Of a DNA stretch of 64,000 nucleotides, positions 1 to 64,000 are shown piece by piece. Location: NCBI RefSeq assembly GCF_041435115.1, contig NZ_CP108046.1:434001-498000 (forward strand). Reading direction: 5' to 3'. Every line of letters begins with the position of its first letter. Within the stretch, counting starts at the first letter, position 1. The translations under genes were made by a program, and so were the position numbers. Below the pieces are notes generated by a model. The model saw only the letters and a program-made list of their open reading frames with translations, searched no databases and was not told where the DNA came from. This DNA is from Streptomyces sp. NBC_00289. Its GTDB lineage: Bacteria > Actinomycetota > Actinomycetes > Streptomycetales > Streptomycetaceae.

Positions 1-96
1 CCCTTCCGGACAGGCAGTGATCTTGATGACGACCACCACGATCTCCCGCAGCCGGCAGCAGCGCCCGCGCCGCACGCCGCCGCGGCCGGTGCGCGC

Positions 97-519
97 GTGT
101 TCAGCCTGCCACTGGAACACGGACCGCTCGCACCGGCCACCGCCCGCCGTGCCGCCCGCCCCATCCTGGCCTCCTGGGGACTAGATGAGAACCAGCTCTA
201 CGACGCCCTGCTGGTCATCTCCGAACTGGTCACCAACGCCGTCACCCACGCCCTGCCCCCCGTCGCCCTGCACCTGCACACCACCACCAACGGCCCAGGC
301 CGCGTCCAAGTCCACGTCAGCGACGGCGGCCCCCACACCGCCTCCCCCACCACCAGCTGGGCCACCACCCGCCCCACAGACGAACACGGCCGCGGCACCA
401 CCATCATCACCACCCTCGCCCACCACACCGGCACCACCCCCAACACCAACAACGACAACGACACCAACACCGACACCGACGGTCTCATCGACCACTGGGC
501 CGACCTCGGCGCCGCCTGA
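97..519 (+). CDS. RsbW-like ATP-binding regulator (HATPase_c_2)
   Basis: A 140-residue protein of the anti-sigma-factor serine kinase / GHKL ATPase type. The N-box region (LLVISELVTNAVTHA, about residues 39-53), the VHVSDGGP motif (about 72-79) and the glycine-rich GRGTTII segment (about 97-103) are all present. Such proteins bind ATP and control sigma factors or phosphorylate STAS antagonists; a STAS gene lies 94 bp downstream in the same direction. The GTG at 97 is the only start in this frame; a decayed paralogue at 23113 has about 15 more N-terminal residues, and an ATG at 26 is out of frame here, so the true start may have been lost to a small indel. The C-terminal third is a low-complexity Asn/Thr/Asp stretch. 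Confidence 0.75.
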   Translation: MFSLPLEHGPLAPATARRAARPILASWGLDENQLYDALLVISELVTNAVTHALPPVALHLHTTTNGPGRVQVHVSDGGPHTASPTTSWATTRPTDEHGRGTTIITTLAHHTGTTPNTNNDNDTNTDTDGLIDHWADLGAA

Positions 520-613
520 CCCCACCAGGCATCCTGGAAGAACCCCGCCCCACACGCGGGAGCACCAGGAAGCCAGCCAGCCCTGGCCCACCCGAACATC
601 TCCGGAGGCGGCC

Positions 614-1003
614 ATGCGAGCGGACCAACTGCTCCAGACCCACACCCTGTGGCACGGAGACACCGTCCTGCTCCGCCTGACCGGAGAACTCGACCTCGCC
701 ACCACCCCACTCGTCCACCAAGCACTCACCACAGCACTGGCCGGACATCCCTGGCGCCTCCACCTGGATCTCACCAACCTCGTCTTCTGCGACGGAACCG
801 GCCTACGCGCGCTGCAACATCTCACTGACACCGTCCACGCCACCAACACCACCCTCCACATCACCAGCCTCCACCCCAACATCCACCGCACCCTCACCCG
901 CCTCGGAACAGCCTCCCCCTGGACCCCACCCTTGCTCCTTGGCCTGACACACGCCACCAGCCCACCAAACAACACCCGTGGCCACGCCCCGCAACGGGAC
1001 TGA
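614..1003 (+). CDS. STAS-domain anti-sigma factor antagonist
   Basis: A 129-residue protein. The ATG at 614 follows a GGAGG-like site (604-608). LRLTGELDLAT near residues 20-30 and DLTNLVFCDGTGLRAL near 55-70 are the signature strands and loop of SpoIIAA/RsbV-type STAS domains; the loop has Gly-Thr where Ser-Ser is usual, so Thr would be the phospho-acceptor. The region after about residue 100 is Thr/Pro/His-rich. It probably partners the upstream ATPase. A degenerate copy of the same pair lies near 23.1-23.8 kb. Confidence 0.75.
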   Translation: MRADQLLQTHTLWHGDTVLLRLTGELDLATTPLVHQALTTALAGHPWRLHLDLTNLVFCDGTGLRALQHLTDTVHATNTTLHITSLHPNIHRTLTRLGTASPWTPPLLLGLTHATSPPNNTRGHAPQRD

Positions 1004-1129
1004 GAGCCACCAGACAGCGGTTATCCCGGCCTGCCGCCGATCAGAAAACAGCCAGTGATCGTTCCCGGGAACGCGAGAGGGGCCAAGCCCTTCCCCAGCC
1101 CTTCGATCTTCCGCTCGAACGAGCCCTCC

Positions 1130-1290
1130 CGGTCACAGGGCACGGCAATCTCGACGGGTCCGACCTCGGTTCAGCACCGTTTCGGAGCGGGTTCCGTTGT
1201 GGGAGTTGCCCGTTCTTGCCCGCCGATCATGCCTGTCATTCCGAGGTGATCGGTGATCTCGCCCTCCAGAGCTGACACCAGACGCCCTGA
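1130..1290 (-). pseudogene. IS256-family transposase remnant
   Basis: Two minus-strand frames together encode the N-terminal landmark of IS256-type transposases: ALEGEITDHLG in one frame, then NSHNGTRSETV after a frameshift. Only about 50 codons survive. A similar fragment is at 55018-55224. The rest of the stretch between 1004 and 1451 shows no coding signal. Confidence 0.7.
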
Positions 1291-1451
1291 CGCACCGCCG
1301 GACGCCTCCACCCCCGACAAACGTGACAACGCTTCGCCGACTGGCCCACGCCCCGCTACAGCCGACCCCGTCGCCGCTCTCGTTGCGGCTCTCACCGACG
1401 CCACGCAGAACTGACGGATAAGCTGGCCAGGGACGCCCGAAGGAGGAGACG

Positions 1452-2033
1452 ATGACGACCGCGTGGGACGCGCTCCCGCCCTGGATGCTGCCGCCCCGTC
1501 CGAGTGGGTGGGAAGCTGACGACCTCGACAACGCACCCGATCTTCCCCGACACACTGAGCTGATCGATGGAGCGCTGATCTTCATGATGTCCCCGCAGCG
1601 GTCCTGGCACGCCCGCGTCGTCACTCGCCTTACGACGGCTCTGGACGATCAGGCCCCCGAGGGATTCATGATCGACCGGGAAATGACGGTCAAGCTGAAC
1701 GAGAAGAACCGGCCCGAGCCAGATGTCCTTGCTGTCACGGTCCCATACGAACCGGACCGTACGCGCTACCTCCCCGATCAGGTCGCTCTCGCCATCGAAG
1801 TCGTCTCAGACGAGTCCGCCGACCGGGACCGGTCGCTGAAGCCGTTCAAGTACGCGCAGGCGGGTATCGCGCACTACTGGCGTATTGAGGAGGAAAATGG
1901 CCTCCCCGTCATCCACACGTACGAGTTGGACGACACCACCCGCGCCTACGTCGCCACTGGCATTAACCGCGACCGCATGAAGACAGCGGCCCCTTTCGAC
2001 ATCGACATCGACCTGCCCCGTCTCGTCCGTTGA
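1452..2033 (+). CDS. Uma2-family (DUF820) putative endonuclease
   Basis: A 193-residue protein of the Uma2 / DUF820 family, which has a PD-(D/E)XK nuclease fold; its biological role is mostly unknown. A strong AAGGAGGAG site precedes the ATG. Visible landmarks are the ELIDGALIFMMSP strand (about 36-48), RPEPDVLAV (about 89-97) carrying the putative acidic metal ligand, and AIEVVSDES (about 116-124) carrying the E-x-V/K part of the active site, followed by KYAQAGIAHYW. Length and motifs are complete, so it appears intact. It stands alone between an IS256 remnant and an IS3 element. Confidence 0.85.
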   Translation: MTTAWDALPPWMLPPRPSGWEADDLDNAPDLPRHTELIDGALIFMMSPQRSWHARVVTRLTTALDDQAPEGFMIDREMTVKLNEKNRPEPDVLAVTVPYEPDRTRYLPDQVALAIEVVSDESADRDRSLKPFKYAQAGIAHYWRIEEENGLPVIHTYELDDTTRAYVATGINRDRMKTAAPFDIDIDLPRLVR

Positions 2034-2241
2034 TCAGGGGCGGCTCCCCGGTACTACTGCCGGGTGTCACGTGACGTGATCATGATCGTCTCATTGGCAG
2101 TGCATGGGGCTGGCACTGCCGCCGGGTCTGGTCCGGCGTGACGAGCTGACCACGGACGAGGTCCGGTGCTGGGATGAAGCTTCCCCTTGATCGTGGACAC
2201 CTGGAGACTGGGATGTGAGAGCCCAGAGGGAGCAGTGCCAG

Positions 2242-2516
2242 GTGGGAAGCAAGTACACGAATCGGTACTCGGACGAGTACAAGCGGGACGCGATCGAGCT
2301 CGTGCGGTTGTCGGGCCGGACGATGACCGAGGTCGCCCGGGAGCTCGGGTCAGTTCGGAGTCCCTGCGGGGCTGGGTGAAGAAGGCCCGCGCCGCCCAGG
2401 ACACCGGATCAGCCCCCGCCGCCGGTCAGGCCGGGCAGAGTGCCGCCGACCGGGACGAGGAGCTGAAGCGGCTGCGGAAGCTGACCGCCGAGCAGGCGAA
2501 GACGATCGAGATCTGA
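2242..2516 (+). pseudogene. IS3-family orfA, frameshifted
   Basis: The frame from GTG 2242 encodes the start of an IS3 OrfA helix-turn-helix protein (YSDEYKRDAIELV, then GRTMTEVARELG). At about 2347 the match jumps frame to SSESLRGWVKKARAAQ and continues as a leucine-zipper-like tail to 2516. A single indel has broken the gene. Confidence 0.8.
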
Positions 2517-2539
2517 AGCGTCCGCCTTCTTCGCGAAGG

Positions 2540-3147
2540 AGAGCGACCGGTAAGCGAGATATGCCGGTTCATCCATGCGGAGAAGGCGAACTACACGCTC
2601 GTGCTGCTATGCAAGGTGATGAAGACGGCCCGCTCCACGTACTACGCGTGGGAGGCCGGAGCCGAGGCGGCGGGCCGATGAGGCCCTGGCGCACGCGATC
2701 ACGGTGATCCACATCGCATCCCGGCGGAACTACGGCGTCCCGCGCGTCACCGCCGAACTGCGCCGGCAGGGCCGACCGGTCAACCGCGAGCGGGTGGCAC
2801 GGGTCACGCGGGAACACGGCATCGCCGGGAACAGCCGGCGCACCGGCCGCCGCAGCCTTACCAAGGCCGACACCAAGGCAGCCCCGTCGCCGGACCTGAT
2901 AGGCCGGGACTTCACCGCCACCCGCCCCGGAACGAAGATCGTCGGGACATCACCTACATCACCTACATCCCCACGGCCGCGGGCTGGCTCTACCTCGCCT
3001 CGCGGCTGGACCTGGCCATGCGCGAGATCATCGGGTACTCGATGGCCGACCACCACCGCGCTGAACTCGTCGTCGACACCCTGGACATGGCCGCCCACTG
3101 GGCCGCCTGGAACCCGGCTGCGTGATCCACAGCGACCGCGGGTCGCA
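2540..3147 (+). pseudogene. IS3-family orfB, 5' part (DDE integrase), interrupted
   Basis: The region 2704-2940 encodes RRNYGVPRVTAEL and the segment up to DFTATRPGTKIV, the usual IS3 OrfB region before the first catalytic Asp. A frameshift near 2945 follows, and the match resumes in other frames to the VIHSDRGSQ motif at about 3122-3147. There an IS30 element interrupts it; the 3' part resumes at 4634. Confidence 0.8.
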
Positions 3148-4633
3148 GGGCGGATTCAACTGGTCGTCGCAACACCTTGATCACGGAGGTGTTGGATGGG
3201 ACGGCCAAGGAAGCCGATGCCGCAGGTGCCGGCCGGGGCACGACGGCAGTGGGCCGCGGATCGGGCGATGCGGGCACCGATGCGCTCGCCCGGCCGCCCG
3301 GAGCCGTCGCGCGCTGTGCAACGGGAGTCTGGCGCCTGATCGCGTCCGGGGTCACAACGGTCCAGGCCGCCGAAGGGGTCGGCGTGTCGGCACCGGTCGG
3401 GATCCGATGGTTTCGACACGCTGGCGGGATGACGCCGCTGAGCCTGGACGAGCCCACCGGCCGGTACCTGTCGTTCGCCGAGCGTGAAGAGATCGCTCTG
3501 CTCAGGGCCCAGGACAAGGGCGTGCGGGAGATCGCTCGCAGGATCGGCCGAGACCCCGGGACCGTCTCTCGTGAACTGCGCCGAAACGCTGCGACCAGGG
3601 GCGGCAAGCCGGTATACCGCGCCGTGGTGGCGCAATGGAAGGCGCAGCAGGCCGCAAAGCGTCCGAAGCCGGCGAAGCTGGTGGGCAACGAGCGGCTGCG
3701 CGAGTACGTGCAGGACCGGCTCGCTGGCAACGTCCGTGGCATGACGGCACGATCGTCCCGGGCCCCAGGACACCGCCGTGGAAGGGGTTGAACAAGCCCC
3801 ATCGCCGAGACCGACGGTGGTCGACGGCATGGAGCCCAGAGCAGATCGCGCATCGGCTGAAGGTCGACTTCCCCGATGATGAGTCCATGCGCATCAGCCA
3901 CGAGGCTATCTATCAGTCGCTGTTCATCGAGGGGCGTGGTGCGCTCAAGCGTGAACTGGTCACCTGCCTCCGAACGGGGCGAGCGTTGCGGGAGCCGAGG
4001 GTCAGGTCACGGAACAAGCCCCAAGGGCATGTCACCGCCGATGTCGTCCTCAGCGAGCGCCCCGCCGAGGCCAACGACCGGGCCGTACCCGGGCATTGGG
4101 AAGGCGACCTGATTATCGGGACGGACAGGTCCGCGATCGGCACGCTTGTCGAGCGCAGCAGTCGTTCAACGCTCCTGGTCCACCTACCACGCATGGAAGG
4201 CTGGGGCGAGAAGCCGTATGTGAAAAACGGGCCGTCGCTCGGCGGCTACGGGGCCGTCGCGATGAACGCCGCGCTCACGGCGTCGATGACCAAGTTGCCC
4301 GACCAGTTGCGCAAGACCCTGACGTGGGATCGCGGGAAGGAGCTTTCGGGCCACGCGCAGTTCGCGCTGGAGACCGGAACGCGGGTGTTCTTCGCTGACC
4401 CGCACGCACCATGGCAGCGCCCGACGAATGAGAACACAAACGGTCTGCTGCGGCAGTACTTCCCCAGGCACCGACCGGTCGCGCTGGTCCGCTGACGAAC
4501 TCGAGGCCGTCGCTCACGCGCTCAACAACCGGCCGCGAAGGATCCTCGGATGGAAGACGCCCGCTGAAGTCTTCGAGGAGCAACTACGCTCGCTTCAACA
4601 AGTCGGTGTTGCATCGACCAGTTGAACTCGCCC
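3148..4633 (+). mobile_element. IS30-family element inserted in IS3 orfB
   Basis: The ends form an imperfect inverted repeat of about 29 bp (3148-3176, containing TTCAACTGGTCG, and 4605-4633). The IS3 reading frame is broken exactly at these ends (SDRGSQ before, YTSGQLRDR after), which defines the boundaries. Any target duplication is at most 2-3 bp. Confidence 0.8.
3315..4625 (+). pseudogene. IS30-family transposase, two frameshifts
   Basis: Three consecutive frames make up one IS30 transposase. The first carries the helix-turn-helix region (FAEREEIALLRAQDKGVREI, then GRDPGTVSRELRRN). It shifts at about 3740. The second carries SPEQIAHRLKVDFP, the VPGHWEGDLIIG catalytic segment, TWDRGKE and FFADPHAPWQRPTNENTNG. 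It shifts again near 4465, and the third ends with LNNRPRRILGWKTPAEVF. The DDE residues are visible but split between frames, so the copy is probably dead. Confidence 0.85.
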
Positions 4634-4815
4634 AATACACCTCCGGACAACTCCGTGACAGGATCAGCAAGTTGGGACACCGGCAGAGCATGGGCCGGAC
4701 CGGGAGCTGCTTCGACAACGCCGCCGAGGAGAGCTTCTGGGCCGTACTCAAAGAGGAGATCGGCACCCGCTTCTGGCCCGACCGGGCCACCGCCCGCGCC
4801 GACATCTTCGACGTC
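4634..4815 (+). pseudogene. IS3-family orfB, 3' part
   Basis: This resumes the frame broken at 3147: YTSGQLRDRISKLGHRQSM, then GSCFDNAAEESFWAVLKEE, which contains the catalytic glutamate. Similarity ends at about 4810, where an IS21 fragment on the other strand begins. Confidence 0.8.
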
Positions 4816-4959
4816 CTCCAGCGTCTTGTGGTGCGGCAGCTTCGAGAACAGCAGAGACCGGCGGAAGCGGCGGTCGTCGCGGACCGCGAGTTCCTCGGAC
4901 AGCACCAAGTCGAGGAAGTCGAGATAGCCGAGCTTGCCCTCCTCGGCCCGGCGGGCCAC
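4811..4959 (-). pseudogene. IS21 IstB helper ATPase, N-terminal fragment
   Basis: The minus strand encodes EEGKLGYLDFLDLVLSEEL and FSKLPHHKTLEDV, the N-terminal region of IstB-type AAA+ helpers. It lies downstream of the istA fragment at 5850-6403, in the order expected for IS21. The pair is separated by an IS5-family insertion and has lost most of istB and the end of istA. Confidence 0.65.
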
Positions 4960-4960
4960 T

Positions 4961-5846
4961 GAGGATTTTCAGCAGTAGCTCTCAAGGGTGAGGACGGCTT
5001 TGGCTGCGGTGGTGAGCCAGGTGGGGCTGCAGCGGGCTTTGCGGAAGATCCGCCAGGTCTTCAATCGGGCCATGCCGCGCTCGACCGGGTAGCGCAGGCG
5101 GGCATGAGCCCTGTTCAGCGATAGCTGCCGGCGGTTGAGTTCTTTGCCGGGAGAACGTCGGATCGGGGTGGTGATGGTGCCGCCGGCACCGAGGTAGCCG
5201 AGGTCGGCCAGGACCGGGATACCGAGTCTGCGGCAGGTGTCGATGATCCGGTGGGTGCGGGCGGCGGTGAGGTCGTGGGTGCGACCGGGCAGCGCCTTCG
5301 AGATCCATACGATGGTGCCGTCCGGATCGGTGACGACCTGCAGGTTCACACCGTGACGCCGGTGCTTTCCCGAGTAGTCCCCGCGGCCGTCACCGACCCG
5401 GTCGCACTCCGCGAGGTGCCGTCCACCAGCACGTATTCCGCCCGGGCCTTCACTTCACGCAGGGCCCGCGTCAGCCCCGGAGCCCGGCGCGCCAGCAGGC
5501 CCACCACGGAGCGGACATAGGCGTGCGCGGTCCCGACGCTGATGCGGAAACCAGCGGCGATCTGGGCCAGCGTGGTGTGCTGGCGCAAGTACACGAGCGC
5601 GACAACCGCACGCGCGGACGGACGGAGCTTGCACCGGCGGTCACCCTCACGAAGGACGATCAGCATCGTGACCGTCTCCACGAGGGCATGCGGGAGGTCG
5701 AGTGCGGCAGGATACGTAATCAACGGGGCTCCCCGGCAACCGAGATCGCATGTCAGATACCTCTCTCAACTGCCTGGGAGCCTCGTCCGTTGCCCTGCCA
5801 GCCATCCCCTTGCATCACTCGATCAGTGGCCACCCTGAAAACGCTC
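4961..5846 (-). mobile_element. IS5-family element (three-copy type), copy 1
   Basis: An 886-bp unit with ends GAGGATTTTCAG (4961) and CTGAAAACGCTC (5835-5846), flanked by a 3-bp direct repeat ACT (4958-4960 and 5847-5849). The same unit occurs at 52263-53149 and 58075-58960. It sits inside IS21 debris. Confidence 0.85.
4969..5723 (-). pseudogene. IS5-family DDE transposase, frameshifted (copy 1)
   Basis: Two frames (5723 to about 5415, then on to 4969) give the 251-residue transposase that is intact at 52386-53141. Relative to that copy, one G is missing near 5415 (GAGGTGCC versus GAGGGTGCC), which breaks the frame just after the first catalytic Asp in LVDGT. Confidence 0.85.
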
Positions 5847-5849
5847 ACT

Positions 5850-6403
5850 GGTCGGTCTGCAGATCCTGACTGGTGGTGAAGCAGCAGAACGGATCGCGGG
5901 GACAGGGTCATGTGGAACGAATAGACCTTCGGGATGCTCAGGTGGGCGAGAACCTTGCCCTCGTCGCCCCAGTCGGCCTGGGCCTGGGCCCGGGGCACGA
6001 CCTCGAGGCGGCGGCGCATCCCCGCCAATTCCCGCGGCGAGATGCCCAGTTCCTCGGCAACTCGTGGACGGGCTTCCTGCAGATAGACCTTGACGCGCCG
6101 GTAGTTGATGGTGGAGCCGTAGTTCTTCACCAGGCGCTCGTGCACCACCGCACCCTTGATGAGGATCTCCGCCTTCAGCATCGCGTCGATCAGCAGCGCG
6201 ACCTCGTCCACCGCCTTCTTGCGTGGCCTGCCGTTCGACACCCTCCTCGGCGGCGCGGCCGGGGCCTGCCCGGACAGATACATGCGGACCGGCTTCCGGT
6301 TCAGGCCCGTCTCCTTGGCGACCTCCGTCAGAGTCACCGCACCGGACTCGAACAGGGCACGGAAACGTCGCAGTTCCCACCAGCGTTGCGGGTCCAACAC
6401 CAT
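5850..6403 (-). pseudogene. IS21 IstA transposase, N-terminal fragment
   Basis: From MVLDPQRWWELRRFRALFE at 6403 the minus strand encodes an N-terminal helix-turn-helix region (VAKETGLNRKPVRMYLS), the linker, and the start of the catalytic core with QADWGDEG. The frame stops where IS5-family copy 1 is inserted. About 185 of the usual roughly 500 residues remain. Confidence 0.75.
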
Positions 6404-6499
6404 CGCCAGCTGCTGCCCTCCGCCGCCCCTTACCAACCAGCAGCAGAGTGCCGAGCAACAGGACTCACCGCATCAACAAGCCGCCCTTTCCACTCGTAC

Positions 6500-7090
6500 G
6501 TCACTGGCCGCGTTCAGACGTACGGCGACAGCGAGATGGCTGGTGGAGAAGAAGGCGCACTACGTGCTCGTGGTCAAGCGGAACCAGCCGACGCTCCACG
6601 ACGTGCTGCGCTCTTTGCCGTGGAACGAGGTGACCGCGCGACACTGCGAACGAGAGGCCAGGCACGGACGGCGCGAGAGGCCGCTCGGTCCGCACCCTCA
6701 CCGTCACCGACCTTGCTATGGACTTCCCGCACGTGACGCAGGCCGCGAAGATCCACCGGCACCGCACCGACCTCAGGACGGGCGAGATCACCCGCGAGAT
6801 GACCTGCCGGCACCTGCGGCATCACCGTAGGCCATCGACCAACTCGCCTGCGGTCACTGGGGCATTGAGGCCGTGCACCACGTGAGAGACACCACGTTCG
6901 GCGAGGACGCCCCCCGGACGCCCCGAAGATCCGCACCGGGCATGGGCCGGAGAACATGGCCACGCTGCGCAGCTTCGCGATCAGCACCCTGCGCGGCGCC
7001 GGACATCACGGCATCGCCGCCGGCTGGCGCGAGATCTCCTACGCGCCTTTCACCCGCCCGCTGGACCTGATCGGCCTACTCCGAGCAGCA
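6500..7090 (+). pseudogene. ISAs1-family transposase remnant
   Basis: Pieces in several frames resemble the C-terminal half of ISAs1 (H-repeat) transposases: EKKAHYVLVVKRNQPTLH, then VRTLTVTDLAMDFPHVTQA, ACGHWGIEAVHHVRDTTFGEDA, and finally MATLRSFAISTLRGAGHHGI. At least three frameshifts are needed. It differs from the ISAs1 type at 23.9 and 43.3 kb. Confidence 0.7.
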
Positions 7091-7389
7091 ACGCCACATG
7101 ATCGCTGGGACTTTGAATCAGCCCTGGCGCCGGTGCGGGCCAGAGCAAGGAGGGTGCGCAGGCTTTCCTTGGCGATCCAGGCGGTCAGGCCTCCCACCAT
7201 CACCAGAGTGACGACACCCTCCTGGACCTTCGAGTCCAAGTCGCTCGGGTGTCCAAGACCGGCCCAAGGCCCGACGTGAGTAGCAATTACCTGCGCGGGG
7301 CGCGTGAAGCGGTCCGTATTAGGCAGCAACACCACTTCGGTGGCTCGCTTCGGAGGGTGCTTCCTCCAGTCGAATTATAAGGAGAGATC

Positions 7390-7929
7390 ATGTTCCTCAC
7401 GCGAAGCCTTGCGGGTCTGGCGCTGGGTGCAACCGCTGTTGCCGGTGCGGTTCTCGTCCCGGCCGTGTCAGCCCAGGCCGTGGTTTTGGTTCCGCGGCAC
7501 CAAACTGTTACCCCGACTTTCAACATGTTCGTCCACGCCGAGTCGGAGAATGCAGCCCCGGATGGCATCACGAATCCCGTACTCAAGTTCGAGGCACCTA
7601 CGAAGATCGTGGCTTTCCAGAAAACCACCACCTGGACTATGCAGGCGTGTCAGGAAGACTTCACCGGTGAGGCGGTGCGCGTGGTAGCTGAACTGCGAGC
7701 AACGCTTGAGCAAGACGGCATGCACACCACAACCAAGATGAGCCTTTTCGACGGAGCTGGGTGCGGCAACACGGACTTCGACGGACTTTCCTCCTTCTCT
7801 CACCTTGTGAAGGGAAGGGGCAAGTCGGACGTGATCGGGGGCATGCGGGTGAACAACACAGCTGAGTACTCGTCCACTGCTGGCGACAGCCGGGACTATG
7901 CCAGTATGGCGATCAGCCTTAAGCACTGA
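7390..7929 (+). CDS. secreted protein of unknown function
   Basis: A 179-residue protein I do not recognise. AAGGAGA (7379-7385) precedes the ATG at good spacing. The N-terminus is a clear Sec signal peptide: LTRS, a hydrophobic stretch of Ala/Gly/Val, then an AxA-type cleavage site around VSAQA (about residue 30). The mature part has two cysteines (about 94 and 119) that could form a disulfide and no obvious catalytic motif; the composition suggests a beta-rich extracellular domain. A perfect GC palindrome follows the stop at 7951. It is isolated among IS debris. The 300 bp before it (7090-7389) show no convincing gene; a minus-strand frame there with one hydrophobic segment is doubtful. Confidence 0.65.
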   Translation: MFLTRSLAGLALGATAVAGAVLVPAVSAQAVVLVPRHQTVTPTFNMFVHAESENAAPDGITNPVLKFEAPTKIVAFQKTTTWTMQACQEDFTGEAVRVVAELRATLEQDGMHTTTKMSLFDGAGCGNTDFDGLSSFSHLVKGRGKSDVIGGMRVNNTAEYSSTAGDSRDYASMAISLKH

Positions 7930-7950
7930 AATTCACAGGAGGTTCGGCCT

Positions 7951-7974
7951 CGCCGCAGCCCCGGGGCTGCGGCG
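7951..7974 (+). terminator. GC palindrome downstream of the secreted-protein gene
   Basis: A perfect 24-nt inverted repeat (CGCCGCAGCCCC and its complement, no loop bases beyond the palindrome) 22 bp after the stop codon. There is no U-tract, as is common for Streptomyces terminators. The stretch 7975-8456 holds no gene I can support. Confidence 0.5.
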
Positions 7975-8486
7975 TAGTCGCTTGATGCCGCGATGATCTG
8001 CGACTTGGTGGGGTTCCGGCGGGAGCGTGACAGGCATGGGCTTCCAAGATCATGGAATTCTCGACGTCCCGTGATCCGAGTGGAAGAACGTGCCTGCCGA
8101 CGCATCATCGCCGATTCCGTTTGCCTTTGACCGACTCCGCGACTCCGTGGCGCATTTCGCCGCGGGTGGAGGTCGGGTTCGGGAGGGTCTGTGAAGATTT
8201 CGGCTCTGGCCCGTAGTCGGTGGTAGTGCTGTGTAGTGCTCATTGAGCCCTTCAGCGGCCACTCCCCCAGGTGAATGGGTGCCGAAGGTTGACCGGGGCA
8301 CGGCCTGCAGTGATCGGCAAGCTTTGCGGAGACGGCCGTCACCCGATCGTTGCCAAGCTGAAGAAGCTCATTGAGTTTCTTCGAGCTGGGCCCCGATCAG
8401 GTGACGCCCACCAAGCGCAGCGAGCGAGGCCTCCGGGCAGTTGATCGAGATGTCTGAGTGGGCGTTCTGCGAGCTTTTGCCGGCTG

Positions 8487-8891
8487 TCAGTCTGGGTGTG
8501 GGGCTGGCTGCGGAAGCGTGAAGAGGCCGGGTTCTGGTTCGGTGAGGATGCCGCGGCTGACCAGGCGTTCCAGCTTGGCGCGGGTGCCTTCAACGTGCCG
8601 GGGCTCGGTGCCGGTGTTCAGGGCGAGGCAGACTTCTTTGGGATGGAGGCCGTGTTCGGTGTCCTCGAACAGCGCGAGGATCTGGCGGTAGGCCGAGGGC
8701 AGCGGCTCGAGCCCGCCGGGGAGATCCGGGGCGATCTCCAGGATGGTCTCGTAGGTGATGCGCAGCCGCTGCAAGGCCCGTTCGGCGGCCTCGAGTTGGG
8801 TAGTGAGCTCGGCGATCTGGGAACGGAGCTTGTCGGCCAGGTCGCGGGCCGCGGCCTCGCGTATCTGGAGCTGTTCCAGGAACTGGTGCAT
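8487..8891 (-). CDS. coiled-coil passenger protein of the IS5-family element
   Basis: A 134-residue protein. Its ATG at 8891 lies two bases after the transposase stop codon (TGAGCATG), so translation is probably coupled. Residues 1-55 are heptad-like and rich in Leu, Ala, Glu and Arg (QIAELTTQLEAAERALQRL), predicting a coiled coil. Residues 60-120 (YRQILALFEDTEHGLHPKEV, then TRAKLERLVSRGILTEPEPG) look like a winged-helix DNA-binding fold. It lies inside the inverted repeats. A role in end binding or target choice is plausible but is inference. Confidence 0.65.
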   Translation of the reverse strand: MHQFLEQLQIREAAARDLADKLRSQIAELTTQLEAAERALQRLRITYETILEIAPDLPGGLEPLPSAYRQILALFEDTEHGLHPKEVCLALNTGTEPRHVEGTRAKLERLVSRGILTEPEPGLFTLPQPAPHPD

Positions 8892-8893
8892 GC

Positions 8894-9775
8894 TCACTCC
8901 GGCTCGTTCCGCTCGTTCCCACCGGGTCCCCGCGGTCGGGCGGGCGGCGGGTCGCGCCAGGTCAACGTCGTAGCGGCGGTGAGGCGGCGGGTCATCACGT
9001 CGGTCATCGACCAGCGGATCCATGAGGCCGAGCTGGCGGGCAGCGTTTCGTAGTCGCGGGCCAGGCGGCGGTGCAGCATCAGCGTGCCGAAGGTCTGCTC
9101 GACGATCCACCGCTTGGGCGCCGGCGTGAAGCCCTTGGTGTCCGGACCCCGCCGGACCACCTCGACGTCGATGCCCAGGGCGGCGCCATGGTTGATGACC
9201 GCGTTCTTGAACCCGGCGTCCACCCAGCTCTTGGTCACCGACGGGTTGTCCGCGGCGACCCGGTCCAGCAATGTGATGCCGATGGCGTTGTCGTGCACGC
9301 TCGCGCCCACCACGATCACCGCGATGAGCAGGCCGAGCACGTCAGTGGCGATGCCCCGCTTGCGGCCCCGGCTCTTCTTGCCCGGATCCAGCCCGGTCGT
9401 CTCCTTCGGTGCGTTGACCGAGGTGTGCACGGTCTGGGTGTCCATCACGATCGCGGACGGGTCCTCGCTCCGGCCGCGGCTCTCTCGGACCTGCCAGCGC
9501 AACAGGTCATGGATCACCTGGTCGGTGCAGTCGTCGCGCCACTTGCCGAAGTAGTAGTACACCGCGGTGTACGGCGGGAGATCGTGCGGCAGGTAGCGCC
9601 ACTGGCAGCCCACCCGGGCCTGGTACAGGATCGCGTTGACGATCTCCCGCATCCCGTACTGGCCTTCGTGGCCGCTGACCGAGCGGTGCTGCCCCTTCCA
9701 GGACGTGATGACCGGCCGGATCAGCTCCCACGCCTCGTCCGACAGATCACTCGGGTACGGCTGCCGCTCGGCCAC
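8894..9775 (-). CDS. IS5-family transposase
   Basis: A 293-residue, apparently intact transposase. The N-terminal DUF4096-like region reads [19 protein letters not shown] and GCQWRYLPHDLPPYTAVYYYFG. Catalytic acids are visible as VMDTQTV (about 111-117), SWVDAGF (about 196-202) and WIVEQTFGTL (about 230-239). The ORF starts at 9775 and ends just before the passenger ATG. The last 20 residues are Pro/Arg-rich. Confidence 0.9.
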   Translation of the reverse strand: MAERQPYPSDLSDEAWELIRPVITSWKGQHRSVSGHEGQYGMREIVNAILYQARVGCQWRYLPHDLPPYTAVYYYFGKWRDDCTDQVIHDLLRWQVRESRGRSEDPSAIVMDTQTVHTSVNAPKETTGLDPGKKSRGRKRGIATDVLGLLIAVIVVGASVHDNAIGITLLDRVAADNPSVTKSWVDAGFKNAVINHGAALGIDVEVVRRGPDTKGFTPAPKRWIVEQTFGTLMLHRRLARDYETLPASSASWIRWSMTDVMTRRLTAATTLTWRDPPPARPRGPGGNERNEPE

Positions 9776-9856
9776 GTTTCCAGAACACCGCAGGACCGCT
9801 CAACCGCAACCCGCCAAACCGGACAACCGGCCACGACGACTCGCAGAACGCCCACT

Positions 9857-9925
9857 GACGTCTCAACCACGCTGCTCGGGGGCCTCGTTGGTCATCTATC
9901 CTGCCGCACTCGACCTGCCAGCATG
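9857..9925 (-). pseudogene. fragment of an IS5-family element start
   Basis: The few bases after the right inverted repeat match the start region of the element at 18786-19537 (TYPAALDLP codons and the leader). The same junction occurs in inverted orientation at 19495-19565, so the two loci share an ancestral insertion. Confidence 0.5.
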
Positions 9926-9929
9926 CGCT

Positions 9930-10260
9930 CGCACTCGCCCGACTCACCGGCGAGTTCGCCACGCCCCTGACCCCGACCCAGGCCAACGACGACAAGCTCA
10001 CCCAGTGGATCGCCACAGTCCGCACCGCTGGCCTGCCCCACCTGCACAGCTTCTGCAACGGCCTCGAACTCAACCGCACCGCCGTGAACGCCGGCCTCAC
10101 CCTGCCCCACCACAACGGCCGGACAGAGGGCGTCAATACCCGAACCGAGAAGATCACGCGGCAGATGCACGGCCGAGCAGGATTCGACCTCCTCCGTCAC
10201 CGCATCCTCCTGCAATGGGGAGAACGCACCGTCACCACCGACTACGGAACAGAGCCGTTA
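9930..10260 (+). pseudogene. ISL3-family transposase, C-terminal fragment
   Basis: In one frame the plus strand encodes LTQWIATVRTAGLPHLHSF, then NGRTEGVNTRTEKITRQM and GFDLLRHRILLQ, the conserved end of ISL3 transposases including the catalytic Glu of TEGVNT. The sequence to about 10260 resembles an ISL3 terminal repeat (ACAGAGCCGTT); a related end is at about 12400. Confidence 0.75.
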
Positions 10261-10335
10261 AATTGACACACCCCAACGACCCTCACGGACCAGCGGACAC
10301 GCCACCCACGAGTGAAGCTGACTAAGCCCTACTAG

Positions 10336-11942
10336 CCTGCGCGTTTCACTTGCCGCGGTGTCCGGATCTTGATTTGGAAACGCGAAAGCGCCCTCTGAGC
10401 TGGGAAGATGAGGCTTGTCGAAGGTCTCTGTCATCCCAGCAGGAGGGCACTTTCTGCGTGCACACTACCGCCTCGCGCCCCAAGCCCGTCGTCTCGGCCG
10501 ACGGCCACGGGGTGGTCAGCCATGCCGGGTCCCGGCTGTTGGCCGATCTCGCTGACACCACCGGTCTGACCGCCGCGTTCACCGACGCTCTGCGCCGTCG
10601 TCTGCGGCCACGCGGCACCGGAGACAACCCGGGCAGAATCGCGGTGGACCTGGCGGTGATGCTCGCGGACGGCGGCGAAGCCATCGCCGACTTGGCCCTA
10701 CTGCGTGACCAGGCCGAGGTCTTCGGACCGGTGGCCTCTACTCCGACCGCCTGGCGCCTGCTGTCGGCATCGACCACACGGAACTGGAAGCACTGCACAC
10801 GGCCCGAGCTGCAGCGCGCGAGGTCGCCTGGATGTAGGCCGCCGAGACGGGCCGCGGCATACCCGCGGCCCAAGCCGGCGGGCGGAACCTGCCCGGGCTG
10901 GTCACTGACATGGACGCCACCGTGGTCACCTGCCACTCCGAGAAAGAGCAGGCCGCAGCCACCTACAAGCGAGGCTTCGGCTATCACCCACTGCTGTGCT
11001 TCCCGGACAACACCGGCGGAGCCCTGGACCCGACTGCTGCGGCCGGGCAACGCAGGCGGGCGCCAACACCGCCGCCGACCACATCACCGTCCCAGAGCGT
11101 TCCTGGCTCACCTGCGGGCCCTGCACGCCCGAGGCGTCCACATATCCTTCTCGGTCGGACATCCCGTCACCGAGCCGGTACGCCGCGCGATCCGCGCCCT
11201 GCCCGACAAGGTCTGGCACCCCGCGCTGGAGCAGGATGGCACCCTGCGCGCCAGCGCCGAGGTCGCCGAGCTGACCGGCATGGTCGACCTGGACGGCTAC
11301 CCCGGCGGCACCCGGATCATCGTCCGCCGCGAGCGCCCGCACCCCGCCGCCCAACTGTCCCTGTTCGACCTGGATGAGGGCATGCGCCACCGGGTCTTCC
11401 TGACCGACACCCCTATGGCGAAGGCTCGCTGCAGCACCTGGAAGTCCGCCACCGCGCGCACGCACGCGTCGAGGACCGCATCCGCTGCGGAAAGACCACC
11501 GGCTTCGGCCGCTTCCCCTCCCGCCACTTCCCCCTCAACCAAGCGTGCTGGAGCTGTCCCTGACCGCCACCGATCTGCTCGCGTGGACCCAGACCCTGCT
11601 GCTCGAAGGAGAGTTGGCCACCGCCGAGCCGAAGAAGCTGCGCTACCGGCTGCTGCACGCAGCCGCCCGCATCACTCGCGGCGGCCGCCGCCTTCGCCTG
11701 CGGATCGCCGCGACCTGGCCCTGGCGGCAAAAACTCATCAACGCCTTCGTCCGCCTCACCACACTACCCGCGCCCGACCACCTGAACTGCGGCAATGTCC
11801 CTGCCCTCCCACCACCGAGGAACCCGTTGGAGACCCCGGCCCGAGCGTCGGGCCCAAGCCATGCCCACACACCGAACCAGGGCCGACAGCACCAGTCCTC
11901 CGCCATCACTCCAGCTCAACCACTCGAAGCGAAACGGGGAGG
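10336..11942 (+). mobile_element. IS1380-family element 1
   Basis: Ends CCTGCGCGTTTCAC (10336) and GAAACGGGGAGG (to 11942) are imperfect inverted repeats flanked by a perfect 4-bp direct repeat CTAG (10332-10335 and 11943-11946), the target length expected for IS1380. Confidence 0.8.
10459..11790 (+). pseudogene. IS1380-family transposase, several frameshifts
   Basis: Segments in three frames line up as one transposase: SHAGSRLLADLADTTGLTAA at the N-terminus, VVTCHSEKEQAAATYKRGFG (10910 frame) around the first catalytic Asp, GVHISFSVGHPVTEPVRRAI, and the C-terminal LELSLTATDLLAWTQTLLL with PKKLRYRLLHAAARI. At least four frame changes are required. Confidence 0.8.
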
Positions 11943-11949
11943 CTAGCTT

Positions 11950-12405
11950 GCGCACGCCAGCACGCGGCGAGGCAGGCGCCCGCCCTGCCCGCTAACTCCC
12001 TAACCACGCAGCCGAGTTGGTCGGCCAGGCGGGTGGTGCGACGCTGGTAGCGCTCCACGACACAGGGAACCTGCTCACGGAACGTCTGCCGCGTACAGCC
12101 GAGCACCGGGCACATCAGCCGGCGCAACATCACCGAGACGACCACCCGACGTCCATCCACCGGCACGTTTGCGACCTCCGTCCCTGGAAGCCGTGCACGC
12201 GCCCCGCCGGCTGCCCGCACACCGGGCACGGCACCGGATTCCCGCGTCCGCGCCAACACCCAGATGACGTCTCCCTCGTCCGCCACGACTTCGACGACGA
12301 GGCCGACAAACCCGAAAACACCACGCCCACAAGCTCATTGACACCCATCACAAGATCATGATCACGTGCTGCTACTCGGTGTTACCACCGTTTACGGGCC
12401 AGAGC
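11950..12405 (-). pseudogene. ISL3-family transposase, N-terminal fragment
   Basis: Two minus-strand frames encode the zinc-binding start of an ISL3 transposase: PCPVCGQPAGRVHGF in one, then VSVMLRRLMCPVLGCTRQTF, a second Cys pair, in another. The fragment ends in the IS1380 flank; the other edge carries an ISL3-like terminal repeat and lies 34 bp from the end of the asparagine synthetase gene. Confidence 0.65.
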
Positions 12406-12438
12406 CGTTGATTAGACAGTCCCGCGGAAACAGCATGA

Positions 12439-14643
12439 TCAGGGGGTGGTCACCAGGATCCCTTCCTCAAGGGCCTGCGAGAGGAGGTCGAGGATGTCGG
12501 CGTGCTCGGCATCAGCAGCGCTCATCACGCCGCTGAGTGTGGTCCGGCCGTCGATTTCGCGTAGGAGGCGTGACCAGGCGGGTGCGTCCTGCTCTCTGAT
12601 CATGTACTCGACGGTCCCGTCGATGGCCAGGTACGAGATGTCGGAGTCTTTGTCGTCGCGTAACAGAAGCACGTTCTCCGCGAACGCGAGGACCGTGTCG
12701 TCGGGGGAATGTCGGCCGAGAGTGACCGACTCGATGTCGGTGCGCTGAGCGGACCACTCGGTTACCGAATAGGCCCGCGGCGCACGAGGTCCGTTTGCAA
12801 TGATCAAATCAGGCGGGTCGGCTGCCATCGTCGCGAGAAGGCCGAGGTTGATCAACCGCAGCACCCGATCGACCATGTGTGAACTGGGTACGTCGCGCAG
12901 TTGCTTCAGCGCGGCGCGCAGGCCATCGGCGTGGAGTAGGTGAGCGGCTGCTGGGGTGGCAAGGGCTTCGTCCAGCAATTCGCCGTTGCTACTCGTAAGC
13001 ATCTGGGCGAATACAGCCCGAGAGTGGCCGCCTCCGTGACCGAGGATGAAGGGGACCTTCGGGCGCTTGCGTATCGGGTCCGGCAGGACGTCCCGCATGG
13101 CGTCGCGGAGGATCCGTTTGTCCCACAGCAGGCGGGCGCGGCGCTGAGGCGGAATGGCTGCGGTCAGCTCGACCAAGCGCGGGTCGAGGAAGGGCACCCG
13201 GGCCTCTATTCCGTGGCCTGAGGCACTGCGGTCTTCGTGCCAACAGTTGTACCGTTCGATGTCGTGGTACTTCATGGTGATGAAAGCGGCGTAGGAATCG
13301 ACAGGGGGAGAGAACGCCGGGAGAGCGGTGTCTCGCAGCAGCGGCTTGTCGGTGGTTTCCCACCACAGGCTCAGTTCCGGAGCGGAGGCCAGAGCGGTAC
13401 GGCGGCTCATCCCGGTCAACTCGGCGATGAAGCCTTCCCAACCGTCGTCGCCCGCCATGTCCGCGGAATACCCGCCGTTGAACTCGTCCGAGCCCTGGCC
13501 GAGCAGCATGACCTTGAGCCCGGGCCGGACGCTTCGGACGTATCGGTACAGCTCGTATTTGTAGAACTGCTCTGGACCGCAGAGTGGTGTCTCCTGCAGC
13601 CAGAGCAGGTTCTTCCACTCTTGTCCGCTGGGGATGCGGTCACGTTCGAACAGCACTTGATGATTGGGCAGGCCCAGTCGGGAGGCATGGTGGTGAGCAT
13701 GTTCGGCGTCGCCGTTCACCGTTGTAGTGCCGTTGAGCACGGTGAATGTATGCATGGCTGGCCCTGCGTCACCGGCCGTGGATGTTGCGAGGGCCGCGAG
13801 GGACGCAGAGTCCACGCCCCCGCTGAGCATCAGCCCGATTTCTACATCGGCCATGAGACAGTCGGTGACGGAGGAGCGGAGGATATCTCCATAGTGGCGG
13901 ACGATCTCTGCGTCGCTCGCCCCTGTCTCGCCATGGCCAGAAGGCGGCGGGAATCGCCAGAAGGCATGCTCTGTGAGGTCTGCGGTCTTAAGATTGAAGT
14001 CGAGGATCGTACCGGGCCGGACCGCATCAACGCCTGTGAACCACGTCTGGGGCCGGCGGGTCACCAACAGTGGCTCCCAGGTCAGGGCGCGGTCGGCCAG
14101 AGCGTCTTCCCAGGCGATTGTGCGTGGGCACCGGGGATCTTGTAGCAGCGCCTTGATTTCCGACCCGTAAACGAGGCGTTCGCGGTCACGGTGGTAGAAC
14201 AGTGGCTTGATTCCGAAGTAGTCCCTCGCCAGGAGGAGTCTGGCGCGGCGTCGATCCCACAGCGTTAGGGCGAACATGCCCCGGACGCCCTCCAAGAATT
14301 CCAGGCCACGGTGGTGGTAGAGATGTAGCAGCACCTCGCAGTCTGACTTGGAACGCCAAGTAGTGTCTTGCGGCAGGCCCTTGGCGAGTTCGCGGTGGTT
14401 GTAGATCTCGCCGTTCACGGTCAGGACGACGGAGCCGTCCTCGCTTACGAAGGGCTGCCGCCCACTGGGCAGATCGACGATGGCCAGGCGGCTGAAGCCC
14501 ATTGCCACAGAGTGGTCGACGATCATGGCATTGTCGTCGGGCCCGCGCAGTGACAGGGTACGCAGCATTCGGCTGAGGGTCTGTTCGGTCTCTTCAGGGA
14601 GTTTTCGGCCACCGAAGGCGGCGTGTCCGGCTATGCCGCACAT
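12439..14643 (-). CDS. asparagine-synthetase-like amidotransferase with PqqD-like C-terminal extension
   Basis: A 734-residue class-B (glutamine-hydrolysing) asparagine synthetase homologue. The start is the ATG at 14643, giving MCGIAG: Cys2 is the glutaminase nucleophile, and RGPDD (33-37) and NGEIYN (77-82) complete the N-terminal amidotransferase domain. The ATP-PPi loop SGGVDSAS is at 274-281, followed by LLGQGSDEFNGGY and GIEARVPFLDPRL. Lasso-peptide cyclases share the synthetase fold but usually lack this glutaminase cysteine, so ammonia-dependent amidation is the simpler guess; asparagine synthesis cannot be excluded. About 90 residues beyond the normal synthetase end (LAIDGTVEYMI, then DILDLLSQALEEGILV) resemble a small PqqD-like winged helix. 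The gene overlaps the upstream MNIO gene by 13 bp and ends the operon. Confidence 0.85.
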   Translation of the reverse strand: MCGIAGHAAFGGRKLPEETEQTLSRMLRTLSLRGPDDNAMIVDHSVAMGFSRLAIVDLPSGRQPFVSEDGSVVLTVNGEIYNHRELAKGLPQDTTWRSKSDCEVLLHLYHHRGLEFLEGVRGMFALTLWDRRRARLLLARDYFGIKPLFYHRDRERLVYGSEIKALLQDPRCPRTIAWEDALADRALTWEPLLVTRRPQTWFTGVDAVRPGTILDFNLKTADLTEHAFWRFPPPSGHGETGASDAEIVRHYGDILRSSVTDCLMADVEIGLMLSGGVDSASLAALATSTAGDAGPAMHTFTVLNGTTTVNGDAEHAHHHASRLGLPNHQVLFERDRIPSGQEWKNLLWLQETPLCGPEQFYKYELYRYVRSVRPGLKVMLLGQGSDEFNGGYSADMAGDDGWEGFIAELTGMSRRTALASAPELSLWWETTDKPLLRDTALPAFSPPVDSYAAFITMKYHDIERYNCWHEDRSASGHGIEARVPFLDPRLVELTAAIPPQRRARLLWDKRILRDAMRDVLPDPIRKRPKVPFILGHGGGHSRAVFAQMLTSSNGELLDEALATPAAAHLLHADGLRAALKQLRDVPSSHMVDRVLRLINLGLLATMAADPPDLIIANGPRAPRAYSVTEWSAQRTDIESVTLGRHSPDDTVLAFAENVLLLRDDKDSDISYLAIDGTVEYMIREQDAPAWSRLLREIDGRTTLSGVMSAADAEHADILDLLSQALEEGILVTTP

Positions 14644-15458
14644 GCAGTCCCCTTGCGGTGCCTGTTCCATATGCTGCGGAGGATGTCCAGCTCTGACATG
14701 ATAACTTCTTCGGTGGCGCTCCTGTTGTCGCGCTCGAGTATCACCGCTGCGGCGCCAGTGGTGCCGAGCGCGAAATCCAGCAGTTGCCATACCTCAGCGT
14801 CCACGTTGCTGTCGTGGGAGTCGACCAGTAGACCCCTGTAGTGGGCGTGGCCGGCGACGTGGAGGTAAGCGATCCTGTCGCCGTCAAGTGAGCGGATGTA
14901 GTCGTATGGATCGAACGAGTTGTTTTTGGCGTCGATGTAGAGATTGTTGACGTCGAGGACCATGCCGCAGTCTGCCGTGTTCAGGACAGTGTTGACGAAC
15001 TGCGTCTCACTCATCGCGTCGCTTGGCTGAGAGAGGAAAGTGACCGGGTTCTCGATGGCGACGTTCATCTGCGCGGCCTCTCGCAGGGCGGCGATATTCC
15101 CGGCGATGCGATCCGCCTCGGCGGCCGTGCGAGTGCAGGAGAAAAAATTGGGCACGGAATATTCACCGACCGATGAATAGCTCAAGTGGTCACTGAGGAG
15201 GACGATGCCGTTGTCCCGGGCCTCTGCCAGGAGTAGGCGCAATTCCGGCTGGATCTGAAAGTCCGCCCGGGCTGGGGAGAGCGTCATGGCGTGAGCGGCC
15301 TTCTGATGCGGCCACCCGAGCACCTCGGTGCCTTCTTTTCCCACTGGAAACGATCCTTCAAAAAGGATCTCCACGCAGTCCACTACTTCCGCGAGGCGTT
15401 GCTGAAAATCCGCGAATTCTGGCCGGTACGAGATGCCGACTCCAGCGAATTCACTCAT
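14631..15458 (-). CDS. DUF692/MNIO family iron-dependent oxidative enzyme (canonical)
   Basis: A 275-residue TIM-barrel protein of the DUF692 family (MbnB/TglH/ChrH), now called multinuclear non-heme iron oxidative enzymes. Known members use two or three iron ions to rework cysteine or other residues in precursor peptides. The family motifs are present: GVGISYRPE (6-14), His56, LLSDHLSY (87-94), AIENP (134-138), LDVNNLY (168-174), LHVAGH (199-204), DSHD (213-216) and LERD (241-244), which supply the His/Asp/Glu metal ligands. It overlaps the MFS gene by 8 bp and the synthetase gene by 13 bp. It is the likely catalytic MNIO of this operon. The substrate is inferred to be the short Cys-ending ORF at 18397-18510. 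Confidence 0.9.
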   Translation of the reverse strand: MSEFAGVGISYRPEFADFQQRLAEVVDCVEILFEGSFPVGKEGTEVLGWPHQKAAHAMTLSPARADFQIQPELRLLLAEARDNGIVLLSDHLSYSSVGEYSVPNFFSCTRTAAEADRIAGNIAALREAAQMNVAIENPVTFLSQPSDAMSETQFVNTVLNTADCGMVLDVNNLYIDAKNNSFDPYDYIRSLDGDRIAYLHVAGHAHYRGLLVDSHDSNVDAEVWQLLDFALGTTGAAAVILERDNRSATEEVIMSELDILRSIWNRHRKGTACAA

Positions 15459-16713
15459 GTCTCATGTTCCTGTTCATCGCTTTGACGAGAATATAGGAGG
15501 CTATTCCCACCGTGGCGACGTAGGCCATGGTGGTCAGTGGTAGCGCGTCCGTTCGCAGCGCGCCGAATATGGTCAACGCAAGCAGTCCCGTGCCGTTGTT
15601 CACTAGGTCGCTGAGCGCGATGACGCGTCCCCGATACTGTGCGGGCACGGTAGGAACGATGGCGGCGAACAGCATGACGTTCAGCGTCGTTCTGGCGACT
15701 ACGACGATGACGAATCCCAGCACGAACACGAGCGGGTCGGAGACACCCGAGATAGCGGCGAAGGCGACGACGGTCGCGGCAATGCATGCGCCTGTCGTCG
15801 CCACCTGACGACGATCGAGGATTCGGCTCTTGCTCAAGGTGAGATTCGCTGCGAACGCCGCTCCGAATCCCACCACCCAAAAAGCCGAGTAATGGATCGT
15901 TTGGGTGGACGGCATGGCTTGCAGCAGTTGCAACGCTACGCCGGTCAGTGGCAGCCCGAGGAGTCCTGCGCTTGCCTGCAGGCCAAGGAGCATGCCCAGT
16001 CTCGGTACAGTCCGGACGAGCCGGACTGCTGCTATAACCTGTGCCAGGATTTGGGTGCGCGGTCCGATTCCGCCGGGTCCGACACTCTCGTTGGCCCCAG
16101 GTGTCCGACCTACTCCGTAAGGCAGGCCTCGCGACGCGCAGCCATACAGCACCGCTGCGGCGACGATGAGGGCGGCGTTGAGTAGCAGAGCACCACCCCC
16201 GGTCAGGCCGTACACGGCCGGCCCTGCGCCGGTGCCGACCAGTTTGGCGGTGGTCAGCCAGGCCCCTCTTGTGGCGGTCCATCGCACCAGCTCGTCTGGC
16301 CCACTGAGGAAGGTGAACCAGACCCGGACCGCGTTTCCGGCGATCGTGGCGGCGATCTGAATGACGACGCTAAGCAAGAGGAACGGCCACACTCGGCCTG
16401 GCGACAACGCGACGTAGATCGTAATCAGCCCTGCGGCGCTGACAGCCGACGTGGCGATAATGGTCTTGTGTAGCGAGAAGCGGTCGGTGACAGCCCCGGC
16501 GACAAGCGTCGTAACGAGGCCGGCGATTGTCTGCACGGTGAGCAGCCAGGTGAGGAACGAGACTTCGCCCGTGAGGGCGACCACGTAGACGGGCAGGCCT
16601 GTCCATGTGAGCGACGTCCCCACTGTCTCGACCGTTCCCGCGACCAATCCCATCCGGACGGCTGCACTATGGGGAGCAACCTGCTCAACGGGTTTCAACG
16701 ACGGCACCGGCAT
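15451..16713 (-). CDS. MFS transporter, probable peptide exporter
   Basis: A 420-residue major facilitator with about 12 hydrophobic segments, such as LTWTGLPVYVVALTGEVSF, LLLSVVIQIAATIAG and PLVFVLGFVIVVVARTTL. The cytoplasmic loop between helices 2 and 3 has GAVTDRFSLHKT, the usual MFS motif-A position. I chose the ATG at 16713, inside the end of the upstream gene; a TTG two codons earlier is possible. Overlaps of 29 bp upstream and 8 bp downstream point to coupled translation. In this context it most simply exports, or gives resistance to, the pathway product; no substrate can be read from the sequence. Confidence 0.8.
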   Translation of the reverse strand: MPVPSLKPVEQVAPHSAAVRMGLVAGTVETVGTSLTWTGLPVYVVALTGEVSFLTWLLTVQTIAGLVTTLVAGAVTDRFSLHKTIIATSAVSAAGLITIYVALSPGRVWPFLLLSVVIQIAATIAGNAVRVWFTFLSGPDELVRWTATRGAWLTTAKLVGTGAGPAVYGLTGGGALLLNAALIVAAAVLYGCASRGLPYGVGRTPGANESVGPGGIGPRTQILAQVIAAVRLVRTVPRLGMLLGLQASAGLLGLPLTGVALQLLQAMPSTQTIHYSAFWVVGFGAAFAANLTLSKSRILDRRQVATTGACIAATVVAFAAISGVSDPLVFVLGFVIVVVARTTLNVMLFAAIVPTVPAQYRGRVIALSDLVNNGTGLLALTIFGALRTDALPLTTMAYVATVGIASYILVKAMNRNMRHE

Positions 16714-17431
16714 CGACAAGCATCCTGATCAGTTCATCGCTCACATCCTCGCCGCCTGCCAGGGCTACCCGGACCTCCGCCGAAGAGCGGGGACGGCGCA
16801 AATAGGCGAGAAGATCCGCCACGCTGCTGTCTACCTCCGATACGGTGACTGTGTTCTCGCCGCTGCTTTGCAGAACGTAGTGCCGGATCCCGTCGGCCTG
16901 ACCGATCGTCCACAACTTGTCCGGCGGCGTCTCTAGAAGCTCGTCCAGGTCGAATCCGCTGCGAAACACAGCGGTGCGGGAAGCCCGCCGAAGGGTCCCC
17001 GGTTCGCCGTCGACGACCGGGGTCGAGCCGATCACTTGCAAAGTCATCTGGTAGCGGGCCAGGGCGACACCAGCACTGCCAGGAAACTCCTCGCCCAGCC
17101 AGGTGCAAAATGCCCGCAAGTCCGCGGAGTCTCGGGAGTCCTTAACCACGACCTGGCGTCTGAAGTTGGCCAGCAGCTGGTCCCATCCATCATCTGACAT
17201 CCGGCCACGCAGCTCGTCGAAGATCAGACCGAAGAAGACGGCACGCGTGCCGTCGACCACGTCCCTGAAGACGGCGAGCTCGTCAGTGTCGAGCAGCTCT
17301 AGCTGTTCCCGATCGGTGGAGTCGAACTGATAGCGGCGGAGTACTCCATGCCTGTCCTGGACAAAATCTTGAAACAGGTGCTCATCAACGATGAGGCCTG
17401 CCACAAATCGCTGATACTCGAATACGCTCAT
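16685..17431 (-). CDS. MNIO partner-like protein with PqqD-like C-terminal region
   Basis: A 248-residue protein I cannot assign to a named family. The first 60 residues (FVAGLIVDEHLFQDFVQDR, then YQFDSTDREQLELL) are helical and resemble the short DP-x-F-type domains seen in several peptide-modification partners. The last 85 residues (RHYVLQSSGENTVTVSEVD, SSVADLLAYLRRPRSSAEV, ELIRMLVDAGAVVE) have the strand and helix pattern of a PqqD-like RiPP recognition element. DUF692 enzymes MbnB, TglH and ChrH each work with such a partner (MbnC, TglI, ChrI). Its ATG overlaps the upstream DUF692 stop by 4 bp. Precursor binding is therefore inferred. Confidence 0.6.
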   Translation of the reverse strand: MSVFEYQRFVAGLIVDEHLFQDFVQDRHGVLRRYQFDSTDREQLELLDTDELAVFRDVVDGTRAVFFGLIFDELRGRMSDDGWDQLLANFRRQVVVKDSRDSADLRAFCTWLGEEFPGSAGVALARYQMTLQVIGSTPVVDGEPGTLRRASRTAVFRSGFDLDELLETPPDKLWTIGQADGIRHYVLQSSGENTVTVSEVDSSVADLLAYLRRPRSSAEVRVALAGGEDVSDELIRMLVDAGAVVETR

Positions 17432-18294
17432 CGGGCAACCCCCCTCTGGCCGATCGTTTCGTGCCCGCCCATCCGGACTGCATAATACGCAGCGTACGCC
17501 TTTCGGTAAAAGCGCAGGAATTCGTCCTTGTCATCACCTTCCCGCCCTTGGACCATCAGTCGATCGGTGGAGGAATTTTCCAGCACATACTTGAGCATTC
17601 TCAAAGAGAGCCCATTAATCCCCGCCCCATATTTGCGTCGCAATACGGGATTCATCGACCCTTCGGGAACGACGGTCACCATTGCGACGTTATCCAGATT
17701 GAAGAGCTTCAAATATTCCTCAGGCTCTTGACCGAGGGTAATTGCACTCACCGCGACGCTCTGCAGATTCAGTTGGAGACCGACCCCTGTTTCTTTAAGT
17801 AAGGTGTCGATAAAGTCGAGCTCACTGTATTGCGCCTTTGACTGAGTGACCAGCATGGCTACGTTTTCCAGCGCGAATGGACATGGCGTGCTATCCCTGA
17901 CGACATTCACGCGATCATACAAATAATGCAGCATCTCATCGCTGTATTCTGGCGGCATATAAAGGTCGAGATTGATGTCGCCGGCACCCGTATAAGAGAG
18001 ATGGTCTGAGTAGTATTCGCAGCCAGTTACCCGTGCAATGCGATCCGTTTTCTCGATCTGAAACCGGTCAAGTTCATTGTCACCACATATGGAGAGCCTC
18101 GTCGAGTGCAATACTATGGGATATCTTCCGGCGAGCTCAGTGATGGCGGATTCGACATCTGCGGTTAGATGAATAGCGTGTGGGTCGAGCTCGATGAAAT
18201 CGAACTTCTCTCCGTCCCGACATACTACCTCGGCGCCCAATTCTGAAGTGAGTGCGATCCCCACCCCCGCGGCATGTGAAATCTGCAAAATCAT
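17428..18294 (-). CDS. divergent DUF692/MNIO paralogue lacking several metal-site motifs
   Basis: A 288-residue DUF692 homologue. I prefer the ATG at 18294 (MILQISHAAGVGIAL), which puts the GVG motif at the family's usual distance from the N-terminus; a GTG at 18345 is possible but lies in a stem-loop. It keeps His63, YYSDHLSY (94-101) and ALEN (141-144). Where the canonical copy has LDVNNLY, LHVAGH and LERD, this one has LQLNLQSV (173-180), VTVVPEGS (206-213) and LMVQGRE (246-252). Several iron ligands are thus missing, and it may be a pseudoenzyme, scaffold or specificity subunit. It is the first enzyme-type gene after the putative precursor. Confidence 0.8.
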   Translation of the reverse strand: MILQISHAAGVGIALTSELGAEVVCRDGEKFDFIELDPHAIHLTADVESAITELAGRYPIVLHSTRLSICGDNELDRFQIEKTDRIARVTGCEYYSDHLSYTGAGDINLDLYMPPEYSDEMLHYLYDRVNVVRDSTPCPFALENVAMLVTQSKAQYSELDFIDTLLKETGVGLQLNLQSVAVSAITLGQEPEEYLKLFNLDNVAMVTVVPEGSMNPVLRRKYGAGINGLSLRMLKYVLENSSTDRLMVQGREGDDKDEFLRFYRKAYAAYYAVRMGGHETIGQRGVAR

Positions 18295-18343
18295 CCCCCT
18301 ATTTAGTGACCCACCCGACAGTAAACAGGATCTATTTCCGACC

Positions 18344-18379
18344 ACCGGGCCTTGAATTGATGTGTGCGCAAGACCCGGT
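18344..18379 (-). promoter_or_regulatory. stem-loop between precursor and first enzyme gene
   Basis: Inverted arms CAAGACCCGGT (18369-18379) and ACCGGGCCTTG (18344-18354) form an 11-bp stem with one G-U pair and a 14-nt loop, 18 bp after the precursor stop. Such hairpins often let a precursor be made in excess of its enzymes, by partial termination or mRNA stabilisation. No U-tract follows, so the mode is inference. Confidence 0.45.
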
Positions 18380-18396
18380 GACCGGCTAATTTACTG

Positions 18397-18510
18397 TCAG
18401 CAGAAACAGGTAAGGACAACCTGAGGCTGCTTCTTCAGAACCTTGACGCGCTTCACAATAACACCATCCCTTGACTTTGCATTTTTGTTGATTGGAGTGA
18501 ATGTACTCAT
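18397..18510 (-). CDS. putative RiPP precursor peptide, C-terminal Cys-Phe-Cys
   Basis: A 37-codon ORF from ATG 18510 to TGA 18397, immediately upstream of the operon and in the same direction. The N-terminus is MSTFTPINKN; the middle is very basic (Lys/Arg at positions 9, 12, 14, 20, 21, 23, 26 and 27) and has alternating Val/Lys; the end is VVLTCFC. The only two cysteines are at 35 and 37, where MNIO enzymes such as TglH act. A leader of about 28-30 residues and a short C-terminal core are inferred. A weak point is the absence of a good Shine-Dalgarno before the ATG; an in-frame GTG at 18531 is an alternative start. The ORF lies in AT-richer DNA than its surroundings. Confidence 0.6.
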   Translation of the reverse strand: MSTFTPINKNAKSRDGVIVKRVKVLKKQPQVVLTCFC

Positions 18511-18532
18511 TTGCCAGAATGGGGATGCCACT

Positions 18533-18606
18533 TGACGTCATGAACCGTACATCGACTTAAAGTTAACCCCGAGGCCATTGCGACGACTTGAGTAATTGCA
18601 ACTCAA
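18533..18606 (-). promoter_or_regulatory. possible operator palindromes upstream of the precursor
   Basis: Two short palindromes lie in the AT-rich leader: TGACGTCA at 18533-18540 and TTGAGT-N7-ACTCAA at 18588-18606. Both are within 100 bp upstream of the precursor start, where a promoter is expected. No convincing -35/-10 pair was found. The remaining stretch to 18785 holds no supported gene. Confidence 0.25.
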
Positions 18607-18785
18607 TCCGACCAACTCCCTTACATGGAGGGCAACCTGAGTGACCATCATGAGGATCTGTCAACGATGATCGGAGAAAACGCGGTTGACGGTGTTGTGT
18701 CCAGACTCTCCTTGTTTAAGGCAAGTGTGACGTCCCGTCAGTTTGCCTTTGTACTGAGCTTGTTCAGCGTGGCCACTGAGCTTCT

Positions 18786-19537
18786 TCAGCGTTGCTTCTC
18801 CAGGGTGAGGACGGCCTTGGCGATTGACGTGAGTGTGTTGGGACTGACGCGGGCTTTGCGGAAGATCCGCCAGGCTTTGAGTCGTGCGAAGGCCCGTTCG
18901 ACGGGCGAGCGGAGTCGGGCGTGTGCCCGGTTGACGGCCTTCTCTTTGACGGTGAGCTCACGGTTTCGGTGTCTTTTGACGGGTGTGGCGAACGTTCCGC
19001 CGGCACCCTGGTACGCCTTGTCCGCGAGGGCGGGGATCTTCAGTCGCTCACAGATGGGGCGATGTTGTGGGTGCGGGCGGCTGTGATGTCCGCGGTCCGT
19101 CCGGGCAGGGCCGGCGAGTACCAGACGAGCTCACCGGCCGGGCCGGTGACCGTCTGGATGTTCACGCCGTGCTTGCCGTGCTTGCCTGAATAGTCGTCCT
19201 GGCTGTTGCCCACGCGGTCGCATTCGGCGAGCGTGCCGTCGACGAGGATGTACTCAGGGCGGGCTTGCCGCAGCGCGTGAGTGAGAGAGGGCGCGCGGGC
19301 GGCCAGGTGGGTGATCACGCTGTGTACATGTGCGTGGGCGGTGCTCTCGCTGATCCGGAAGCCGGCGGCGATCTGGGCGAGGGTGTCGTGCTTGCGTAGG
19401 TACACGAGCGTGATGAGGGCCCGCTGAGAGGCCGGCAGTTTGCACCGGCGGTCACCCTCGCGGGTGATGATCAGCATCGTGACCCACTCCACGAGGGCAT
19501 GCGGAAGGTCGAGTGCGGCAGGATAGGTAACCAACAA
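18786..19537 (-). pseudogene. IS5-family DDE transposase, one frameshift
   Basis: From 19537 the minus strand encodes [20 protein letters not shown], the helix-turn-helix segment [30 protein letters not shown] and the GKHGKHGVN strand. The frame breaks near 19050, and the rest (ALADKAYQGAGG, then [20 protein letters not shown]) runs in another frame to 18786. It is related to, but distinct from, the three-copy IS5 type. Confidence 0.8.
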
Positions 19538-19564
19538 GGCTCCCTGACAAATGAGTTGAGACGT

Positions 19565-19772
19565 GAGTGGGGCGTTCTGCGAGTCGTCGTGGCCGGTTGT
19601 CGGGTTTGGCGGGTTGCGGTTGAGCGGTCCTGCGGTGTTCTGGAAACGTGGCCGAGCGGCAGCCGTACCCGAGTGATCTGTCGGACGAGGCGTGGGAGCT
19701 GATCCGGCCGGTCATCACGTCCTGGAAGGGGCAGCACCGCTCGGTCAGCGGCCACGAAGGCCAGTACGGGAT
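19565..19772 (+). pseudogene. truncated end of the passenger-type IS5 element
   Basis: Contains the terminal repeat (AGTGGGGCGTTCTGCGAG, one base longer than at 8457) and the first 42 codons of the transposase, identical in protein to the copy at 9775 up to EGQYGM, where IS66-like sequence takes over. Confidence 0.8.
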
Positions 19773-20839
19773 GGAGTGGGCCATCGCCTGCTCGCGGGTC
19801 GGTGAGGTGCTGGCCCCGGCGGGCGAGAGCGGGCAGGACCGCGCCCGGGTCGAGGGGACCGCGTCGGCCGCCGGGGAGCAGACCGGAAAGAGGTCGCAGG
19901 TGCCGGATGCGGCGAATATGAAGCCGCTGGTGCCGGTGTGGCGTGAGGGGCTGGCCTGGTCGGTGCTGTCGGTGGACTACCAGCGCATCCTGCAGGTGCT
20001 CGCGGACCGCCACCGGCTCCATCAAGGGCCGCTGACCTGCCAGGAGAGGGCCGCGGCGTTCGGCATGGAAGCAGTTGACCGCGTGCGCTGTGGTCGGCTT
20101 CGACGAGACCGGCACCCGCATCGCCGGACGCACCTGCTGGGTGCACACCGCCTGCACCCGCTCGCTGACGCTCTACCTGGTGCACACCCGGCGCGGGGTG
20201 GATGCGTTCGAGGCGATGGACGTGCTGCCCGACTTCACCGGGCTCGCGGTCCATGACGGCTGGAAGCCTTACAAGACCGACGCCGGCGCCGTCCATGCCC
20301 TGCAACGCGCACCACCTGCGCGAACTCGCGGCCGCGGTGGAGAACGCGACCGAGGACTCGCCGCAGGAGTGGGCCCAAGACCTCGCCGGGCTGCTGGTGG
20401 AGGTCTGGGACCAGATCAAGGACATCCGGGCCACCCACGAGCAGGCCTGCGGCTTCACCGTGAAACACTGGAGCGCATCACGGCCCGCGAGGAGATCATC
20501 GCCGCCGGACGGACCCTGCACCCGCCGCGCGCACCCGGCCAGCCCCGCCGGAAGCGGTCGAAGCCGGCGAACCTGCTCGACCGGTTGGACGCCGAACGCG
20601 ACCAGGTGCTGCGGTTCGCCTTCGACTGGCGGGTGCCGTTCGACAGCAACACCAGCGAGCAGGCCATCCGGATAAACAAGGTGCAGCAGAAGATCACCGG
20701 CGGCTGGCGCACGATGCCCGGCGCCGAACGCTTCTTACGCGGCTACCTGTCCACCGCCACGAAACAGGGCAAGAACCTGCTCGACGCCATCATTCGGCTC
20801 TTCGACGACCGAGGCGCCTGGATCCCCACCCCGACCTGA
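19773..20839 (+). pseudogene. IS66-family transposase remnant
   Basis: The best-preserved part is VVGFDETGTRIAGRTCWVH, then FTGLAVHDGWKPYKT in one frame, HLRELAAAVENATEDSPQEW in another, and RVPFDSNTSEQAIRINKVQQ to the end in the first: the core and C-terminus of an IS66 TnpC. Two or more frameshifts break it and the N-terminal third is unrecognisable. Confidence 0.75.
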
Positions 20840-20854
20840 CCACCAAACCAGTCA

Positions 20855-21042
20855 CACCCGGGAAAGACCTCACACTCAAACAGAAGTGCGTCAACCGGGC
20901 TCACTCGCGAGTCCGTTGGTCTGTTGAACGGACCATCGCGGAGATCAAGACCTGGCGCATCCTCCGCAAAGCGCGCTGCCACCCCACCGCAATCACGTCA
21001 ATCACCAAAGCCATCCTCACCCTGGAGACTCATCGCTGAACA
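20855..21042 (+). pseudogene. IS5-family transposase, C-terminal fragment
   Basis: Encodes VNRAHSRVRWSVERTIAEIK and WRILRKARCHPTAITS, the conserved end of the IS5/DDE_Tnp_4 type with its catalytic Glu, ending at a TGA near 21042. Confidence 0.7.
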
Positions 21043-21102
21043 AGCTCACTGAGCTTCAAAGCGTGGTGTCGGCACGGGCTGACGGCTCATGATCCCTGCG
21101 GT

Positions 21103-21600
21103 ATGCCGACCTGCATGAGGTATGTGCAAGGGGGCGGGCTGACCGGCGAGCGGCAGGCGTTCCGCGAGAAGTTGAGGTTGGAAACGGCCGTGCGGTTCGC
21201 CCAGGGCGACGAGAACGTGGTCATCAGGTACGACCTGCGGGTGAGCGTCCGGTCGGTTCAGCGCTGGCGCAGGGTGGTCCCAGGACGGGCCGAGAGCCCT
21301 GGCCTCCAGAGGGCCGGCGTCGTTGCCGCGGCTCAGTGACGAGTTGTTCGCCGTGCTGGAACGGGAGCTGGCCAAGGTCCGGTGGCACACGGCTGGCCGG
21401 ACCAGACCTGGACCCTGTCACGGATCAGGACCCTCATCGGGCGCCGGTTCCATAAGAGCTACACCGTGCAGGGTGTAGCCGCGCTGCTCAAGCGGCACGG
21501 CTGGAGCTGCCAGGTCCCCGCCCGGCGGGCGATCGAGAGGGACGAAGAGGTCGTCGAACCGGGCCGCGTACTCCTCCAACGGACCCGGCGCGGGCGGACA
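21103..21600 (+). pseudogene. IS630-family transposase N-terminal fragment
   Basis: Two frames give a helix-turn-helix start (MRYVQGGGLTGERQAFREKL, then YDLRVSVRSVQRWRRV) and a second DNA-binding segment (DQTWTLSRIRTLIGRRFHKS, GVAALLKRHGWSCQVPARRA). No catalytic domain follows. Confidence 0.65.
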
Positions 21601-21719
21601 CGGGCGGCGAGCAGCCATCTTCAGCCCCCAACAAGGCAGTTGACTCCTACCACCGGCCTATGACCAACCCAACCCGTCGTCAATCCCCACCACCGGCCGG
21701 ATTTAACGAACTACCGTTA

Positions 21720-22887
21720 CTGACTTCGGCTCGTTAGGGTGAATCTTCGCGAAGTCCCTGAGGGGCCTGTGGTGGTGGCTGTATTCCGTGGTGTGTGAGG
21801 TATGCGGATGGGGGCGGGCTGACCTCTGCGGGGCGCCGGCGCCGGGAAACGATACGGATGCGGGCAGCCGAGTTGTTCGAGCAGAAGATCAAGCCGCCGG
21901 AGGTTGCAAGGCGCCTGCGGGTGAGCCTGAAATCGGCTTACCGATGGCACCAGTTGTGGCGGGACGGAGGTCGTGAGGCTCTGACCTCGCGTGGCCCGAG
22001 CGGGTCGCGATGCCGTTTGTCACCGCGCTGCCTGGAGAAGCTCGCCGGGTATCTCGAGCAGGGACCAGCCGCGCATGGATGGGTGGAGGACCAGGTGTGG
22101 ACCGCTGCTCGGGTGGCCACGCTGATCGGCAGGAAGTTCCACCTCTCCTACAGCGTCTCGGGAGCCACCAGGCTGATGCACCGGCTCGGCTTCAGCCCAC
22201 AGGTCCCCGCGCGGCGGATTGCCGAACGCGACGAGCAGGCCGTCACCGCGTGGAAGGAGACGACCTGGGCGGAGATAAAAGAGCCCGGGCGGCCTGCGGA
22301 GGCTACATCTGCTTCGAGGACGAAGCGGGTTTCACCCGCCGACCGCCCAAAGGGCGAACCTGGGGCCGGCGCGGCCGCACCCCGGTCGTGACGGTCAGCG
22401 GCCGCCGCTCGGGGCGCCTGTCGGTGGCCGGGCTGATCGCCATGCGGCCAGGCTCACGAACCCGGCTGTGCCACCGCCTGCGCACCCACCCCGCAGGCAA
22501 GGGCAAGCGCCGCAGCATGGGCGAGCGCGACTTCATCGCGCTGATCGACGGCGTCCACCACCTCCTCAAGGCGCCGATCGTGCTGGTGTGGGACCGGCTC
22601 AACACCCACGTCTCCCACGCCATGCGTGAACTGATCGCCGAACGTGAATGGCTCAAGGTGTTCCTGCTCCCCGCCTACTCACCCGACCTCAACCCCGTCG
22701 AGTGGGTATGGGCGCACGTCAAACGGAGCCTGGCCAACCTCGCCGTCGTCGCCCTCGACCGGCTCCAAACCCTCGTTCGCAACCGGCTCAAACGCCTCCA
22801 GTACCGGCCCGACACCCTCGACGGCTTCATAGCCGGCACCGGCCTGACCCTCGACAATCCAGCGTCACCCTGACAAGCCGAAGTCAG
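21720..22887 (+). mobile_element. IS630-family element, copy 1
   Basis: A 1168-bp unit with ends CTGACTTCGGCT and its complement, flanked by TA on both sides (21718-21719 and 22888-22889), the IS630 target. The same unit of the same length is at 29609-30776, and a remnant of one end is at 26808-26925. Confidence 0.85.
21795..22873 (+). CDS. IS630-family transposase in two overlapping frames (copy 1)
   Basis: The upstream frame (21795-22391) carries the two helix-turn-helix domains: KPPEVARRLRVSLKSAYRWH and ARVATLIGRKFHLSYSV. The downstream frame, entered near 22285, carries the DDE domain: CFEDEAGFTRRPPKG, VLVWDRLNTHVSHAMRELIA and LLPAYSPDLNPVEWVW. The overlap is in the same place in both copies, as expected for IS630 elements that use programmed frameshifting, so I list it as functional in principle. 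Confidence 0.75.
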
Positions 22888-23112
22888 TAACGCCCACGGC
22901 ACCACGTCGTAAGGCCTTCGAGCGCGAGAACGACGGGCCGCGATCCAGAACACTGCCGTCACTCAATTGCCAATGCCCGGCCTTGACCAGGCAGTATGGG
23001 CGTTTCGCCGCGTTTGGGTAGTGGTTGCTCACCCCTCCCACCGCCCTGCGGGTGTGTCCTTAAAAACAGGTCCACCAGATCTCCGTCCACCCGGATCAGG
23101 CAGTGATTACCG

Positions 23113-23565
23113 ATGACTCCCCCCACCACCACACCTCCCCGACAGTCGCAACGCGCAGCATCCGACCAGCCGCGCCTCTTCGACCTGCCGCTGGAGCACG
23201 GGCCGACCGCTCCGGCCGCAGCACGTCACCAAGCCCGCCCGGTCCTGGCCTCCTGGGGCCTCACCCAGACACAGGTCTACGACACGCTGCTGGTGATCTC
23301 CGAGCTGGTCACCAACGCCATCACCCACGCGGCACCCCCGTCACCCTGCACCTGCAGGCCGCCACAGCACGCGGCCAGCTACACGTCCGCGTCAGCGACG
23401 GCGGCCCCCAGCCCACCCCCGCCACCTGGGCAGCCTCCCGGCCCGGAGACGAACACAGCCGCGGCACCACCATCATCAACGCCCTCACCCACCAGACCGG
23501 CGCCCACACAGACCCCGACCCCCGCAGGCCTCATCAACCACTGGGCAAACCTGACCGCCGCCTAA
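23113..23565 (+). pseudogene. decayed copy of the RsbW-like ATPase
   Basis: Begins in frame with FDLPLEHGPTAPAAARHQAR, then LLVISELVTNAITHA, as in the gene at 97. It shifts near 23338 to another frame (VRVSDGGPQPTP, DEHSRGTTIINALTHQTG) and returns near 23530 to GLINHWANLTAA. Two compensating frameshifts scramble the ATP-binding part. The 210 bp before it hold no supported gene. Confidence 0.75.
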
Positions 23566-23649
23566 AACCATCAGGACACAGCAAAGACCATCCCACAGCA
23601 CACAGGCCTGTCGGCCAGGTGGCACGCAGGTGGGCCAGCGCACCAACAC

Positions 23650-23831
23650 GACCTGCTCCACATCCACACCCAGCGCCGCATCACCGGTGAACTCGACATC
23701 GCCACTACCCCCTCCTCGACGACGCAGTCACCGCCTGCATAACCCACCCCACCCGCCACCTCTGCGCCGACCTCAGCAGCCTCATCTTCTGCGACACCAC
23801 CGGCCTCCAGGCCCTGCCCTGCACCGCATGA
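23650..23831 (+). pseudogene. decayed STAS-domain gene
   Basis: Mixed frames encode RRITGELDIATTP, then HLCADLSSLIFCDTTGLQAL, matching the STAS protein at 614-1003. The pair order is the same as at the left end of the window. An ISAs1 element begins about 25 bp later. Confidence 0.65.
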
Positions 23832-23856
23832 CAGTGACCATCAACACCACCCAAGC

Positions 23857-25319
23857 CCAGGGCCCCGGCGTGTGCCTGGATCGTCCGGTTTGGTTATGTG
23901 ATGCCGTAGAGGGCGAGGACGCGGGGGCGCTCGGTGTGGGCTCGTCGTCCGGCGGCGGTGTTGACGTAGCCGGCGAGCTTGAGCGCGCTGCGGATCAGGT
24001 CGCGGAGGGTAGCGAGTACGGCGGGCGCGTTGCGGGTTCTGACCTGGGACTTGTCCTCGTTGAAAGTGACATCTCGACACCAGTGGACGGTATTTTCCAC
24101 GGTCCAGTGCCCGCGAGCCCAGGACGCGATCTCGGCTGCGTTCGCTTCCTCGGCGGGCAGGTCGGTGATGGCGTAGACGGTCTCGCTGGACCATTTTTTC
24201 GCCCCGTAGAGACGGCGTCGGCGCTGGATCCGCAGGACCTGGGCCGCGTGCGGGAAGAGCAGGCCCTCGACGGTGACGACCTGCACGAGCCGCTGCTCGT
24301 GACGGCCGTGGCCCCGGGCGTCGTCGCGGTGGATCACAGGGATCTCCTTCCAGGGCAGGGCGTGGAGTTGACGGGCCTGGCCGCGCTGGTTGTTCTTGAT
24401 GGTCAGCAGGTAGTGAGCGCCGCGTTCGCGCAGGTAGATGGCGTGGTCGCGTTGGGCGTGGAGGGCATCGGCGGTAACGACCACCCCCGTGAGATCCGCG
24501 TCGTCGATCTGGTCGAGGAGAGGTGCGAACTCGGGGATTTCGTTGGTCTTCGCGCCGATCTCGCGGGAGGCGAGAGTGACACCGTCGCCGTGACGGACGG
24601 CGGACAGGACGAAGACGCGGCTGCCGTCCGGGCGCCTCGCGCCGCGCAGGCACTTGCCGTCCACCGCGATCGCCCGCCGCCGGAGCCGTACCGGCTCGGC
24701 GCGGGCGGCCGCCCGGTGAGCCCGGCGCTGTTCACGTTCGGTGCCACCGTCGGGCATCACCGGCTCCGGCCGGCGGGGCTGTGCGGACAGCAGAGGCCGA
24801 AGGTAGTCGTAACCGGCCGCGCCGATCTCACCGGGATCGAGTCGCCCCAGGACGCTGCGCAGGGTTTTCTCGCTCGGCACCCGGTAGCGGCCAAGGAGTG
24901 GGTGGTAGGGCAGGCCGAAGGCGGCCAGTTCCTCCGGCGCCGCACGTCGGCACCACTCCGCCGCCGCGGTGATCGAGTCGTGGCCGGACGGGGTCATCGC
25001 GCAGACCACCAGGGCCAGCAGCGAGGAGAGCCGGTACCGCACTCCGCAAGCCCCTCTCGGATCGGTGACCGACTCGAACTCGGCGACCAGGCAGCGCACT
25101 TGCTCCTTGGCGGCACCCTCGCCGAGGGCTTCCAGGCAGGGCGCACAAGGCACGGGGACAGCGACAAGGGATGATGGAGAAACGAACACGGCACCTTCGT
25201 GGATCTTGCAGCGTAGAGAACTACATGATCCACAGGTGCCGTGTTCACCTGCTTCCGGGGCCCACCACCGAGATCAACACCCCAGACCGGGACGATCCAG
25301 GCACTCGCCGGGGCCCTGG
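23857..25319 (-). mobile_element. ISAs1-family element, copy 1
   Basis: Ends AGGGCCCCGGCG and the complementary CGCCGGGGCCCT form inverted repeats that extend into GTGCCTGGATCGTCC. The transposase is intact. Copy 2 is at 43327-44789. The exact outer base is uncertain by one or two. Confidence 0.8.
23894..25189 (-). CDS. ISAs1-family transposase
   Basis: A 431-residue intact transposase. The N-terminal part has LVAEFESVTDPRGACGVRYR and the helical LLALVVCAMTPSGHDSI. The DDE core includes IAVDGKCLRGARRPDG (first Asp), VVTADALHAQRDHA (second Asp) and the C-terminal ASWARGHWTVENTVHWCRDV (Glu), followed by FNEDKSQVRTRNAPAVLATL. Confidence 0.9.
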   Translation of the reverse strand: MFVSPSSLVAVPVPCAPCLEALGEGAAKEQVRCLVAEFESVTDPRGACGVRYRLSSLLALVVCAMTPSGHDSITAAAEWCRRAAPEELAAFGLPYHPLLGRYRVPSEKTLRSVLGRLDPGEIGAAGYDYLRPLLSAQPRRPEPVMPDGGTEREQRRAHRAAARAEPVRLRRRAIAVDGKCLRGARRPDGSRVFVLSAVRHGDGVTLASREIGAKTNEIPEFAPLLDQIDDADLTGVVVTADALHAQRDHAIYLRERGAHYLLTIKNNQRGQARQLHALPWKEIPVIHRDDARGHGRHEQRLVQVVTVEGLLFPHAAQVLRIQRRRRLYGAKKWSSETVYAITDLPAEEANAAEIASWARGHWTVENTVHWCRDVTFNEDKSQVRTRNAPAVLATLRDLIRSALKLAGYVNTAAGRRAHTERPRVLALYGIT

Positions 25320-25320
25320 G

Positions 25321-25445
25321 AGAGTGCTCCTTTCCGTACAGCCAACAAGACCCTGAGCAAGTCCCCATCGTTGCAGTTCAGGAGCACTCTCCGCTTATTT
25401 GGTCAAGGCATGGACGGGCACGCTCGTGAAAGCGCGAGGCTAGAG
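25321..25445 (-). repeat. IS1380 end remnant
   Basis: The sequence after the ISAs1 end (acagccaacaagaccctgag, then gctcgtgaaagcgcgaggc) matches the leader and right terminal repeat of the IS1380 element at 37150-37283. Only the end survives. 25446-25575 holds nothing recognisable. Confidence 0.6.
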
Positions 25446-25575
25446 ACCTGAAAGATCATCAGAAGTCGCGCTGGTTTGCCACCTCACCCCGAACGGGCAA
25501 CCAGTCAAACTGGGCGTGTCGCGTGAAGCAGGAACAACGCCGGGGCCGTGGCACGCAGGACGTATGGGTGTCTGA

Positions 25576-26304
25576 TCAGTATGGGCCGTTGACGTTGTCG
25601 ATCGAGCCGTACTTGTCGGCAGCGTAGTTGCAGGCTGCCGTGATGTTGGCGACTGGGTCGTAGGGGTCCATCGACGTGCCGGCCACGTGGTAAACCTGGA
25701 ACGTGGGGTCGATTACCTGGAGGAGGCCCTTAGAGGGGGTGCCCGCGGCCGCGTTGGAGTCCCAATTGTTGATGGCGAGCGGATTGCCGGAAGACTCGCG
25801 CATCACGTTGCGGTAGATGCCGTCGTAGCTGCCCGGAATACCGGCCTTGGCCATGATGGCCAAGGACTGCTTGATCCAACCGTCGAGCTCGTTGGCGTAG
25901 GTAGTGGAGGTTGAAGCGGCAGGTGTTTCCAGAACTGACTCTATCGCCGCAGGTTCCAGCGTTTTGGTTCCCACGGTCAATGTCAAGCCCGCTCTGATGA
26001 GGGCGGGGTTGTCACCAATGACCGCACGGTTCGCCCAGTACAGCTTCTTCCAGCCTCCGCTCGACGGGAATTTCTGCGCGACTTTGCGCAGGGTGTCGCC
26101 CGCAACCGTCTTGTAAGTGATGAGCTGGACGTTGGGGACTACGGCGGCACTGATGAGTTCGAGAGCCCGCGCCGGGGTCGCCGCGTGGGCGCTGGTCGCA
26201 CTCACGAGCGGGAAGGCAAGTGCGATGCAGCCCGTGCCAGCGGTGACCATGCCCCGGGTGATGAGGCCGGTCTTCGTGCGGCGATGCTTACCTCGTGCGG
26301 TCAT
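25576..26304 (-). CDS. secreted LysM / lytic-transglycosylase-like wall hydrolase
   Basis: A 242-residue protein starting at ATG 26304 behind AGAGAGGAC. A twin-basic N-terminus and hydrophobic segment (GCIALAFPLVSATSAHA) form a signal peptide, cleaved around residue 40. A LysM domain follows (ITYKTVAGDTLRKVAQKFP, ALIRAGLTLTV, about 55-110). A C-terminal transglycosylase-type domain has the catalytic-Glu region YRNVMRESSGNPLAINNWDS and GLLQVIDPTF, ending ACNYAADKYGSIDNV. It should bind and cleave peptidoglycan outside the cell. The long leader has a probable c-di-AMP riboswitch, as in other actinobacterial wall-hydrolase genes. Confidence 0.85.
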   Translation of the reverse strand: MTARGKHRRTKTGLITRGMVTAGTGCIALAFPLVSATSAHAATPARALELISAAVVPNVQLITYKTVAGDTLRKVAQKFPSSGGWKKLYWANRAVIGDNPALIRAGLTLTVGTKTLEPAAIESVLETPAASTSTTYANELDGWIKQSLAIMAKAGIPGSYDGIYRNVMRESSGNPLAINNWDSNAAAGTPSKGLLQVIDPTFQVYHVAGTSMDPYDPVANITAACNYAADKYGSIDNVNGPY

Positions 26305-26319
26305 GGCGAATGTCCTCTC

Positions 26320-26515
26320 TGGCGCCCGCGAGGCGAGCTGTCGGGTTCCGGCGGGAAATGCCCGGTCGCGTTCTGGGCGGGGTTCACCCCTAGCCGGTCT
26401 GGTGTCCGGATCGGCGGCTTGCCTGCAAGTCCCTCTCACCCCTGCCATGCGCGGGTGGGTGGGGGTAGCCGGGCGGTGGCAGGATTCAGCGATCTCCCCA
26501 GGATCGACGAAAAGG
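26320..26515 (-). promoter_or_regulatory. probable ydaO/yuaA c-di-AMP riboswitch
   Basis: The 5' leader of the LysM/transglycosylase gene contains blocks characteristic of the ydaO-type aptamer in order: GATCGCTGAATCCTGCC, then CAGGGGTGAGAGGGAC, then CTAGGGGTGAACC, with paired GC arms between them. This riboswitch class is known to sit upstream of cell-wall hydrolase (rpf-like) genes in actinobacteria, where c-di-AMP lowers expression. The call rests on motif order, not on a covariance search. 26550-26806 shows no gene. Confidence 0.7.
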
Positions 26516-26807
26516 TATGTGAAAGCACATGTCCGGAACAAGGCATAATGCCGCCACTAAGATCACTTTGTTGCATTGGGGGCAAGGCAGTGAGTCTCAA
26601 TCGTCCAGAATCGAGTCATCAACTCGCCTGCCGAGAACGGATGATGGAGGGAGACTTGCCGCGTAACCATCCGACCCTTACGTGACTCACTTCACGCGGC
26701 CAAGGAGCCTCAGGCCTTGTCACCGCAGGCAGGCCGCGCAGAATCCCGATGAACCCCTCGAGCGGAGGTCAATGCGGACTGTGCCGGCGAGCGCCCTGTC
26801 CTCTACT

Positions 26808-26925
26808 GACTTCGGCGTAATAGGTTCACTTTGGTCTGTCGAGTGCGAGGCCTGTCCCCGGCGAGGAATCCGTCGAGAATGTTGTGCCTGTACTGCAGCG
26901 CCTTGAGCCGCCTGCATGGTAGAGA
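26808..26925 (-). pseudogene. remnant of an IS630 element end
   Basis: TACTGACTTCGGCGTAATAG resembles the terminal repeat of the 1168-bp IS630 type, and the minus strand then encodes LQYRHNILDGFLAG, the last part of its transposase. The rest is lost where the group II intron ends. Confidence 0.65.
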
Positions 26926-26934
26926 GGGCCAGTC

Positions 26935-28872
26935 CGCCGAGTAGCCGAGGGGATTTTCACCCCTCGGCCCTCACAGATCCGTACGTGACGATCTCTCGTC
27001 ATACGGCTCTTGTCGTTCTGGTCACCAGACGCGGGGGGCATGGGTGGTCCAGGCCCAGTGGGCGAAGAACCGGGGTCGCCGTGCGACGGCCTGGTTCCAC
27101 GCCGTTTGGGCTTTCTTCCTGCCCCGCAGCCGTTTGAACTTCTTGCGCATCCACCGCATCAGGTAGGCGTTGACGCGTTCCAGGAGGGGATGGAGGGCCG
27201 ACTGGTAGAAGGCTCCGTAGTACGTCATCCACCCGCGAATGATCGGGTTGATGAACCGTGCGAGGTCTGCTTCGGTCAGGCTGGTGCGGTGGTGCAGCCG
27301 CCAGGACCGCACTTCGGAACTGATCCTGCGCAGGGCTTCCCCGCTGATGGCGGGGAGGAACGACCGGAACATCTGGCCGTCCTTGCGTACCGCGGAGCGG
27401 GTGCGGAAGGTGAATCCCAGGAAGGTGAACTCGGTGTGCTCGTACGAGGCACGCCGGTTGGCATCCTGGCAGTACACGATCCGCGTCTTCTCCGGGTGCA
27501 GTTCAAGCCCTGCCTCGGCCATCCGCTTCTCGATCGCCTTGAGCACGAAGCGTGCCTGGCGTTCGCTGACGCAGTGGACCACCGCGTCGTCCACGTACCG
27601 TTCGAACCCGATGGCGGGGAAGTTCCGCGCCATCCAGGCGTCGAAGGCGTAGTGGAGGAAGAGGTTGGCGAGGACCGGCGAGACCGAGGAGCCCTGGGGC
27701 GTCCCCCGGTCCCGCTCGCGCCGTGTCCCGTCGGGCAGTTGCAGCGGTGCGGCGAGCCAGCGTCGCACGTACAGCAGGACCCAGGACTGGGACGGATTGG
27801 ACGGATCAGTGTGGGCGGCGACCGCCTTGAGTACCAGGTCCCACGGAACGCTGTCGAAGAATGCGCGGATATCCAGGTCGATGACCCAGTCCGCCTTCCA
27901 GCAGCGCTCCCGGCACCGGCCCACAGCATCAATCGCCGACCGCCCAGGACGGTAACCGTAGGAGTCGGGATGAAAGACCGGCTCGGCCTTGGCCTCCAGC
28001 ACCCCGGCAACCACCGTCTGGGCTATACGATCCCCGATCGTGGGCACGCCCAATATCCGGACGCCCTCTTTCTTGGGGATCTCCACCGCACGCACCGGAG
28101 GCGGAAAATAGGTGCCGGAGGAAAGATGATTCCAGATCTTGTATAGATTGTTCTTCAGATCCTTCTCGAATTCTTCCATCGACACCGCATCCACGCCCGC
28201 TGCGCCCTTGTTCGACCTGACTTTCTCGTACGCCTCCCAGACGGACTGCTTGGAAATATTGAACGGCTTGCCTGACGCTTTCACCTCGTTCACACGACTC
28301 CTCCCGGGTAACGTCCGGTTGATCGAATAAACACAGTCACGAACGACCCGGCCCCTTCGCTCCGCCCCCGTTACAGGGGTTTCATCACTACTACGAGCCG
28401 GTCCGCCGGCGTACTTGGCGTCGGTACTCAGTCCCTCACGGCTTCGGACCGCCCGGGACGCTCCCTCTCTCCCCGCTCACCAGCGGAGACGTATCCAAGC
28501 CCGCCTTCTCCTGTTCCGTACGAAGGCCGCAGACCGGGCTCGCGTCGCCTGCATGCCGGACACCGCCTGGCCAATAAACGGGCACCCGCCAGACTCATCC
28601 CGGGACTGCCTTGACACCCCGGTTCTGATGTCGACTCTACTTTTCGACACGTCAGCAGCGATTCGCTTGCGCTCGCCTTCCCGATCCCCACCTGACGTCT
28701 CAATGGACGCCTTTTCCTCATCGTTCACCACGGCAGTCTTCAGCTAGCGCAGCATGAGGTGGTTTAAATTCTCCCCCCGCAGGGTGAATTTGAAGGGCCA
28801 TACCTTCATCCTCCGTACAACATCGCTACAAGAAGAGTTCCTACATGCTTCTTCCTTTCACGTTCAGGACAC
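26935..28872 (-). mobile_element. group II intron 1
   Basis: The minus strand has a 5' end GTGTCCTGAACGTG at 28872, a reverse-transcriptase ORF, and a 3' domain V (GAGCCGTATGACGAGAG, then CGTCACGTACGGATC, at 26966-27010) followed by a domain VI hairpin (26944-26970). A fragment sharing the same 5' end is at 55235-55385, which supports the boundary. The 3' end is placed to within a few bases. 28294-28871 is the structured 5' RNA without other genes. Confidence 0.75.
27022..28293 (-). CDS. ltrA: group II intron reverse transcriptase/maturase
   Basis: A 423-residue protein. RT blocks are visible: SNKGAAGVDAVSMEEFE (RT0/1), VRILGVPTIGDRIAQTVV, YGYRPGRSAIDAV (RT2), IDLDIRAFFDSVPW (RT3), GTPQGSSVSPVLANLFLHY (RT4), the catalytic FERYVDDAVV (RT5), then LHPEKTRIVYC and FTFLGFTFR (RT6/7). 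A maturase X domain (INPIIRGWMTYYGAFYQSA) follows. No endonuclease domain is obvious. The ORF is complete. Confidence 0.9.
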   Translation of the reverse strand: MNEVKASGKPFNISKQSVWEAYEKVRSNKGAAGVDAVSMEEFEKDLKNNLYKIWNHLSSGTYFPPPVRAVEIPKKEGVRILGVPTIGDRIAQTVVAGVLEAKAEPVFHPDSYGYRPGRSAIDAVGRCRERCWKADWVIDLDIRAFFDSVPWDLVLKAVAAHTDPSNPSQSWVLLYVRRWLAAPLQLPDGTRRERDRGTPQGSSVSPVLANLFLHYAFDAWMARNFPAIGFERYVDDAVVHCVSERQARFVLKAIEKRMAEAGLELHPEKTRIVYCQDANRRASYEHTEFTFLGFTFRTRSAVRKDGQMFRSFLPAISGEALRRISSEVRSWRLHHRTSLTEADLARFINPIIRGWMTYYGAFYQSALHPLLERVNAYLMRWMRKKFKRLRGRKKAQTAWNQAVARRPRFFAHWAWTTHAPRVW

Positions 28873-28914
28873 AACAAGGCCGGGTAGTTAGGGCTTGCAG
28901 ATCAGTGAGCTTCT

Positions 28915-29330
28915 TCAGCGTTGACGCTCCAGAGTGAGGACGGCTTTGGCATTGACGTCATGCGGTTGGGACTGCATCGGGATCTGCGGAAGATCCGCCA
29001 GGACTTCAGGCGGGCGACGCCGCGCTCGACCGGTGCCCATGCCGCGGCCAGGGCCCGGTTGACGGTCTTCTCGATGGGGGTGAGTTCCTGTAGTGGTCTG
29101 CGTTTGATGCCGGTGGTCAGCCAGGGGCGGCTGCCCTGATGGGCGAAGTCGGCCAGGATGGGATGCCCTGGCGTGAGTCCGGCCCGGCAGTGCGGGTGAG
29201 CGCCACCGCAGCCGGCCGTCCGGGTCGGTAACCACCTGCACGTTCACTCCGTGCCGCGGTGCTTGGCCGAGTGGTCGGCCCGGGTGTCGCCGACCCGGTC
29301 GCACTCGGCGCGCGTGCCTTCCAGGACTCT
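28915..29330 (-). pseudogene. IS5-family transposase fragment
   Basis: Minus-strand pieces [30 protein letters not shown] and [11 protein letters not shown] match the middle and end of the IS5/DDE_Tnp_4 type, with several frameshifts between. Confidence 0.6.
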
Positions 29331-29409
29331 GTTGCTCAATTTTCGGGGTCTGGTTCCGGTGAGTGGGTGATGATCTCTCGTGCGGTCGCTTTCCTTGTCG
29401 TGCGGTAGC

Positions 29410-29606
29410 GGGGGTGATGCGGGTGTCGTTGCAGGCGAAGGGGTTGCCGTCGGTTTCGAAGCGGACGGTGAAGGTGACTCGTGCCGCTTTCCCGAAGGGG
29501 AGTCTGCCGATCCGGGTGCGGGATCGGCTTGGGGAGGTCTTCAGGGACGATCCGTTCGCGGACGCGTTCGGTGTCCGTGGGGCGCCGGGGTTGTCTCCAG
29601 GGGTGT
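29410..29606 (+). pseudogene. IS1182-family transposase, N-terminal fragment
   Basis: MRVSLQAKGLPSVS, TRAAFPKGSLPIRVRDRLG and FADAFGVRGAPGLSPGVL match the first 65 residues of the intact IS1182 transposase at 50422. The fragment is cut by IS630 copy 2 (TA at 29607-29608), but its continuation is not found on the other side. Confidence 0.8.
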
Positions 29607-29608
29607 TA

Positions 29609-30776
29609 CTGACTTCGGCGCATCAGGGTGACGCTGGGTCGTCGAAGGTCAGGCCGGTGCCTGCTATGAAGCCGTCAAGAGTGTCGGGCCGGTACTGGAG
29701 GCGTTTGAGCCGGTTGCGTACGAGGACTTCGAGCCGGTCGAGGGCGACCACGGCGAGGTTGGCCAGGCTGCGCTTGACATGTGCCCATACCCACTCGACG
29801 GGGTTGAGGTCGGGCGAGTAGGCGGGCAGCAGGAATACCGTCAGCCATTCACGCTCGGCGATCAACTCACGTATGGCGTGGGAGACGTGGGTGTTCAGCC
29901 GGTCCCAGACCAGCACGATCGGGGCCTTGACGAGGTGGTGGACTCCGTCGATCAGCGCGATGAAGTCCCGTTCGCCTATGCTGCGGCGTTTGCCTTTGCC
30001 CGCGGGATGGGTGCGCAGGCGGTGACACAGCCGGGTGCGGGAGCCGGGCCGCATCGCGATGAGTCCGGCCACCGACAGGCGGCCCGAGCGTCGCCCGCTC
30101 ACCGTGACCTGCGGGGTGCGGCCGCGCCGGCCCCAGGTGCGTCCTTTGGGCGGTCGTCGCGTGAAGCCCGCCTCGTCCTCGAAGCAGACGTAGCCCCCGC
30201 ACGCCGCCCGGACTCTTTTACCTCGGCCCAGGTCGCCTCCTTCCACACGGTCACGGCCTGCTCATCGCGCTCGGCCACCCGCCGCGCGGGTACTTGAGGA
30301 CTGAAGCCGAGCCGGTGCATCAGCCTCGTGGCACCCGAGACGCTGTAGGAGACGTGGAACTTCCTGCCGATCAGCGTGGCCACCCGGGCAGCCGTCCACA
30401 CCTGGTCCTCCACCCAGCCATGCGCGGCAGGCCCCTCATCGAGAAACGCAGCCAGCTTTTCCAGACAGCCCGGGGACAGACGGCATCGCGATCCACTCGA
30501 GCCACGAGAGACCAGAGCCTGCACGCCACCGTCCCGCCACATCTGCTGCCACTGGTAGGCCGACTTCGGGCTCACCCTCAGGCGCCGTGCGACTTCCGGC
30601 GGCTTGATGTCCTGCTCGAACAGCTCCGCCGCCTGCATCCGTACCGTCTCCCGGCGCTGACGTCCCACAGGGGTCAGGCCGCCCCCATCCGCATACCTCA
30701 TACACCACGGAATACAGACAACACTCCAGACCCATCAGAGACGTCGAAGAAGATCACCCTAACGAGCCGAAGTCAG
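29609..30776 (-). mobile_element. IS630-family element, copy 2
   Basis: Same 1168-bp unit as 21720-22887, inverted, flanked by TA (29607-29608 and 30777-30778). Confidence 0.85.
29623..30701 (-). CDS. IS630-family transposase in two overlapping frames (copy 2)
   Basis: The upstream frame (30701-30099) has KPPEVARRLRVSPKSAYQWQ and the second helix-turn-helix; the downstream frame (30246-29623) has CFEDEAGFTRRPPKG, VLVWDRLNTHVSHAIRELIA and LLPAYSPDLNPVEWVW. The overlap lies at the same position as in copy 1. The protein differs from copy 1 by scattered substitutions. Confidence 0.75.
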
Positions 30777-30867
30777 TAATTCGTGCGGCTGAGGGTGCTG
30801 GTGGGAGTGGGTGGGCAGGTTCCTCCTGTGCCGGGAGGGTCCGGCCGGGGAGGGGCTCGTTTTGTCG

Positions 30868-32557
30868 ATGTCGCCGCGGTCGTGGCCGGAACCGTCGCCG
30901 GAGATCGCTGCGGCGGTGCGGAAGATATACGCGCGTAAGGAGCCGCCGCTCGCGGTGGCGATCCGGGACCAGTTGCCCGAGGTGTTCCCGGACACGGAGT
31001 TCTCCGGTGCGTTCGGTGCACGGGGCCGACCGGCACTCTCGCCGGGCCTGCTGGCGCTGGTCACGGTGCTGCAGATGGTGGAGAACCTCACCGACCGGCA
31101 GGCCGCCGATGCCGCCCGCAAGGACCTCACCTGGAAATACGCGCTCGGGCTCGGCCTGGCGGACGAGGGGTTCGACGCGTCGGTGTTGTCGGAGTTCCGC
31201 ACCCGGGTGGTCGAGCACGGCCTGGAGGAGCGGGCCTTGGACCTGCTGCTGGCCGCGTTGAAGGAGAAGGGCCTGGTCAAGCCGGGCGGGAAGCAGCGGA
31301 CAGACTCCACTCACGTGATCAGCGCGGTGCGGGACATGAACCGCCTGGAGTTGGCCGGTGAGTGTGCGGGCCGTGCTGGAGGCGCTTGCGGCCGCGGCAC
31401 CGGGCTGGCTCGCCACGGTCGTGGACGTCGAACCATGGTCCAGGCGTTATGCGGCCCGGGTCGGTTCCTGGCGGCTGCCCGTCACCGCGTCCAAGCGCGC
31501 CGACCTGGCCGTCGCGTTCGGAACGGATGCGGTCACACTGCTGGAAGCGGTCTACCGCGCCGACGTGCCGGGATGGCTGCGCGAGCTGCCCGCGGTGCAG
31601 GTCTTGCGGACCGTACTGGTGCAGAACTACCAGGTCACCGACACCCCCAGAGGACGGGAGGTGCGGCGGCGGGCGGGGGACGAGGACGGTCTCCCGCCGG
31701 CCAGAGTCCGTCTCGGCTCTCCGTACGACACCGACGCCCGCTGGGCGGCCAAGGGCGAGGACTTGTTCTGGCTGGGATACAAGATCCACCTGTCCGAGAC
31801 CTGTGACGACGATGATGGCGACAACCGCGCCCCGAACCTGGTCACGAACGTGGCCACGACCGATGCCACCGTGCCGGACGCGTCGATGACCGAGCCGATC
31901 CACCAGACCCTGGCCGGCCGGAAACTGGCTCCGGGCGAGCACTACGTCGACTCCGGCTATCCCTCCGCGGCGCTTGTCGCCTCCTCGCTCAAGGACTTCG
32001 GCACCGTGCTGATCAGCCCGCTGTTGGGCGACTGCTCGCCCCAGGCCAGAGCCGGTGCCGGCTACGACCGGGCCGCGTTCGCCATCGACTTCGAACAGCA
32101 GAACGCCGTCTGCCCGCAGGGCCGCACCAGCTCGTCCTGGAGCCCCTGCACCCAGCGCGGCACCGACGCCGTGGTCATCAAGTTCGCCAAGACCACCTGC
32201 CAGCCGTGCCCGGCCCGGGGCCGGTGCACCACCTCGAAGGCCGGATACCGGCAGCTCACCGTCCTGCCCCGCCAACTCCACGAGCTCCAGCACACCGCCC
32301 GCCTCGCCCAGGCCACCCGTGACTGGCAGCACGAATACCGACGACGAGCAGGCGTCGAGGGCACCATCCGCCAGGCCGTCGCGGTCACCGGCACCCGCCG
32401 TGCCCGCTACCGCGGCCTGGCCCGGACGCACCTCGAGCACGTCTACTCGGCCGTCGCTCTCAACCTCATCCGACTCCACGCCTGGTGGAACGGCCACCCC
32501 ATGGACCGGACCAGGACCAGCCACCTCGCCCGCCTCGAACTCGCCCTCGCGGCTTGA
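30868..32557 (+). pseudogene. IS1182-family transposase 2, frameshifted
   Basis: The first frame carries the N-terminal domain (EPPLAVAIRDQLPEVFPDTE, then TDSTHVISAVRDMNRLELAG). Near 31360 it shifts to the frame ending at 32557, which holds VRLGSPYDTDARWAAKGEDL, HYVDSGYPSAALVASS, a Cys-rich zinc-like cluster (CQPCPARGRC) and RAGVEGTIRQAVAVTG. The intact relative at 50422 shows what is missing: one small indel. Confidence 0.8.
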
Positions 32558-32691
32558 CCCCGAATTAACCATCAGGGTCGAAGTTGGACATCTTGCGTTT
32601 GACCACGCGCGGGTTGGAGCGTCTGCGGCGGGTGGGTAACAGGCGCGCGGTGATCTCGCGGAGTTCGTCGGTGAGGGCGGCGGTCAGACGG

Positions 32692-33891
32692 TCAGGGGGA
32701 AAAGGCCGCCTGCGCGGTGACCTGGCGTCGTGCGAGGCGGATGCTCCGGGTGAAGGAGAGCCTGTCGGGGTCGAGGCCGGCCTGCTCGGCGGCGTCGTGC
32801 ATCAGGGTGCGGATGGCGTGGTGGACCAGCAGGTGTGCCCAGACCTCCTGCTCGACGCCTTCGGGTGAGCGGGAGCGCAGGACCTGGGCAGGTCCGCGTT
32901 GATGGGTCTTCAGCTCGTCCAGCGTGTTCTCGAACTCCCACCGCTGGTGGTAGAGGGCGGCCAGCTCGGTGGCCGGGGCGGCATCGGGATCGAGGACCGT
33001 GGTGATCAGCCGGTAAGGGGCGTCCTGCCCGGGATCGTCCAGGGTGTACTCGATCACCCGCACCATTTCCGGGTCGGCACGCTTGCGGTGGTCTCTGGCC
33101 GCGACGATCTCTGACAAGTACGAGCCGTCGGGCAGCTCTTCGCGGACCGGCAGCACCTGGTGGGAACGGATGCGCCACAGCAGGTCCGCACCGCCGGCCG
33201 AGGCCGCCCGCCACAGCTCCAGGCCGGTGAAGCCGCGGTCGGCCAGCAGCAGATCGTCCTCGCCCAGGTGACCGAACAGCTCGCGGGCCAGCACGAGTTC
33301 GGACGTGGTGCATGGGCCGAGAGCCGCCGTGGTGATGGCATGGGTGCCGCACTCGGCCAGCGCGACCACCCGCACCTGCGGATACGCACACCGCTGGGTG
33401 CGGTGGGTCTTCGGGCGCCCGAAGTGCGCCACGTTCTCCTGGCTGTCCGGAACGTCGAAGACTGTGCCGTCGATGGCCATCAGCCGCCACCGGCCGTAGA
33501 AGGCACCCGGTGTCGATTCCGTGGCCAACGGCCGGGCCACCGAGGCGAACAGGGCCTTCAGCGGTTCTGGACCGAGTTTCGCGCGCGCTCTCGAGATCGC
33601 CCCCGTGGTCGGTACCTGCCACGACCCCGACCAGCGCTTCGCCCAGGTCAGCCCATGCGTCAGCAGCCGAGCGACCTCTTCGTAGCCCTGGCCGGAGAAC
33701 AAGCACATCGCCAGCACGAAGTAGACCACCACGCGCGGCGGCAGCAGCCGGTTACGCTGCCCGGACCTCCCGCACTGGGCCACCACCCGATCCACCAGCT
33801 CCGGCGGGAACGACCGCGTCAACAGCCCGACCGCGATGCGATCCGACAACCGCTCGTCCGTCTCCGGCTTCACCTGACCCGGCCGTGGCAT
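32692..33891 (-). CDS. IS4-family transposase, shortened C-terminus
   Basis: A 399-residue transposase: VVVYFVLAMCLFSGQGYEEV near the N-terminus, MAIDGTVFDVPDSQEN (first Asp), LLLADRGFTGLELW (second Asp) and the YHQRWEFENTLDELKTH signature with the catalytic Glu. After AAF the frame ends at TGA in a T/C run, while PPDRLTAALTDELRE and RRSNPRVVKRKMSNFDP continue in another frame to about 32575. The loss affects only about 45 C-terminal residues, so activity is uncertain. Confidence 0.85.
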   Translation of the reverse strand: MPRPGQVKPETDERLSDRIAVGLLTRSFPPELVDRVVAQCGRSGQRNRLLPPRVVVYFVLAMCLFSGQGYEEVARLLTHGLTWAKRWSGSWQVPTTGAISRARAKLGPEPLKALFASVARPLATESTPGAFYGRWRLMAIDGTVFDVPDSQENVAHFGRPKTHRTQRCAYPQVRVVALAECGTHAITTAALGPCTTSELVLARELFGHLGEDDLLLADRGFTGLELWRAASAGGADLLWRIRSHQVLPVREELPDGSYLSEIVAARDHRKRADPEMVRVIEYTLDDPGQDAPYRLITTVLDPDAAPATELAALYHQRWEFENTLDELKTHQRGPAQVLRSRSPEGVEQEVWAHLLVHHAIRTLMHDAAEQAGLDPDRLSFTRSIRLARRQVTAQAAFSP

Positions 33892-33994
33892 CCCGGCACC
33901 TCCCCGCCACGCACCCTACCAGCCACCACCCTAAGTGGTCTGAGTCGTAAGTCCTTCGGGGGTTGACTTCGGAGCTGGTTGTGGGTGTGCGCGG

Positions 33995-34330
33995 TCAGGT
34001 GTCGAGGGCGGTGAGGTGGAGGTGGCAGGCGGTGTCGAGGGCGTCCTCGGGGGTGCCGCTTGCGCTGCCGGTGGGCAGGAGGGCGTCCTGGTAGCGGTCG
34101 CTGGCCGGGTCGTGCGGGGCGAAGCCCCAGCGGCTCGCGGTGCCGTGGTAGCGCAGGCGCATCAGCTTGATGCACTCGCCGTCGGCCAGTTCGCCTTCCA
34201 CGTAGGCGAACTGGCCCCGGTGGCGGACGTGGAGGCCGGCCAGCTGCGGCCAGGCGGCCTGGGCGCGCATATTCAGGTACAGCTCAAGCTGGAGCCGGGT
34301 ATGTTCCGAGGGCGTTGGCACAGCGGACAT
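33995..34330 (-). CDS. conserved passenger protein of the IS630 element
   Basis: A 111-residue protein from ATG 34330, transcribed away from the transposase with 69 bp between the starts. VRHRGQFAYVEGELADGE, then LMRLRYHGTASRWGFAPH and SGTPEDALDTACHLHL resemble a small actinobacterial family of unknown function that I have seen annotated as hypothetical. It is inside the terminal repeats, so it moves with the IS. No catalytic motif is visible. Confidence 0.65.
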   Translation of the reverse strand: MSAVPTPSEHTRLQLELYLNMRAQAAWPQLAGLHVRHRGQFAYVEGELADGECIKLMRLRYHGTASRWGFAPHDPASDRYQDALLPTGSASGTPEDALDTACHLHLTALDT

Positions 34331-34399
34331 CCTGCCGCAGGGCCGGGGACCGGGATGCGGCAGGATGCGGCCTGTCCTGATCCACTTCTCGTGATCGGC

Positions 34400-35575
34400 A
34401 TGTCTGCCTTGCCCGTTGCCTCCGCCTGCCCGATCACTCTGACCGCCTCCGAGCGCAAGCGGCTCAAGACCATGGCCTACGGTCACAAAACCGAGCACCG
34501 GCACCGCCAGCGCGCCCAGGTCGTCCTGCACGCGGCCCGGAACCGCTCCAACGCCCGCATCGCCCGGGAGACCAGGCTGCACCTGGACACCGTCCGCACC
34601 TGGCGCGGCCGATTTGCCGGGCACCGGCTGCCCGCCCTGTCCGACCGCAAGCGCTCCGGCCGTCCGGCCTCCTTCACGCCGCTGCAGGCCGCCCAGGTCA
34701 AGGCCCTGGCCTGTCAGCTGCCCGCCGAGAGCGGGATGCCGCTGTCGCGCTGGTCGGCCCCGGAGCTGGCCCGCGAGGTCGTCGCCCGCGCCATCGCCGG
34801 CGCGATCTCCGCCTCCACCGTGCGGCGTTGGCTCAAGCAGGACGCGCTCAAGCCCTGGCAGTACCAGTCCTGGATCTTCATCACCGACCCCGCCTTCCGC
34901 TCCAGGGCCGAGCGCGTGCTCGACCTCTATGCCCGCATCTGGAACGGCGAAGCGCTCGGCGCGGACGAGTACGTGATCAGTGCGGATGAGAAGACCTCCG
35001 TCCAGGCCCGCTGCCGCTGCCACCCCACCCTGGCCCCTGGGCAGGCCAGGGCGATGCGGGTGAACCACACCTACGGACGCGGTGGAGCGCTGGCCTACCT
35101 GGCCGCCTACGACGTCCACCACGCGAAGATCTTCGGCCGCTGCGAGCCGAGAACCGGCATCGCCCCGTTCATGGCCCTGGTCGACCAGGTCATGACCCAA
35201 GAGCCCTACGCCAGCGCGAAACGCGTGTTCTGGGTCGTGGACAACGGCTCCTCCCACCGCGGCAAGAAGGCCGCCGGCCGGCTCACCGCCGCCCACCCGA
35301 ACGCGGTCCTCGTCCACACCCCGGTCCACGCCTCCTGGTTAAACCAGGTGGAGATCTACTTCTCCGTCGTGCAGCGCAAGGTCGTCTCGCCCAACGACTT
35401 CACCGACCTCAACGAGGTCGAGAACCGGCTCCGAGCCTTCGAAGACCGCTACAACGCCACGGCACAGCCGTTCCAATGGAGGTGCACCACCTCCGACCTG
35501 GACGATCTGCTGGCCAGGCTCGACCGGCACACCGCCGATCACCCAGAAGAATCCTCCGCGACGCCGGAAACATGA
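34400..35575 (+). CDS. IS630-family transposase
   Basis: A 391-residue intact protein; the ATG at 34400 follows an AT-richer spacer. The N-terminal helix-turn-helix (NARIARETRLHLDTVRTWRG) and second DNA-binding domain (ISASTVRRWLKQDALKPWQ) precede the DDE core: VISADEKTSVQARCR, VFWVVDNGSSHRGKKA and HASWLNQVEIYFSVVQRKVV. The reading frame extends upstream to 34016, but that part is a shadow of the passenger gene. Confidence 0.9.
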   Translation: MSALPVASACPITLTASERKRLKTMAYGHKTEHRHRQRAQVVLHAARNRSNARIARETRLHLDTVRTWRGRFAGHRLPALSDRKRSGRPASFTPLQAAQVKALACQLPAESGMPLSRWSAPELAREVVARAIAGAISASTVRRWLKQDALKPWQYQSWIFITDPAFRSRAERVLDLYARIWNGEALGADEYVISADEKTSVQARCRCHPTLAPGQARAMRVNHTYGRGGALAYLAAYDVHHAKIFGRCEPRTGIAPFMALVDQVMTQEPYASAKRVFWVVDNGSSHRGKKAAGRLTAAHPNAVLVHTPVHASWLNQVEIYFSVVQRKVVSPNDFTDLNEVENRLRAFEDRYNATAQPFQWRCTTSDLDDLLARLDRHTADHPEESSATPET

Positions 35576-35630
35576 TCAACCCCCGAAGGACTTACGACTC
35601 AGACCACTAAGTCACTGGTATTGTGATTAG

Positions 35631-37283
35631 CCTCGATCTTTCGTGAGGGTCCGCCGACGGAATCGGTGGGCCCTTCCCTTTCCGGAGCGGGCTGGCGGGC
35701 CGGTGGCCCGGCTGTCGCGTCGAGTGGGCGCCGGGTTCCACTGCCCGGGGCGGGTGATGCTGTCGCAGGGACGGTGGGTTGCTGGTCAGCCGGGGTCGGG
35801 CAGGAGCGCGAGTCGTTCGAGGGCGGCGGTGATCTCGTCGGTCCAGGGCCAGTGCCGGGCGAGGCGGAGAATCCTGCGCCGACCGGTTGTGATGAGCTGG
35901 CCGGCCGCGGAGAACAGGCGAAAGCGCAAGCGACGCGGTTCCCAGAGCCTCGCCCGGTCGGTCAGCGCGAGCATGGGCATCCATGCCAGCAGGTCGAGCG
36001 CGATCTGGACGATCTCCATCCAGACCCGGTTCTGGGCGGTGCCGTGCAGGGGCAGGTTGCGCAGGCCGGTGGCCCGGGCGGCCCGGATCCGGTCCTCAGC
36101 CCGTGCCCGGAGCCGGTGACGCAGCTCGAGGGCGGCGATCGGCCGGCCGGTGGTGTTGGTCGCGAAGCATGTGATCCGCATGCCGTCCGCGTCCGTGATC
36201 CTCAACTGGGCGCCAGGATGAGGCCGTTCCTTGCGGACGATGAGCCGCATGCCCTTGGGCCAGCCGTTAAGGAGCTTGCCGGTGAGCTCGGCGACCCAGG
36301 CCCCGTCCCGCGCCTCACCGTCGGTCTCGATGGCGGGGTCCAGGCCGAGGCGGGGACCTTCAGCACGTGTTCGTGGATGGCTTCGCTGACCGTCATGCCG
36401 ACCGAGTAGGACAGCCATCGGCCCCGCTTCGCGAGCCAGGACACGAAGTCGTGGGTGCCGCCGGCGGAGTCCGTGCGGATCAGCGTCTGCCGTCCTCGTC
36501 GGTATCGCTTGGGCAGTTGGGCCAGGGCGAGTTGGGCGGTGGTGATGTGGTCGGCAGCGGTGTTGGAGCCCGCGTTTCCCGGTCTGAGGAGGGTGGCGAC
36601 CGGCTCTCCGGTTCCGCCCGGTCCCTGGTCGACGAAGGCCGTCAGCGGGTGATGGCCGTAGGTCTTCTTCCACGTTGGCGCCGCGTCCTGCTTGTCGGAG
36701 TGGGCGATCACGAGGACGCCGTCGAGGTCGACGGTGACCTGACCGTCGGCGTCCGGGGCGTTCTCGCCGGCCAACGACCAGGCACGATGGCGGACTTCGG
36801 AGCGTGCGGACCGGATGGCCTGCAGGGCTTTCTCGCCGGACGCGGCGAGGGTGTCGATCAGGCGGGAGACGGTCGGATCGGAGGCGACCGGGCCGAAGAT
36901 GGCCGGCTCACACCGCAGCATCGCGACGTCCGCGAGGCAGTCCCCGCCCAGTGCGACCGCCAGGGCAACGTCCAGGAGGATCTTGCCGGGATCGTGGACG
37001 GCCCGCGGTTTGCGCCACGGAGCCAGAGCTGCGGATATCGCCTGGTCAAGGCCCGTCTTGCGGACCGTCTCCAGCAGCAGGACCGCACCGGCCTGCGAGA
37101 CCACCTGCCGACCGTCTCCCCGGACACGGACATGTGGGTACGACGAGATAGGCTCTCTCACCTGGAAAGTGCTCTTTCCCTTGCAGCCAACAGGACCCTC
37201 AGCAAGTCCTATCGTTGCAGGTCAAGGGCACTTTCCGTGTTTCTGATCAACGCTTGGACAGCCCACCTCGTGAAAGCGCGAGG
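35631..37283 (-). mobile_element. IS1380-family element 2
   Basis: Ends CCTCGATCTTTCGTGAGG (35631-35648) and CCTCGTGAAAGCGCGAGG (37266-37283) are inverted repeats. The flanks are TTAG and TTAA, a near-match to a 4-bp duplication. It abuts the IS630 element on one side and truncates an IS5 transposase on the other. Confidence 0.75.
35786..37161 (-). pseudogene. IS1380-family transposase 2, one frameshift
   Basis: From 37161 the first frame has GAVLLLETVRKTGLDQAISA, VTVDLDGVLVIAHSDKQDA (first Asp), TYGHHPLTAFVDQGPGG, IRTDSAGGTHDFVSWLAKRG (second Asp). Near 36345 it shifts to the frame with MRLIVRKERPHPGAQLRI, AALELRHRLRARAEDRI (Glu) and WMEIVQIALDLLAWMPML. One indel separates them. Confidence 0.85.
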
Positions 37284-37289
37284 TTAAGC

Positions 37290-37733
37290 TGCTTGCTTTT
37301 TTCCGCCGGTTCCGACCGTGTCCGTTTTGACCTGCTTGCCGACGGGGTGCTGGTGTGCACGACGCTGGTTGGGACCGGCGCCTTTTCGCCTTTGCGCGCA
37401 ATCCGGCCGTGCAGGCCGCGTTCATCGAGCAGGGTGCGGGTCTTGTCGGAGTCGTAGCCGGCGTCCAGGTGGATGGTGATGTCATCGGGCAGCGGTCCGA
37501 GGTCGTCCAGGCGGTCCAGGGTCGGGGCGAGCAGCGGGGAGTCATGCCGGTTGGCTCCGGCCAGGACGCGGCCCAGCGGAATGCCGTAACCATCCGTCAT
37601 GCCCGAGCGTTTCAGGTCTTGTTTGCCGCGGTCCACGGGGGAACGCCCGGCGACCTCGCCGCCGCCGGGGGCCTTGGTTATCGAGCCGTCGACGGCGATC
37701 TGGTCCAGGACGAGGCCCACGATCCGGTCGTAA
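37290..37733 (-). pseudogene. IS5-family transposase, middle part
   Basis: Encodes LVLDQIAVDGSITKAPGGGE (first Asp) and ITIHLDAGYDSDKTRTLLDE (second Asp); the end is lost at the IS1380 boundary. Its N-terminal part is at 39031-39311, separated by the ISAzo13 element. Confidence 0.8.
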
Positions 37734-39027
37734 GGGCTCAGTGTGATTTAACGTCTGCGGGTTCGGGAGTGTCGGCGGGTGGGCTGATGGTGTAGTTCCA
37801 CTGGCCGTGGGTTTCGTGACGGGTCAGCGGGAGGGCCTTCATGGCCTTGTCGCTGATCTTGATGCCTGTGGGGTAGACACCGGTGTCCAGGGCCGCGGAC
37901 ACGGTCAGGCCGGTCTCGGTCGTCGTCGCACCGATCAGGGAAACGGCGGCCTCGTGGCTGGTCAGTGGTGTCCCGCGCCAGTTCATGGTGATTGCGGAGA
38001 ACAGCCGGTGCTCTATGCGATTCCACTTCGAAGTACCCGGCGGCAGGTGCAGCACGGTGATCGACAGGCCGGTCTCGGCGGCGAGGGCAGCCAGCCCGGT
38101 CTTCCAGGCCCGTAGTCGGCTGCCGTTGGATCCGCCGCTGTCCGCGGTGATCGTCAGTGTCGTGGCCTGCGGATATGCGGCCCGGCCGACGTTGTTCCAC
38201 CAGGTCCGCAGGGTGTTCACGGCGAACGCGGCGGTGTCGTGATCCATGCCGACGCTGACCCAGCCGGCGTTGGCGCCGATGTCGTAGACGCCGTAGGGGA
38301 TGGCTTTGCCGGCCGGTCCGGGGAAGTCGTGGACGTTGACCTTCACCGGGTCCCCAGGCGGTCGCCATTCCTTGCCGACGTTCTTGAAGTTCCCGATCAG
38401 TTCCTTTTTCTTGCAGTCCACGGACACGACGGGCTGTCCGGCAGCGAGGGCCGCCCTGACCTGATCGTTGAGGTAGCGGAACTGGGCGTCGCGGTCGGGG
38501 TGCTGCTTGCCCTCGACGGTTTTGGCGTTGCCCTGCAAGGAGTAGCCGGCCTCGTGCAGCAGTCGGGCCACGACGTTCTCGGTGCACCGGTGTCCCCGAT
38601 TGACCAGCTCGGCAACCAGGTGCGACAGCGATTTCGTGGTCCAGCGCAGCGGGTTCATCGGATCACCACGAGTCTCCGGCTCGACCAGGGCATCCAGGTC
38701 CACGGCCAGTTGCGGGTCCAGGACCTCGGCCCGTCTGCGGCCGCCTCCCGGCCCCGGGACCGCCCGACCGCCAGCGGCTGCGGATCGTCCAGTTCCCCGC
38801 GGCCCCGTCGGATCGTGTCCTGGGACACCCCGGTCGCCTCACAGACGATCCGTGCACCGCCGCCACCCAGCTCACGAGCCTCGTTGCCGAGCCACAACCG
38901 TCGCTGCCGCTCGGTCAGGTGATCCCGGATCGCCTCGTAGCGCCGGGCCAGGGACTCCATATCGATCGGCATAGCAGGAAACGTACGCGCCGCGCGACTG
39001 ATTCATAACTTGTTTCGCTACGAGCCC
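37734..39027 (-). mobile_element. ISAzo13-family element inserted in IS5
   Basis: Ends GGGCTC and GAGCCC with TAA on both sides (37731-37733 and 39028-39030). Joining the flanks restores the IS5 reading frame FKQIALES followed by YDRIVGLVL, so the boundaries are firm. Confidence 0.8.
37738..38972 (-). pseudogene. ISAzo13-family transposase, one frameshift
   Basis: The first frame (from 38972) has LARRYEAIRDHLTERQRRLW and IVCEATGVSQDTIRRGRGEL. Near 38720 it shifts to the frame with WTTKSLSHLVAELVNRGH, VVSVDCKKKELIGNFKN (first Asp), TLTITADSGGSNGSRLRAW (second Asp) and LPPGTSKWNRIEHRLFSAI (Glu). Confidence 0.8.
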
Positions 39028-39030
39028 TAA

Positions 39031-39311
39031 GACTCCAGCGCGATCTGCTTGAACCTGGCGAAGACGCCGAGCCGGATCCACTCGTTGCGGCGGTTGCGGA
39101 TCGTTGTGGCCGAGCACGTCGTGTCGGCGATCGCCTGGTAGGAGCAGCCGAAGCGCAGCAGCTGCAGCATCCTGTCGAAGATGATCCTGTCGCTGATGCG
39201 CCGGCGGTGGCAGCCCAGCGGATGGTCCGGGTGGTATTCCGGTCGTTCGGGCAGCAAGGCAGCGAATTGGCCCCAGAGCGGTTCGGTCAGCCATGATGGC
39301 AGCGCAGGCAC
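39031..39311 (-). pseudogene. IS5-family transposase, N-terminal part
   Basis: MPALPSWLTEPLWGQFAALL, CHRRRISDRIIFDRMLQLLR and DTTCSATTIRNRRNEWIRLG belong to the DUF4096-like start of an IS5 transposase. It continues at 37733 beyond the inserted ISAzo13 element. Confidence 0.8.
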
Positions 39312-39371
39312 AGGTCTACCCAGTGATCACAGAGCGTCGTAACTCCATGATCGCCAGGACCTGTGCCTGTC

Positions 39372-39839
39372 TCACTGCCGGGGTACCCGCACCACGCCTA
39401 TCTGCCCGACCTCTAACTTCGAAGACCCGGCTTTCTTGTTCCGCATCCGGGCTCTGGCCATCTCCGCGAGGACGTTCGGGTTGCGCTGGCCGGCGATCAG
39501 GGCGTCCATCATGGCGCGGCCGGAGACGCCGAAGATGTCGGTGGCCACGGTGGAGAGTTTGATCTGGGCGTCTTCGAGGAGCTTCTCCACGCGCTGCTTG
39601 TGCCGGGTGCGTTCCTCGGTGAGCACGGTGCGGGTGCGGGTGAGGTCCCGGAGCTGCCGGATCGGTTTCGGGGGCACGAACGAGGGCCGGAGCATGCCGC
39701 GTTCGGTGAGCTTGGCCAGCCAGATCGCGTCCAGCTTGTCGGTCTTGGGCCGGCCCGGGACGTTCTTCACGTCGCGGGCGTTGACCTGCATCAACGTGAA
39801 GATCCGCGAGGGCCAGGTCGCCAACAGGCCGATATACAT
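39372..39839 (-). pseudogene. IS110-family transposase fragment (second type)
   Basis: Encodes VNARDVKNVPGRPKTDKLDA, WLAKLTERGMLRPSFVPPKP and TRHKQRVEKLLEDAQIKLS, the RuvC-like domain and linker of an IS110 transposase different from the three-copy type nearby. Start and C-terminal domain are missing. Confidence 0.75.
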
Positions 39840-39931
39840 GGCCCTGGCAGTCGGCCGATTGCGGAGTGATTATCGATTATTGAGGACAATCCCTCCGAAG
39901 GGCATTGTCAGACATCCCATGGCGTTGGGTG

Positions 39932-41096
39932 TCAACTCGTGGCGAGGTTGGCGTGGTGGGCCCAGGCGGTGGCCTCGTCGTAGCGGGTGCGGGTCTTGAG
40001 GCATCCGTGGAGGATGCCGACGAGGCGGTTGCCGACCTGACGCAGGGCGGGGTTGTAGTCGAGTTCGCGGGCTCGCTGCTTGTCGTAGTAGCGGCGGACT
40101 CCGGGTGAGTTCTGCAGCGCGCAGAACGCCTGGCGCTGCAGCGCGTCGGCGAGGCGGTTGTTGCGGACGAAGCGGGCCTGGACGGTGTGGCTCCTGCCGG
40201 AAGCGCGGGTGACCGGGCTGGTGCCGGCGTAGTTCTTGCGTGCCTTCGCGGACGCGTAGCGGGCGGGGTCGTCCCCGAACTCGGCGAGCACCCGGGCCCG
40301 GACGATCTCGCTGATGCCGGGCATCGACAGGTAGATCTCAGCGTCCGGGTGTGCCCGAAAATGTGCCTTCACTTCACCCTCCAACGTGTCTATCTGCTCG
40401 TTGAGGGCAATCAGCAGCCGGGCGTGCGCGGTCGCCGCGGCTGCGTAGGCGGCGGTCACCGGGGCCGCGACGTCGAGCTGGGGCTCGCGCAGCGCGGCCG
40501 CGATCGTCGCGGCCCTCTGGTCGCGGTTGCGGCGGCGGTGCCGGGCCAGCACCGCGGTGATCTGCTGTTTCGTCAGCTTCGACGCCCGCTCGGGTGTGGG
40601 GGCCTTGACCAGCAGTTCCAGGGCGTCGGTGCTGGTCAGCTCCAAGCTGGCGTAGGCAGTGAGCGCGCCGGGTACTCGCGCAGCGTGTTCCGCAGGCGCT
40701 GGAAGGTGCGGGTGCGTTCCCAGATCAGGGTCTGATGGGCGCGGGCAACGACCTTGACGGCCTGGGCCTGCTCGCTGTCCCCGGCGATCGGCCGTAACTG
40801 ATCGCGGTCGATGCGGGCCATGTCCGCGAGCGCGTGCGCGTCGCCCTTTTCGCTCTTCGCGCCGGAGGTGCCGTAGCGTTCCTTGAACCGGGCCGCCTGC
40901 CGCGGGTTGACCGCATAGACCTGGTAGCCAACCGCGAGCAGGGCCTGCACCCACGGCCCGCGGTCGGTCTCGATCCCGACCACTACCTGCCCCGGCTCCA
41001 GGTCCTGGCCACCGTACCGGGCGACCAGGGCGTGCAGCTTGGCGATCCCTTCGACACCCTCCATCAGCCGGGCGGTCCCGAGCCTGCGGCCCGAAC
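39932..41096 (-). pseudogene. IS110-family element copy A: transposase interrupted by an intron
   Basis: Identical in protein to the copies at 46061-47295 and 48526-49760. The N-terminal DEDD part runs from about 41096 to 40636, then the same -1 shift as in the other copies leads to the C-terminal Tnp domain ending at 39932. The first codons are beyond group II intron 2 (to 43326), and the leader is beyond the ISAs1 insertion (44800-44998). Confidence 0.85.
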
Positions 41097-41118
41097 CGTC
41101 CTGGACCTCGACATCATG

Positions 41119-43278
41119 GTGGGGTCGGCGCGGAGCGCGGTACTGGGGTTCCTCCCAGCCCGTTTCTCCGCGCCGCCCTCCCGAACCGGACGTGCGAGTT
41201 GGCCCCGCATCCGGCTCTCCACAAGCCCTGTTGAGCAGTTGCTTTCCTCAGGTCGTGCTGGGCCAGGGCGACGGAATGGTCGTCCCTCTGGGCCGGTATC
41301 GCGTGGTGACTACCGAGCCGGGGTTGAACAGGACGACGTCGCCGTCGTGTGGCCACCATCCGCCGTCGCAGTAGCGGCGGCGGAGTTCCTTCCATCCGGT
41401 TCCGAGGTGTTTGCGGCGGAGCCATCCGAAGACCTGACGCCAGACGATCATGCGCAGGTATTGAAAGGCCCGGGCAGACACCCCGGGGCGGAAGTAGGCC
41501 GTCCAGCCCCGCAGCACTTGGTTGAGCTTGTGCAGCAGGACTGCCAGCGGCAGGCTGACGTTCATCCGGCAGAGCGCCTTCGTCTTGGCCTTGATGGACC
41601 GAAGTGCCTTCTTGGCCGGGTAGTTGTAGACGTACTGCCGGTCGGTTCCCCGCTTCTGGTGGCGCTGGATGCGCCAGCCGAGGAAGTCGAGGCCCTCGTC
41701 GATGTGCGTGATCAGTGTCTTCTCCTCCGACAGCCGCAGGCCGACGGTGGAGAGGACCTCCGCCACTTCGGGAAGCAGTGCTTCCGCGTGAGCTCGGGTG
41801 CCCGAGACCAGAATGACGAAGTCGTCCGCGTACCGGATCAACCGGTAGTTGGCCAACCCCTTCTGGCGCCGGGTGAACCGTCGCTTCGGGCTGGTCTGTG
41901 GTCCGCCCTCGATCTTGGTGAAGTGCTCGTCCAGGACCGAGAGGGCCACGTTGGCCAGCAGCGGCGAGAGAATCCCGCCCTGCGGAGTGCCGGTGACGGT
42001 CTCCCTGGAGGTGCCGACCTCGGTGAGGATGCCCGCCTTCAAGAACGCCTTCACCAGCGCGAGCACGCGCTTGTCCCCGATCCGAACCCGCACTCGGTCG
42101 ATCAGGGCCGAATGCGAGATCTCGTCGAAGCAGGCCTTGATGTCGCCCTCCAGCACCCACTCGTAGGTCTTGGATGCCAGAAAGCGCGTCTCGGCCATCG
42201 CGTCATGCGCACGCCGGTTGGGCCTGAAGCCGTACGAGCACGGCGCAAAGTCCGCCTCGAAAATCGGCTCCAGCACCAGCTTCAAGGCCGCCTGGACCAC
42301 CCGGTCGGCCACGGTCGGAATCCCAAGGCGCCGCCGCTTGCGCGACCCCGGCTTGGGGATCATCCGTTCCCTGACCGGCACCGGACGGAAGCTGCGGGAT
42401 TTCAACTGCTCCCGCAGTTCGGCGAGGAACTGAGCCTCGCCAATCCGTTCCCGGACGAAGGTGACGGTCATGCCATCCACTCCGGCCGAGCGCGCACCCT
42501 TGTTCCCCGCGACCCGCTCCCAGGCCATGGCCAGGAACGCGGGATCGCAGACGAGGTTGTACAGATCGTCGAACCGACGATGAGGATCGTCGTTCGCCCA
42601 ACGGTGCAGCTTGGTCTGGATCTCCAGTACCCGCCGTTCAGCCCGGAACGAGCCGAGCGGCAGATCACTCGTATTCACCAGCGGTCTCCTGGTCTTCCAG
42701 TACGTCCACTACTGACTTGCTGGCCCCCTTCGCCATGCGGCCGGCTTTCCCGGCCTCGGACTACTACGGAGCCTCCGCCCCGCCCGGCGCCGAAAGCTGA
42801 CGACGTGCCTGTCCTTCCGCCGCACTGGCTGCGCGGGGCGAGGACGACACCGGACGGTTCCCACGTTCACTTGAGAGTCGATCGACGGGTGAGGCGCCCA
42901 GCTCTACCCCTGCGGCATCGCCACGACTACGCCGCAGACATTCACCGTGGCCTCCTGGCCGTTGATCACATGGCGACCAGGAGTTACCCGCTCTCGCACG
43001 AGGAGCAGGTATGCACCGCGACCAGCCCATATCCGCCAGATTTGAGCTGGTGGGCCGTTAAGGGGCGTCAGACACTGGTTCCTCTCGTACACCTTCCCGT
43101 CTCGCTGACCGGACCCGCGCCATCTGGCAGTACTGGCACGTCCCGACGTTGTCAGGGCTGCTCCCACCCTCCCCGGCGTCTCCCGGATCAGGCTGCCCTC
43201 AGCTTCACCCAGCCGCTGCGACGGCCAGGAGTCGAAGGTCTCTCACCCCCGCTCGACTTCAAGCGCCTCGTGGCGCAC
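41119..43278 (-). mobile_element. group II intron 2, inserted in IS110 copy A
   Basis: Comparison with the uninterrupted IS110 copy (GAAGACCACCATGATG) fixes the ends: exon GAAGACCAC, intron 5' GTGCGCC at 43278, intron 3' end AC at 41119, exon CATGATG. A domain V hairpin (GAGCCGGATGCGGGG, then CGCACGTCCGGTTC) lies at about 41175-41215. The 2160-bp intron appears complete. Confidence 0.85.
41248..42678 (-). CDS. ltrA: group II intron reverse transcriptase/maturase
   Basis: A 476-residue intact RT. Blocks in order: VAGNKGARSAGVDGMTVTFV, RRLGIPTVADRVVQAALKLV, YGFRPNRRAHDAMAETR, LEGDIKACFDEISHSALIDR, GTPQGGILSPLLANVALSVL, the catalytic YRLIRYADDFVILVSG, and LRLSEEKTLITHIDEGLDFL with LGWRIQRH. A maturase X domain (LNQVLRGWTAYFRPG) and a short basic DNA-binding tail follow. 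It differs clearly from the RT at 27022, so the two introns are independent arrivals. Confidence 0.9.
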   Translation of the reverse strand: MNTSDLPLGSFRAERRVLEIQTKLHRWANDDPHRRFDDLYNLVCDPAFLAMAWERVAGNKGARSAGVDGMTVTFVRERIGEAQFLAELREQLKSRSFRPVPVRERMIPKPGSRKRRRLGIPTVADRVVQAALKLVLEPIFEADFAPCSYGFRPNRRAHDAMAETRFLASKTYEWVLEGDIKACFDEISHSALIDRVRVRIGDKRVLALVKAFLKAGILTEVGTSRETVTGTPQGGILSPLLANVALSVLDEHFTKIEGGPQTSPKRRFTRRQKGLANYRLIRYADDFVILVSGTRAHAEALLPEVAEVLSTVGLRLSEEKTLITHIDEGLDFLGWRIQRHQKRGTDRQYVYNYPAKKALRSIKAKTKALCRMNVSLPLAVLLHKLNQVLRGWTAYFRPGVSARAFQYLRMIVWRQVFGWLRRKHLGTGWKELRRRYCDGGWWPHDGDVVLFNPGSVVTTRYRPRGTTIPSPWPSTT

Positions 43279-43326
43279 GTGGTCTTCGGCCCAGTCGTCG
43301 CCGACGAACAGCACCCGCTTCTCCAA

Positions 43327-44789
43327 CAGGGCCCCGGCGAGTGCCTGGATCGTCCGGTTTGATCATGTGATGCCGTAGAGGGCGAGGACGCGGGGGCGCT
43401 CGGTGTGGGCTCGTCGTCCGGCAGCGGTGTTGACGTAGCCGGCGAGCTTGAGTGTGCTGCGGATCAGGTCGCGGAGGACGGCGAGTACGGCGGGCGCGTT
43501 GTGGGTCCTGACCTGGGACTTGTCCTCGTTGAAGGTGACATCTCGACACCAGTGGACGGTATTTTCCACGGTCCAATGCCCGCGAGCCCAGGACGCGATC
43601 TCGGCTGCGTTCGCTTCCTCGGCGGGCAGGTCGGTGATGGCGTAGACGGTCTCGCTGGACCATTTCTTCGCGCCGTAGAGACGGCGTCTGCGCTGGATGC
43701 GCAGGACCTGGGCCGCGTGCGGGAAGAGCAGGCCGTCGACGGTGACGACCTGCACGAGCCGCTGCTCGTGGCGGCCGTGGCCCCGGGCGTCGTCGCGGTG
43801 GATCACGGGGATCTTCTTCCAGGGCAGGGCGTGGAGTTGACGAGCTTGTGCGCGTTGGTTGTTCTTGATGGTCAGCAGGTAGTGGGCACCGCGTTCGCGG
43901 AGGTAGGTGTGGCGTGGTCGCGTTGGGCGTGGAGGGCATCGGCGGTCACGACCGTCCCCGCGAGATCCGCGTCGTCGATCTGGTCGAGGAGAGGTGCGAA
44001 CTCGGGGATCTCGTTGGTCTTCGCGCCGATCTCGCGGGAGGCGAGCGTGACACCGTCACCGTGGCGGACGGCGGACAGGACGAAGACCCGGCTGCCGTCC
44101 GGGCGGCGGGCGCCGCGCAGGCACTTGCCGTCCACCGCGATCGCCCGCCGCCGGATTCGTACCGGATCGGCGTGGGCGGCCGCCCGGTGGGCCCGGCGCT
44201 GTTCACGCTCGGTGCCACCGTTGGGCATGACCGGCTCCGGCCGGCGGGGCTGTGCGGACAGCAAGGGGCGAAGGTAGTCGTAGGCCGCCGCACAGATCTC
44301 ACCGGGATCCAGGCGTCCCAGGACGCTGCGCAGGGTCTTCTCGCTCGGCACCCGGTAGCGGCCGAGCAGTGGGTGGTAGGGCAGGCCGAAGGAGGCCAGT
44401 TCCTCCGGCGCCGCACGTCGGCACCACTCCGCCGCCGCACTGATCGAGTCGTGGCCGGACGGGGTCATCGCGCAGACCACCAGGGCCAGCAGCGAGGAGA
44501 GCCGGTAGCGCACCCCGCAAGTCCCTCTCGGGTCGGTGACCGACTCGAACTCGGCGACGAGGCAGCGGACTTGATCCTTGGCGGCACCCTCGCCAAGGGC
44601 TTCCAGGCAGGGTGCATGAGGCACGGGGACAGCGACAGGCGATGATGGAGGAACGAACACGGCACCTTCGTGGATCTTGCAGCGTAGAGAACTACATGAT
44701 CCACAGGTGCCGTGTTCACCTGCTTCCGGGGCCCAGCACCGAGATCAGCATCCCAGAACGGGATGATCCAGGCACTCGCCGGGGCCCTG
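43327..44789 (-). mobile_element. ISAs1-family element, copy 2, inserted in IS110 copy A
   Basis: Ends CAGGGCCCCGGCG and its complement, flanked by a perfect 10-bp direct repeat GCTTCTCCAA (43317-43326 and 44790-44799), a fresh-looking target duplication just after the start codon of IS110 copy A. Confidence 0.9.
43363..44660 (-). pseudogene. ISAs1-family transposase, one frameshift (copy 2)
   Basis: About 95% like the intact 431-residue protein at 23894. The frame from 44660 runs to DALHAQRDHA and breaks near 43905 (extra bases in the TAGGTGTGGCGTGG run); the rest, with VIHRDDARGHGRHEQRLVQ and HWTVENTVHWCRDV, is in the frame ending at 43363. Confidence 0.85.
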
Positions 44790-44799
44790 GCTTCTCCAA

Positions 44800-45052
44800 C
44801 CTCTCGACGTACAACGTGCACGTGGCCAGCGGAAGACACAGCTCGCGCCCTAATGGATCCAGTGCTCACGCCGCCACAGCCCCGGCGGGCACGCCATCCC
44901 ATCAGCAGTCGGGCCTTCCGGTCGGACAGCAGGGGCACGGTCTGACAACAGAGCTCGTACAGCTCCGGTGGAGATAGTGCTCACCTGCTGGCGGCCACTC
45001 ATCGAGTCTCGCCTACGACCCGACGAGCCCCATTAGGTTGAGTGGATGCCTT
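44800..45052 (-). repeat. left arm of IS110/IS6 inverted repeat
   Basis: The sequence is a near-perfect inverted copy of 45811-46069. Only a few substitutions are seen (for example GGTCGG for GGCCGG). It holds the IS110 copy A leader, flanking DNA and the outer end of the IS6 element. Confidence 0.8.
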
Positions 45053-45861
45053 CTCCGGTGGCATGGTCATCCGTCTGGTCGGATCGCTGGAGGGGCTGCT
45101 CGTGGACACGGTGTCGTGCCGGGGGTTCCGCTTCCCGCCGGAGATCATCTCCCACTGCGTGTGGCTGTACCACCGGTTCAGCCTGAGCCTGCGCGACGTC
45201 GAGGAGCTGATGCCCGAGCGCGGCATCGAGGTCAGCCACGAGACCATCCACCAGTGGACACGCCGGTTCGGCCCCGCCTTCGCCAACGCGCTGCGCCGGC
45301 GCCGCCCGCGGCCGGGCGACACATGGCACCTCGACGAGGTCTTCGTGAAGATCAACGGCGTGCAGAAGTACCTGTGGCGGGCCGTCGGCCAGGACGGGAA
45401 CGTGCCGGAAACTGATGACGAAGACCCGCACCGTGCCGAGGGTGATCGTCACCGGCAAACTCCGCAGTTACGGCGCCGCCCACCGCACGGTGATGCCCTC
45501 GGTGGAGCACCGCTCGCACAAGGGCCTGAACAACCGCGCGGAGAACAGCCACCAGTCGACGAGGCAACGCGAGCGCGCCAGGAAGGGCTTCCGCTCCGTC
45601 GGCGCCGCGCAAGGGTTCCTGGCCGCGTTCAGCGGCATCTCACCCCACTTCCGACCCCGACGCCACCTGCTCACCGCACCCGGCTACCGCACCGAAATGA
45701 TCATCCGCTTCGCCGTCTGGAACCAGATCACCGGCACCTCGCCCTCCCCACCGCAGCCTGAACTAGACGCCACGACTACGGCTGAAAACGTCCCGAACCG
45801 ACCACCCCAACGACTCACTCAACCTAATGGGGCTCGTCGGGTCGTAGGCGAGACTCGATGA
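45042..45861 (+). pseudogene. IS6-family transposase with internal deletion
   Basis: The first frame has FPPEIISHCVWLYHRFSLSL, VEELMPERGIEVSHETIHQW and DTWHLDEVFVKINGVQKYLW (first catalytic Asp). At about 45408 roughly 75 bp are missing compared with relatives, and the frame changes to KTRTVPRVIVTGKLRSYGAA, where the second catalytic Asp (VTDKL in the family) is Gly. The end SVEHRSHKGLNNRAENSHQ with the Glu is preserved. It is probably inactive. Confidence 0.8.
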
Positions 45862-46069
45862 GTGGCCGCCAGCAGGTGAGCACTATCTCCACCGGAGCTG
45901 TACGAGCTCTGTTGTCAGACCGTGCCCCTGCTGTCCGGCCGGAAGGCCCGACTGCTGATGGGATGGCGTGCCCGCCGGGGCTGTGGCGGCGTGAGCACTG
46001 GATCCATTAGGGCGCGAGCTGTGTCTTCCGCTGGCCACGTGCACGTGGTACGTCGAGAGGTTGGAGAAG
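45811..46069 (+). repeat. right arm of IS110/IS6 inverted repeat
   Basis: Mirror of 44800-45052 around the IS6 element; beyond it the symmetry continues into IS110 copy B (to about 47330) against copy A, once the intron and ISAs1 insertions are removed. Confidence 0.8.
45900..46060 (+). ncRNA. candidate IS110 bridge RNA region (copy B)
   Basis: About 160 bp of non-coding sequence between the IS110 left end and the transposase start is conserved in all three copies (also 44800-44950 and 49761-49889, inverted). IS110 elements are known to express a bridge RNA from this place. It contains the perfect palindrome CCACGTGCACGTGG (46035-46048) and other pairing arms. Folding and target-guide loops were not computed. 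Confidence 0.35.
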
Positions 46070-47295
46070 CGGGTGCTGTTCGTCGGCGACGACTGGGCCG
46101 AAGACCACCATGATGTCGAGGTCCAGGACGGTTCGGGCCGCAGGCTCGGGACCGCCCGGCTGATGGAGGGTGTCGAAGGGATCGCCAAGCTGCACGCCCT
46201 GGTCGCCCGGTACGGTGGCCAGGACCTGGAGCCGGGGCAGGTAGTGGTCGGGATCGAGACCGACCGCGGGCCGTGGGTGCAGGCCCTGCTCGCGGTTGGC
46301 TACCAGGTCTATGCGGTCAACCCGCGGCAGGCGGCCCGGTTCAAGGAACGCTACGGCACCTCCGGCGCGAAGAGCGAAAAGGGCGACGCGCACGCGCTCG
46401 CGGACATGGCCCGCATCGACCGCGATCAGTTACGGCCGATCGCCGGGGACAGCGAGCAGGCCCAGGCCGTCAAGGTCGTTGCCCGCGCCCATCAGACCCT
46501 GATCTGGGAACGCACCCGCACCTTCCAGCGCCTGCGGAACACGCTGCGCGAGTACCCGGCGCGCTCACTGCCTACGCCAGCTTGGAGCTGACCAGCACCG
46601 ACGCCCTGGAACTGCTGGTCAAGGCCCCCACACCCGAGCGGGCGTCGAAGCTGACGAAACAGCAGATCACCGCGGTGCTGGCCCGGCACCGCCGCCGCAA
46701 CCGCGACCAGAGGGCCGCGACGATCGCGGCCGCGCTGCGCGAGCCCCAGCTCGACGTCGCGGCCCCGGTGACCGCCGCCTACGCAGCCGCGGCGACCGCG
46801 CACGCCCGGCTGCTGATTGCCCTCAACGAGCAGATAGACACGTTGGAGGGTGAAGTGAAGGCACATTTTCGGGCACACCCGGACGCTGAGATCTACCTGT
46901 CGATGCCCGGCATCAGCGAGATCGTCCGGGCCCGGGTGCTCGCCGAGTTCGGGGACGACCCCGCCCGCTACGCGTCCGCGAAGGCACGCAAGAACTACGC
47001 CGGCACCAGCCCGGTCACCCGCGCTTCCGGCAGGAGCCACACCGTCCAGGCCCGCTTCGTCCGCAACAACCGCCTCGCCGACGCGCTGCAGCGCCAGGCG
47101 TTCTGCGCGCTGCAGAACTCACCCGGAGTCCGCCGCTACTACGACAAGCAGCGAGCCCGCGAACTCGACTACAACCCCGCCCTGCGTCAGGTCGGCAACC
47201 GCCTCGTCGGCATCCTCCACGGATGCCTCAAGACCCGCACCCGCTACGACGAGGCCACCGCCTGGGCCCACCACGCCAACCTCGCCACGAGTTGA
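46061..47295 (+). pseudogene. IS110-family transposase in two frames (copy B)
   Basis: The N-terminal frame (46061-46591) is the RuvC-like DEDD domain: VLFVGDDWAEDHHDVEV, VVVGIETDRGPWVQALL and EKGDAHALADMARID. A -1 shift near 46565 leads to the C-terminal domain with LTSTDALELLVKAPTPE, YLSMPGISEIVRARVLAEFG and the serine-bearing NYAGTSPVTRASGRS, ending at 47295. An in-frame version would be a normal IS110 protein of about 400 residues. The three copies are almost identical and share the shift. Confidence 0.85.
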
Positions 47296-47509
47296 CACCC
47301 AACGCCATGGGATGTCTGACAATGCCCTGGCAAAGACTCAGTAGCAGCTTGATCTTTTGCGAGCCATTGGAAGTGAGTATCGTATACCTGGATAGCTCGG
47401 GTTGAAGATACGTATATGGAACCGTCTTCCTTGCCTCGGATCCACACTCGCCACTCTTGTGATATCGATGCAACAATCAGGATGCCGTATTCTGCGCGAA
47501 GGGGTATTT

Positions 47510-48445
47510 ATGAAACTGAAAGTTGGCAGATTTTCGTGTCCTCCGACTGTCGTCGGACTGGTCGCTTTAATGATTACTTGCATCATTGCTGCACTTTGTG
47601 CAGTGCAATCGCAGGACAGGAGAATACGTGCGATAGACTACTCCAGTCACATAGGAGGCGGAGCAGCTTTGGCAATTTCTGTTTTCGGCGAAAAAGCTTA
47701 TGGTTATTTGTGCGATGGCCATGAAGTGGGAGATTGGTTCAGTGGGGCCGCTTCCGGAGATGGCGCATTTGAACTGAATGGACCGGATGGAGCGCGCCTC
47801 TCAGGAAAGGCGAGGAACGACCACGCGTCCGGGATCCTTGAGCGACACGGTAGTTCCACAGCCTTTGACCTCAAAACTGGTCGATCTGTCGCCATGTATA
47901 AAGCAGTATCAGTAACCGAAGGCCATGATATTGATGCGGGCTGGATATTCCTGCCGGATGGTACTCAGACTGGCGTGGTGAACCGGAATGCTACTCGCAT
48001 TTCAGCTCCGCCACTTTCTCTGCCAGCCTCACGGGTCACCATCACCGGAACCGTTCTGAACGTGATTCGAATCGGCCGAAACCCTCGAAGTTCACCCGCT
48101 AAGACGTTGGTGCCTGAGCCGTCGCGTGGTGAGCCGGAGAAGACGTTGGTGCCTGAGCCGTCGCGTGGTGAGCCGGAGAAGACGTTGGTGCCTGAGCCGT
48201 CGCGTGGTGAGCCGGAGAAGACGTTGGTGCCTGAGCCGTCGCGTGGTGAGCCGGAGAAGACGTTGGTGCCTGAGCCGTCGCGTGGTGAGCCGGAGAAGAC
48301 GTTGGTGCCTGAGCCGTCGCGTGGTGAGCCGGAGAAGACGTTGGTGCCTGAGCCGTCGCGTGGTGAGCCGGAGAAGACGTTGGTGCCTGAGCCGTCGCGT
48401 GGTGAGCCGGAGAAGACGTTGGTGCCTGAGCCGTCGCGTGGGTAG
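47510..48445 (+). CDS. membrane-anchored protein with 13-residue tandem repeats
   Basis: A 311-residue protein from ATG 47510 (AAGGGG six bases upstream). A signal anchor (VVGLVALMITCIIAALCAV, about 14-32) is followed by an extracellular domain of about 150 residues: GGGAALAISVFGEKAYGYLC, DGHEVGDWFSGAASGDGAFE and DAGWIFLPDGTQTGVV. This resembles a Streptomyces surface or secreted domain of unknown function. From residue 198 the protein is nine copies of KTLVPEPSRGEPE, the last one cut short. The unique part is clearly lower in GC than its neighbours. The gene is squeezed between IS110 copies B and C, and the true end may have been replaced. Confidence 0.7.
   Translation: MKLKVGRFSCPPTVVGLVALMITCIIAALCAVQSQDRRIRAIDYSSHIGGGAALAISVFGEKAYGYLCDGHEVGDWFSGAASGDGAFELNGPDGARLSGKARNDHASGILERHGSSTAFDLKTGRSVAMYKAVSVTEGHDIDAGWIFLPDGTQTGVVNRNATRISAPPLSLPASRVTITGTVLNVIRIGRNPRSSPAKTLVPEPSRGEPEKTLVPEPSRGEPEKTLVPEPSRGEPEKTLVPEPSRGEPEKTLVPEPSRGEPEKTLVPEPSRGEPEKTLVPEPSRGEPEKTLVPEPSRGEPEKTLVPEPSRG
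48101..48443 (+). repeat. 39-bp tandem repeat, nine units
   Basis: Units start at 48101, 48140, 48179, 48218, 48257, 48296, 48335, 48374 and 48413 (the last is partial). They begin AAGACGTTGGTGCC and are identical in all full copies. The unit length is a multiple of three, so all frames stay open. Confidence 0.95.
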
Positions 48446-48501
48446 AGGTCTTGGGTTTGATCCGCTTTGACGGACATCCTCAGGGGCCCCGGGAGGTGTT
48501 G

Positions 48502-49889
48502 TCAGACATCCCATGGCGTTGGGTGTCAACTCGTGGCGAGGTTGGCGTGGTGGGCCCAGGCGGTGGCCTCGTCGTAGCGGGTGCGGGTCTTGAGGCATCC
48601 GTGGAGGATGCCGACGAGGCGGTTGCCGACCTGACGCAGGGCGGGGTTGTAGTCGAGTTCGCGGGCTCGCTGCTTGTCGTAGTAGCGGCGGACTCCGGGT
48701 GAGTTCTGCAGCGCGCAGAACGCCTGGCGCTGCAGCGCGTCGGCGAGGCGGTTGTTGCGGACGAAGCGGGCCTGGACGGTGTGGCTCCTGCCGGAAGCGC
48801 GGGTGACCGGGCTGGTGCCGGCGTAGTTCTTGCGTGCCTTCGCGGACGCGTAGCGGGCGGGGTCGTCCCCGAACTCGGCGAGCACCCGGGCCCGGACGAT
48901 CTCGCTGATGCCGGGCATCGACAGGTAGATCTCAGCGTCCGGGTGTGCCCGAAAATGTGCCTTCACTTCACCCTCCAACGTGTCTATCTGCTCGTTGAGG
49001 GCAATCAGCAGCCGGGCGTGCGCGGTCGCCGCGGCTGCGTAGGCGGCGGTCACCGGGGCCGCGACGTCGAGCTGGGGCTCGCGCAGCGCGGCCGCGATCG
49101 TCGCGGCCCTCTGGTCGCGGTTGCGGCGGCGGTGCCGGGCCAGCACCGCGGTGATCTGCTGTTTCGTCAGCTTCGACGCCCGCTCGGGTGTGGGGGCCTT
49201 GACCAGCAGTTCCAGGGCGTCGGTGCTGGTCAGCTCCAAGCTGGCGTAGGCAGTGAGCGCGCCGGGTACTCGCGCAGCGTGTTCCGCAGGCGCTGGAAGG
49301 TGCGGGTGCGTTCCCAGATCAGGGTCTGATGGGCGCGGGCAACGACCTTGACGGCCTGGGCCTGCTCGCTGTCCCCGGCGATCGGCCGTAACTGATCGCG
49401 GTCGATGCGGGCCATGTCCGCGAGCGCGTGCGCGTCGCCCTTTTCGCTCTTCGCGCCGGAGGTGCCGTAGCGTTCCTTGAACCGGGCCGCCTGCCGCGGG
49501 TTGACCGCATAGACCTGGTAGCCAACCGCGAGCAGGGCCTGCACCCACGGCCCGCGGTCGGTCTCGATCCCGACCACTACCTGCCCCGGCTCCAGGTCCT
49601 GGCCACCGTACCGGGCGACCAGGGCGTGCAGCTTGGCGATCCCTTCGACACCCTCCATCAGCCGGGCGGTCCCGAGCCTGCGGCCCGAACCGTCCTGGAC
49701 CTCGACATCATGGTGGTCTTCGGCCCAGTCGTCGCCGACGAACAGCACCCGCTTCTCCAACCTCTCGACGTACCACGTGCACGTGGCCAGCGGAAGACAC
49801 AGCTCGCGCCCTAATGGATCCAGTGCTCACGCCGCCACAGCCCCGGCGGGCACGCCATCCCATCAGCAGTCGGGCCTTCCGGCCGGACA
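48502..49889 (-). mobile_element. IS110-family element, copy C
   Basis: From TTGTCAGACATCCC (48502) to the leader end CCGGACAG (49889), where similarity to copies A and B stops and an IS6 fragment begins; copy C therefore lacks part of the left flank. Confidence 0.75.
48526..49760 (-). pseudogene. IS110-family transposase in two frames (copy C)
   Basis: The translated protein is identical to copy B, with the same -1 change of frame between the DEDD domain (49760-49230) and the serine domain (to 48526). Confidence 0.85.
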
Positions 49890-49897
49890 GGCTTAAT

Positions 49898-49975
49898 CAT
49901 CCGATTTCGGGCGGCGCCGGCGCAGCGCCGCGGCGTAGGCGGGGCCGAACCGGCGGGTGGCGTGGATCTGCTTCA
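49898..49975 (-). pseudogene. IS6-family transposase fragment
   Basis: The minus strand encodes IHATRRFGPAYAAALRRRRP, matching the RRFGPAFANALRRRRP segment of the IS6 transposase at 45042. Confidence 0.6.
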
Positions 49976-50326
49976 AGGAGGGCGAGGAGCCCCGGATGAT
50001 CTAGCGGTCAAGCCGTCGGGCGGCTACACGAAGAAGGACTTCCCCCGCTTCCCCGCCCTGCTTCACCGTCGTCTGGAGGGCCCGGTCACCATCGTCTGAG
50101 ATGTCTGGTCACCGCCGCCGACATCGCGCCCCCGGCCTGTGTCGAGGTGGCCGGTCGTGATGTACCTGCGCAAGCAGGGCCCGGGCTCCAGCTTGCCCTT
50201 GCCGTTGAGGGTGGCGAGGACCAGGTCGGGGTTGTGGGTGTCCATTCCTCAACATCAAGCAGCTGGTCGTCTCCTCGGAGCACGACGACGACTCACTCAA
50301 CGACAACATCGATCACGAGTCACATC
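49976..50326. other. unrecognised debris
   Basis: A short plus-strand stretch (GGYTKKDFPRFPALLHRRLE, about 50016-50080) faintly resembles the DDE region of IS630-type transposases. A minus-strand ORF (50063-50245, MDTHNPDLVLATLNGKG) is not recognised. No complete gene. Confidence 0.4.
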
Positions 50327-52194
<1,868 letters not shown>

Positions 52195-52262
52195 GTCGCG
52201 TAACCCTCGACCGAAATGCGCAACGGAGTCGAGTCGGGGGTCAAAGTCGGGGTGTTCTCAGT

Positions 52263-53149
52263 GAGCGTTTTCAGGGTGGCCACTGATCGAGTGATGCAAG
52301 GGGATGGCTGGCAGGGCAACGGACGAGGCTCCCAGGCAGTTGAGAGAGGTATCTGACATGCGATCTCGGTTGCCGGGGAGCCCCGTTGATTACGTATCCT
52401 GCCGCACTCGACCTCCCGCATGCCCTCGTGGAGACGGTCACGATGCTGATCGTCCTTCGTGAGGGTGACCGCCGGTGCAAGCTCCGTCCGTCCGCGCGTG
52501 CGGTTGTCGCGCTCGTGTACTTGCGCCAGCACACCACGCTGGCCCAGATCGCCGCTGGTTTCCGCATCAGCGTCGGGACCGCGCACGCCTATGTCCGCTC
52601 CGTGGTGGGCCTGCTGGCGCGCCGGGCTCCGGGGCTGACGCGGGCCCTGCGTGAAGTGAAGGCCCGGGCGGAATACGTGCTGGTGGACGGCACCCTCGCG
52701 GAGTGCGACCGGGTCGGTGACGGCCGCGGGGACTACTCGGGAAAGCACCGGCGTCACGGTGTGAACCTGCAGGTCGTCACCGATCCGGACGGCACCATCG
52801 TATGGATCTCGAAGGCGCTGCCCGGTCGCACCCACGACCTCACCGCCGCCCGCACCCACCGGATCATCGACACCTGCCGCAGACTCGGTATCCCGGTCCT
52901 GGCCGACCTCGGCTACCTCGGTGCCGGCGGCACCATCACCACCCCGATCCGACGTTCTCCCGGCAAAGAACTCAACCGCCGGCAGCTATCGCTGAACAGG
53001 GCTCATGCCCGCCTGCGCTACCCGGTCGAGCGCGGCATGGCCCGATTGAAGACCTGGCGGATCTTCCGCAAAGCCCGCTGCAGCCCCACCTGGCTCACCA
53101 CCGCAGCCAAAGCCGTCCTCACCCTTGAGAGCTACTGCTGAAAATCCTC
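52263..53149 (+). mobile_element. IS5-family element (three-copy type), copy 2
   Basis: An 887-bp unit, GAGCGTTTTCAG (52263) to GAAAATCCTC (53149). The flanks AGT and ATC do not match, unlike the 3-bp repeats of copies 1 and 3. It cuts a vapC gene on its right side. Confidence 0.8.
52386..53141 (+). CDS. IS5-family DDE transposase, intact copy
   Basis: A 251-residue protein from TTG 52386. Helix-turn-helix [20 protein letters not shown] (about 57-76); catalytic acids in [33 protein letters not shown] and [20 protein letters not shown]. The other two copies each carry one different single-base frameshift, so this is the only one able to make the full protein. Confidence 0.9.
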
Positions 53150-53401
53150 ATCGAACGCAATACAGCCGTGCGCCGCTTCGAGATCCCCTCTCTCGCCACA
53201 CACCTGAGCGCGGCGATCGCCGTCGCCGAAGGCTATGCAGACGCCGACCAAGGCAAAGGCGTCGGACTGACCGACGCCATGAACGTCGCCCTCGCAGCCG
53301 CCTACCGGACCGAGGTCCTTCTCACTACCGACCGGCATTTCCGCATGATCCGGCCGCTGACCGGCCACCAGGCATTCCGCCTCCTGCCCGACGACCTGTA
53401 G
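53150..53401 (+). pseudogene. PIN-domain (VapC-like) toxin, C-terminal fragment
   Basis: Encodes SAAIAVAEGYADADQGKGVG, LTDAMNVALAAAYRTEVLLT and DRHFRMIRPLTGHQAFRLLP, the second half of a PIN-domain RNase with conserved Asp residues. The first half and any antitoxin are lost at the IS5 copy 2 boundary. Confidence 0.7.
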
Positions 53402-54130
53402 ACCGAGCACCTACGCGACGCGGCCGCCTCCACTGGTCCGCCCAGGAGGTTCCCGGTGCTAGGAGTGGCGGCACCATCCAGGTCTACCAGGAGGCGGGTC
53501 TCTCCCACCTCGACCCTGGCTAGATCTATGTCTCGGACGCCGGCCAGGTCGCCAACCTGCTCTTCCGCCGCCTGACGCAGTTCCAGGAGGACGGCAAGGG
53601 CGGCGTCTCGGTCGTCGGCGACCTCGCCACCGACTCGGGCAAGTCCTCCGACGGCGCAAGACCTGGACTTCACTATGAAGCACAGGCACACCGCATTTTC
53701 GTGTCAGAGCCACTTCAGCTCGTACGCCGACGACACCGGCCACCGCTACTCGGCGATGCATGCCCGCCGAGCCGAACAGCAGCCGCGGGCAGGCGCGGCA
53801 CCGGGCACCAACTGGCCAGCGCAGCGCGGTAGGCCCTCGCCGCGGCCAACACCGCACGCTGCGCGACCCACATCGAGTCACGGCCCGCCGTGACGTGGGC
53901 ACGGAGGACAAGATTTTCCAGGCCGCCGAGCGCGCGTGGGCCGACATGGTCGAGCACGGCACCCCCGTGACGTCTGCCACTCGCTCGCTCAGCGCCCCCG
54001 TGCGCCACGGTGAGCACCAGCTGCTCACGCCGCGCCCCGGGATGCGGCGGAACCTGGGAGACCAGGCCCGTTCTGACCCGTTCGACCGTGGGCACACCGG
54101 GCGGATTTCCCATCAGGAATGTGTGACGCA
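53402..54130. other. region without a convincing gene
   Basis: Several overlapping frames are open but none shows a recognised domain. A plus-strand frame (53760-54179) with AERAWADMVEHGTPVTSATR could be the end of a real protein related to the genes downstream. Coding status is unresolved. Confidence 0.3.
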
Positions 54131-54427
54131 ATGGGCACGACTTCACAACTTTCGGCCGGACCGGTGGCCGAGAAAGTGATCCGAGTGTGGGCACAGGCCC
54201 TGTTCTGCTCGCCCCTGCGCCCACCGGACCAGATCAGTACAAAGACGGTGTGCGCGGCGGTCGCCGAGGAGCTGGCCCGCCACGCGACAGTGCCCGGCGG
54301 GTGCGCGGGAGCGGTCGCGCAGCGGGCCGGGGACTGCCCCGAGCTCTTCACCGCGCGGATGGCCTGGTGCCTGGAACAGGCCACCCACGCCTACACGGCG
54401 CCGGCCTGCGGTGGATGCCAGGCATGA
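54131..54427 (+). CDS. small conserved hypothetical protein
   Basis: A 98-residue protein (ATG 54131). AEKVIRVWAQALFCSPLRPP, CAAVAEELARHATVPGGCAG and ELFTARMAWCLEQATHAYTA suggest an all-helical fold with several cysteines. Similar short proteins occur in Streptomyces accessory DNA, but I know no function. Its stop overlaps the next start (ATGA). Confidence 0.55.
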   Translation: MGTTSQLSAGPVAEKVIRVWAQALFCSPLRPPDQISTKTVCAAVAEELARHATVPGGCAGAVAQRAGDCPELFTARMAWCLEQATHAYTAPACGGCQA

Positions 54428-55011
54428 CCAGCCCAGCAGGCGCCCAGCCGGACAACGCAGGCTCCTGCACCACAGCCGCGAGCGGCATGCCCTGCGGGGC
54501 GGAAGACGCCGCACGCAGCCAGCTCTGGTGGACCGTCCACCAGGCAGCCGGCGGCCCCGGACGCATGCCCGCCCACACCGACCGCCTGCGCCGGTGGTCC
54601 GGCCTGCTCATCGACGCCCTCCTGGCCTTCCATGACGATATGACGCGCCTGCCCGGATCGCAGGCCCGTATCTGGCAACTACGCCTGGCGCTGACCACCG
54701 AGCAGCGACTCCGGCCCGTTACCGGTGGCATCCCGGCCCACCGCTGGCTGGTCCACGCCCGCCACCGCACCCAGACTCGCCCCAATCCCACGCTCGACCG
54801 ACGGCTCTACCAGTCCTGGATCCCGCACCTGGTCGCCGCGGTCCGCGACCTCATCAACGAAACCGCCGCAGCAATCGCACACACCGCAAACACCGAACAA
54901 GACCCCGCCACCACGGTCCACCTCCTGCAAGCCCGCCACATCCTGCAGCACACCTGCCGCCACCTGAACAGGCCCCACGAACTACGACCACCGCCAGCCA
55001 GGAACAAATGA
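54424..55011 (+). CDS. hypothetical protein, coupled to the preceding gene
   Basis: A 195-residue protein whose ATG at 54424 overlaps the upstream stop by 4 bp. No family recognised. RRWSGLLIDALLAFHDDMTR, RIWQLRLALTTEQRLRPVTG and WIPHLVAAVRDLINETAAAI are helical; the end is basic and Pro-rich. The two genes form a small operon whose upstream part may be lost. Confidence 0.55.
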   Translation: MTSPAGAQPDNAGSCTTAASGMPCGAEDAARSQLWWTVHQAAGGPGRMPAHTDRLRRWSGLLIDALLAFHDDMTRLPGSQARIWQLRLALTTEQRLRPVTGGIPAHRWLVHARHRTQTRPNPTLDRRLYQSWIPHLVAAVRDLINETAAAIAHTANTEQDPATTVHLLQARHILQHTCRHLNRPHELRPPPARNK

Positions 55012-55017
55012 GGTCAG

Positions 55018-55224
55018 TTGATCGGGCAACTGGTGGACCGCGCGAAGGCTGGCGGGATCAAGTTGACCGGTGAGGGCGGGCTAATGCAGCAGCTGACGAA
55101 GAGGCTCTTGGAGTCCGCTCTCGAGGGTGAGATCGCCGATCATCTCGGCCACGAGAAGCATGACAGGGCCGCCGACGGCAACACCCGCAACAACACTCGT
55201 TCGAAGACCGTGGTGACCACGTGA
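55018..55224 (+). pseudogene. IS256-family transposase, N-terminal fragment
   Basis: GGLMQQLTKRLLESALEGEI, ADHLGHEKHD and NTRNNTRSKTV are the start of an IS256 Mutator-type transposase; it ends at a stop after 68 codons where the intron fragment begins. Confidence 0.8.
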
Positions 55225-55234
55225 GGTCGTGAAT

Positions 55235-55385
55235 GCGCATCGCTCACTACGACAGTCTTCATCCACGCAGGATGAGGCGGTTTGGCATCTCCCCCCGCAG
55301 GGCGAAGCCGAAGGGCCATGATTTCCTTCATCTCCCGCACAGCATCACTTCCAGAAGCTGCCCTACAACCAACTCCTTTTCGTGT
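55235..55385 (-). pseudogene. group II intron 5'-end fragment
   Basis: About 150 bp closely resemble the 5' end of intron 1 (28725-28872), ending at the same GTGTCCTGAAC 5' boundary. It sits in an IS5-type fragment, whose GVNLQV codons continue directly from the boundary. Confidence 0.65.
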
Positions 55386-55477
55386 TCAGGACACAAGACC
55401 TGCAAGTTCACTCCGTGACGGCGGCGCCTGCCCGAATAGTCGGCCCGGCTGTCACCTCTCGCCGTCGCCCGAATCCT
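55386..55477 (-). pseudogene. IS5-family fragment, left of ISL3
   Basis: The minus strand reads [18 protein letters not shown], the strand after the first catalytic Asp of DDE_Tnp_4 transposases. The rest of the gene continues on the other side of the ISL3 element. Confidence 0.6.
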
Positions 55478-57213
55478 GGTTCTGGATCACTTTCAGTGCT
55501 GGGGCCACGGAGGGTCACCGAAACCGCGATCATGAACGGTCGTGGGTGATGTTCTCCTCCAGAACCTGTGGTTCCACCAGGTCCAAGGTGTCGTGATCGA
55601 AAACGTTGTGCCTGACGGCGAGTTGGTGGCCGTGCGGGCCCGGGCGGTTGCGGAGCGGGTCGTATGTCCAGCGTGCGGGACGCTGTCGTCTCGGGTGCAC
55701 AGCCGGTACGTACGGCGGCTCGCCGACAGCTCGGTCAGAGGGCGTCCGGTGCTGATCGAGTTACAGGTGCGGCGGTTCCGCTGCGGCCAACGTTTGTGCA
55801 GACAGGCGACGTTCGCCGAGCAGGTCGACGGACTGACCGTCCGGCACGGCCGACGCAGCGCCGGGCTGCAGACAGTGCTGGAGCGTGTGGCGGTGATGCT
55901 GGCCGGCCGTGCCGGTGCCCGCCTCTCCCAGACTCTGGCCGCCGGGGTGAGCAGGTCGACACTGCTGCGGTTGATCCGTCGCCTGCCGGAGCCCGAGACC
56001 TCGACACCGCGGGTGCTCGGGGTGGACGACTTCGCGCTGCGCAAGGGCCACAAGTACGGCACGATCCTGATCGACATCGAAACCCGTCAGCCCATCGACC
56101 TGCTGCCGGACCGGACGACGTCGACGGTCGCCAAGTGGCTCGCCGACCATCCCGGCATCGAGGTGATCTGTCGGGACCGCTCCACCGCCTATGCCGAGGC
56201 CGGACGGCTCGGCGCCCCGAACGCCATCCACGTCGCGGACCGATGGCACATCTGGTCGAACCTTACTGAGGCCGTCGAGAAGACAGTCGTTCAACACCGC
56301 GCTCTGCTACGTGAGCCGCACGACGCCGCCACGGCCCAGGCCGTCGCGGACACGGAGAACACGAACCTCGATCCGCCCTCTCCCAGAGGGCCGCGGACAA
56401 CCGGCCGACTCTCCGACCGCATCCGGGAACAGCACGCGGCTATCCACGCTCTCCTCGAGCAGGGCATCGGACTGCGCGCGATCGCCCGCCAACAGGGGCT
56501 GGCCCGCAATACCGTCCGCCGCTTCGCCAACGCGGCAAGCGCGGACGAACTCCTGGTTGGCCGGTGGACCGGCCGAGCCAGCATTCTCGACCCCTACAAG
56601 CCTTACCTGCACCAGCGGTGGGCGGAGGGCTGCACCGTCGCCCGCCGCCTGTTCGAGGAAGTACGCGAACGTGGCTACCCCGGCGGCGAGAACGTGGTGA
56701 AGGTCTACGTGGCCAAACTCCGCGAGAACTTTCCGCACGACCCGCCCCACAAGACGCCGTCCGTGCGGAATGTGACCAGCTGGCTCACCCGCCATCCCGA
56801 CCGCCTCACCGAGGACCAGACCCAGCAGCTCAAAGCGATCCTGGCTCGCTGCCCCGCGCTCGACCGCACCGCCCACCACGTCCGCACGTTTGCCGAGCTC
56901 ATGAACAACCGTCAGGGCCGGGACCTGAACAAGTGGATCACGAGCGTCCGGGCCGAGGACCTGCCAGCCCTTCATACCTTCGTCACCGGTCTCGGCCAGG
57001 ATCTCGATGCCGTCGTCGCCGGCCTCAGCCTTCGCTACAGCTCCGGCGCGGTCGAGGGTCAGAACAACAAGATCAAGATGTTGAAGCGGCAGATGTTCGG
57101 CCGAGCCAACTTCGACCTGCTCCGCAAACGGGTCCTCCTCACCGCGCGATGCCGTTCATGATCGCGGTTTCGGTGACCCTCCGTGGCCCTAGCACTGAAA
57201 GTGATCCAGAACC
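55478..57213 (+). mobile_element. ISL3-family element
   Basis: Long inverted ends starting GGTTCTGGATCACTTTCAGT (55478, and complementary to 57213), similar for about 60 bp with few mismatches. It splits an IS5-type remnant. No matching 8-bp target duplication was seen. Confidence 0.8.
55542..57161 (+). CDS. ISL3-family transposase
   Basis: A 539-residue intact protein. N-terminal zinc-binding motif VVCPACGTLSSRVHSRYVRR with a second Cys pair (RFRCGQRLCRQATF); helix-turn-helix; DDE core TPRVLGVDDFALRKGHKYGT (first Asp), EVICRDRSTAYAEAGR (second Asp), IHVADRWHIWSNLTEAV; an inserted helix-turn-helix region (GLRAIARQQGLARNTVRRFA); and the C-terminal SSGAVEGQNNKIKMLKRQMF with the catalytic Glu. 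Confidence 0.9.
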   Translation: MGDVLLQNLWFHQVQGVVIENVVPDGELVAVRARAVAERVVCPACGTLSSRVHSRYVRRLADSSVRGRPVLIELQVRRFRCGQRLCRQATFAEQVDGLTVRHGRRSAGLQTVLERVAVMLAGRAGARLSQTLAAGVSRSTLLRLIRRLPEPETSTPRVLGVDDFALRKGHKYGTILIDIETRQPIDLLPDRTTSTVAKWLADHPGIEVICRDRSTAYAEAGRLGAPNAIHVADRWHIWSNLTEAVEKTVVQHRALLREPHDAATAQAVADTENTNLDPPSPRGPRTTGRLSDRIREQHAAIHALLEQGIGLRAIARQQGLARNTVRRFANAASADELLVGRWTGRASILDPYKPYLHQRWAEGCTVARRLFEEVRERGYPGGENVVKVYVAKLRENFPHDPPHKTPSVRNVTSWLTRHPDRLTEDQTQQLKAILARCPALDRTAHHVRTFAELMNNRQGRDLNKWITSVRAEDLPALHTFVTGLGQDLDAVVAGLSLRYSSGAVEGQNNKIKMLKRQMFGRANFDLLRKRVLLTARCRS

Positions 57214-57440
57214 CAGGTTCAGCCGACGCCGACATCACCGACCCGGTCGCACTCGGCGAGCGTCCCATCGAGCAGAGGTAGCGGGCGTCGGAGTTTCGCA
57301 GGGCTGCGGTCAGGCCCGGTGCCCGGGCAGCCAGGAGAGCCGCGACAGCGTGGACGTAAGCGTGGGCTGTGCCCAAGCCCACGCTGATCCCGAATCAGGC
57401 GGCGATCTGGTGCAGCGTGTCGTACTTGCGGAGGTACACC
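57214..57440 (-). pseudogene. IS5-family fragment, right of ISL3
   Basis: The minus strand encodes LGTAHAYVHAVAALLAARAP and GLTAALRNSDARYLCS, then the ECDRVGDV strand that precedes the part at 55386-55477. Confidence 0.65.
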
Positions 57441-57444
57441 AGTG

Positions 57445-57575
57445 CGCCAGTGAACGCCGTGTGCTCATACGAGACCCGCCGGTTCGCGTCCTTGCAGTAG
57501 ACGATCCGGGTGTTGCCGGGATGCAGACGCAGCCCGACCTCTTCTATCCGGTTCCCGATCGCCTCCACCAGTTTT
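57445..57575 (-). pseudogene. group II intron RT fragment
   Basis: Encodes EVGLRLHPGNTRIVYCKDAN and RRVSYEHTAF, matching the RT6 region of the reverse transcriptase at 27022. Confidence 0.7.
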
Positions 57576-57579
57576 CTGG

Positions 57580-57800
57580 CCTGGCTCTGCGCAGGGCCTT
57601 GAAGGTGGTCTTGAGTAGGGAGTTGGCGCGCTCGCTGAACGCGGGCAGGAAGCGTTGCGCTCCTCCGGCGGAGCGGGAGCCCTTCATCGCCCGTTCGCGC
57701 TGTCTCGTCGGCTGGTGGCTGTTCTCGGTGCGGTTGTTCAGGCCCTTGTGGGAACGGTGCTCGACCGAGCTCATCAGCTCGCGGTGGGCGACGCCGTAGG
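57580..57800 (-). pseudogene. IS6-family transposase fragment
   Basis: Encodes SYGVAHRELMSSVEHRSHKG, LNNRTENSHQPTRQRERAMK and SAGGAQRFLPAFSERANSLL, the C-terminal catalytic end of an IS6 transposase. Confidence 0.75.
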
Positions 57801-57807
57801 AGCGGAG

Positions 57808-58027
57808 CGGACACTGGACCGTGGAAAACACCGCCCACTGGGTACGAGATGTCGTCTTCGGAGAAGATAAATCCTAGGTCAGGACCCGTAACACACCTGC
57901 CGTACTCGCTGCCGCCCGCGACGTGATCCGCAGCGCGCTCAAGCTCGCCGGATACGTCAACACCGCCGCCGAACGCCGAGCCCACACCGAACGCCCACGC
58001 GTCCTCACCCTCTACGGCATCACATGA
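57808..58027 (+). pseudogene. ISAs1-family transposase, C-terminal fragment
   Basis: HWTVENTAHWVRDVVFGEDK, then an in-frame TAG, then VRTRNTPAVLAAARDVIRSA and ERPRVLTLYGIT. Related to the proteins at 23894 and 43363. Confidence 0.75.
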
Positions 58028-58074
58028 TCAAACCGGACGACCCGGGCAAACGCCGGGGCCCTGCCGCGCGCAGT

Positions 58075-58960
58075 GAGGATTTTCAGCAGTAGCTCTCAAG
58101 GGTGAGGACGGCTTTGGCTGCGGTGGTGAGCCAGGTGGGGCTGCAGCGGGCTTTGCGGAAGATCCGCCAGGTCTTCAATCGGGCCATGCCGCGCTCGACC
58201 GGGTAGCGCAGGCGGGCATGAGCCCTGTTCAGCGATAGCTGCCGGCGGTTGAGTTCTTTGCCGGGAGAACGTCGGATCGGGGTGGTGATGGTGCCGCCGG
58301 CACCGAGGTAGCCGAGGTCGGCCAGGACCGGGATACCGAGTCTGCGGCAGGTGTCGATGATCCGGTGGGTGCGGGCGGCGGTGAGGTCGTGGGTGCGACC
58401 GGGCAGCGCCTTCGAGATCCATACGATGGTGCCGTCCGGATCGGTGACGACCTGCAGGTTCACACCGTGACGCCGGTGCTTTCCCGAGTAGTCCCCGCGG
58501 CCGTCACCGACCCGGTCGCACTCCGCGAGGGTGCCGTCCACCAGCACGTATTCCGCCCGGGCCTTCACTTCACGCAGGGCCCGCGTCAGCCCGGAGCCCG
58601 GCGCGCCAGCAGGCCCACCACGGAGCGGACATAGGCGTGCGCGGTCCCGACGCTGATGCGGAAACCAGCGGCGATCTGGGCCAGCGTGGTGTGCTGGCGC
58701 AAGTACACGAGCGCGACAACCGCACGCGCGGACGGACGGAGCTTGCACCGGCGGTCACCCTCACGAAGGACGATCAGCATCGTGACCGTCTCCACGAGGG
58801 CATGCGGGAGGTCGAGTGCGGCAGGATACGTAATCAACGGGGCTCCCCGGCAACCGAGATCGCATGTCAGATACCTCTCTCAACTGCCTGGGAGCCTCGT
58901 CCGTTGCCCTGCCAGCCATCCCCTTGCATCACTCGATCAGTGGCCACCCTGAAAACGCTC
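58075..58960 (-). mobile_element. IS5-family element (three-copy type), copy 3
   Basis: An 886-bp unit flanked by AGT on both sides (58072-58074 and 58961-58963). Ends as in copy 1. Confidence 0.85.
58083..58837 (-). pseudogene. IS5-family DDE transposase, frameshifted (copy 3)
   Basis: Near-identical to 52386-53141, but one C is missing in the CAGCCCCGGAGCC run (about 58591), which shifts the frame after ARRAPG. The break is at a different place from that of copy 1. Confidence 0.85.
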
Positions 58961-59043
58961 AGTGATCGAGGAACTACAGCGAAGCCGCCGATCTCCCACT
59001 GAAGGGTAGCGTGTACGTCCTTTGAGGAACGAAGCAGTAGTTC

Positions 59044-60141
59044 TCACCGAAAGCCAATGGCCTGCAATACATTGGGGTAAGCGGCTACGAAGTCTGCATT
59101 TTGCTCGGCGGTGCCTACCGTAACGCGTATCCCTTCGCCCGCGAAGGCGCGCACAATGAATCCTCGTTGCTCAGCCTCGTAACCGAAGGCTGCAGCTAGA
59201 TCGCCAATAGGAAGCCATATGAAGTTGCCCTGGGAATATGGCACCTCGGGCGTATGAAGGCGCACCATCGCAAGCAACGCATCTCGCTCAGCGGCAATTT
59301 CAGCCGCCCTCCGGCGCATCTCTTCTTCTTGGCTTAGAGCGGCGACTGCGGCTGCCTGCCCGATCCTACTAACGGAAAACGGAAGAATACATTTTTGGAT
59401 GCCCCGAGCAAGGTCTGGACTACTATACGACCAGCCCACTCGAAGTCCTGCAAGACCCCAAGCCTTGGAAAATGACCGCAAGATAATAAGGTTCTTCACC
59501 CTAGAGGCGAGTGGCAAGGTATCAAAATGGGGGCGTGGGTGAATAAATTCGCGATATGCTTCGTCCAGCACAACAAGTACACTGGGAGAGACGCTTGCCA
59601 AGAACGTTTCGATCTCTCGTAACGGCATGTATGCACCCGTAGGATTACTTGGATTGCAAATTATGATAACTCGAGTTGCTGGAGTGATTGCTTTGAGTAC
59701 TCCAGCCAAATCGTGGCCGTGATCCGCGGCTCGGGGAACCGGAATCGGCTTGGCTCCCGCCATCGTGGCAATTAAGGGATATGCCTCGAAGGATCTCCAC
59801 GAGTACACGACCTCATCATACCCAGAGCAAGTTACCCCTTTCACAATTGCTTCGATCAATGCGGCCGAGCCGTCTCCTACACACAGCCCCTCAGATATCA
59901 GCCCATAGTGATGCGACAGAGCGTCGACTACAAGGGCGTTTGTCATGTCAGGATAGTAATGCAGCTTTCCCAGTTCTGCCTGCACGGCCTCAGCCACACC
60001 GGGAAGTGGAGGGTAGTAGATCTCATTAGTGTCCAGTTTGGCCACACGGTGCAGACCCAAATTCTTTGCTACAGCGTTCGGGTCAGGAATTTTCTGATAG
60101 CTGGAAAGTTGGTTTACTTCATCACGGAAATAGTTACTCAT
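59044..60141 (-). CDS. histidinol-phosphate aminotransferase-like PLP enzyme
   Basis: A 365-residue class-I/II aminotransferase of the HisC type. Landmarks: KLDTNEIYYPPLPGVAEAV (substrate and N-terminal region), GDGSAALIEAIV (phosphate loop), CNPSNPTGAYMPL, VVLDEAYREFIHP (Asp and Tyr contacting PLP) and the Schiff-base lysine in ILRSFSKAWGLAGLRVGWS, then FIVRAFAGEGIRVTVGT with the carboxylate-binding Arg. No other his genes are nearby, and it starts 21 bp after a ThDP-enzyme fragment, so a biosynthetic transamination (for example of an amino-acid-like intermediate) is as likely as histidine synthesis. Its GC content is lower than the flanking IS DNA, suggesting separate origin. Confidence 0.8.
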   Translation of the reverse strand: MSNYFRDEVNQLSSYQKIPDPNAVAKNLGLHRVAKLDTNEIYYPPLPGVAEAVQAELGKLHYYPDMTNALVVDALSHHYGLISEGLCVGDGSAALIEAIVKGVTCSGYDEVVYSWRSFEAYPLIATMAGAKPIPVPRAADHGHDLAGVLKAITPATRVIIICNPSNPTGAYMPLREIETFLASVSPSVLVVLDEAYREFIHPRPHFDTLPLASRVKNLIILRSFSKAWGLAGLRVGWSYSSPDLARGIQKCILPFSVSRIGQAAAVAALSQEEEMRRRAAEIAAERDALLAMVRLHTPEVPYSQGNFIWLPIGDLAAAFGYEAEQRGFIVRAFAGEGIRVTVGTAEQNADFVAAYPNVLQAIGFR

Positions 60142-60162
60142 TTTCGCCGCCAGTTTCGTAAA

Positions 60163-60363
60163 TTACTTGCCTTTAAAGCCGGCGATAGTTTCTACGCGAT
60201 CACCCACGGGGGGAAGAACGGTCGAATCAATCATAACTTCAATCACTCCTGGCTCGCCAGTTTTGAGCGCTTCCTGCACTGCATCTTGTATGGCCTGGGG
60301 CGCGTCGACCCGCCAAGCCCGCAATCCCATGGCCGAGGCGATTTCAGAAATGTTCAGTGCTTC
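60163..60363 (-). pseudogene. ThDP-dependent enzyme, C-terminal fragment
   Basis: ISEIASAMGLRAWRVDAPQA, EALKTGEPGVIEVMIDST and ETIAGFKGK are the last 65 residues of a thiamine-diphosphate enzyme of the acetolactate synthase / pyruvate-decarboxylase-like group. The upstream part is replaced at about 60363 by the wall-hydrolase gene. It was probably in one operon with the aminotransferase downstream. Confidence 0.65.
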
Positions 60364-61037
60364 TTGGCAAACAGGTCCGCGCCTGTCCTGTCGGGCGCCT
60401 GACTGAAGCGGGCGACCGCCGGATACCACCGGCCCGGGTCGTCCGGTAGGTCGCCGGTGGCCTCACGCTGATACCGGGCAAGCAGCGCCGCGCCCGCGCG
60501 GATGCTCTGCCCGGCATCACTCTGCAGCAACTTCGCGGGCTCGTGGACGAGTTCGGCCGCCTTGTCCAGCGAGTGCAGCCGGGGGTCACCCGTGTCGACG
60601 TGCTCGTCAGAGAGGCTGGTGAGCGCGCGTTGAGGGTTGAAGTGCTTCTCGACGGCCGGGTCACCGCTCATGTTGAGATGCGTGAGCCGGTGTTCGCCGG
60701 TCTCCTCGCCGTCCTCTACGTCGGCGGGCATCACCCGGGTTAGACCCATGACGTTGTACGCGCCGGTTGTGCTCGGCAGCCCGCCGTGGCTCTCCCAGCG
60801 CGTCTGCCGGTACGAGACCGCCATCAGCACGCTCTGCGGAACGTCGAACTCCTGAGCGGCTTCCTTGAACTGGGTCTGGAGCTTGAGATTCGGAGCCAAT
60901 CCCTTGCCGTCCGTCCGGCGCGGGAACTCGGACGATGCCATAGCGAGGGTGCCCACGGCGGCGGTGGCGACCACAGCTGAGGCGACACCGTAGACGATCA
61001 GCTTTTTCCTGCGGTCCCTGCGGTGCTTCTGTCTCAA
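60354..61037 (-). pseudogene. secreted wall-hydrolase N-terminal part, truncated
   Basis: 227 residues from TTG 61037. Basic start and membrane segment (LIVYGVASAVVATAAVGTLA) form a signal peptide or anchor. AAQEFDVPQSVLMAVSYRQT and STTGAYNVMGLTRV resemble the N-terminal lysozyme/transglycosylase-like module of Streptomyces N-acetylmuramoyl-L-alanine amidases. The frame runs into the ThDP fragment and stops after VARFSQAPDRTGADLFAKKH, so the amidase domain is missing. Confidence 0.65.
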
Positions 61038-61109
61038 CGCCCACCCCGGTCAATGTGATCTTCGGACTCATCAACCGCAGCGCTGTGACGACGGGCTGCA
61101 CGGCCCCGC

Positions 61110-61625
61110 TACCGGAGATATTTGCTGCCATCGCCGCACCAAGGCTGCAAGGTATCCACCCCCATTAGCACCAAAGGCGAGCAGGCGTTACTCAACTGCC
61201 GCCTACGGTGCCGTGATCCCAGCCACAGTCCATGCGTTTCGAGGAGGTTGTGGGCGATGAGGCTGCAGAAGATGCAGTGCTCCGGCACCCGGCGATCAAT
61301 CCAGGTCCCACCGACAGTGTTGAGTAACCCCTCGGCCACCCTGGCCTGGAAAAAACACGCAGCGTCCGCCATCATCAAGCGCTTCGAGGTGCTGGTCGAC
61401 GGGTCCGCCGCGGGCCACCGCAAGCAAGACCGCCACCTTCACCGTGCGGACAAGCGCAGAAGGTGACTTGTGCGCCGCTCAGCAGGTGATGGTAGCCGCG
61501 GAAGAGTGCGCCGCCACCGTCGGCTCGGCCGATTGCCTCGAAGCTGAGTATCGCCGAGGTCAAGGCCCATTACGGCATGTGGCCTGGGGGCACATCCAGG
61601 CCTGGATCTCTTTGCCCTCGGGGCT
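61110..61625. other. region without a recognised gene
   Basis: Short open frames exist on both strands (minus: CIFCSLIAHNLLETHGLWLG; plus: IIKRFEVLVDGSAAGHRKQD) but no family is recognised. It is probably a mosaic of small fragments. Confidence 0.35.
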
Positions 61626-61629
61626 CAGT

Positions 61630-62230
61630 CCAGTGCGGTCGGCGTGTTTCTCGCATGCGACTGCCGCGTTCGCGTTGCCTCGTCGGCTGGTGGGAGTTCT
61701 CCGCCCGATTGTTCAGGTACTTCGACTGCCGGTGCTCCACCGAGGGCATGGGCTACCGGTGTGCAGCGCCGTAGCTGCGGAGCTTGCCGCACCAGCACTC
61801 GCGGCACCCGCCGCTGCTCCTCCATCAGCTTGACCATGAACCGCCTGGCGGCCTTGGCTTTCCGCCGGGACTGGACCAGGATGTCCAGGACGTTGCCGTC
61901 CTGGTCCACCGCCCGCCACAGGTACCGCCACTCGCCGTTGATCTTCACGTAGACCTCGTCCAGATGTCACTTGTCGCCGGCCTTCGGCCTCCGGCGGCGC
62001 AGGCCGGCCGCGTACTGGGGCCCGAACTTGGTGCACCACTGCCGGACGGTTTCGTGGGAGACGATCACGCCGCGGGCGAGCATGAGCTTCTCGACCTCGC
62101 GGAAGCAGAGCGGGAAGCGGTGGTACAGCCACACGCAGCGGGACATGACCTCCGCCGGGTACCGGTACCCCTTGTACGACGGTGTCGCTCCGGCCTCCAC
62201 GACAACCCCTCTCAGATGTTCACGCCCCAT
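61630..62230 (-). pseudogene. IS6-family transposase with nonsense codon and frameshift
   Basis: From 62230: YRYPAEVMSRCVWLYHRFPL, VSHETVRQWCTKFGPQYAAG, then a TGA at 61967 where relatives have TGG (Trp of DxWHLDEV), then HLDEVYVKINGEWRYLWRAV and VLDILVQSRRKAKAARRFMV. A frameshift near 61790 follows. Dead copy. Confidence 0.8.
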
Positions 62231-62399
62231 TGACCCACAGCTGCCGTGTTCGGGGAGGAGGCTCGCTTCAAGTGAGGTATCAACTACCTAGCTCTTCAGG
62301 GGTGAGGCGATCGTCCTCCGGGACATAGTGGGACCCGCCCAAAACTCAGAACATGACCTATGTGTTCGAGAAGCGGGGGACTTCAGGAGAGTTTCATCA

Positions 62400-63155
62400 G
62401 TGACCACCAGCATCGAACCTGTCCCCCAGCCCCGCCCTGGTCACGGCCAGGAGGGATTGGAACGAATGGCCGTTCTGCCGTCGATCGCCATGATGGGCAC
62501 CGCGCATCACGCCACCGGCGAGGAACTGCTGGCTGAGCTGCGTCCTGGCAAAGTGTTCATGATGGGTGACAACCCTGCTCTGCCCCCGATGCCCGAGCGT
62601 CCGACTCTGGCGGACTTCTTCCGGCTGCGCCTTGAGCCCTTCACCGCCCGGCATATGCTGCACAGCGCCCGCCGGGCCCGAGACTTGGGGCTGAACGAGG
62701 AGGTGGTGCTGGCCTGTCTCCTCCACGACATCGCTGTGGGCGGCCTGCTGCGCAGCCACCATGGACACTGGGGCGCCCAGCTGGTGGCCCCTTACGTCTC
62801 CGAGAAAGTCGCCTGGGCTATCCGCCAGCACGAGATCCTGCGTTTCTTTCCCGACCCGTCGGTTGGCTACGACTACCCCGAGGCATACCGGACCTTCTTC
62901 GGCCCGCAATACGCCCCACCCGCACACATACACAGTGCCTATGAGCACATTCGTGCACACCGTTGGTACATGACAGCGCGTCTGGTCACCCTCAACGACC
63001 TGTACACCTTCGACAACGAAAACGACATCGACATCGCCGAGTTCGAAGACATCATCGGCCGGCACTTCCGGCAACCCGATCAGGGCCTGGGCTTTGATGG
63101 CTCACCGGTCGCACACATGTGGCGCACCATGATCTGGCCTAACAACTTCCTGTAA
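62400..63155 (+). CDS. HD-domain metal-dependent protein
   Basis: A 251-residue protein. I chose the GTG at 62400 because AGGAGAG lies about six bases upstream. The HD signature is visible: HMLHSARRARDLGL (about 85-98), LACLLHDIAVGG (HD at 109-110), LRSHHGHWGAQLVAPYV (about 118-133), IRQHEILRFFPDP (about 141-153) and a late Asp in LVTLNDLYTFD. These are the His/Asp ligands of mono- or dinuclear HD enzymes, most often phosphohydrolases; some related HD proteins (PhnZ, myo-inositol oxygenase) are diiron oxygenases. Substrate unknown. It is intact and flanked by IS debris on both sides. Confidence 0.7.
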   Translation: MTTSIEPVPQPRPGHGQEGLERMAVLPSIAMMGTAHHATGEELLAELRPGKVFMMGDNPALPPMPERPTLADFFRLRLEPFTARHMLHSARRARDLGLNEEVVLACLLHDIAVGGLLRSHHGHWGAQLVAPYVSEKVAWAIRQHEILRFFPDPSVGYDYPEAYRTFFGPQYAPPAHIHSAYEHIRAHRWYMTARLVTLNDLYTFDNENDIDIAEFEDIIGRHFRQPDQGLGFDGSPVAHMWRTMIWPNNFL

Positions 63156-63304
63156 CGCGGCCAGGGCGGTGCCTTCCGGCAGTCGGCCGGCTTGCCGGAC
63201 ACGGGCGCGGAGCGGGCCCTGGTGCGGGAGGTGGAGCTTGAGGGGCCCCGAAGTTTCCGGACAGGGACCCAATAGGGTTGTCCTGAACAGGAAACGAGGA
63301 AGAA

Positions 63305-63595
63305 GTGGCGCCACCCAGTAAGTACTCGCCATAGTTCCGTGAGGAAGCAGTCCAGATCGCGTTGAGGTCAAGCAAGACGATCTCCGAAGTTGCCCGGGAG
63401 CTTGAGCTGAACTCGGAGACGCTACGCGGCTGGGTGAAGAAGCACCAGAAGCAGCAGGAACCGGCTCCCGATGCAGAATTCACGGTGAACGAGCGGGTAC
63501 GCCTGAAGGAACTCGAACGGCGGAACCGTGAGCTGGAGATGGAAAACTCCTTCCTGAAAAAATGCGCGGCGTACTTCGCGAAGGATCCCCGGTAG
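63305..63595 (+). pseudogene. IS3-family orfA with nonsense codon
   Basis: The frame from GTG 63305 begins PPSKYSP, then has TAG at 63332 where relatives have a Glu or Gln, and continues FREEAVQIALRSSKTISEVA, LNSETLRGWVKKHQKQQE and RRNRELEMENSFLKKCAAYF. The helix-turn-helix and leucine zipper are complete apart from the stop; an internal start at 63362 could make a shorter form. Confidence 0.75.
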
Positions 63596-63620
63596 CAAGC
63601 AAGTACAGTTCATCGATGAG

Positions 63621-64000
63621 ATGCGGCTCGACACTGCGGAGTGCGCATACAGCGTCGAGTTCATGTGCGGCAGACTCGGCGTCTCCAGATCCGGCTACTA
63701 CGACTGGCGATCCCGCCCGGAATCCGCGACGACACAGCGGCGCGAGGAACTGAAACTGCTCATCAAGAAAGCCTTCGACATTTCCGACAGCACCTACGGC
63801 CACCGTCGCATCCAAGCCCAGCTGCACCGCTGGGGCATCAGCGTCGGCCTGGAACTGGTCCGCCGCCTGATGCGCGAGCTGGGACTTGAGTCCTGCCAGC
63901 CACAGCCGAAGAGGTTCAACCTCACCAAGGCCGCGGCCGGCCAAGTGCCGGACCTCGTCGGCCGCAACTTCACCGCGGACGCACCCGGCGAAAAGCTCGT
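63621..64000 (+). CDS. IS3-family orfB, runs off the window
   Basis: From ATG 63621 (upstream codons VQFIDE are also in frame): AYSVEFMCGRLGVSRSGYYD, ISDSTYGHRRIQAQLHRWGI, LVRRLMRELGLES and LVGRNFTADAPGEK, the start of an IS3 integrase up to just before the first catalytic Asp. The element continues outside the window. Confidence 0.85.
   Translation, partial: MRLDTAECAYSVEFMCGRLGVSRSGYYDWRSRPESATTQRREELKLLIKKAFDISDSTYGHRRIQAQLHRWGISVGLELVRRLMRELGLESCQPQPKRFNLTKAAAGQVPDLVGRNFTADAPGEKL

Follow-up and report, generated by a model that had tools for sequence, protein, structure and literature searches.

A putative MNIO-type RiPP operon with a non-canonical MNIO and an asparagine synthetase-like enzyme in Streptomyces

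The operon and its chromosomal setting

A minus-strand operon spanning 18510 to 12439 of the window (the whole 64-kb stretch of DNA that was analysed) consists of a short ORF followed by five overlapping genes, labelled A, X, I, T, H and C in that order (Table 1). The overlaps measure 4 bp for X/I (17428/17431), 29 bp for I/T (16685/16713), 8 bp for T/H (15451/15458) and 13 bp for H/C (14631/14643), so that the ORF coordinates bear out the six minus-strand ORFs, their order and all four overlap lengths given in the original prediction. No dedicated protease was seen within the operon.

Table 1. Genes and features of the A-X-I-T-H-C locus, in window coordinates
Feature	Description	Coordinates	Strand	Remarks
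A	probable precursor, 19 aa, MKRVKVLKKQPQVVLTCFC	18397..18456, stop included	-	GTG 18456, Shine-Dalgarno AAGGGA, shared LTCFC
Hairpin	between A and X, 17-bp inner and 12-bp outer stem	18315..18400	-	RNA fold
X	MNIO-like, three of nine iron ligands kept, 288 aa	17428..18294	-	
I	probable MNIO partner, helical N-terminal part and RRE-like C-terminal domain, 248 aa	16685..17431	-	
T	predicted MFS exporter, 420 aa	15451..16713	-	MFS_1, E 1.1e-15
H	MNIO, complete set of nine iron ligands, 275 aa	14631..15458	-	PF05114, E 3.2e-53
C	AS-like amidotransferase/synthetase, 734 aa, C-terminal extension of ~130 residues	12439..14643	-	GATase_7, Asn_synthase

The host genome is 11.0 Mb in size, and the operon stretch occurs in it twice, at 446,000-453,000 and 10,173,218-10,180,218 of a 10,626,179-bp contig, 100% identical across 7001 bases and in opposite orientation; the two copies accordingly look like parts of terminal inverted repeats. 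The G+C content of A and X (about 50%) falls below that of the remaining operon genes (59-66%) and of the flanks (63-72%), which suggests a recent arrival. The step from about 50% in the A-X part to 59-72% around it, together with the region's wealth of transposase ORFs, might alternatively mark the operon as a partly decayed relic that makes nothing, stranded in a chromosome arm full of repeats and IS elements, but this is very unlikely for six intact frames with tight overlaps, an H protein that keeps every ligand (see below) and two genome copies that agree over their full compared length.

Many transposase-like ORFs (read from translations) flank the operon between 5000 and 32000 of the window, and a reverse-transcriptase-like ORF lies in its flank at 27022-28293. 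Short repeats at 18774-19000 recur at at least 40 other places in the arms of the same genome.

Canonical and non-canonical MNIO proteins

Protein H matches the Pfam model PF05114 over profile positions 1-261. Aligned to the references TglH and VcMbnB, and scored against the nine-ligand list given in the accessible text of PMC8888699 and PMC10880893, both H and its Bacillus relative keep nine of nine MNIO iron ligands (H56, H91, E136, D169, N172, H200, D213, H215 and E242 in H). Elsewhere in the same genome a further PF05114 match (L001, G000:C1:2932729-2933520; 260.9 bits) falls in a 798-residue open frame that may encode an MNIO joined to a second domain.

Protein X matches PF05114 (E 3e-36) only over positions 1-199 of 263 and keeps three of the nine ligands, H63, H98 and E143, which are present in 11/11 aligned X proteins. 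The same six sites are replaced in all eleven, and by conserved residues (Asn and Ser for Asp and Asn, Gln for Glu, Tyr or Phe for His), so that X is, on these alignments, a conserved non-canonical MNIO. The original prediction had taken both DUF692 proteins for ordinary enzymes, which holds for H and fails for X.

On balance, X is better read as a regulator than as a catalyst, by analogy with PesX of the nitrilobacillin (pes) clusters, which is reported to bind PesI and to lower the activity of PesH (PMC13060819, accessible text). Conservation of H63, H98 and E143 and of the replacements alike does not resemble random decay, and the TglH residue matching H63 ligates Fe1 while that matching E143 bridges Fe1 and Fe2; X might therefore be a second catalyst or a substrate-holding protein, its His-His-Glu set perhaps holding a single iron and acting on the second cysteine. 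We consider this unlikely: known MNIOs are inactivated or impaired when those other ligands are lost, according to the accessible text of PMC8888699 and PMC10880893, and PesX, the only tested analogue, had no activity (PMC13060819).

Partner and transporter

Protein I has no Pfam match. Its predicted structure (model pLDDT 60) is TglI-like with an RRE domain, and TglI and RRE are matched; I is thus a probable TglI-type MNIO partner with a helical N-terminal part and an RRE-like C-terminal domain, as the original prediction of a partner-like protein would have it. The transporter assignment likewise stands, T being an MFS_1 protein and predicted exporter.

The precursor and the hairpin that follows it

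The first gene had been put forward as a 37-residue, Cys-ending ORF. The ORF exists and carries a conserved motif, but its start at ATG 18510 shows no evident Shine-Dalgarno sequence, while the GTG at 18456 has AAGGGA upstream, and the 19-residue form aligns end to end with a peptide of Bacillus chungangensis; the precursor is therefore probably 19 aa rather than 37 aa long. It is tiny and basic, with the C-terminus VLTCFC. The B. chungangensis ORF, MLKKVKKAAVTKPVALTCFCRKSTTL, has 26 residues and AAGGGG ahead of its start. Each of the two lies directly before X, and LTCFC is common to both, at the exact C-terminus in the window and followed by six residues (RKSTTL) after the last Cys in B. chungangensis, so that "Cys-ending" does not serve as a general feature.

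Comparing the 400 nt ahead of X between the two species gives a best ungapped score of 46, a value reached by 0/400 dinucleotide shuffles (best 41) and by 0/318 window stretches; three of those stretches reach 44, within two points, and on score alone the alignment gives moderate support. The case for homology is strengthened by the ORF's position immediately ahead of X in each species and by a hairpin between the two genes in both. In the window this hairpin folds at -42.2 kcal/mol (z -4.37, 0/200 shuffles as good); its B. chungangensis analogue has z -3.54. A hairpin between the precursor ORF and the next gene is a common arrangement in RiPP operons, and here it is a possible attenuator or processing stem.

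A second locus and the spread of relatives

Bacillus chungangensis DSM 23837 (locus L010) carries peptide-X-I-T-H in the same order as the window, with identities of 29% (X), 25% (I), 25% (T, likewise MFS) and 35% (H). It shares the LTCFC peptide and the hairpin before X, and differs in having no AS-like gene after H, an S9 peptidase about 0.5 kb downstream, and the residues past the last Cys. We found no name for this A-X-I-T-H cluster in the literature, as far as its accessible text goes. The original prediction of a complete RiPP pathway gains from the conservation of A-X-I-T-H in a second phylum, from canonical H, partner I and exporter T, and from C, whose AS-like family adjoins tiny peptide ORFs, and has to be amended in that X is non-canonical.

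Complete loci with both X and I available for comparison number two, the window and L010. Relatives of both proteins are rare: in a set of 5.77 billion proteins the search, at its given sensitivity, brought up one further relative of I and ten of X, plus P0018; the latter shows canonical ligand motifs by eye and was left out of alignments A3 and A5. A pattern scan of genome contigs gave 20 matches and one true relative (L010). With profile A4, I is found in 1/396 genomes of the window's phylum (its own) and in 1/34 Bacillus-family genomes. With profile A5, 337/394 genomes of the window's family match X at E 0.001, while only its own exceeds 129 bits; the sole weaker match examined for ligands (L018) keeps 9/9, and further X-like proteins may be present among the others. 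PF05114 as such occurs in 24/397 genomes of the Bacillus order. No relatives were found in viral contigs, and plasmids yielded no I relatives and only distant DUF692 matches to X. The original prediction had named widespread homologues with no conserved short Cys-ending ORF upstream as counting against it; this applies in part, in that the sole other complete locus found does have its LTCFC ORF, with six residues after the last Cys.

Also in the Bacillus order, L071:5033-13768 sets MNIO-like and partner-like proteins beside radical-SAM-like, TldD-like and JmjC/cupin-like proteins (by eye).

The synthetase-like enzyme and its family

Both Pfam domains of C fit the original assignment to the AS-like enzymes, as does its passing the general asparagine synthetase model. 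The best solved relative is 7ylz, named a hydroxyamidotransferase. C keeps the Glu and Tyr matching PesC Glu363 and Tyr368 and has Thr and His at the positions aligned to the PesC dyad Asp334/Arg443; without that dyad, nitrile formation cannot be inferred. AS-like enzymes are known to make lactams in RiPPs (PMC13060819, accessible text), and C matches the lasso cyclase model NF033535 weakly, so formation of a ring (lactam or lasso-type), or coupling of a small molecule, could be proposed in place of an amide or nitrile; it is improbable, with C failing that model at 191.3 bits vs a cut-off of 525 and with neither Asp nor Glu in the VLTCFC end of the 19-residue precursor from which a side-chain lactam could form.

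At a threshold of E 1e-100, relatives of C were found in 22 of 362 sampled genomes of the window's genus (its own included), in 22 loci besides the genome's own two, all at E 1e-186 or less and 45-50% identity. Three Streptomyces plasmids carry further members (44-48%). Assignment to this family rests on identity and not on the AS tree (19 rows, from which nine of the 25 C-family members and the genome's own other synthetases, L078 and L079, were left out); the tree does not settle the position of C, and PesC and L009 form long branches in it.

By phmmer, the neighbours of the C homologues at the 22 loci include an AurF relative (20/22), a nucleotidyltransferase (20/22) and PqqD (19/22), and X, I, H and T of the window were never the best query for any ORF there; the three plasmid loci also have AurF-family proteins (Pfam). 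All 25 loci contain an ORF with the motif M[KRQH][KQA]YxKP (written after the peptides were seen), and each of the 28 such ORFs is exactly 22 residues long. In at least 21 loci it precedes the AS-like gene at a distance of up to 400 nt, and in L116 it lies 5 kb upstream. The 64-kb window has no match to the KYxKP motif, and the oxygenase here is of another kind. C therefore appears to come from a family that serves tiny peptides together with a different oxygenase, joined in this operon to an X-I-T-H module, and the operon looks like a mosaic.

The KYxKP clusters themselves (L006-L008 and L115-L136, e.g. L118:8874-8942 on the plus strand), from 21 further genomes in the genus sample and the three plasmids, have the look of a RiPP family not yet described, with a precursor reminiscent of a leader that lacks its core; in the accessible literature we found nothing that joins an AS-like enzyme, AurF, a nucleotidyltransferase, PqqD and a 22-residue peptide. 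Three near-identical 22-residue peptide ORFs stand in a row before the AS-like gene at L135:8721-9013, and L116 has two. A Rahnella plasmid locus (L009:4257-9848) combines a 22-residue ORF, MKKTYAKPRLVQIRRSVSAGGH, with PqqD, a methyltransferase, an MFS protein, a JmjC-type protein and an AS-like gene; it may be a remote variant that relies on a third kind of oxygenase.

A proposed pathway

From the genes and their order, the retention and loss of ligands, the fold of X, the probable fold of I, the conservation of A-X-I-T-H in Bacillus and the family of C, we infer the reactions, the modified residue, the order of steps and the role of X, and predict the product. The RRE-like domain of I would bind the tiny basic precursor ending in VLTCFC, and the MNIO H would oxidise it, the most likely target being one of the CFC cysteines. 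After H/I, C would act on the C-terminal carboxylate with ATP and glutamine, giving an amide, or a nitrile by a second activation. X would bind I and limit H, as PesX does, and T would export the product. As a whole, a RiPP operon in which H/I oxidise CFC, C works on the C-terminus, X restrains H and T exports is the reading we lean towards. LTCFC is terminal where C is present and internal where it is absent, which, over the two loci concerned, fits an enzyme acting on a terminal carboxylate; the low or undetectable similarity to pes proteins, the two changed positions of the PesC dyad, the moderate statistical support for the precursor alignment, the count of two complete loci and the pLDDT of the I model weigh against the outline. 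That the product is a nitrile, rather than an amide or something else, is possible though doubtful.

More speculatively, the operon may represent, with an MNIO, a general RiPP design not yet described, in which the oxygenase is exchangeable (an MNIO in this operon, an AurF-type or JmjC-type enzyme in its relatives). A fixed, tiny precursor of 19-26 residues would first be oxidised, and not until then would an enzyme of one AS-like family convert its C-terminal carboxylate into an amide or nitrile; here that end would be Cys-derived, and X a one-iron or decoy MNIO. We offer this joint proposal tentatively. Amides or nitriles of a terminal cysteine would be novel as metal ligands or as warheads aimed at proteases. 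In any case the operon links tiny peptide ORFs with an AS-like family that is widespread, and provides a second, independent system for asking why a genome would retain a defective MNIO alongside an active one.

Comparison with known systems

The original prediction knew of no described counterpart to this gene set. One exists in the pes clusters, reported in a 2026 preprint (PMC13060819, accessible text), which have all six functions: precursor, pseudo-MNIO, partner, MNIO, AS-like enzyme and transporter, the pseudo-MNIO gene adjoining the partner gene as X adjoins I. The pes pathway puts a nitrile on its peptide, with PesHI oxidation required before PesC acts. The likeness is one of plan. Gene order is A-X-I-T-H-C in the window against X-I-A-A-C-H-O-T-P-P in a pes-type locus (L070, whose precursors end RTDN and RVDN and whose C has the five named PesC residues on the same letters); the precursor ends VLTCFC against GPR(V/T)DN, with the nitrilotide R(V/T)DN not present in A; and the window operon has no HExxH enzyme, no M16 peptidases and, in C, no PesC Asp/Arg dyad. 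Identity to the L070 proteins is 26% for C and 21% for H, and hhalign gives X and I probabilities of 0.5% and 0.1% against their pes-type namesakes (a low-power comparison with single sequences). The peptide is a different one, the proteins are remote relatives or show no relationship in this comparison, and the operon is at most a candidate member of the nitrilotides.

The KYxKP clusters share with the window a tiny peptide ORF and an AS-like enzyme 44-50% identical to C; they differ in having an AurF-type oxygenase for the MNIO, a separate PqqD, a nucleotidyltransferase and an unrelated, Cys-less peptide. TglHI, of the 3-thiaglutamate pathway, resembles the window in pairing an MNIO with a helical-plus-RRE partner and in having a C-terminal Cys as substrate (PMC10880893). 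The Cys of TglA is added post-translationally, whereas the CFC of A is genetically encoded, and the accessible text of that paper reports no AS-like enzyme.

In the open-access literature, as far as its text was accessible, MNIO, asparagine synthetase and RiPP are joined only in PMC13060819 and PMC12710340. The pes authors found orthologues in Bacillus-related genera only, according to the accessible text of the former; the combination of MNIO, pseudo-MNIO and AS-like enzyme occurs in an actinobacterium too. Since its precursor is different and its proteins are distant or undetectably related, the plan is either ancient or has arisen more than once. What is known is the plan of an MNIO RiPP with pseudo-MNIO and AS-like enzyme; what is new is the phylum, the precursor type and the mosaic make-up.
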